Below, piece by piece: positions 1 to 27,142 of a DNA stretch of 27,142 bases (position 1 is the stretch's first letter; every line of letters begins with the position of its first letter). The position numbers and the translations under genes were made by a program. The stretch is taken from the IMG/VR virus record IMGVR_UViG_3300011010_000142, positions 1 through 27,142 of that record; one strand, 5' to 3'. The DNA is from a virus. The notes under the pieces were generated by a model, which saw only the letters and a program-made list of their open reading frames with translations, did no database searches and was not told the origin of the DNA.

Positions 1-538
1 TTAACAAAACAAAATCATCTTTATCGCAGATGCTATTTAAATTGTTATTATCCCAAAACCACCCTGCACTAGAGACGGCTCCAGCTGGTGTCTCTAAATA
101 TGCAACAGTTTCTTCAATTGAAATTCCTAAGTCAGCGGCAAATTTAGTATAGTTAGCACGACCGGTCAATTGTATCAATCCACGACCACAGAAACGATAA
201 CCATCACCTGATGCTTCATCACCATTTGCCATACGATTAGCATAAACACGATTGGCAATCTGTTCAGGCTTACGTTCATATTGTTTTGCTAAATCTTCTG
301 TTGGGAAATACTTTTTAAAAGTACCCATCAATCCTTTAGCACTGTAGTTCAAGTTCTCTTTAACAAAGTTAAAGCCACCACTTTCGTGTGCTATTTGAGC
401 TAAGAAGCCGGCAGCACGATGCATGTTATCATACATGTCGTAATACTCTGCTACTTCGTGTAGGGGGCCGGCATATAATTCTAATACCGAACGTTTTGTC
501 TTTGGGCATAACGCCTGTAAAATTTCTATAGTAATCAT
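1..538 (-). CDS. GH19 chitinase-like endolysin, C-terminus cut by window edge
   Basis: Translating the minus strand from ATG at 538 gives an open frame of 179 codons that leaves the window at base 1, so the C-terminus is missing. The protein begins MITIEILQALCP and contains AQIAHESGGF near residue 50, then YANRMANGDEASGDGYRFCGRGLIQLTGRANY. This is the pattern of glycoside hydrolase family 19 lysozyme/chitinase domains in phage endolysins. The Glu of AHESGG is the expected general acid, and GRGLIQLTGR..Y is the conserved core loop. The likely role is cutting peptidoglycan at lysis, although GH19 enzymes can also act on chitin. No signal peptide or membrane segment is visible, so release would need a holin. 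The start follows an AAAGGAAA ribosome site only about 12 nt after the stop of the fibre gene, so it is probably co-transcribed with that gene. Family is seen from motifs; the substrate is inferred. Confidence 0.88.
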   Translation of the reverse strand, partial: MITIEILQALCPKTKRSVLELYAGPLHEVAEYYDMYDNMHRAAGFLAQIAHESGGFNFVKENLNYSAKGLMGTFKKYFPTEDLAKQYERKPEQIANRVYANRMANGDEASGDGYRFCGRGLIQLTGRANYTKFAADLGISIEETVAYLETPAGAVSSAGWFWDNNNLNSICDKDDFVLL

Positions 539-550
539 TTTATTTCCTTT

Positions 551-3500
551 TTATCCATATACTGCTGTTAGTGAATACCACTGTGTAGTTGAACCAGACA
601 CAAATGTTAATTTAGCCCCAGCTCCTAAATTAAACGATGCATTTTGTGAGAGACTGTCAACAGTTCCACCGTCATTAGGGTAGACTTTGACAGTAACACC
701 TGTAGTATTGATAATAATACAAGTGGTACCAGCAACCGTTGCTGGTAATTTTATACCATCGTTGGCTCCAGCAGATGCACCGGTTATTATGTTTACTGAT
801 TTTGTTAAAATTACTGCACCAGCCTGAGTAGTTCCGGTTGCCGCAATACCAGTACCAATACTTTGAATGATAAACCCAGAAGCAGTGATGTTTGTTCCAT
901 TAATAGTTGATCCGGTGATAGCACCGCCAACGAATGCTCCATTTACATTTAAGCTAGATAATGTTCCAACACTAGTGATATTAGTTTGTGAGGCTCCAGT
1001 TACTGTAACAGCATTCGTTGCAGAAGACACTGTACCAGTAACATTACCACCACTTACTCTATACGCTTCTAAAGCCGCACCAACATTACCTACAATGTTT
1101 CCACCTGCTACAGAATATGCAACTAATGCCGCATTGACGTTTCCAGAGACATTGCCGCCTGCTACAGCAAATGCTATGGTAGCATATGCGGCTGCGTTTG
1201 CACTAGTCGCAAAGTTTGAATTGGCAGAAAAATTAGCATTAGCAACAGTGCCTGTTATGTTAGCTCCGTTGATATTAGTCAATGTTGAACCATTACCACC
1301 AACGTTTCCGTTAATAGTAGTAGCATTCAATGTAGTGATGTTTGCTACTGAGAATACACCTGTGCCGGCTGAAATATTACCTACGCTTGCATTACCAACT
1401 ACACTTAGTATTCCACTTGCTACTAAGTTTGCACCTGATACATTACCCGATACACTAACTACTTGACCGGATAGTGTCGTTGCTGTAATATTACCTACTG
1501 ATGCATTACCTGCCACAGTTAACAAACCATTTGTTACTAAGTTACCACCTGTTACATTACCAGTAGCAAACATAACACCTGCTGATGTTAAGTTACCGCT
1601 AGAAACGTTACCAGTAATGGATAAAAGGGGTCCTCTTATATTACCACTAAAGTCAGCTTGACCATTGGCATGTAATGTTGCATTACCACCACCGAACGTA
1701 GCCGCACCTGCCGCCGTTATAGCACCACTGGTTAATGTAACTCCTGCCACGTTAGCAGTACTACCAGTGAATGTGAACAATGTGTTAGCCGTAATGCTAG
1801 AAACATTTAACGTTCCGTTTGCACTTAGATTACCTGTAGCGAATACATCAGTGACTCTACTTAAGCTACCAAAGATTTCAGCATTACCGCCTACCTTCAA
1901 TCTACCATCAAACAATCCAGAACCCGCACTAGTTATTAATGGGCGTACTGTTAATGTAGCACTTGAAAAAACAAGTGTGCCGCTTGGTGCAGTGGGAACA
2001 ACGTATGTAAAACTATTAGGTGAGAGTATTGAGGCAATTAAGAATACACCGTTAGGTGCGTTTGCCCCTGCAGTTGTCAATGCAATTACAACTTCATTCC
2101 CAATTGCCAATCCATGATTAACACCTGTAGTTACAGTTATTGTAGTAGACGAATATGTCATACTAGAGATTACAATTGTTGATGCAGATGGGAACGCTAA
2201 GTTACCAATATTAGCTAATCCGTTGACTCTCATTGCACCGGCTATGTTGGCATTACCAGTAGCTACAATAGTTGCCATACCAATATTACCTACATTAGCA
2301 TTACCTCGGACATTTAATATTCCTAAAGTCTCAAGATTACCATGAGTAGAATTACCAGCTACAACTAGATTACTACCAATGTTAGCATTGGCAGCATTCA
2401 ATAAACCAGTAACATTACTGTTTAGTGATGAAATTAATCCTGTACTAGTAACAATATTTCCGCCGGCAGTAATATGCGTAACAGAATTAATACTACCACT
2501 AATGTTTGCGTTACCCATGCTAACTACTGTACCGGTAAATGAAGCATTACCATTAGCTATAAGATTTGCTGTGTTCAAGTTACCAGTGATGCTAGAATTC
2601 AATGCTTGCATTAAGCCAGCATTGGCATATAAATTAGTTGAAGCTAAATTAACTGTGTTAATAGTATTAGCGTTAGCAACGTTAGCAAACAATGTACCAC
2701 TATTAGCGTTAATATTTCCTGAAGCAACAATATGTGTTGTTCCAATATTACCTGTATTAGCGTTACCTGTTACACTTAGTGCTCCACCAAATGATCCAGA
2801 ACCAGTACTAGTTAATACGGGTCTAATAACAATAGAAGTTGATGCTCCAACACCAATCGTTCCCGATGGTGTATTTATGGGTGTTATTGCAACAAGATAC
2901 TCGAATCTAAAGGCATCGACAATATTTGTAACTACATATGATCCATTAGGTGCATTACTTGAAGCAGTAGTATTAGTAACAGTTATGCCAGCGCCTGTAA
3001 CACTCATACCATGGGGTGCAATAGTTGTCACACGAACTGTTGTGCTACTATATGCAATAGAAGCTATATTTCCTGTACCAGTCAAGGTAACAGTTGGTAA
3101 AGTTAATTGACCCACATTAGCTGTACCAGCAGTCATTGTATTTGCAGTAGATAAGTTACCGGCTGCAAATTCATTATCAATAGTCATGTTATTAGCATTG
3201 ACATTACCACTAGCACTAATATTTTTTACGCTGTCGATGTTACCTGTAATGTTAGCATTACCAGTCATCCTTACTAATGTGCCAGTAAAGTTAGCACTGC
3301 CGTTAGCAATAAAATTTGCGGCATTTAGTGTAGTAGTAAATGTAGCATTTGCCGCTTGCATCAATCCAGCATTAGCATATAAATTGCCCGCTGCCAATTG
3401 TCCAGTATTAATCGAGTTGGCGTTAGCAACATTAGCAAATAATATACCTGCATTAGCGTACAAGTTACCTGTTGCATTTACATGAAGTGTGCCGATATTA

Positions 3501-5740
3501 CCAACAGAAGCATTGCCAGTTACACTTAGTATCCCGCTTGCTACTAAATTAGCACCAGATACATTACCAGAAGCACTGATAGTAGTGCCTGCTACTGTAG
3601 TTGCAGAGAGATTGCCTGCAGTGGCATTGCCGGTTACAGACAATGTACCGGTAGTAGCTAGATTGCCACTAGTTAGTGTATTTGATATTACTACATTGGC
3701 AGCATTGATAGTGGCTGCATTTGCATTGATATTGCCACTAGCAGTAATAGTACCTGATGTAACTAGATTGCCTACGTTTGCAATACCAGTAATGTTTGCG
3801 TTGCCAGTAGTAGATAAGAATCCACCTTGAATACCACTGGTTGTTATAAAGTTTCCACCAATAGTAATGTTTGTACTAGCACCGCCATTAATGTTACCGG
3901 TAGCAACAATGATACCGGTGCTTAAATTGCCCGTTAATGCATTACCGCTTACACTTAATATGCCGCCGGTTGTAATATTTGAACCAGAAATATTTCCAGT
4001 TGATACGAGTGATAGAGTTGTAAGTGTGTTTACCGTAATTGAATTACCTGTGATATTACCGTTACTAGTAATATCACCGCCAGTAGTTAGATTACCAACA
4101 TTTGCAGTACCTGCTACACTTAATATTCCACTGGCAACTAAATTAGCTCCCGAAACATTTCCTGATATAGAAACTACATTTCCAGTGATAGAGTTAACTG
4201 CTGTAATGTTTCCGATACTAGCATTACCTTGAACACTTAGTAATCCATTGGTTGTAAGATTTCCACCAGAAACATTTCCAGTAGCCGACACTACACCACC
4301 GGTAGTTAAATTAGCACCTTGAATATTACCAGTTGCAACCATAATACCGGTGGATGTTAAGTTGCCGCTTGATACGTTACCGGTAATAGATAATAAACTA
4401 GATGACCTATTATATGCTAAACCTGAGTGCGTATTTGCATTTCCACCATCACGGAATACAACATAAGTGTCTGCACCGGGCAATGCAATATTACCTGATA
4501 TATTACCTGATATGTTTCCAGACACATTGCCTGTCATGTTTCCAGACACATTGCCTGTCATGTTGCCAGACATGTTACCAGACATGTTACCAAAAACGTT
4601 ACCTGTTAAATTACCAGCTAATGAGTCAGCAGTAAATATACCTACTCTCATATTGGCAGCAGTAATATCTCCTGTTAATGAGATGTTGCCACCAATCATA
4701 TTACCTGAAACTGCTAGACCATCTAACAAACCAACTTGTCTAATGTTAGGTTGGCTACTAGAAACAATTGCTCCAGTGATAGTAAGTGCATTTACGTTGC
4801 CAATGTCGGCATTTCCTTGTACATTTAGAATTGTCAGAGTACCTAGGCTAGTAATATTAGGTTGTGCAGATGCAGTAACTGTTACTGAGTTTGCGGCAGT
4901 ACCAACTAAATTACCAGTGACTGTACCAACTAGATTACCAGTAACGTTGCCGGCAATACTAGGAGCCTGTAGTGTACCTGAAACTTGTAGCGCAGTTAGT
5001 GTACCGAGTGATGTAATGTTGGGTTGAGCATTTGCAGATACAGTTGCTGAATTAGAAGCAGGGCCCAAAAAGGTACCCTGAAAATAATTTGCACTGACTA
5101 AATTGCCACCGTTAAGATTACGTGCTGTAATATTTCCTACTACGTTGAATGCACCAGTCAATGATAACGTTGTACCTGTATATGTTAAGTTAGTTGCACC
5201 ACCAAGATTACCGCGGTTATTAAAAATGACTTGAGTATTTGCACCCGGTGCAACAACTGTACCAGAAATGTTACCTACAATATTACCTATAAAAGAATTG
5301 GCACGAACGTCACCTGTAACATTTAAATTAGCTAATGTACCAACACTGGTAATATTAGGTTGCGCTCCGGTTCTTAATGTACCTGTAATAAAAGAAGTAG
5401 CAGTGATATTAGCAATAGTAATGTCAGATGCTAATCCAACTACAAACGGTGTATTAAAATTATTAATTGTTGCTGATGTTCCCGTTGCCGCGCCCACTCC
5501 AACTAATAATCCCGAAGTTGTTTGTATTGTTACATTAGAAATGTTTGCTCTTAATACAACATTACCTGTAGTTCTGTTCTGCGCAAGACCGGGTCCTGCT
5601 GTTATTGTTTGTACACCGGTGTTTAATGTGGCTGAATATAAATCAGTGAAGTTGTTCTGTACTTTGGCGAAGGCATCTCTAATACCGTCAGCGGCGGGGT
5701 CGTTTGGGAATGCCCCAAAATCAATTATTTGTTGTGTCAT
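551..5740 (-). CDS. Very long repeat-built tail fibre/virion structural protein (1729 aa)
   Basis: The protein is composed mostly of short repeats of the type GN(V/I)SG(A/G)NL..SG.LSV.GNA..GN, rich in Gly, Asn, Ser, Thr and Ala, as expected for a beta-rich extended fibre. The N-terminus (MTQQIIDFGAFPNDPAADGIRDAFAKVQNNFTDLY) resembles the base-attachment start of aquatic phage fibre proteins. Two globular inserts of about 90 residues (near residues 888-983 and 1185-1275) have a V.V.T...HG(M/L)......V......NAPNG.(Y/F) pattern, like the small beta modules common in phage tail proteins. A run of GN(M/V/I)(S/T) tetrapeptides lies near residues 375-418. The C-terminal 95 residues (GAVILTKSVNIITGASAGANDGIKLP to QWYSLTAVYG) form a non-repetitive cap typical of phage fibres. 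A late-promoter box lies 21 nt upstream and a strong terminator lies before it, so it is likely an independent late unit. Receptor binding is inferred, not shown. Confidence 0.85.
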   Translation of the reverse strand: MTQQIIDFGAFPNDPAADGIRDAFAKVQNNFTDLYSATLNTGVQTITAGPGLAQNRTTGNVVLRANISNVTIQTTSGLLVGVGAATGTSATINNFNTPFVVGLASDITIANITATSFITGTLRTGAQPNITSVGTLANLNVTGDVRANSFIGNIVGNISGTVVAPGANTQVIFNNRGNLGGATNLTYTGTTLSLTGAFNVVGNITARNLNGGNLVSANYFQGTFLGPASNSATVSANAQPNITSLGTLTALQVSGTLQAPSIAGNVTGNLVGTVTGNLVGTAANSVTVTASAQPNITSLGTLTILNVQGNADIGNVNALTITGAIVSSSQPNIRQVGLLDGLAVSGNMIGGNISLTGDITAANMRVGIFTADSLAGNLTGNVFGNMSGNMSGNMTGNVSGNMTGNVSGNISGNISGNIALPGADTYVVFRDGGNANTHSGLAYNRSSSLLSITGNVSSGNLTSTGIMVATGNIQGANLTTGGVVSATGNVSGGNLTTNGLLSVQGNASIGNITAVNSITGNVVSISGNVSGANLVASGILSVAGTANVGNLTTGGDITSNGNITGNSITVNTLTTLSLVSTGNISGSNITTGGILSVSGNALTGNLSTGIIVATGNINGGASTNITIGGNFITTSGIQGGFLSTTGNANITGIANVGNLVTSGTITASGNINANAATINAANVVISNTLTSGNLATTGTLSVTGNATAGNLSATTVAGTTISASGNVSGANLVASGILSVTGNASVGNIGTLHVNATGNLYANAGILFANVANANSINTGQLAAGNLYANAGLMQAANATFTTTLNAANFIANGSANFTGTLVRMTGNANITGNIDSVKNISASGNVNANNMTIDNEFAAGNLSTANTMTAGTANVGQLTLPTVTLTGTGNIASIAYSSTTVRVTTIAPHGMSVTGAGITVTNTTASSNAPNGSYVVTNIVDAFRFEYLVAITPINTPSGTIGVGASTSIVIRPVLTSTGSGSFGGALSVTGNANTGNIGTTHIVASGNINANSGTLFANVANANTINTVNLASTNLYANAGLMQALNSSITGNLNTANLIANGNASFTGTVVSMGNANISGSINSVTHITAGGNIVTSTGLISSLNSNVTGLLNAANANIGSNLVVAGNSTHGNLETLGILNVRGNANVGNIGMATIVATGNANIAGAMRVNGLANIGNLAFPSASTIVISSMTYSSTTITVTTGVNHGLAIGNEVVIALTTAGANAPNGVFLIASILSPNSFTYVVPTAPSGTLVFSSATLTVRPLITSAGSGLFDGRLKVGGNAEIFGSLSRVTDVFATGNLSANGTLNVSSITANTLFTFTGSTANVAGVTLTSGAITAAGAATFGGGNATLHANGQADFSGNIRGPLLSITGNVSSGNLTSAGVMFATGNVTGGNLVTNGLLTVAGNASVGNITATTLSGQVVSVSGNVSGANLVASGILSVVGNASVGNISAGTGVFSVANITTLNATTINGNVGGNGSTLTNINGANITGTVANANFSANSNFATSANAAAYATIAFAVAGGNVSGNVNAALVAYSVAGGNIVGNVGAALEAYRVSGGNVTGTVSSATNAVTVTGASQTNITSVGTLSSLNVNGAFVGGAITGSTINGTNITASGFIIQSIGTGIAATGTTQAGAVILTKSVNIITGASAGANDGIKLPATVAGTTCIIINTTGVTVKVYPNDGGTVDSLSQNASFNLGAGAKLTFVSGSTTQWYSLTAVYG
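1915..2718 (-). repeat. Second copy of an internal fibre superunit
   Basis: This part of the fibre gene encodes a block with NSGTLFANVANANTINTVNL and NLYANAGLMQALNSS (about 2457-2718), followed by a globular insert with NAPNG (about 1915-2185). The same order of block plus insert occurs at 2790-3468. Boundaries are approximate. Confidence 0.7.
2790..3468 (-). repeat. First copy of an internal fibre superunit
   Basis: Encodes NAGILFANVANANSINTGQL and NLYANAGLMQAANAT (about 3193-3468), then the NAPNG-containing globular insert (about 2790-3075). It matches 1915-2718 in order and in many residues, implying an internal duplication of roughly 230-270 codons. Boundaries are approximate. Confidence 0.7.
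4489..4617 (-). repeat. Tandem 12-bp units encoding GN(M/V/I)(S/T) tetrapeptides
   Basis: About eleven in-frame units of 12 bp lie in tandem in the fibre gene. Two neighbouring 24-bp units at 4512-4535 and 4536-4559 are identical. Each unit codes Gly-Asn-hydrophobic-Ser/Thr, so a change in copy number would keep the reading frame. Confidence 0.8.
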
Positions 5741-5747
5741 GTTCTAT

Positions 5748-5769
5748 TACACCTTGTGTAGTATTTATC
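5748..5769 (-). promoter_or_regulatory. Late promoter box with small start-site hairpin, fibre gene
   Basis: The minus strand reads GATAAATA at 5769-5762, 21 nt before the fibre ATG. A 5-bp dyad (5748-5752 with 5756-5760) with a 3-nt loop lies between box and start, next to the AAGG ribosome site. A strong terminator lies just upstream. Confidence 0.65.
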
Positions 5770-5791
5770 GTTTTCAGATAAACACATACCC

Positions 5792-5820
5792 AAAAAAATA
5801 GCCCGGCGAACCGAGCTATT
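5792..5820 (-). terminator. Rho-independent terminator after the 864-aa gene
   Basis: On the minus strand the arms AATAGCTCGG and CCGGGCTATT enclose a TTCG tetraloop. The stem is about 9 paired bases with one mismatch, and seven T follow. It lies 17 bases past the stop of the 864-aa gene and before the fibre promoter. Confidence 0.9.
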
Positions 5821-5836
5821 AAAAGTACGGATTTTA

Positions 5837-8431
5837 TTATTTTATTCCGCTTAATTTTTGCCAATCAACTAGCAAATTACTAGTATCTTTGAATAACCTA
5901 GTTTCAGTTGTAACCTGCGTTGGATTACCAACAGCTTGACTACGTTTTTCACGATGTAAATCGTTACCTTGACCTAACATATGCTTTAACTGAGCAAATT
6001 CTTCGTTGCCAGCATCATTTGCATATTCTTCTACTTGTTCTTTATCAGAACTACATACGCAACGTGCTTCAAACATACCACATTCGTTGCATGAACCACC
6101 TTCGGCTTTTTGATATTTACCATTACCGTTAACAGTTTCTTCTCCTTCTTCTTTGACTGGGTATTGTTTACCATCAACTTCAAAATTGTCTTGATTGTTC
6201 TTTATGGCATCGGCACGGTTTCCACTAAATTCGTTGCCTTCATCAGTTTCTTCTTTACCGTTTTCTTCTTCGTAGTCAGGAGTTAGTGTACCTTCTGGAC
6301 CGTCTTGTCCATGATCGTGTTCTTCACCACCTGCCGAAGGACCTGGATCAGATTGAATACCTGACATTTTCTTAATCAATGCCATCATGTCATCACCGTC
6401 ACCGACTACTGAAGGAGACATTTGCGGCTCTGTACCACTACCACCTTCGTCACCACTCATCGGAGCACCATATCCACTGTGTTCTTGTTCGTCACCACCA
6501 CCAAATACACCCAAACCAGCTTGTCTAACAATAGACAAAAGTTCTTGTGCGTCTGAATCAGTAGCGTTAATGCTGACACTGTCCGGTGTACCTTGTTGAC
6601 CTTGACTACTTGTTACAGTAATACCTTCATTCAATAATGAAGTAAGTTCTTTTTCCCAGCTTTCTAGTTGTACGTCTTTCATATCTTTACTTTCAAATGT
6701 TTTTGTAGGTGCGCTCATTTGCCTCATGAATCCAAAAGGCTTGTCTTCACCCGGAGATTTGATTGGCATACCTTGACTTTGTTGCTTTCTAGCAAAAGCA
6801 GGAGTTGTGACTGGATTTTGAGTCATTGGATTCTTATCGATTTCTGGAGGAGTGTCGAATCCTACACGATCAACGATACTTTCACCGGCTAGCTTTTTCT
6901 TACTATGACCATGAATCTTTAAGAACGCTTCTAGTTTGTCACTGCAATGACCAGTCTTATTGAAATTATCAATATCTTGTTGCAATTCTGCCATCATGTC
7001 ATTAACATCTGTGCCAGCTTCTTGCATCATTTCAGTAAAACTTAAACTTTCTTTAACTGATTTTTTAGCACGTAATGCGGCAAAATCTTTTGCATCTAAT
7101 TTACCTTTTGGTTTTGCAACATCTAATTTATCTTGTGCACCTGGTAAATCTTTTTCTTCCTTCACTGGTTCTTCTTTACTACTGTGTTTAGCACGGATGT
7201 TTTGCATTGTCTTTTCACTAGCACCTTTACGACCAGCGTCTTGTAATTCTTTAAAACCCGGTCCGTATTTTCTCTTACCCAACCATGCTTGTAATCCAGA
7301 TTCTTCAACAGTTTCTTCTTCTACATTTTGTGGTTTTGTAGTAGGTACGTGACCAAATGCACCAGCTTGTTTTTTGGATGCACGATCTAAACCTTGAGCA
7401 CGTTTCTCATCACCGCCCATATATTTGTCAAATGCTTTATCTTGATAGCTAGCAACCGTACTAGCATCTAATTCGTCTAACTTACCGTCTTGTGACTTAC
7501 CAAATTGACCCTTAGAACGAATAGCTGTTGCTAATTCTTTCATGTTACCGTGTGGCTTAGAACCTGCTTCATGTGGTCCAGTAGACTTTAAATGATTATA
7601 AGCCTTGATTAGTTCACTCTTGCTCTTACCAGCATATTTACCCTTGTCAGATGCAGGTGCATTTGATTTCTCATTCATCTGCTCATCACCACCGCCTAAA
7701 TTCAAAGTACCTTTTTCAGATGCTTGTTTAATTGTATTAGCAGTTGCCGCATCGGCAGTTCCCATTGTTTCACCATCAGCACCAATGATTTGACTTGCAC
7801 CTGGCATTGGTTTAATAGTAACACCTTCTTCCGCAACACCTTGAATCTTTTGTATGAGCCTTGCGTTTGCTCTATGATTTTTACTCTGTGACATGCCGCC
7901 GCCGCTGCCCGAAATAGTAAAATTTCCGCCACCCCAATCGTGTACTATTTCGCCTTCAAAACCCGGTCTATCTTTAAGGGTAACACGATCACCGACTGCT
8001 AACCCTGTGCTTCTTGAGATATCGGCTTGTCTTTTTAAATACTCTGCATGTTCAGGGTCAATATTCGCTTCATCCATGGCGCCTTCAGCTTCGTTTATTG
8101 CTGACTCTAATTGGTCAATATATTCTTTAATAGAATGCTTGGTAGTTTTCTTCTTGTCATACTTTGGAAGTTTAACATCTTTACCAGACTTAACACCAAA
8201 TGCGCTGAAGTCATATTTTTTATCTTCACCACTAGTAGCAGTAGCTTTCTTTGGACGACCTTTGCCTCTTTTTTCAGTAGAAGTATCTTTGACTTTATTG
8301 CCTTCTTCGTCTTCATCGTCTTTACGACCATAACCACCTGGGTCAGCAGTATGCTTTACTTTACCGGGCTCGCTTCTGTCTGTAGCCTCGGCAATGGTAT
8401 ACATTGATTGGAGTAGTGTTCTAAAATCCAT
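5837..8431 (-). CDS. Acidic low-complexity 864-aa phage protein, function unknown
   Basis: I do not recognise this protein by family. It begins MDFRTLLQSMYTIAEA, has a basic stretch KRGKGRPKK near residues 54-62 (AT-hook-like), and a KOW-like stretch GDRVTLKDRPGFEGEIV near 147-163. A segment LDELDASTVASYQDKAFDKYMGG near 317-340 resembles a recurring motif in virion-associated proteins of aquatic phages (from memory). Residues 640-800 are very rich in Glu, Asp, Gly and Ser, and a Cys cluster CNECGMFEARCVC lies at 781-793. There is no signal peptide or membrane segment. The start ATG overlaps the upstream stop by one base (TAATG) and has an AAGGA site, so it is translationally coupled to the 73-aa gene. 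A terminator follows. An internal capsid, scaffold-like or ejected DNA-binding protein is a guess from composition and context only. Confidence 0.8.
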   Translation of the reverse strand: MDFRTLLQSMYTIAEATDRSEPGKVKHTADPGGYGRKDDEDEEGNKVKDTSTEKRGKGRPKKATATSGEDKKYDFSAFGVKSGKDVKLPKYDKKKTTKHSIKEYIDQLESAINEAEGAMDEANIDPEHAEYLKRQADISRSTGLAVGDRVTLKDRPGFEGEIVHDWGGGNFTISGSGGGMSQSKNHRANARLIQKIQGVAEEGVTIKPMPGASQIIGADGETMGTADAATANTIKQASEKGTLNLGGGDEQMNEKSNAPASDKGKYAGKSKSELIKAYNHLKSTGPHEAGSKPHGNMKELATAIRSKGQFGKSQDGKLDELDASTVASYQDKAFDKYMGGDEKRAQGLDRASKKQAGAFGHVPTTKPQNVEEETVEESGLQAWLGKRKYGPGFKELQDAGRKGASEKTMQNIRAKHSSKEEPVKEEKDLPGAQDKLDVAKPKGKLDAKDFAALRAKKSVKESLSFTEMMQEAGTDVNDMMAELQQDIDNFNKTGHCSDKLEAFLKIHGHSKKKLAGESIVDRVGFDTPPEIDKNPMTQNPVTTPAFARKQQSQGMPIKSPGEDKPFGFMRQMSAPTKTFESKDMKDVQLESWEKELTSLLNEGITVTSSQGQQGTPDSVSINATDSDAQELLSIVRQAGLGVFGGGDEQEHSGYGAPMSGDEGGSGTEPQMSPSVVGDGDDMMALIKKMSGIQSDPGPSAGGEEHDHGQDGPEGTLTPDYEEENGKEETDEGNEFSGNRADAIKNNQDNFEVDGKQYPVKEEGEETVNGNGKYQKAEGGSCNECGMFEARCVCSSDKEQVEEYANDAGNEEFAQLKHMLGQGNDLHREKRSQAVGNPTQVTTETRLFKDTSNLLVDWQKLSGIK

Positions 8432-8652
8432 TATTTTGATCCTTGTTTAGTGTCTAGTTTGTCTTCGATACGTGTTAGTTGTTTTCGTAATTCTGTTACG
8501 TCTGTTTTTACACTGTCCATTTTTACAGTATTAATTTCAATTTTCGTATCCAAATCTTTCATCTTACCATCCATCGTAAGATATCCTGTGCCGCCCATAC
8601 TGCAAGCACCTATTACAATCCATGTTAATTGGCTAGCGTTAAAGTCAATCAT
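8431..8652 (-). CDS. Small protein with one membrane segment and a coiled coil
   Basis: The 73-aa product has an N-terminal hydrophobic segment (about residues 8-26, LTWIVIGACSMGGTGYLTM). After it comes a charged heptad-like helix with repeated Asp/Lys and hydrophobic residues (MKDLDTKIEINTVKMDSVKTDVTEL) and a basic tail. This layout suggests an inner-membrane protein with a helical coil. It could be a holin partner, a superinfection-exclusion factor or a virion-associated membrane protein; none can be chosen from sequence. The start has a GGAG site about 7 nt upstream and overlaps the end of the 197-aa gene by four bases. Its stop overlaps the next ATG, so the three genes form one coupled unit. 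Confidence 0.72.
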   Translation of the reverse strand: MIDFNASQLTWIVIGACSMGGTGYLTMDGKMKDLDTKIEINTVKMDSVKTDVTELRKQLTRIEDKLDTKQGSK

Positions 8653-9242
8653 TTTCTGGCTCCGGTTTGAGGTCTAGCAGGCATCTTAATACTACTCATC
8701 GGGCTCTTAGTATTAATTCCTTCCTTGCTATTATTGGGGGCTGTTGGGGTTTTCTTTGCATCATATGGAATATCAATGCTTGGCTTCTTAGTAAGAACTT
8801 TGTCTAAATATTGATTTGCGTAATCTTTGCTTGCTTCTTTACCATTGTCCGGTAAAATTTCTTGAGTTAAGACTGTATCAGCTTGATTAGCATAATTATC
8901 ATTTTCACTATTGATACTGTCATTGTAGTCAGTAGTCATTACTCTAACTTTATTAATATTGCATCCAAGTTGTTGAGCAATCTGCTGAATCATTGGTTCT
9001 GTTGCTGGATATTTAAATTCAGCTTTAATGATTGTGACACTTTGATTTTCTTCTGCACTAGGGAAACCATATGGGTTCTTTTGTATTGGAGTGGTCTTAG
9101 GGTCTTCAATTTTAACAGGATCAAATTTGTTCAAGTTGTACGAGAACATGTCTAGAAAGTTTTTGTCAAGTTCACCTACGATTTTAATCGTATAGCGATA
9201 TGTATGTACACTTTCAGTTAAGTAATGTCGAAGGCTTTTCAT
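8649..9242 (-). CDS. Conserved-looking phage protein of unknown function (197 aa)
   Basis: The product starts MKSLRHYLTESVHTYRYTIKIVGELDKNFLDMFSYNLNKFDPVKI. The first 120 residues look like a compact alpha/beta fold, with KTTPIQKNPYGFP at about 49-61 and a second strand-helix unit near 70-100. The last 80 residues are Lys-, Pro- and Ser-rich and probably flexible. I recall similar N-termini in aquatic T4-like phages next to packaging and capsid genes, but cannot check this. It opens a three-gene coupled unit and has its own late-type box and an AGGA ribosome site held in a small hairpin loop. A virion or assembly role is inferred from this late context. Confidence 0.78.
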   Translation of the reverse strand: MKSLRHYLTESVHTYRYTIKIVGELDKNFLDMFSYNLNKFDPVKIEDPKTTPIQKNPYGFPSAEENQSVTIIKAEFKYPATEPMIQQIAQQLGCNINKVRVMTTDYNDSINSENDNYANQADTVLTQEILPDNGKEASKDYANQYLDKVLTKKPSIDIPYDAKKTPTAPNNSKEGINTKSPMSSIKMPARPQTGARK

Positions 9243-9244
9243 TG

Positions 9245-9268
9245 TATTATTCCTATAATATATTTATC
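9245..9268 (-). promoter_or_regulatory. Late promoter box with AGGA-presenting hairpin
   Basis: GATAAATA on the minus strand at 9268-9261 lies 18 nt before the ATG of the 197-aa gene. A 6-bp dyad (tattat 9245-9250, ataata 9255-9260) holds the AGGA ribosome site in its 4-nt loop. A transcript starting about 6 nt past the box would lose almost all of the 5' arm. Confidence 0.65.
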
Positions 9269-9272
9269 AATA

Positions 9273-9755
9273 TCACGTTTTTTTGCTAGCCAATATCTGT
9301 TTGAGTAACTCATTTCTGTCAACTAAACTACCCTCTCCTAATGGAGTGTTTTCAATTTCTTCAGTTTTGCCTGCAATCTTTTGATCTAATCCAGCTTTTT
9401 TAAGCTGTAAATCTAGCATTTTTAACTTTTTATTAATCTTAGCTGTCTTAGCTGTAATGGCATGACCTAGCATACTACTTGCACTATTGAATATTTCACT
9501 AGCAAAACGACTATCAACTTGCATACCCAAATCCATCAAGTCTTTGTAGCTGTCAGTGGCTAATTGTGCTAAAGTGTCCATCTCAGTATCACTTGCTTCT
9601 AAGCCACGAACCTGAGGTAATGCATTTTCAATCTTTGTTAGTGTGTCGTATGCTTCTTGGGTGACAATATCCACTTCTACCTTTTCAAGCATATGTTCGT
9701 TTGCATCTGTATCGTCGGCTGGGAGTTCAAATAACTCAGACAATTTTTTAGTCAT
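9273..9755 (-). CDS. gp16: Terminase small subunit, T4 gp16-like
   Basis: The 160-aa product has an acidic N-terminus and a central helical hairpin, YKDLMDLGMQVDSRFASEIFNSASSMLGHAITAKTAKINKKLKMLDLQLKKAGL (about 70-123). This resembles the central coiled-coil region of T4 gp16 (helix with the DSRFASEIFNSASSMLGHAITAKT pattern followed by a Lys-rich helix). Length is close to T4 gp16 (164 aa). In T4, gp16 forms a ring that recognises DNA and stimulates the gp17 packaging motor. The large subunit is not in this window. The gene lies just downstream of the gp4-like gene, with a late-type box overlapping the gp4 stop. The assignment rests on remembered family patterns, so it is good but not certain. 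Confidence 0.75.
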   Translation of the reverse strand: MTKKLSELFELPADDTDANEHMLEKVEVDIVTQEAYDTLTKIENALPQVRGLEASDTEMDTLAQLATDSYKDLMDLGMQVDSRFASEIFNSASSMLGHAITAKTAKINKKLKMLDLQLKKAGLDQKIAGKTEEIENTPLGEGSLVDRNELLKQILASKKT

Positions 9756-9784
9756 ACTATAATCCTATTATAGTAGTATTTATT
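9755..9784 (-). promoter_or_regulatory. Late promoter box and start-site hairpin, small terminase gene
   Basis: AATAAATA on the minus strand at 9784-9777 overlaps the stop codon of gp4 and lies 21 nt before the start. A perfect 9-bp dyad (9755-9763 with 9767-9775) has a 3-nt loop AGG, so the ribosome site is the loop and the A of the ATG is in the stem. Confidence 0.68.
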
Positions 9785-10220
9785 ACTTACGTCTGCCGCT
9801 ATGAAAAAGGTCATCTTCGGTGATGACACGAAATGTAAAACGATTCTGTATACAATAGGCTCTTGCCGCCGCCCATTTAGCGTGATTTACTGCTACTACT
9901 GCACGATCTCTAGCACTGGCAACACGGCTTTCAATTAGACTTTGTTTTTTTGGTTTGATTTCAACCATTTCAGCAACTTGCTTGCCGAATTTATTTTCGT
10001 ACACGATGAAAAAATCAGGGATATAATTTGAACGTTTGCCGGTGATAGGATTCATATACGGGATAGCAATTGATTCACTAGCCCATTTGAGTACACTTTT
10101 GTTATTGTCACAAAAGCTCATAAATGTGAATTCCCATCCACTGCGATAACGAGGTTTGTGATTGCCCATGTACTTTTCAGGATGACGCACCTCATATATA
10201 CCCTGAGCAAACTTAGCCAT
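9783..10220 (-). CDS. gp4: Head completion nuclease, T4 gp4-like
   Basis: The 145-aa product has QGIYEVRHPEKYMGNHKPRYRSGWEFTFMSFCD at the N-terminus, matching the GxYxxxxPxKYxGxxxxxxRSxWExxFxxxxD pattern of T4 gp4. It then has a restriction-endonuclease-like core: Glu30 in the SGWEF helix, Asp69 in YIPDFF and Glu87-Ile-Lys89 in MVEIKPKKQ. These are the expected catalytic residues of the fold. In T4, gp4 acts in head completion and makes the head competent for tail joining after packaging. The ATG overlaps the upstream stop by one base (TAATG), so the upstream small protein and gp4 are coupled. The downstream neighbour is the small terminase, consistent with a head-completion and packaging block. 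Confidence 0.92.
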   Translation of the reverse strand: MAKFAQGIYEVRHPEKYMGNHKPRYRSGWEFTFMSFCDNNKSVLKWASESIAIPYMNPITGKRSNYIPDFFIVYENKFGKQVAEMVEIKPKKQSLIESRVASARDRAVVAVNHAKWAAARAYCIQNRFTFRVITEDDLFHSGRRK

Positions 10221-10582
10221 TATGTAACTATATTTCGTTGTACGGTTTCATTAGGTGCTGGCACCACACTAACTCCGTATAGTGTCGTTTTACTTTTTAA
10301 ACTGTTTAAATAGTATGCCATTAGTGCTGTAGTTTCAAGTTTAGTATTTCCTTGAATGTTAGCTAATAGAGTCATTGCATCTTGACCGGTAATGCTGACA
10401 ATTCTAAACAGCATTGTTGTAAAGTTGTTTGCTGTGTTAGTAGTAGCACAAACTGATTTAAAATACGAATTAACGATATCATATATATCCGCACTAATAG
10501 AATCTTCGTAGTTGTAAAAACTATCAAAAACTCTTACCGTGTTGTCTAATTGTGTTTGGGGTCCGTCGATTATTCGTGCCAT
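10220..10582 (-). CDS. Small probable virion protein (120 aa), conserved in T4-like aquatic phages
   Basis: I chose the ATG at 10582 over a longer frame starting at 10642, because it gives MARIIDGPQTQLDNTVRVFDSFYNYED, has an AGAGG site just upstream and does not overlap the upstream gene. The middle (YDIVNSYFKSVCATTNTANNFTTMLFRIVSITGQDAMTLL) looks helical. The end, LNSLKSKTTLYGVSVVPAPNETVQRNIV, resembles a C-terminal motif I remember in small proteins of T4-like cyanophages. There are no membrane or signal segments. It sits between the tube-like protein and gp4 and is coupled to gp4 by a one-base stop/start overlap. A head-tail joining or tail role is inferred from position only. Confidence 0.75.
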   Translation of the reverse strand: MARIIDGPQTQLDNTVRVFDSFYNYEDSISADIYDIVNSYFKSVCATTNTANNFTTMLFRIVSITGQDAMTLLANIQGNTKLETTALMAYYLNSLKSKTTLYGVSVVPAPNETVQRNIVT

Positions 10583-10606
10583 ATAAATACCTCTACTGTA
10601 TTTATT
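10583..10606 (-). promoter_or_regulatory. Late promoter box that forms the 5' arm of a start-site hairpin
   Basis: AATAAATA on the minus strand at 10606-10599 overlaps the stop of the upstream gene. A perfect 8-bp dyad (10583-10590 with 10598-10605) spans the box itself and the bases just before the ATG at 10582. The AGAGG ribosome site is at the loop/stem edge. Confidence 0.68.
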
Positions 10607-11759
10607 AAGGGCCAGGTGGTACTTGAGGCTTTGTTGCAACACCCCTGAACAGTGTTCCTAATGCATTATTAGTTTGCGTAACAACTGAGGAAGATGCTGC
10701 CGGAAAATTAAACAACGTATTTCTATTAGGTGTTCCTCTAATAGTATCTGCGGCTAATCCAAGTGCATCTGATTTGGCAGCGTTTAATAAACTTTTGGGG
10801 TTCTTAAAGGTATTTAATAAACTGCCACCGGACCTTATAGCACCTAGAATATTAATGTTACCATTTTCATCCGGTGTTAGGTCATCAATGATGCCCGATG
10901 CAGTATCTAATAATCCATTTGGTCCTAATATAGAAGCGTTTGTTCCTGGCATAGCAATAGGACTTAATGTTCTATCGTAGTGAGCAACATCGCCAAATTG
11001 TTTAACGATTTCTCCCGGACTTCTGCCGTTAATAGCACCTGAATAATACTTAACAGTTTCATACTGAATACTCATAGTGTTTTCCATAGTACCGTTTTCA
11101 GCATAATTATAAGTATCGTGACTAAAATTTTCGATGATAGGGTTTACATATGTATACAATGAAAAGTTGTGTTGGTTAAAGCCATATACATTGATGGTTC
11201 TAAAGAACGATGGCTTAGACGAACCAATATTATTTCCCGTTGCCGGCGATGTACCTTCACCTATATAGCCCCAATCGTGCCCGGTTGTTGTAACCGGATC
11301 ATATATGTCTCTGCCACTAGTAATACCCGGACTCATATCAGGTGTTGCGGCGTCTTTATAATAATATGTATAATAAGTGTGCCAAAGTTTTCTTATCAAA
11401 TCTTTGTTATCATCGTGAAATGCAATTGATATAGGATCATATTTGATTTTAGTTTGTACAATACGTTTACGATTGTATTGATTCATTGTATGAAGGTCGA
11501 AACTATAGCTAGGTAATTTAACTGATTTAACTGCTAAACCAAAGTTTTTATCTTCCGCTAATGTTGGCCAAGATTTTGATGCAGGTATCTGGTCAGTGTT
11601 TATATCAAAGTACACATGGAATAAATGCTTAAACTTGGGAGCATAAGCATAATTATTAGGCCTAAAGGTTTTACTTGCGTGAGTGTAGTCACGCAAGTAA
11701 TCATTTCCGAAGAATCCTTTAGCTACATCAGTCAATAAAGACTTGATAACGTCAGCCAT
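10605..11759 (-). CDS. Tail tube-fold protein, possibly tube initiator (gp54-like)
   Basis: The 384-aa product has features of the contractile-tail tube fold. These include KHLFHVYFDINTD (about 44-56), NFGLAVKSVKLPSYSFDLHTMNQYNRKRIVQTKIKYDPISIAFHDDNKDLIRKLWHTYY (about 72-130) and a later strand region FFRTINVYGFNQHNFSLYTYVNPIIENFSHDTYNYAENGTMENTMSIQYETVKY (about 185-238). The pattern of a variable loop followed by a strand pair and YDPISI.FHDD is shared by T4 gp54/gp48-type tube initiators and tube proteins. The C-terminal 140 residues are low-complexity and may reach into the tube or baseplate. It follows the main tube gene gp19 by 5 nt, so both are probably on one transcript. A baseplate tube initiator is my preferred reading; a second tube or connector protein is possible. 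Confidence 0.62.
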   Translation of the reverse strand: MADVIKSLLTDVAKGFFGNDYLRDYTHASKTFRPNNYAYAPKFKHLFHVYFDINTDQIPASKSWPTLAEDKNFGLAVKSVKLPSYSFDLHTMNQYNRKRIVQTKIKYDPISIAFHDDNKDLIRKLWHTYYTYYYKDAATPDMSPGITSGRDIYDPVTTTGHDWGYIGEGTSPATGNNIGSSKPSFFRTINVYGFNQHNFSLYTYVNPIIENFSHDTYNYAENGTMENTMSIQYETVKYYSGAINGRSPGEIVKQFGDVAHYDRTLSPIAMPGTNASILGPNGLLDTASGIIDDLTPDENGNINILGAIRSGGSLLNTFKNPKSLLNAAKSDALGLAADTIRGTPNRNTLFNFPAASSSVVTQTNNALGTLFRGVATKPQVPPGP

Positions 11760-11764
11760 TTTGA

Positions 11765-12391
11765 TTAGCCGATACCAGTAACCGAAGTAGATCCAAACGC
11801 ACGACCAACAGAAGTACCAAGACCACTAGTTAGTGGAGACTGAACTGCGTTATCAAAGCGAACTGACAACTGAATTGTTACAGGTTCGTTGCTCTTATAG
11901 TCCAGGTTGTTATAGTTAGCTGACTTAATGAAACATCCATATAATTCCCATGTTTCTAAAACATTAGGGACCAATGTACCATTTCCACCATCTAATAATT
12001 CATAGCTAAGTTGAAATTTATAATCTCCACCGGCTGCGGCTGATGCTTGTTCAACAAAGTCAAATTGTTTCTGTAACTGTTGACCAACTAATTTAGTAAC
12101 GTTGCCACCTGCATCATCACGCAAGTTAATTTGTGTTTCTGCCCAAGTATGTTTACCAGCTAAATAAATTTTACTGTTGTAAATATCTAATGCTACTTCG
12201 TCAAAACTAACACTTGGACGTTGAATGTCCATAACTTGTTTAGTAAGTTCTTGTGTAGAACCACCTGTACCAAAGTTAATGAATAATGCTCTGAAACGAT
12301 ATTGTAGTTTCGGCATTAACAAACCTTGCGAACTAGGTGTGTTGTCTGCTCCGACTGTCATGTTGAACAATGATTGTGAGGCTATTGCCAT
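11765..12391 (-). CDS. gp19: Tail tube protein gp19
   Basis: The 208-aa product contains LLMPKLQYRFRALFINFG (about 24-41), LTKQVMDIQRPSVSFDEVALDIYNSKIYLAGKHTWAETQINLRDD (about 49-93), GQQLQKQFDFVEQASAAAGGDYKFQLSYELLDG and VLETWELYGCFIKSANYNNLDYKSNEPVTIQLSVRFDNA. These follow T4 gp19 and its marine relatives: an antiparallel beta barrel tube subunit with YRFRALF, P...FDE....NS..Y.AGK and W.L.GCFI. It is longer than T4 gp19 (163 aa), mostly by a C-terminal tail. It stacks inside the sheath to make the DNA channel. It is preceded by the sheath gene, a terminator-like hairpin and a late box with a clear AGGAG site. The order sheath then tube matches T4. Confidence 0.93.
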   Translation of the reverse strand: MAIASQSLFNMTVGADNTPSSQGLLMPKLQYRFRALFINFGTGGSTQELTKQVMDIQRPSVSFDEVALDIYNSKIYLAGKHTWAETQINLRDDAGGNVTKLVGQQLQKQFDFVEQASAAAGGDYKFQLSYELLDGGNGTLVPNVLETWELYGCFIKSANYNNLDYKSNEPVTIQLSVRFDNAVQSPLTSGLGTSVGRAFGSTSVTGIG

Positions 12392-12410
12392 TTTGTATCT
12401 CCTATATAAT

Positions 12411-12418
12411 TATTTATC
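12411..12418 (-). promoter_or_regulatory. Late promoter box for gp19
   Basis: GATAAATA on the minus strand, 19 nt before the gp19 ATG, with an open AGGAG ribosome site between. It sits directly after the terminator-like hairpin of gp18, giving gp19 its own promoter. Confidence 0.7.
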
Positions 12419-12422
12419 TTAA

Positions 12423-12447
12423 ATAACTCCCCGTTTCCGGGGGTTAT
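12423..12447 (-). terminator. Terminator-like hairpin between gp18 and gp19
   Basis: A stem of 10 pairs with a one-base bulge and a GAAA tetraloop on the minus strand, rich in C/G near the loop, lies 3 bases after the gp18 stop. The following T run is weak (TTATTT), so it may only partly stop transcription or may protect the mRNA 3' end. Confidence 0.7.
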
Positions 12448-12450
12448 ATT

Positions 12451-15400
12451 TTAGCCTTGGCCCAATGCCCCAGTGTTCAATAAACGAACTGGTATGTAGA
12501 TAAATTCCGCTGCCTTAACAGGTTCAATAGCGATATCAATCCACAATTCGTTTCTATCAATACGTGAAGGAGTATTGTTAGTAGTATCACATACTACCAA
12601 GTAGTCATACAAACCACGTTTAGCGACTAGGTCAATAAACAATGATTGTACCACACCTGCAATTTGTTGACGAGTTAATGCATCATTTGGTTCAAATATG
12701 AAGGGACGAGCCGCAACTTGCAAACGTTCACGAATATACGCTACTAAACGAGCAACGTTAATACGATCCATAGCACTTTGTGTGTCTTGTGAATTCTTAT
12801 TACCATAGTTCAACAATCCAACACCAGTGAAGAATGCGATCGGGTTGATCTGGTTAGTATAAAGAACGTCACGGATGCTCATACGATTCTTAATTACTTG
12901 GAATTCACCAGTAACTGAGTCTAAGTAACCAATGTTTGTAGCATTGTCAATATTACCACGGCGTACACCAGCTGGAGCTAACCAAGGATAAGCAATAGTA
13001 TCATTACGTAATAATGCACGTAACATCAAGTGACTTGCCGGAACAACAGCAGGAGAACCAGATAAATCTGATGTAATACCGCTTGGATAGAATACACCCA
13101 TATAACTATCACGTGTTACCATACCATCTTCACCGCTGGACGTTGCAAATGCGGCATTAGTTGCCCAATTTGTCAATGCGGTAGCTTGGTCAGCTAAACG
13201 CAACGGAGTGTCACCTACAACATAACCTGTGTTATGACGGTCATTGTTTAGCGCAACCATGTCAGCCATTAGTTCTGGATAACCAGGAGTAGCGATCAAA
13301 TTAAAGAAATTGTCTTCTTCACGAATTGTTTGATTAGTACCAATTGCTGATTTCAATGCTGCCACCACCATAGCACGTTGTGCTTTACGACCCATGTAAG
13401 CTGAACCATCTGCCTTCAATCCACTAGCACTTACCCATGCATGACTTACTAAAGGTAAGTTAAGATTAGATGAAGTGTTACTAGGATCATATGCGCCTGC
13501 GTTAGGGAAGTCTTTACCAGTAAAGCGTTCTTTTACAAATCTTTTTACATTGTATCCCGAACGGCGTGTGTTGAATAACAACATACCTTGTGGATACAAT
13601 GCTGGATTAGGTGCATCTAAATCTAAGTGATTACTAGTTAGTAAACTAGAGATTGTTGGTACGGGGTCTTGTACTGGATCTACTGAGCCAGTGCTTGCCC
13701 AACGAGCATCTTCGAATATAACACCATCTTCACTAATTTGGTCAGTCTTGTCAATTAGTACCCACTGTGGTACTCCTCTAACTTCTTTCCAACGATAAAT
13801 CATTGGATAGTTTTCTAAATCACCAGAGTCAATCCACAAGTCACCATATACTAAAGGCGTGCCATCATCTTGGCCTGTTGTTGCGCTAGGCATTGTTGGT
13901 GAAATGATAGGACCAGTTGTGTTAGTTTGTCCAGCACCACTGTTTGAACCAGCTGGATGACCTGATGCATCAAATGCAACATTTCTGTAACCTAACCATT
14001 GCGTACCCTTTTTAACCATAATGTCAACTTGAGTAGGCGTGCTGTAGAACCAATGTTTGCCATCTGCTGGCATTACAACTGGTGCACCCTCGTTAGCAGT
14101 GTAATCTAATGGGACCCAATTTGAAAGTTGTGCAACCTTGTAATTTTTTGGTACACCAGATTTAATTACGACCTCAGTAATTGCCCCACTATTAATAGCA
14201 GTCACAGTTAATTTTAAGTCATTGGACGGGCTAGTTCCGGCTAACTGGTCACCCGATATTGTCACCTCATCACCTATTGCGTATCCGGATCCACCGGTCT
14301 GAACTCCGTTAACTACGTATGCAAAATTTGTTGCAGTAATACCGAATTCGGCAGCAGATCCGCCTCCACTAGTGCTAGTAGCATTGGCACTGCTGTTAAA
14401 AAATGGCCAGTAACCAGTTAGCTTGACACCAGTAGTTGTACCAGCAACAATTCCCAAATCAGTTAAGATTGAAGATTCAACCCCAGTAGATGAATTTCTA
14501 GTATTAATAGTAATTTGGCCTCCCAATGTATGGGAGATTTGAATTGTATTTGCTGAAGTTTTTGCGATAGTAGTATAAGGAATACGTGCCGCTTGCCAAT
14601 CAACAATAAATGAATCTAACGTTGTACCAGTATTGGTAAAAGCATATGTAGATGAAGTCAGTGGATCCCAACCAGATGGACCAACCCCTGGTATAGAAAT
14701 TATCACATAAAGTTGATTACCTGAAGTAATAGTAGGTGACGCAACTATGCCTGTTACTACTGTAGGTCCTGTGGCTAGTCTTTTCCATAAAACAATTGAT
14801 TGTGATGTATCAAACAACTCTGGTGTTTGTGCAAAAATAGTATCTTTAGGAATTGCGGCTCCACCTGAGCTATCTAAACCAGCGGTTGCAGACTCATCGC
14901 CGCGGTAAGCTAGTACGTTTACGCCAGTGTAAGATCCCGTTGTAATATTGTATCTTGATAAATTAATATTTAAACCATTACCTGCAGTAGAAGTTTTTAA
15001 CCATACAGAACCAGTAGGGCGTGGTTGAAGTTGACTCGTGGTCCATAATGGCATTCTAGCACTGGTATTAACTGCAAATGCCGGCGGGTAATAAGTTTTA
15101 GCAGTAATTCCTAAATCAATTAACACTGTGCCGCTACCACCAGAAATATTAATACTAGGGTTCTTAACTTCATTTGTTGCGGGTGCAGTATATGCTATTG
15201 ATAATTTTCCGGAAATTACAGAAGCCTGAACATATTGAGCATTACAATTGTTAATAGCAGTTGCCACTCCAGCCGCTGTGTTGTTAGGGGAAACTGGTAC
15301 AGTAACTGTAATTGTTCCTTTAGATATTATAGATCCTGATGTATCGTTGACCTCATGAGGTATAGTGATAGTAAAAGTATTACCAGCAACTAGAGTGGGA

Positions 15401-16086
15401 TCAGAAACTGTACCAGTGATAGTAGGAATTGCCTGTAACCATTCTCTACTACCTACCGCAGCCCATGTATTGAAACGTGTTTTAAAGAAATATGAAGATG
15501 TAGTTAAATCTTGTGGGTAAGCAAGAACTGCGTAGTCACCTATGTTACCAATAATATCTTTTGGTTTTCCATTAGAAACATCTGTATTATCATTCAATAC
15601 AAAAGGTATTTTATTAGTGAATTCACCGGTCTCTGCACTGAATTCATAAATTCCCCATGATGTATTGGTAGTATCTAACCAATATGTATTGTTTTCTGGT
15701 TCACCTGAAGGACGAGAAATTGAACCAACAAAGTCAGCTAAATCAATGTCTGCACGTAAAATATAAGCACGATTCGTAGAAGCCAATAACGAGTACGCGG
15801 CCAATAGACCGTATTCATTTAATTCATAACCATGAATAGGTGTGCCGTTAGTTGTCTTGTAGAAGAACGGGTTGCCATATAATGTAACTAAGTCACGCTG
15901 ACTTGTTACTTGATACAACTTGTTAGCTGTAGATTTTGTTGTTGCTGCCGCAATTGCTGTACCGGCTGCATTTGCTTTACTTTGTGCAGTAGCCAAAACA
16001 ATCAACGGGACTGAGCTTGAGGCAGACGGTAAATATTGACTTTGGTCAATAACTGTTACTTCTACGCCTGGAGATACTAGTGCCAT
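12451..16086 (-). CDS. gp18: Tail sheath protein gp18, strongly enlarged (1211 aa)
   Basis: The N-terminus MALVSPGVEVTVIDQSQYLPSASSSVPLIVLATAQSKANAAGT and later TSQRDLVTLYGNPFFY (about 61-76) and YGLLAAYSLLASTNRAYILRADID are typical of T4-like contractile sheath proteins. The C-terminal part has the conserved polymerising core: YPQGMLLFNTRRSGYNVKRF (about 831-850), SHAWVSASGLKADGSAYMGRKAQRAMVVAALKSAI (about 881-915), and near the end LWIDIAIEPVKAAEFIYIPVRLLNTG. T4 gp18 has 659 residues, so about 550 are extra, mainly between residues 220 and 780. This middle holds two related beta modules (about 224-331 and 445-552) and a GGSGYAIGDEVTI module (about 586-650), probably exposed on the tail surface. 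The sheath contracts to drive the tube through the host envelope. The gene has a 45-nt leader behind a TATAAACA box and an AAAGGAAA site. Confidence 0.95.
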   Translation of the reverse strand: MALVSPGVEVTVIDQSQYLPSASSSVPLIVLATAQSKANAAGTAIAAATTKSTANKLYQVTSQRDLVTLYGNPFFYKTTNGTPIHGYELNEYGLLAAYSLLASTNRAYILRADIDLADFVGSISRPSGEPENNTYWLDTTNTSWGIYEFSAETGEFTNKIPFVLNDNTDVSNGKPKDIIGNIGDYAVLAYPQDLTTSSYFFKTRFNTWAAVGSREWLQAIPTITGTVSDPTLVAGNTFTITIPHEVNDTSGSIISKGTITVTVPVSPNNTAAGVATAINNCNAQYVQASVISGKLSIAYTAPATNEVKNPSINISGGSGTVLIDLGITAKTYYPPAFAVNTSARMPLWTTSQLQPRPTGSVWLKTSTAGNGLNINLSRYNITTGSYTGVNVLAYRGDESATAGLDSSGGAAIPKDTIFAQTPELFDTSQSIVLWKRLATGPTVVTGIVASPTITSGNQLYVIISIPGVGPSGWDPLTSSTYAFTNTGTTLDSFIVDWQAARIPYTTIAKTSANTIQISHTLGGQITINTRNSSTGVESSILTDLGIVAGTTTGVKLTGYWPFFNSSANATSTSGGGSAAEFGITATNFAYVVNGVQTGGSGYAIGDEVTISGDQLAGTSPSNDLKLTVTAINSGAITEVVIKSGVPKNYKVAQLSNWVPLDYTANEGAPVVMPADGKHWFYSTPTQVDIMVKKGTQWLGYRNVAFDASGHPAGSNSGAGQTNTTGPIISPTMPSATTGQDDGTPLVYGDLWIDSGDLENYPMIYRWKEVRGVPQWVLIDKTDQISEDGVIFEDARWASTGSVDPVQDPVPTISSLLTSNHLDLDAPNPALYPQGMLLFNTRRSGYNVKRFVKERFTGKDFPNAGAYDPSNTSSNLNLPLVSHAWVSASGLKADGSAYMGRKAQRAMVVAALKSAIGTNQTIREEDNFFNLIATPGYPELMADMVALNNDRHNTGYVVGDTPLRLADQATALTNWATNAAFATSSGEDGMVTRDSYMGVFYPSGITSDLSGSPAVVPASHLMLRALLRNDTIAYPWLAPAGVRRGNIDNATNIGYLDSVTGEFQVIKNRMSIRDVLYTNQINPIAFFTGVGLLNYGNKNSQDTQSAMDRINVARLVAYIRERLQVAARPFIFEPNDALTRQQIAGVVQSLFIDLVAKRGLYDYLVVCDTTNNTPSRIDRNELWIDIAIEPVKAAEFIYIPVRLLNTGALGQG
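14137..14331 (-). other. GGSGY beta module within the tail sheath
   Basis: Residues about 586-650 read NFAYVVNGVQTGGSGYAIGDEVTI, then TAINSGAITEVVIKSGVP. The structural protein at 23802-24506 has a similar module. Boundaries are approximate. Confidence 0.6.
14431..14754 (-). repeat. Sheath insert module B
   Basis: Residues about 445-552 begin TGIVASPTITSGNQLYVIIS and end LTDLGIVAGTT. The opening TG.V..PT...GN and the closing L.DLGI.A.T match the module at 15094-15417, with weaker likeness between. Confidence 0.6.
15094..15417 (-). repeat. Sheath insert module A
   Basis: Residues about 224-331 begin TGTVSDPTLVAGNTFTITIP and end LIDLGITAKT. It is of nearly the same length as module B and shares both edge motifs, suggesting duplication of one beta domain. 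Confidence 0.6.
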
Positions 16087-16131
16087 GTTAAATTTCCTTT
16101 ATGTTATACTTGATGTAAGGATTACCTTATC

Positions 16132-16139
16132 TGTTTATA
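16132..16139 (-). promoter_or_regulatory. Putative late promoter box for the tail sheath gene
   Basis: The minus strand reads TATAAACA, one base away from the T4 late consensus, 45 nt before the gp18 ATG. A short dyad TAAGG-TAAT-CCTTA follows it. It is the weakest match in the set. Confidence 0.45.
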
Positions 16140-16194
16140 TTTAGTAGTAATGCCATAAAAAGCCCCAATAACCGTGCCTTCGAAGGTGTTTTAA

Positions 16195-16202
16195 GATAAA
16201 TA
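16195..16202 (+). promoter_or_regulatory. GATAAATA box abutting the HNH-like gene start
   Basis: The box ends one base before the first ATG (16204) of the zinc-knuckle gene. If it works as a late promoter, the transcript would start at or inside the ORF, so either translation is leaderless or the box is not the promoter of this gene. Confidence 0.4.
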
Positions 16203-16203
16203 G

Positions 16204-16548
16204 ATGATGAGACCTATATGCAATACATGTAATAAGAACACATGCGCTATAAACTACATTCGTGCAGGAGTAACACACTATAGAAAGATGTGTGATGAGT
16301 GTGGTAGAAAGAAAAACAAGCTGTCGGTAAGAACACCTACATGGAAAACTGCGGGCTATAAGAAAAAACCCACATGTGATATATGTGGGTTTAAAAGTAT
16401 TTTCTCTACGCAAACAACAGTGTTTCACATAGACGGTAAATTAGAAAACGCTGACTTTACTAACCTTAGGACAATCTGCTTAAACTGCGTAGAAGTAGTA
16501 AAGAAAAAAGAAGTTACTTGGCGAAGAGGTGACTTAGAAGTTGATTAA
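16204..16548 (+). CDS. HNH/zinc-knuckle protein, possible HNH endonuclease
   Basis: The 114-aa product has four Cys-x-x-Cys pairs: C6/C9, C30/C33, C58/C61 and C92/C95. The second half, PTCDICGFKSI then VFHIDGKLENADFTNLRTICLNC, follows the HNH pattern (His75-x-Asp77 and Asn87-Leu with C92xxC95) where the zinc ribbon carries the beta-beta-alpha-metal site. The usual HH doublet is reduced to FH, so catalytic activity is uncertain. Phage HNH proteins include homing endonucleases, packaging nucleases and DNA-binding proteins. The gene lies alone on the plus strand between the sheath and dNMP kinase genes, and its last 15 bases overlap the end of the dNMP kinase gene head-on. No clear ribosome site is visible, and two ATG codons in a row open the frame. 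Confidence 0.75.
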   Translation: MMRPICNTCNKNTCAINYIRAGVTHYRKMCDECGRKKNKLSVRTPTWKTAGYKKKPTCDICGFKSIFSTQTTVFHIDGKLENADFTNLRTICLNCVEVVKKKEVTWRRGDLEVD

Positions 16549-17148
16549 TTTTTCAACTTGATTGTGCAAGTCATCAATTGTCTTATTGTTGTCTAACCAA
16601 TGATCGTATTCTAACCCAACGCTAGAATACTCACTAGCATGTATGTTAAACTTGTCCAGTGCATCCTTGTTCTCTGTACCAGCATTAAATGCTTTAGCTA
16701 TATCATACCATTCGGGACGAGGGCCACGCTCAACTCTAACTGTTGTCCCACCTACATCCTTAATTGCAAGTACTTCATTGGCAAAACGACAATCAGTAAT
16801 TACTATATCATCCTTTGCTTGTCTTAACTTGTTTTGAATGCTTGCCACCCAGATATCATTGTGAAAGCCATTGCGACATACTTCTGTGCCCCAGTATTGC
16901 AATACCCACCTAGGAGTAAGATGTGGAATACTCAATCGTTCTGCCCACCAAGTATCTACATTTTCTCGCCACTCTCGGCTAGACTTTGTAGTACCTTCTA
17001 ACATTTCTCTATCCCAACCAAATACATTTGCTACAGCATCTTTTAATGACCCAGCAAAACTTAACTTCTTAAACCCGTGGAATGTAGTGAGATAATTAGC
17101 GACAGTATCTTTGCCGCTACCAATGAAACCTGTTACACCTATAATCAT
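16534..17148 (-). CDS. Deoxynucleoside monophosphate kinase, T4 gene 1-like
   Basis: I chose ATG at 17148 because it gives MIIGVTGFIGSGKDT with an AGGAG site at the right distance; the longer frame to 17169 adds seven residues that overlap this site. The 204-aa product has the P-loop G7FIGSGKDT15, then WAERL..PHLTPRWVLQYWGTEVCR (about 72-95), VITDCRFANE (about 117-126) with the base and phosphate binding residues, and a lid-like VERGPRPEW. This is the dNMP kinase family of T4 gp1 (241 aa), which makes dGDP, dTDP and hydroxymethyl-dCDP from monophosphates for phage DNA synthesis. A sigma70-type promoter lies inside an upstream hairpin, suggesting early expression apart from the late gp13 gene upstream. 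Confidence 0.92.
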   Translation of the reverse strand: MIIGVTGFIGSGKDTVANYLTTFHGFKKLSFAGSLKDAVANVFGWDREMLEGTTKSSREWRENVDTWWAERLSIPHLTPRWVLQYWGTEVCRNGFHNDIWVASIQNKLRQAKDDIVITDCRFANEVLAIKDVGGTTVRVERGPRPEWYDIAKAFNAGTENKDALDKFNIHASEYSSVGLEYDHWLDNNKTIDDLHNQVEKLINF

Positions 17149-17156
17149 AAAGAAAA

Positions 17157-17187
17157 ACTCCTGTAGCACATAGTATACTACAGGAGT
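17157..17187 (-). terminator. Hairpin that is both terminator-like and ribosome-site-hiding
   Basis: Perfect 10-bp arms (17157-17166 and 17178-17187) with an 11-nt loop are followed on the minus strand by TTTTTCTTT and then the dNMP kinase ATG. The 3' arm contains the AGGAG ribosome site. It can stop gp13 read-through, or hide the site when read from upstream. Confidence 0.75.
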
Positions 17188-17201
17188 GTGTCAAAAGTCA
17201 A
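17172..17201 (-). promoter_or_regulatory. Sigma70-type promoter for dNMP kinase
   Basis: Minus strand TTGACT (17201-17196), an 18-bp spacer and TATACT (17177-17172). The -10 box falls in the loop of the 17157-17187 hairpin, so its transcript would begin near 17166 and lack the 5' arm. Confidence 0.65.
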
Positions 17202-17209
17202 TGTTTAGG

Positions 17210-17980
17210 TTAACCTTGTACCCATGTTAGGGGTTGACTGTAATCCACATAGCGTTTTAAATCTTCTATTAAAGTTTCTTGCATTTTGGCACTTTCAGCT
17301 TTCAATGCCGCACCATTTAATGTAGTTCCACCGCCCGGTCCTACAATCGATCCAAATTTCTCACGTGCTTCACCTAGCGTAGCTTTCAGTACACTTAATG
17401 TCCAATCACCAATCCATACACCTGAACCCGGATCTTGTAATAGTGTTGACTCAGGTTTTTGAATATCAGCCCAAATTAATATCTGTTCTCCATCACCCTT
17501 GATGTTACGAACTAGTTTGATTTCTTTAGTTACGTTGTTGAAAGTGTATATGACATATCCACCAAACATACGTGCGGCTAATTCAATATACCCGGCATAC
17601 ATGTCATACATTGCTAAACCACCTGCGTAGTTGTAATTCAATAGATACGTGTTAAGAATAGCACTGGAGAAAGGATCAAATGAACTTGCGGCGGGCCCTG
17701 TTTCTAGGCCAACTGTTCTGCGAAATACTTGACGAACGTTAATAAATTCTCTAGGAAGTGTGTAGTCGGTTTGATGGGCATGTAGTGTCATCAATGTGTA
17801 GGCTTCTTCTGTTGCATTTTGCGCTCTTTGGCGATAAACTTGAACAGCATATTTGTATGCGGCTTCGTAATGCTCAGGATCTAATTCTACATCGACAATG
17901 CCTTCACCCATACGTAGGCGAAGATTTTTAAATAATTCTTCTTTTAATTGGTCTAATGTTGCTGATTGTTGAATTGCCAT
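17210..17980 (-). CDS. gp13: Neck protein gp13-like
   Basis: The 256-aa product begins with a helical region LDQLKEELFKNLRLRMGEGIVDVELDPEHYEAAYKYAVQVYRQRAQNATEE, where the pattern LG..I..VEL...H...A...A...Y matches gp13 of T4 and marine relatives. The middle has DYTLPREFINVRQVFRRTVG, and the end WTLSVLKATLGEAREKFG, TTLNGAALKAESAKMQETLIEDLKRYVDYSQPLTWVQG is the family's C-terminal block. T4 gp13 (309 aa) with gp14 forms the neck ring that closes the filled head and binds the tail. It is separated here from the gp14-like gene by a set of non-structural genes on this strand. A late box inside a GC-rich hairpin lies directly before the ATG. Confidence 0.8.
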   Translation of the reverse strand: MAIQQSATLDQLKEELFKNLRLRMGEGIVDVELDPEHYEAAYKYAVQVYRQRAQNATEEAYTLMTLHAHQTDYTLPREFINVRQVFRRTVGLETGPAASSFDPFSSAILNTYLLNYNYAGGLAMYDMYAGYIELAARMFGGYVIYTFNNVTKEIKLVRNIKGDGEQILIWADIQKPESTLLQDPGSGVWIGDWTLSVLKATLGEAREKFGSIVGPGGGTTLNGAALKAESAKMQETLIEDLKRYVDYSQPLTWVQG

Positions 17981-17986
17981 GGTGTT

Positions 17987-18011
17987 CCCCAGATACTGTA
18001 TTTATCTGGGG
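17987..18011 (-). promoter_or_regulatory. Late promoter box inside a GC-rich start-site hairpin, gp13
   Basis: A perfect 9-bp dyad (ccccagata 17987-17995, tatctgggg 18003-18011) with a 7-nt loop contains the minus-strand GATAAATA at 18006-17999 in its 5' arm and loop. The GGGG ribosome site is in the 3' arm. Transcripts from the box would begin near 17993 and leave GGGG unpaired. Confidence 0.75.
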
Positions 18012-18022
18012 AAACGGTTCAA

Positions 18023-18454
18023 TCAAATATCGCCGTCTTTGCGATGCTCTGAGTAATGTGCATCAAACGAACCACCGGGATAACGTGACTCTAACTTGCG
18101 TACATTTTCATCAATCACATCATTTGGATCAAGATTCAAAGCTCGACATGCATTAATCCAATACCACATTACATCACCTAGTTCACGTTTCATGTGAAAG
18201 AGTTCATCTTTTGTCAAAGGTTTACCTTGAAAAATGATCTTTTTGGGCACTTCGATAAACTCACCGGCTTCTGCGGCAAGTCCTAGACATGCGGTAATCA
18301 ATAGTGGCACGTTGATATCAGGACCATGTGTTCCATCTTCAAGCATGTTACCATCAAGACGATCTAATCGATTGATAAAATCAGTCAGGTTATTACTGGG
18401 CCGGCTTGTAACCGCTTCTACAAAATCTTTATATTTGTTCAAGTCAATATTCAT
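18023..18454 (-). CDS. mazG: MazG-like nucleotide pyrophosphohydrolase
   Basis: The 143-aa product has LGLAAEAGEFIEVPKKIIFQGK (about 57-78) and KRELGDVMWYWINACRALNLDPNDVIDENVRKLESRYP (about 89-126). The two EExxE/ExxD-type metal sites (E in AAEAGE and E/D in ELGDV) and the DVI..N..KL..RYPGG tail define the MazG/all-alpha NTP pyrophosphatase family. MazG-like enzymes hydrolyse nucleoside triphosphates; in aquatic phages they have been linked to nucleotide recycling or (p)ppGpp-related control, with the true substrate unsettled. Length is normal for single-domain phage MazG. The start overlaps the upstream stop as ATGA with an AAGGA site, showing coupling to the 60-aa gene. Confidence 0.92.
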   Translation of the reverse strand: MNIDLNKYKDFVEAVTSRPSNNLTDFINRLDRLDGNMLEDGTHGPDINVPLLITACLGLAAEAGEFIEVPKKIIFQGKPLTKDELFHMKRELGDVMWYWINACRALNLDPNDVIDENVRKLESRYPGGSFDAHYSEHRKDGDI

Positions 18455-18633
18455 ACATAATCCTTATACATTAGTTTACTACCTTCTTCCCCTAGTGTTT
18501 CTCTAAAAATCTCATTAGTTCGTTGCATCATTGCACAAGCTAGCATAAGCCTATCATTATCATTATCAGTTAACAATAATGATTTATCTATCAAGACCAT
18601 TAATTCGCTCATTCTAATTTCTATGTCACTCAT
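18451..18633 (-). CDS. Small unknown protein (60 aa) coupled to mazG
   Basis: I do not recognise this. It reads MSDIEIRMSELMVLIDKSLLLTDNDNDRLMLACAMMQRTNEIFRETLGEEG and looks like a small two-helix protein, without membrane segments or Cys motifs. It starts one base after the stop of the 394-aa gene and ends in an ATGA overlap with mazG. This tight packing, with no base wasted on either side, supports it as real and as part of the same operon. No function can be offered. Confidence 0.7.
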   Translation of the reverse strand: MSDIEIRMSELMVLIDKSLLLTDNDNDRLMLACAMMQRTNEIFRETLGEEGSKLMYKDYV

Positions 18634-18634
18634 A

Positions 18635-19819
18635 TTACCACGCTTTCAAAATAATCATGTGTTCGTTAAAACGTCCATTTGGTGTTGTTGCAACAGCTTT
18701 AATATCATTAAAGAATTTACGTGCTGCCGGCTTACTACCAGTAACTCCTGCAAGTTGTTCACATGGCTTACGTAAAGTTTTAATTTCACTCTTATTTGTA
18801 TCAAAGCCAAGTAGTGTACTACCCTTTACCGTAAAGGTCTTGCTATAATCGTCAGCAATGTAGTGATGCAGTTTGCGTTTTGCAGTATCATAAACCCAGG
18901 CTTCGCTTGAACCATGCAATTTTGTAGGATGAATACTAATCAAGTCTAGTTTGCTAGCAGTATCCTTAAATGTTCTCAAGTACTTTAGTTTTGCTACAAT
19001 CTTCTCTACCGGAACAGCTTTGCGGGCACGTGGTGCTTTAGCGGCTTTCTTAACACTGATATAACTGTTTAGGTCAGTAAGTGACTGTTCAATGAATTTA
19101 AGAATATTACGAATCTGAATTTTTGACAAGTGTGAATAGCCTTGAATAATTTGACTATCGTTACCTTCTTGCACTAGTTCAAACTCAGCTTGTTTACGTT
19201 TCCAAACATCTACTATCAAACTAATATGTTGTGGCATCACATTACGTTTAGCAACCTCATCCATTGGCTTAAGTTTACTATTTGGCTTTGTTCCACCTAG
19301 AATGAATTCATCAAACAATCCTTCAAGTTCACCAGCCGCCTCTTTTGCTTTATCTTTGAGAATATCCTGAATGTTAGGACGTGCGGCAATAACTTCTTCT
19401 TTACTTCCGCCGGTAGCACTTTCTTTTGTTTCCGGCACTTCAAGACACTTCACTATCCTAGCAATTTCGTTTTGCAAGGTTGCGTTTTCTTTTTCATTGA
19501 GTTCAAGTCCACGCATTGTCATACGTGCCAACCAACATAGCGTAGACAAAAATTCGCTTTCATGTACCTTGCGTAGCTTTTTGGCTTCATCGGTTCTGTT
19601 ATTGTAATCCAAGTACTGGCACAAAAGTTCTTTAGCATCTTTTTTGCCGTAGAAACGATGATACCAAGTAAATGACCTAGCCAATGTTGAGAACCTGCGA
19701 TCTGAATCGGGTTGCAATGGAAAGAAAGGCTCTTCACCCATATGCTTTGTATCAGCATCACGTGGGTTCAGTGCTTTGACAAAATTGTCTTCAGTTTGTT
19801 TGGGTTTTTTAATAGCCAT
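18635..19819 (-). CDS. Unknown 394-aa protein, likely early gene
   Basis: I do not recognise a family. The N-terminal 130 residues include FSTLARSFTWYHRFYGKKDAKELLCQYLDYNNRTDEAKKLRKV and look mostly helical. Residues about 130-240 are charged. A basic stretch KKAAKAPRARKAVPVEKIVAKLKYLRTFKDTASKLDLISI (about 259-298) suggests nucleic-acid contact. The C-terminal part, LHGSSEAWVYDTAKRKLHHYIADDYSKTFTVKGSTLLGFDTNKSEIKTLRKP, looks like a beta domain. A sigma70-type promoter with an extended -10 lies upstream and an AAGGA site precedes the ATG. It heads an operon with the 60-aa gene and mazG, which supports an early or middle role in taking over host metabolism, by inference only. Confidence 0.8.
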   Translation of the reverse strand: MAIKKPKQTEDNFVKALNPRDADTKHMGEEPFFPLQPDSDRRFSTLARSFTWYHRFYGKKDAKELLCQYLDYNNRTDEAKKLRKVHESEFLSTLCWLARMTMRGLELNEKENATLQNEIARIVKCLEVPETKESATGGSKEEVIAARPNIQDILKDKAKEAAGELEGLFDEFILGGTKPNSKLKPMDEVAKRNVMPQHISLIVDVWKRKQAEFELVQEGNDSQIIQGYSHLSKIQIRNILKFIEQSLTDLNSYISVKKAAKAPRARKAVPVEKIVAKLKYLRTFKDTASKLDLISIHPTKLHGSSEAWVYDTAKRKLHHYIADDYSKTFTVKGSTLLGFDTNKSEIKTLRKPCEQLAGVTGSKPAARKFFNDIKAVATTPNGRFNEHMIILKAW

Positions 19820-19845
19820 GCTTGTTCCTTGTTTACGTACTTAAT

Positions 19846-19874
19846 ATGATATCACAGGTTGACATTAAAGTCAA
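19846..19874 (-). promoter_or_regulatory. Sigma70-type promoter of the 394-aa gene and mazG operon
   Basis: Minus strand TTGACT (19874-19869), 17-bp spacer, TATCAT (19851-19846) with an extended TGA just before it. The spacer contains one copy of a 14-bp repeat also found at the 20251-20279 promoter. Confidence 0.65.
19856..19869 (+). repeat. 14-bp inverted repeat, left copy
   Basis: AGGTTGACATTAAA on the plus strand; its exact inverted copy lies at 20269-20282. The two copies overlap the two neighbouring early promoters. Confidence 0.7.
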
Positions 19875-19881
19875 TTGTTAT

Positions 19882-20220
19882 TTAGACTTTGGGCACTCGC
19901 AAAATTCGATAAGTAATGCCCTGTGCAGTCTTACACTTTTCAAATCCCTCAGTTGCATAGCAAAGTTCAAGCATTGCAAGTTCCCTACGATCCCGCACAT
20001 TGGGCTTGTTTACTTTGATACTAATGAATTTCTTGCGGAACTCAATGTATATTTTCTCAGCACTATACACTAATTCGAGGCCCAACTTGACTTGTTCAGC
20101 ACGTAGCTTTTGCTTGTCAGTAAAAAGAGAACTATTTACTGCACTACGCAAACGTGCATCACGTTCAGCGAACCAAGCAAACTTGCCAGCAGACTTATAT
20201 TCACGTTCTAATTCGATCAT
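19882..20220 (-). CDS. Small basic unknown protein (112 aa), strong early promoter
   Basis: I chose ATG at 20220 because a GAAAGGTG ribosome site sits just before it; the longer frame to 20259 would reach into the promoter. The product MIELEREYKSAGKFAWFAERDARLRSAVNSSLFTDKQKLRAEQVKLGLELVYSAEKIYIEFRKKFISIKVNKP is rich in Lys, Arg and Glu and looks helical in its first half, with a short strand-like end YRILRVPKV. There are no Cys motifs or membrane segments. I recognise no family. Its promoter is a perfect sigma70 consensus, so it is likely among the first and most strongly made phage proteins. Such small basic early proteins often act on host machinery, but that is inference. Confidence 0.7.
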   Translation of the reverse strand: MIELEREYKSAGKFAWFAERDARLRSAVNSSLFTDKQKLRAEQVKLGLELVYSAEKIYIEFRKKFISIKVNKPNVRDRRELAMLELCYATEGFEKCKTAQGITYRILRVPKV

Positions 20221-20250
20221 TTTAAGCACCTTTCGACTGTTTAAGATTCT

Positions 20251-20279
20251 ATTATACACCCGAAACCATTTAATGTCAA
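20251..20279 (-). promoter_or_regulatory. Perfect consensus sigma70 promoter
   Basis: Minus strand TTGACA (20279-20274), a 17-bp spacer and TATAAT (20256-20251). Both hexamers and the spacing match the consensus exactly. It drives the 112-aa gene, with a leader of roughly 25 nt that carries the ribosome site. Confidence 0.88.
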
Positions 20280-20282
20280 CCT
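20269..20282 (-). repeat. 14-bp inverted repeat, right copy
   Basis: The minus strand reads AGGTTGACATTAAA, an exact inverted copy of 19856-19869, and includes the -35 box of the consensus promoter. Confidence 0.7.
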
Positions 20283-20291
20283 CTGAAAAAC

Positions 20292-20299
20292 GATAAATA
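20292..20299 (+). promoter_or_regulatory. Late promoter box of the gp14-gp15 operon
   Basis: GATAAATA ends 8 nt before the ATG of the gp14-like gene. With T4-like start spacing the leader would be only about 3 nt, so translation may be leaderless or the start spacing differs. Confidence 0.6.
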
Positions 20300-20307
20300 A
20301 GAGTACT

Positions 20308-21966
20308 ATGCCAAGACTAAGCCTCTATCGTTCCGAAAAATCCAATGATTATAAGTTTTTTGATAAAATTATCAAAGAACAATTTACTGTTGGTGGTACT
20401 GATTTATATATTCATAAATATTCGGGAATCAAAGACCAAGGTCCGAGTATTGATTTAACACAGCCACAACATAATAGTGCAGATCCTACAAAGATTCAGG
20501 ATTTGTTATTTTTAGAAAATAGAGACCGTAAATACGAACCTAATATATATAGATTACGCGGTCATTATAATATACAAAACGTAGATTTTGATTTATCACA
20601 ATTTGGCTTATTTTTAAATAATGACGTTATCTTTATTACTGTTCATTATAATGAAATGATTGATTTAATCGGTCGTAAATTAATGGTCGGTGATGTAATT
20701 GAATTACCCCATCTAACTGATTATCATCCATTAAATGAGATAATCCCAGCGGCTTTACGTAGATATTATCAGGTAACGGACGGAGACGTTGCTAGTGAAG
20801 GATTCAGTAATACTTGGTACTCTCATTTATGGCGTATCAAATGTGAGCCATTAGTTGATAGTCAAGAGTTTAGTAATATTCTTGACCAACCCACGAACAA
20901 AGATAATTACTTGGGTGATTGGAGTACGGCAACTGTATACCCCGCTGGATATACTGTTAGTTTTGGTGATAAAAATTATCTTACTAAAATAGATACTCCT
21001 GTAGGTATACCATGTACTAATACAACTTATTGGCAACTTGATACGGCTGATAATTTAAAAGATATACTCGGTAGATACAATACCAACATTGCAATTAATA
21101 ATGCCGCAAATGCAGAAGCGGCTAGACAATTACCTTCATCTGGTTACGACCGTACTCAATTGTATATTGCACCACTAGATGAACAATCTATTCCTCTTCC
21201 ACCAGTAAGTATTGTTTATCTAAAGGGAACTCCTAAACTACCTACTGGTAACTTAGCAGAAATAACATCACCCGGTTACAAACATGCCGCACCAGTAATT
21301 AGAATTAGTGCTGCCGCATTGCAAAGTATTTGGGACATGACCGCTGATATGGATCAATCTAAACTAACTGAATTTATTCAGATGAGTTTGAAAGTCGCAG
21401 AGATTAAACCTGATAGAACTGACACTGGTTCTGGTGCTGTAAGTGGACAACTTGTATTAACTGCAAAAGCCTTAGGTGCTGTTGATGGACCATATGGTAC
21501 AGGTGATAATACGTACAGTGATGCTACTCAAGATCCAACTAGTCCAAATTTCACAGGAACGATTATCCCCAACATAATGAACTATCGTGCGGATACTGAT
21601 CCTAGATATAATTTTGTTGCCAAGTCTAGTCCTCGTGGCTTTGGTTATACGAATGGTTACTTAGTGGGTACAGCAGAAGCACCAAATGGATTGCCTACTG
21701 GTAGTGGTATCACTTTCCCGTCAAATCCTAAAGTAGGAGATTACTTCTTACGCACAGATTACTTACCGCAACAATTATTCCGTTGGGATAGTAGCCTATG
21801 GATAAAGATTAGTGATAATGTAAGAACCGGGACTGCATTGGGAGCCAATGATAAGTCTCAAAGAGCTTCATTCATTAACAATAGTAATGTAACCGTATTG
21901 ACTAACGGAACGACTATCCCTGAGAAACAATCACTATCACAGATATTTAAAATCCAAGTGGATTAA
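20308..21966 (+). CDS. gp14: Neck protein, gp14-like, with inserted carbohydrate-binding-like module
   Basis: The N-terminal 190 residues resemble the T4/cyanophage gp14 pattern in order: YIHKYSG, IQDLLFLENRDRKYEPNIYRLRGHYN, FDLSQFGLFLNNDVIFITVHYNEM, then LMVGDVIELPHL and a YYQVTD...LWRIKCEPLVDSQEF block. T4 gp14 has 256 aa, while this has 552. Residues about 201-244 (YLGDWSTATVYPAGYTVSFG, then YLTKIDTPVGIP...YWQL) look like a chitin-binding CBM5/12 fold. Near 476-506, VGDYFLRTDYLPQQLFRWDSSLWIKISDNVRT is a module I remember from aquatic phage neck proteins. gp14 joins the head to the tail with gp13. It is directly followed by gp15, as in T4. The gp14 call rests on pattern memory and on position beside gp15. 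Confidence 0.62.
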   Translation: MPRLSLYRSEKSNDYKFFDKIIKEQFTVGGTDLYIHKYSGIKDQGPSIDLTQPQHNSADPTKIQDLLFLENRDRKYEPNIYRLRGHYNIQNVDFDLSQFGLFLNNDVIFITVHYNEMIDLIGRKLMVGDVIELPHLTDYHPLNEIIPAALRRYYQVTDGDVASEGFSNTWYSHLWRIKCEPLVDSQEFSNILDQPTNKDNYLGDWSTATVYPAGYTVSFGDKNYLTKIDTPVGIPCTNTTYWQLDTADNLKDILGRYNTNIAINNAANAEAARQLPSSGYDRTQLYIAPLDEQSIPLPPVSIVYLKGTPKLPTGNLAEITSPGYKHAAPVIRISAAALQSIWDMTADMDQSKLTEFIQMSLKVAEIKPDRTDTGSGAVSGQLVLTAKALGAVDGPYGTGDNTYSDATQDPTSPNFTGTIIPNIMNYRADTDPRYNFVAKSSPRGFGYTNGYLVGTAEAPNGLPTGSGITFPSNPKVGDYFLRTDYLPQQLFRWDSSLWIKISDNVRTGTALGANDKSQRASFINNSNVTVLTNGTTIPEKQSLSQIFKIQVD

Positions 21967-21974
21967 GGAACATA

Positions 21975-23333
21975 ATGGCACAGTTTTTTTATGACAATCA
22001 GATTAGAAGATTCCTATTACAGTTTGCTAGAATCTTTAGTGACTGGCAAGTTACAAAGGGTAAAGACCCTGCAGGAAATGATATCTTACTGCGAGTTCCT
22101 ATTCAATATGGTGATAGTAGCCGTATGGCACAAGCTCAAATAGCTAACAATAGTCCTAATAGTTTACCTAGTGCTCCGCTAATTTCATATTATGTTAGTG
22201 GTTTTGAGTATGACCAAAGACGAACTCAAGATCCATACTTTGTTGATAAATTGTCAGTACGCCAACGAACGTTTAATACTGATACTCAACAATATGAGCC
22301 CTCTCAAGCACAAGCATTTACAGTTGAACGTGTCATGCCTGTACCATACACCTTGCGTATGACTGTAGACTTTTGGACTACTAATTATCAACAAAAACTA
22401 GAACTATTAGAACAAATAGGTGTATTGTTTAATCCATCATTAGAAATTCAGTCCACTGACAACTTTATTGATTGGGGTAGCTTGAGTGTAGTATACCAGG
22501 ATGGTCTTACGTTTAGCAGTAGAACTATACCTCAAGGTAGTGGCAACCCAATTGACATTATGAGTTGGAAATTCTACATGCCTATCTGGATTAGTGGCCC
22601 TGCAAAAATTAGAAAATTGGGAATCATTCACAAAATTATTGCAAGTATATTCCAAGGTAATGCACTAACTGACATGCAAGATGACCAGTTACTGCTAGGT
22701 ACTAGGCAGAAGATTACTCCGTATGGTTATAAATTGTTATTGATTGGTAATTCACTACAGATATTACCCTCAACTCAAATCTTTACGCCCGGTAATAATT
22801 CAACTGATGTACCTGTAAACCCGGATACGGAAGTTTACTGGACACCTGTGTTGGGAATGTATGGCACAATAAAACCAGGTATAAGCCAGATCTGGTTGCA
22901 GAATCCATATATGGACACAGAGATTGCAGGTACTATTACATTCAATCCAATTGACGATAGATTATTGATATTTGAAATTGACACTGACACCTTGCCACAA
23001 AATACATTAACTCCTGTAACCAGTGTTATCAATCCACAAACTAAGGGTCCAGGTCATGGTTTGCCAGTTGCTATCAATGGACAACGTTATTTGATTGTAG
23101 AAGATACACCCGAGTCATCAGAGGCTTGGGGGATAGTAAGTGCTAAAGCCAATGATATTATTCAATATAATAGTACCACAGGTTTATGGAGTGTTAGTTT
23201 TGATAGTACAACCACTGATGTACAATATGTTACTAACTTAACTACTCAAATTCAATATAGATATTCAGATAGCATGTGGGTGAAATCATACGAAGGTTGG
23301 TACGATCAAGGGGATTATTCTATCGTCATCTAA
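21975..23333 (+). CDS. gp15: Tail sheath stabiliser/terminator gp15
   Basis: The N-terminus FFYDNQIRRFLLQFARIFSDWQVTKGKDPAGNDILLRVPIQYGDSSRMAQAQIANNS fits T4 gp15 (FYN...RR...LMGDLFSNIQIKR....G......VPITY). Residues about 68-220 carry the rest of the family core, including QAFTVERVMPVPYTLRMTVDFWTTNYQQKLELLEQIGVLFNPSLEIQ and the W.F...IWISGP block. T4 gp15 has 272 aa; here a C-terminal extension of about 190 residues follows, with GQRYLIVEDTPESSEAWGIVSAKANDIIQYNSTTGLWSVSFD near 369-410. gp15 caps the tail after sheath assembly and contacts the neck. An AAGGA site overlaps the upstream stop, with 8 nt between the genes, so it is co-translated with the gp14-like gene. Confidence 0.93.
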   Translation: MAQFFYDNQIRRFLLQFARIFSDWQVTKGKDPAGNDILLRVPIQYGDSSRMAQAQIANNSPNSLPSAPLISYYVSGFEYDQRRTQDPYFVDKLSVRQRTFNTDTQQYEPSQAQAFTVERVMPVPYTLRMTVDFWTTNYQQKLELLEQIGVLFNPSLEIQSTDNFIDWGSLSVVYQDGLTFSSRTIPQGSGNPIDIMSWKFYMPIWISGPAKIRKLGIIHKIIASIFQGNALTDMQDDQLLLGTRQKITPYGYKLLLIGNSLQILPSTQIFTPGNNSTDVPVNPDTEVYWTPVLGMYGTIKPGISQIWLQNPYMDTEIAGTITFNPIDDRLLIFEIDTDTLPQNTLTPVTSVINPQTKGPGHGLPVAINGQRYLIVEDTPESSEAWGIVSAKANDIIQYNSTTGLWSVSFDSTTTDVQYVTNLTTQIQYRYSDSMWVKSYEGWYDQGDYSIVI

Positions 23334-23339
23334 TACTGT

Positions 23340-23347
23340 GATAAATC
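23340..23347 (+). promoter_or_regulatory. GATAAATC late-like box before the Nudix gene
   Basis: One base from GATAAATA and 5 nt before ATG 23353. It may be a weak late promoter with a near-leaderless start, or a chance match. Confidence 0.35.
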
Positions 23348-23352
23348 ATAGT

Positions 23353-23772
23353 ATGAAAGACAATATAGCAGCCGGTATCTTTTTCTACGCAAGTGATACA
23401 AAAAGATTCTTGTACTTACTACGTAACGATAATAAAAACCCGGGCAACTGGGGAATACCCGGCGGCAAGATAGAAAGTAACGAAACACTTTTTGAAGGTG
23501 TTGAAAGAGAATGCATAGAAGAAGTATCGTTCTTCCCTAAAAATGCTAAACTTGTTCCTATTCAAAAATTCATAAACAATACATTCACATACCATACTTT
23601 CTTTTGTAAGGTTGACAATGAGTTTGTTCCCGTACTCAATGAAGAACATTGTGGTTATGCGTGGACTGACTATGAGCACTATCCCAAGCCAATGCATCCA
23701 GGTTTATTTAATACTGTGAACTTTGATGTTGTGCAAGAAAAGTTAAAGAAACTCATAAAAAAAGCCGCTTAA
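23353..23772 (+). CDS. Nudix hydrolase
   Basis: The product (139 aa from ATG 23353) has NWGIPGGKIESNETLFEGVERECIEEVSF, matching the Nudix box GxxxxxExxxxxxxREUxEExGU except that the last Gly is Ser. The Glu residues of REC-IEE bind the metal. Nudix enzymes cut nucleoside diphosphates linked to another group; phage members act on dNTP derivatives, NAD-like compounds or RNA caps, and the substrate cannot be read here. A GTG at 23338 would add five residues, but I prefer the ATG because neither start has a good ribosome site and MKDNIAAGIFFY begins the fold. The gene is the last of the gp14-gp15 unit and its stop lies in the loop of a terminator. Confidence 0.9.
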   Translation: MKDNIAAGIFFYASDTKRFLYLLRNDNKNPGNWGIPGGKIESNETLFEGVERECIEEVSFFPKNAKLVPIQKFINNTFTYHTFFCKVDNEFVPVLNEEHCGYAWTDYEHYPKPMHPGLFNTVNFDVVQEKLKKLIKKAA

Positions 23773-23784
23773 TGCGGCTTTTTT
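23757..23784. terminator. Bidirectional terminator between convergent genes
   Basis: Arms AAAAGCCGC and GCGGCTTTT enclose a TTAAT loop, with a T run on the plus strand and a T run on the minus strand as well. It ends both the Nudix gene (its stop is in the loop) and the minus-strand structural gene ending at 23802. Confidence 0.93.
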
Positions 23785-23801
23785 GTTGATGCTTAAAAAT
23801 A

Positions 23802-24506
23802 TTAAGCGTTAGGAATAGTTACATATCCTGATGGAGCAGGACTTACAAATGTCCATGGCACAGATGCACCTGTAGCAAATGCAGTACCGTTGCCCTGTGT
23901 CACTGTAACTTTGTGAGCACTGATCTTAGTAACAAAATATGTGCCATTAGTAGTGTCTGTAGCAGTGATAGTCATTTCCCCTTGTGCTGATACTGCACTA
24001 TCTTTTAATTTGCAAATAGCTGTACCGTCCGCTGTTCTAACTTTGAAACGGCGAGCACCAACTTGACGAATGATATCTGCCCGCTGACTTGTCCCACCTG
24101 TTGTAGTTTTTGCAAAAAGTGTGATAGCATTTTCTTGATTGGTTGAAGAACCTACTGCACCACTGTCTGTTGTTAGAACTGCGGTAAATGTTAATGTACC
24201 TTGCACACCGCCAACGCTTTCCGTAACAGCAGGAGCTGATGTATAACCAGAACCTTTTTGAGTAACTTCAATCGCTGTAATGCTGTTGCTTGCACCAAGT
24301 GCAGAAACTCTAGCAGTAGCTTGTACACCACCTGGTAAATTAGGAGCACCAATATTGATTGGATCGTTAAGAGCGTAACCTGTACTATTGTTTACACCAC
24401 CAAGTGTAATACTAGCTACACCTTGCCCACCGATATTATCATCGCCGGCTCCTGTAGTACCGATGTTACGGTTACCGAAATATTTTTGATTTAAACTGCG
24501 TGCCAT
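23802..24506 (-). CDS. Virion structural protein with GSGY beta modules
   Basis: The 234-aa product begins MARSLNQKYFGNRNIGTTGAGDDNIGGQGV. It has a module VASITLGGVNNSTGYALNDPINI, ARVSALGASNSITAIEVTQKGSGYTSAPAVTES (about 30-97), a beta motif common in tail-associated proteins. A second half (about 125-234) includes RADIIRQVGARRFKVRTADGTAICKLKD and TDTTNGTYFVTKISAHKVTVTQG. No membrane segment is present. Similar start residues occur in structural proteins of aquatic T4-like phages, as far as I recall. It lies after the 370-aa structural gene behind a 73-nt leader with a late box, and ends at a terminator. A decoration or tail surface role is inferred. Confidence 0.8.
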   Translation of the reverse strand: MARSLNQKYFGNRNIGTTGAGDDNIGGQGVASITLGGVNNSTGYALNDPINIGAPNLPGGVQATARVSALGASNSITAIEVTQKGSGYTSAPAVTESVGGVQGTLTFTAVLTTDSGAVGSSTNQENAITLFAKTTTGGTSQRADIIRQVGARRFKVRTADGTAICKLKDSAVSAQGEMTITATDTTNGTYFVTKISAHKVTVTQGNGTAFATGASVPWTFVSPAPSGYVTIPNA

Positions 24507-24587
24507 TTGTTTTTCCTTTATGTAATGACCGTTCTAGGGCCTACGCTGTGGACATACAGCATAAGTTAAATGAACAATGTATTTATC
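24507..24587 (-). promoter_or_regulatory. Late promoter with structured 73-nt leader
   Basis: GATAAATA at 24587-24580 on the minus strand abuts the stop of the upstream gene. The leader can form GCTGT/ACAGC and GTTCTA/TAGAAC pairings and ends in an AAAGGAAA ribosome site. Its length differs clearly from the 16-24 nt seen at other late genes. Confidence 0.6.
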
Positions 24588-25700
24588 TTAGAACGTAGAT
24601 AATGCAACACGTTTCCATACGTTCGTAGAGGTACAAACATAGATGTAGTCAGCGTCCCAACAAATTTGTCCTGGGGTACCAGTACTAGTACTAGTTTGTG
24701 TAGTAATAGCTGACTTAAATAATGTACCAACTTCAATTGCACCGGTAGTAACTAGTACCCCTACATTTAGTGTATTAGTAGTTGAATTATAAGTAAAATC
24801 ACTTTCAGATGAAACTACATTGCCTGTTGTAGAAGTATACAAAACTGCGTTAGCTGAAGTTGAAAGTAATGTTAAATTAGAACCAGTGATGCCATCAAAT
24901 TCTACGTTAGCTGTGTTTGCTACGCTTTGACCAATACTTATTTGACCATTGGCTGCGTAAGTAATACCTGTACCTGCACTAAAATGTGCTCTAACTTCCG
25001 TAGCATTGGGTCCATTATATGTAATTACACCATTAGCGTAGGATAAGTTGCCATCTCCACCACTGTCAGTAACGCTTATAGTAGACTTCACTGTAGTTGC
25101 AAAATTAGAATCAGCAAATACGTTGGACCAACTAGTATTGGTTCCATCATTGGTTAAAAATTTACCAGTTGTGCCAGTTGATATTGATGCTACGCTACCA
25201 CCGGCAGCTATAGTAGTCCAACTTAAATTATTTGATCCATCAGTAGTTAATACTTGACCGCCTGACCCACCGGTGATTATTAAATTACCAACACCACCTA
25301 ATTTAAGTTTGTTGGTTGGGTAGTCTCCGCCATTGCCTAAACGATTGCCAGTCCAATTGACAAGCGTGTAGGCTGCAACACCGTTACCATCTCCTACAAT
25401 AAGCTGACCAGTACGAATGTTTTGTATGTTGAATACGGTGTTTCCTGCTCCAGCTAGGGGTGCAAATATTTTTGTATTCGAAGGACCGTCTGGAACTCTG
25501 CTATTGATTAAAGATACTTCAGACAGTATTTCAGTTTGAGTAGTGAAGCTACCCTCAGGAATTTGAACTTTTACAGGATCATTACCAATATAAACTTGTC
25601 GAGTATCAGTTGAGAAACCGATCTCACCAATATCAAGTTGTGGCAAATCTGTGTTTTCGCCAGTTCTATGTTGGATTTTAGAAATTTGTACAATTGCCAT
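24588..25700 (-). CDS. Tail fibre-like structural protein (370 aa)
   Basis: The N-terminus ISKIQHRTGENTDLPQLDIGEIGFSTDTRQVYIGND (about 6-41) matches the tail-attachment module found at the start of many phage fibre and tropism proteins. The middle is a repetitive Ser/Thr/Gly/Asn-rich beta region with SGGQVLTTDGSNNLSWT and TGKFLTNDGTNTSWSN as related units. The C-terminal 30 residues, GTPGQICWDADYIYVCTSTNVWKRVALSTF, form a small cap known from fibre proteins. No enzyme motif is seen. It lies next to the 234-aa structural gene and just after an exonuclease gene, from which it is separated by a late box and a hairpin. Fibre or neck-whisker function is inferred. Confidence 0.82.
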   Translation of the reverse strand: MAIVQISKIQHRTGENTDLPQLDIGEIGFSTDTRQVYIGNDPVKVQIPEGSFTTQTEILSEVSLINSRVPDGPSNTKIFAPLAGAGNTVFNIQNIRTGQLIVGDGNGVAAYTLVNWTGNRLGNGGDYPTNKLKLGGVGNLIITGGSGGQVLTTDGSNNLSWTTIAAGGSVASISTGTTGKFLTNDGTNTSWSNVFADSNFATTVKSTISVTDSGGDGNLSYANGVITYNGPNATEVRAHFSAGTGITYAANGQISIGQSVANTANVEFDGITGSNLTLLSTSANAVLYTSTTGNVVSSESDFTYNSTTNTLNVGVLVTTGAIEVGTLFKSAITTQTSTSTGTPGQICWDADYIYVCTSTNVWKRVALSTF

Positions 25701-25732
25701 AGTATAATCTTTATGTGATTATACTATTTATC
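25701..25732 (-). promoter_or_regulatory. Late promoter box and perfect start-site hairpin
   Basis: GATAAATA at 25732-25725 on the minus strand is followed by a perfect 9-bp dyad (25701-25709 with 25717-25725, 7-nt loop) that ends against the ATG. A transcript starting near 25719 would lose most of the 5' arm. Confidence 0.7.
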
Positions 25733-25737
25733 TTGTA

Positions 25738-26424
25738 CTACAGGAACTGCATATAGTACTGTTCTACACGCTTAAACCATATATCAGTATATTTGTCAAA
25801 CTCAGAACCTTCTACTATGAATTCCTGATAAAGATTATCAGCAGAACACATAAAAATCACACCCTTACGTATCTTTGTGCCATGAACTTCGTTATGAGCA
25901 TTAGCATAAGCAGTTAGTTGGACAAAGTAATCATCGATCCATTCACGTTTTTTAGGCTTGTTTGTCTGCTTATGATCCATGATAGCTTCAGCTCCATCAT
26001 GTATGCCACATAAGTCAGTAGTACCTGCATAAATCTTTGGGAAGTATAACGGGACTTCTGTTCCCCAATATTCATTGCACTTGACAAGTCCTTGCGTAAT
26101 GATAGACTGAGCCATTTGATGACTCTGAATACTGTATGGATTAGACCCGGGTTCTCCAGTAGCACCAGTCTTTATATAGTTCTCAAGCCACTTGTGCATA
26201 CGTGTTCCACGACCAGCAGCCTCAGTAGTAATCTCTTGTGCTTTTTGTACACCGACCCGCTTACGCCAGTTTTGTAATGCTTGTTTAGATTCTTCTGATT
26301 TAGTTGCGTCTAGTATTGTAGTAACGCTTGGGAGCTTCTCACCATCGGGTGTTGCGTATCTACGCTTGCCATCGATTTCTACCCTGCTCATGGGTACATA
26401 GTTATATTTGTTTGGATTGTACAT
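25738..26424 (-). CDS. PD-(D/E)XK exonuclease, RecB/MGME1-like
   Basis: From ATG 26424 the product has 228 aa. A longer frame would need a TTG start at 26433. It has LPSVTTIL near 31-38, GRGTRMHKWLE (71-81) with the conserved Gly and His, AGTTDLCG (133-140) with Asp137, IMDHKQT with Asp150 and Lys152, and QLTAYANA (169-176) with the QxxxY motif. Together these define the PD-(D/E)XK exonuclease family that includes YqaJ, RecB C-terminal domains and mitochondrial MGME1. It probably digests DNA ends in phage recombination or host DNA breakdown. It shows no iron-sulfur Cys set, unlike Cas4 or AddB. The start lies almost at the predicted transcription start, and no ribosome site is visible. Confidence 0.88.
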   Translation of the reverse strand: MYNPNKYNYVPMSRVEIDGKRRYATPDGEKLPSVTTILDATKSEESKQALQNWRKRVGVQKAQEITTEAAGRGTRMHKWLENYIKTGATGEPGSNPYSIQSHQMAQSIITQGLVKCNEYWGTEVPLYFPKIYAGTTDLCGIHDGAEAIMDHKQTNKPKKREWIDDYFVQLTAYANAHNEVHGTKIRKGVIFMCSADNLYQEFIVEGSEFDKYTDIWFKRVEQYYMQFL

Positions 26425-26461
26425 TATAGTCAATTATAGTTGATTATAGTACCGTTGTCAA
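26423..26461 (-). promoter_or_regulatory. Consensus sigma70 promoter with three TATAAT boxes in 10-bp steps
   Basis: Minus strand TTGACA (26461-26456), 17-bp spacer, TATAAT (26438-26433). Two further TATAAT boxes lie at 26448-26443 and 26428-26423. The middle box has ideal spacing and would start the RNA within a few bases of the exonuclease ATG. Confidence 0.82.
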
Positions 26462-26785
26462 CTAGATTCGGAAACTTTCGCCACAACCACAACGGTCACG
26501 TTCGTTTGGGTTCTTGAATTCAAAACCCTCATTCAACCCATTGCGTACATAATCAACTGTCATGTTTTGTAAGTATACATCGTGTTTTAAATCTACTAGC
26601 ACAACAAATTCTGGTTGCGCATAGTTTATCAATGATGTGTCATGTACGTATTCATCAACATATTCTAATACATATGCCAACCCACTACAGCCGGTAGTTT
26701 TCACACCAATGCGAATACCTACCCCGCCGCGTTTCTCTAGTAATTTTTTTATTTTGTTTTTAGATGTGTCAGTAAAGTTAATCAC
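26462..26785 (-). CDS. A-type Fe-S cluster carrier (IscA/SufA/HesB-like)
   Basis: The 107-aa product has GVGIRIGVKTTGCSGLAYVLEYVDE with Cys33, and ends ERDRCGCGESFRI with Cys99 and Cys101. These are the three cluster-binding cysteines of the A-type carrier family, and the length is standard. Such proteins pass iron-sulfur clusters to target enzymes. In aquatic T4-like phages a HesB-like protein is a known accessory gene, perhaps supporting Fe-S enzymes such as reductases or exonucleases during infection. The start is GTG at 26785, overlapping the upstream stop by four bases (GTGA); no other in-frame start would keep the fold. It belongs to an operon with the unknown gene upstream. The promoter of the exonuclease gene begins at its stop. 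Confidence 0.93.
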   Translation of the reverse strand: MINFTDTSKNKIKKLLEKRGGVGIRIGVKTTGCSGLAYVLEYVDEYVHDTSLINYAQPEFVVLVDLKHDVYLQNMTVDYVRNGLNEGFEFKNPNERDRCGCGESFRI

Positions 26786-27099
26786 TGTATCTGCTTCTGC
26801 GCCATGCCTTGGCGTATCTTTTCATTTTCATCTTGTGATTGATCTACTGCTGTATCTACATCACCTTCTTGACCCTTGAATGTAACGGTATCATCACTAA
26901 TGTCAGCAATGATATTACTTAGGGGTTCTTTTTTAACCATGTCAAACAAATCAGCTTTGTCTAAGCTGATTCCGTTTTTGTTTAATATTGTTAGAAACTC
27001 GTCAGTGGTCATTGGCTCATTAATGGATTTAAGTTGGTTCGCTACCGCAACCAACTTAACTCTTAATGGATCAGCATCACTGAACTCAAACAAACGCAT
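26782..27099 (-). CDS. Unknown 105-aa protein
   Basis: The product MRLFEFSDADPLRVKLVAVANQLKSINEPMTTDEFLTILNKNGISLDKADLFDMVKKEPLSNIIADISDDTVTFKG has a compact helical core in its first 75 residues, with a short strand at the end. A Gln/Asp/Glu-rich tail follows (GDVDTAVDQSQDENEKIRQG). The MRLFEF opening recurs, as I remember, in small proteins of aquatic T4-like phages, but I know no function. It begins two bases after the stop of the partial gene at the right edge and overlaps the Fe-S carrier start, so the genes are co-translated. Confidence 0.75.
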   Translation of the reverse strand: MRLFEFSDADPLRVKLVAVANQLKSINEPMTTDEFLTILNKNGISLDKADLFDMVKKEPLSNIIADISDDTVTFKGQEGDVDTAVDQSQDENEKIRQGMAQKQIQ

Positions 27100-27101
27100 G
27101 T

Positions 27102-27142
27102 TTATCGCTTTGCACGACCAACTGATGGCATTGGTTCTTCTG
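27102..27142 (-). CDS. C-terminus of a further gene, cut by window edge
   Basis: The minus strand gives an open frame ending EEPMPSVGRAKR and a TAA stop at 27102-27104. Only 13 residues are visible, so no function can be given. The spacing of two bases to the next ATG and the same strand support a real gene in the same operon. Confidence 0.55.
   Translation of the reverse strand, partial: EEPMPSVGRAKR

Follow-up and report, generated by a model that had tools for sequence, protein, structure and literature searches.

A covarying hairpin over a late promoter and the ribosome site of the neck gene in jumbo T4-like phages: a predicted timing switch

Results

The window analyzed here, the whole 27,142-nt stretch of an uncultured virus record (IMGVR_UViG_3300011010_000142), belongs to a giant (jumbo) T4-like phage lineage. 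One of its minus-strand genes encodes a 256-aa head-tail adaptor Ad2/neck protein (phrog_211) with tblastn matches to annotated neck proteins of jumbo T4-like phages, and since one relative is annotated as "neck (T4-gp13-like)," the name gp13 given to the gene in an earlier sequence-only reading is reasonable. A perfect sigma70 promoter (20279-20251) reads four ORFs, with mazG last, toward the neck gene (Table 1). The sole terminator-like site between this promoter and the hairpin described below is a weak one at 18045-18029 (5 pairs, followed by ATTTGATTGA), and a terminator scan of the same interval returned none that was convincing; the promoter and the scan are both compatible with the read-through from the mazG operon that had been put forward as a prediction. 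Among the 39 relatives with enough upstream sequence, a promoter matching 11 or 12 of the 12 sigma70 positions lies on the same strand in 34 and on the other strand in 2.

Table 1. Coordinates of the features discussed in the text (positions in the window unless a locus is named)
Feature	Position	Strand	Details	Basis
Mirror module, dNMP kinase leader	17157..17187	-	ACTCCTGTAG TATACTATGTG CTACAGGAGT; AGGAG in 3' arm; kinase ATG at 17148	
Neck/head-tail adaptor gene, 256 aa	17210..17980	-	Predicted regulated gene	phrog_211, E = 4.5e-25; tblastn to annotated neck proteins
Hairpin 3' arm	17985..17995	-	TATCTGGGGAA; carries Shine-Dalgarno GGGG, 17990-17987	Fold
T4-type late promoter box	17999..18005	-	ATAAATA; predicted +1 at 17993	Box-to-start distances, T4 spacing
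Hairpin 5' arm	18003..18013	-	TTCCCCAGATA; first 3 nt of late box inside	Fold and covariation
MazG-like pyrophosphatase gene	18023..18454	-	Last gene of operon; stop codon shortly ahead of late box	phrog_229, E = 4.4e-45
60-aa ORF, mazG operon	18451..18633	-		ORF list
394-aa gene, mazG operon	18635..19819	-	Function unknown	phrog_11903
First ORF of mazG operon	19882..20220	-		ORF list
Sigma70 promoter, predicted early	20251..20279	-	TTGACA-17-TATAAT; reads toward neck gene	12/12 match
Second same-design module, 370-aa gene	25700..25731	-	Late box 25731-25725; arms 25726-25717 and 25709-25700	
Second perfect sigma70 promoter	26433..26461	-	Feeds exonuclease gene reading into 25700 module	
Weaker late-box hairpin, 120-aa ORF	10582..10605	-	ATAAATAC / GTATTTAT; start codon adjoins 3' arm	
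Weaker late-box hairpin, 160-aa gene	9755..9783	-		Leaders of relatives
Conserved ~400-nt noncoding block	L071:3538-3925, L064:3530-3925, L037:3535-3925, L042:3530-3925, L009:960-1365, L002:262-700			

Ahead of the neck gene, the minus strand carries a perfect dyad of 11 bp around a 7-nt loop, AATACAG (18013-17985). The sequence-only reading had recognized this dyad as perfect but had made it 9 bp long; its placement of the late box in the 5' arm and loop and of the GGGG ribosome site in the 3' arm was correct. The box ATAAATA is split, with ATA in the 5' arm and AATA in the loop, and stands 18 nt ahead of the neck-gene ATG, a fitting distance for a T4-type late box, while the GGGG precedes the same ATG by 6 nt. 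Late boxes of T4 occupy -13 to -6 (PMC1524935), a spacing by which the late transcript would start at 17993, within the 3' arm and past the 5' arm, in agreement with the start that had been proposed near this position.

Folding of the long and short RNAs, suggested earlier as a check, bore out the expected difference. The long RNA (from 18022) folds at -20.6 kcal/mol with the GGGG paired (z = -4.8; 0 of 200 dinucleotide shuffles fold equally well), whereas the late RNA (from 17993) reaches only -2.8 kcal/mol, the same as its shuffles, and is predicted to leave the ribosome site free. The calculated cost of opening the ribosome site is 21.0 kcal/mol on the long RNA and 3.6 kcal/mol on the late RNA. 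As a score for comparing leaders we used this extra cost of freeing the ribosome site on the long RNA over the late RNA, which amounts to 17.5 kcal/mol in the window; T4 gene e, taken as a positive control, gives 14.6 kcal/mol by the same measure.

Among the 25 longest perfect inverted repeats listed for the 27-kb window, the neck dyad is one of only two of at least 11 bp. The late box is not enriched by itself (13 copies of ATAAATA in the window against 12.5 expected), and it is strongly enriched 16 to 26 nt ahead of start codons in six related genomes. Rfam covariance models run against 17900-18100 gave no match up to E = 1, and neither did a near-identity search of phage records with the region give any match.

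A set of 80 neck-gene relatives, together with the window, yielded 61 distinct leaders, and in nearly all of them the late box lies within a hairpin that has the ribosome site in its 3' arm. The score reaches 6 kcal/mol or more in 55 of the 61 and 8 kcal/mol or more in 47. The arms vary among relatives in matched pairs (CTCCAG/CTGGAG, CTCCTG/CAGGAG, CTCCCG/CGGGAG, and GTTTACCTG/CAGGTAAAC). An alignment of 30 leaders with equal spacing has 92 percent of its stem cells paired and contains 51 double-change cells, compared to 20.7 in shuffled alignments and no more than 22 in slid pairings; when changes were placed on the protein tree, 22 double compensatory changes fell in the stem versus 1 to 6 in slid pairings. 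This covariation argues that the neck hairpin is under selection, and a pairing kept by compensating mutations in dozens of relatives points to a conserved timing switch rather than a chance palindrome. Four leaders (L068, L074, L075, and L079) have lost the original stem and carry an alternative one that starts just past the box and covers the ATG, with no U-tract; these hairpins would retain the same logic but not the same sequence.

A perfect palindrome that overlaps a late promoter could in principle be a DNA element, either a two-fold symmetric operator or a cruciform bound by a regulator. The wobble steps do not separate RNA from DNA, since G-U steps outnumber A-C steps by 16 to 5 in raw counts but by only 9 to 7 as tree events. 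What is conserved, however, is the complementarity of the arms and not their sequences, and the loop is of variable length among relatives. The dyad shifts relative to the box, but its end invariably falls on the ribosome site or the ATG, and hairpin enrichment is seen at the ribosome site alone. Arms that change in position and sequence while invariably reaching the ribosome site favor an RNA structure, and we regard a DNA element as hardly credible.

Equivalent hairpins are present in the known phages GAP32, 121Q, and XaC1, and a form of the hairpin is present in Paride; in all four the neighboring gene is on the same strand. The first three share with the window a homologous gene in the syntenic order neck, dNMP kinase, sheath, and a TAAATA-type box in the 5' arm with the Shine-Dalgarno sequence in the 3' arm. 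Late promoters of the ATAAATA type have been reported in CBB and GAP32 in the CBB paper, and the passages of it consulted do not describe the neck-leader hairpins of GAP32, 121Q, or XaC1 (PMC5259590); our literature search likewise returned no description of the neck hairpin in jumbo phages. The annotated start of the 121Q neck gene lies upstream of the likely start.

In XaC1 (L081), 121Q (L083), and GAP32 (L086), a run of six to eight T stands between the hairpin and the ATG and gives it a terminator-like look there, so that one element may serve both as a terminator and as a mask of the ribosome site. This raises the question of whether the window hairpin is mainly a terminator of the upstream operon, with the burial of the ribosome site incidental. 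Unlike these phages, neither the window (AACACC) nor its IMG/VR relatives (AACACC, AACACA) have a U-tract after the stem, the alternative hairpins of L068 to L079 cover the start codon without one, and the terminator scan of the window did not list the neck hairpin. We therefore rejected an intrinsic terminator in the window for want of a U-tract, although it may apply to the GAP32-type relatives, and consider it unlikely that termination is the main role of the hairpin.

The hairpin accompanies an abutting upstream gene on the same strand. It is present at 49 of 50 loci with such a gene versus 4 of 9 without (P = 1.4e-4), although the orthologues are related and these loci are not independent samples. 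The abutting gene is MazG in 35 of the 61 leaders and other genes elsewhere. No ribosome-site hairpin of such strength was found in Atu_ph07, Vibrio 2.275.O, or Phosso, which have an opposite-strand neighbor. L005 has a strong hairpin despite an opposite-strand gene ahead.

Similar hairpins recur at other late genes. We scored 158 late leaders from six related environmental phage records and the window, delimited with a simple, crude gene caller, and found 24 above 8 kcal/mol versus 3.2 expected (the largest of 60 controls had 8) and 15 above 10 kcal/mol versus 1.0 expected. The control swapped everything ahead of the predicted +1 among leaders; swapping the pre-box flank alone leaves intact those hairpins that have their 5' arm after the box and is therefore too weak a control. 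Coding-region windows show no excess, which suggests that protection acts on the ribosome site only. A score of at least 6 kcal/mol is reached by 12 of 21 leaders fed by a predicted early promoter, 19 of 80 fed by late promoters, and 2 of 30 behind an opposite-strand gene. With the neck orthologues left out, 7 of 16 early-fed leaders compare with 1 of 29 divergent ones (P = 0.0016), and the difference between early-fed and late-fed leaders has a P value of 0.09 at 6 kcal/mol and 0.007 at 8 kcal/mol. When co-directional and divergent leaders were compared by rank, no significant difference emerged (P = 0.12; 0.15 on z-scores), and the two groups differ only in the fraction with strong hairpins. 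The hairpin is absent from all 40 leaders of the tail-tube family, whose gene is preceded by a late gene and, in many cases, by a terminator-like stem.

The hairpins at 19 of 80 late-fed genes indicate that early read-through does not account for every case, and weaker ones of similar kind are exemplified by a 160-aa family located behind head closure, in which 20 of 49 distinct leaders score 6 kcal/mol or more and 40 of 49 score 4 or more. Such cases would suit a general tuner of translation or a stabilizer, for instance a 5' stabilizer or an RNase shield on processed RNA, instead of a timer. A 5' stabilizer, however, could not form on the late RNA, which has no 5' arm, and the hairpin is associated with early-fed genes and same-strand neighbors; we find this explanation very improbable for the neck gene. 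The other strong case in the window is the module at 25700, where the ATG is at the end of the 3' arm and an exonuclease gene (phrog_298) lies upstream.

A different arrangement was seen in genomes G001 to G006 (L088 to L160), where 45 genes have the late box followed by exactly 5 nt and the ATG, with 29 more at 4 nt. A Shine-Dalgarno-like motif is found in 1 of the 45 five-nt genes versus 98 of 158 ordinary late leaders. T4 spacing sets the +1 of the five-nt genes on the A of the ATG, so that they look like leaderless late mRNAs; several of them are conserved between genomes. In the window, the late box of the 552-aa virion gene at 20308(+) is 8 nt ahead of the ATG (20293-20308) with no clear Shine-Dalgarno sequence, and the gene in G002 that seems to be its orthologue shows the leaderless spacing of 5 nt.

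Two further RNA elements were noted. Between the upstream gene and the neck gene, some relatives hold a conserved noncoding block of ~400 nt, with a closing stem and with 18 covarying pairs in 6 sequences. It gave no Rfam match up to E = 1 (L071 searched) and no tRNA or tmRNA, and is a candidate for a new large structured RNA; the neck hairpin has decayed in three of the six loci with this block. The window also has a freshwater-2 RNA (RF02980, 50.5 bits) at 24586-24504 on the minus strand, in the leader of a 234-aa ORF (23802-24506), and this copy starts at an ATAAATA late box, which places the motif in a phage late leader. The idea that the freshwater-2 family starts with a late box was dropped, as the first consensus helix is not the box.

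The dNMP kinase leader, downstream of the neck gene, contains what looks like the same device reversed, in which an early or middle gene would be shielded from late read-through. A -10-like TATACT (17177-17172) lies inside its hairpin, and in the kinase leaders of relatives the arms vary together, as judged by eye, with TATAAT, TATACT, or TACAAT kept inside. Of the kinase leaders with a -10-like hexamer, 38 of 48 exceed 6 kcal/mol. Upstream of the -10 we also observed a conserved GGTTAACCTAAA and TTTACTTTT (window 17230-17148, minus strand; kinase leaders L001 to L079). The latter resembles the T4 MotA box, a likeness that suggests a middle promoter, and we infer an early or middle class for the kinase promoter. 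PeSL cassettes, mobile cassettes of an early promoter and a stem-loop in T4-type phages, likewise join a promoter to a stem-loop; their description as mobile early-promoter cassettes sets them apart from the kinase module.

Discussion

In T4 genes e, soc, and 49 and I-TevI, the late promoter is part of the 5' strand of a helix in the RNA, and this helix makes the ribosome site inaccessible (PMC3014915, PMC2988022); for gene e the structure was reported to cut lysozyme synthesis 100-fold (PMC3014915). The likeness to e and soc that the sequence-only reading had pointed out thus has a precedent in the literature. The window shares with the e-type genes a late box in the 5' strand, a Shine-Dalgarno sequence or AUG in the 3' strand, a late RNA without the 5' strand, and a position downstream of an early operon, the last being predicted in the window. 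It differs from e in that the gene encodes a virion neck protein of a distant jumbo lineage and that the hairpin is kept, with covariation, in 55 of 61 distinct leaders. Whereas repression is experimental in T4, we infer repression at the neck gene, along with its transcript ends, timing, and read-through, from sequence. The leaders of segB in T4 and mobE in Aeh1 also fold, on long transcripts, into a stable hairpin that covers the ribosome site, with the late promoter in or beside it (PMC2988022), but these genes encode mobile, non-essential homing endonucleases, in contrast to a structural gene in a conserved cluster.

Since the testable sequence-level features of the T4 switch are found here, the neck leader probably works like it, and we consider a switch of the e/soc type, which would prevent translation of the neck gene from early read-through RNA, very likely to be the best explanation. 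RNA started at the sigma70 promoter would cross mazG into the neck gene bearing both arms and would fold so that the Shine-Dalgarno sequence is buried and no early neck protein is made. RNA started from the late box at about 17993 would lack the 5' arm and loop, could not fold in this way, and would be translated.

Tentatively, and with slightly more doubt than belief, we propose that in these jumbo T4-like phages genes at class boundaries may be translatable only from the RNA of their own promoter. Late genes would achieve this through a box within a hairpin or a leaderless start at the late +1, and the kinase in reverse, through a covarying hairpin around its -10 that would silence late read-through. 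If true, the mirror version would be new, and so would leaderless late mRNAs that serve to insulate timing classes.

In T4, a few genes are known to have hidden ribosome sites. In the lineage studied here, selection seems to maintain the same design at a structural gene throughout a large environmental clade, and the design seems to recur at several genes per genome; the switch mechanism is known, while the gene, the lineage, the breadth of conservation, and the mirror module appear to be new. For cultured relatives the prediction is that early RNA of the neck gene would be present and the neck protein absent until late in infection. The design also offers a way in which the boundaries of timing classes in uncultured phage genomes may be read from sequence alone.
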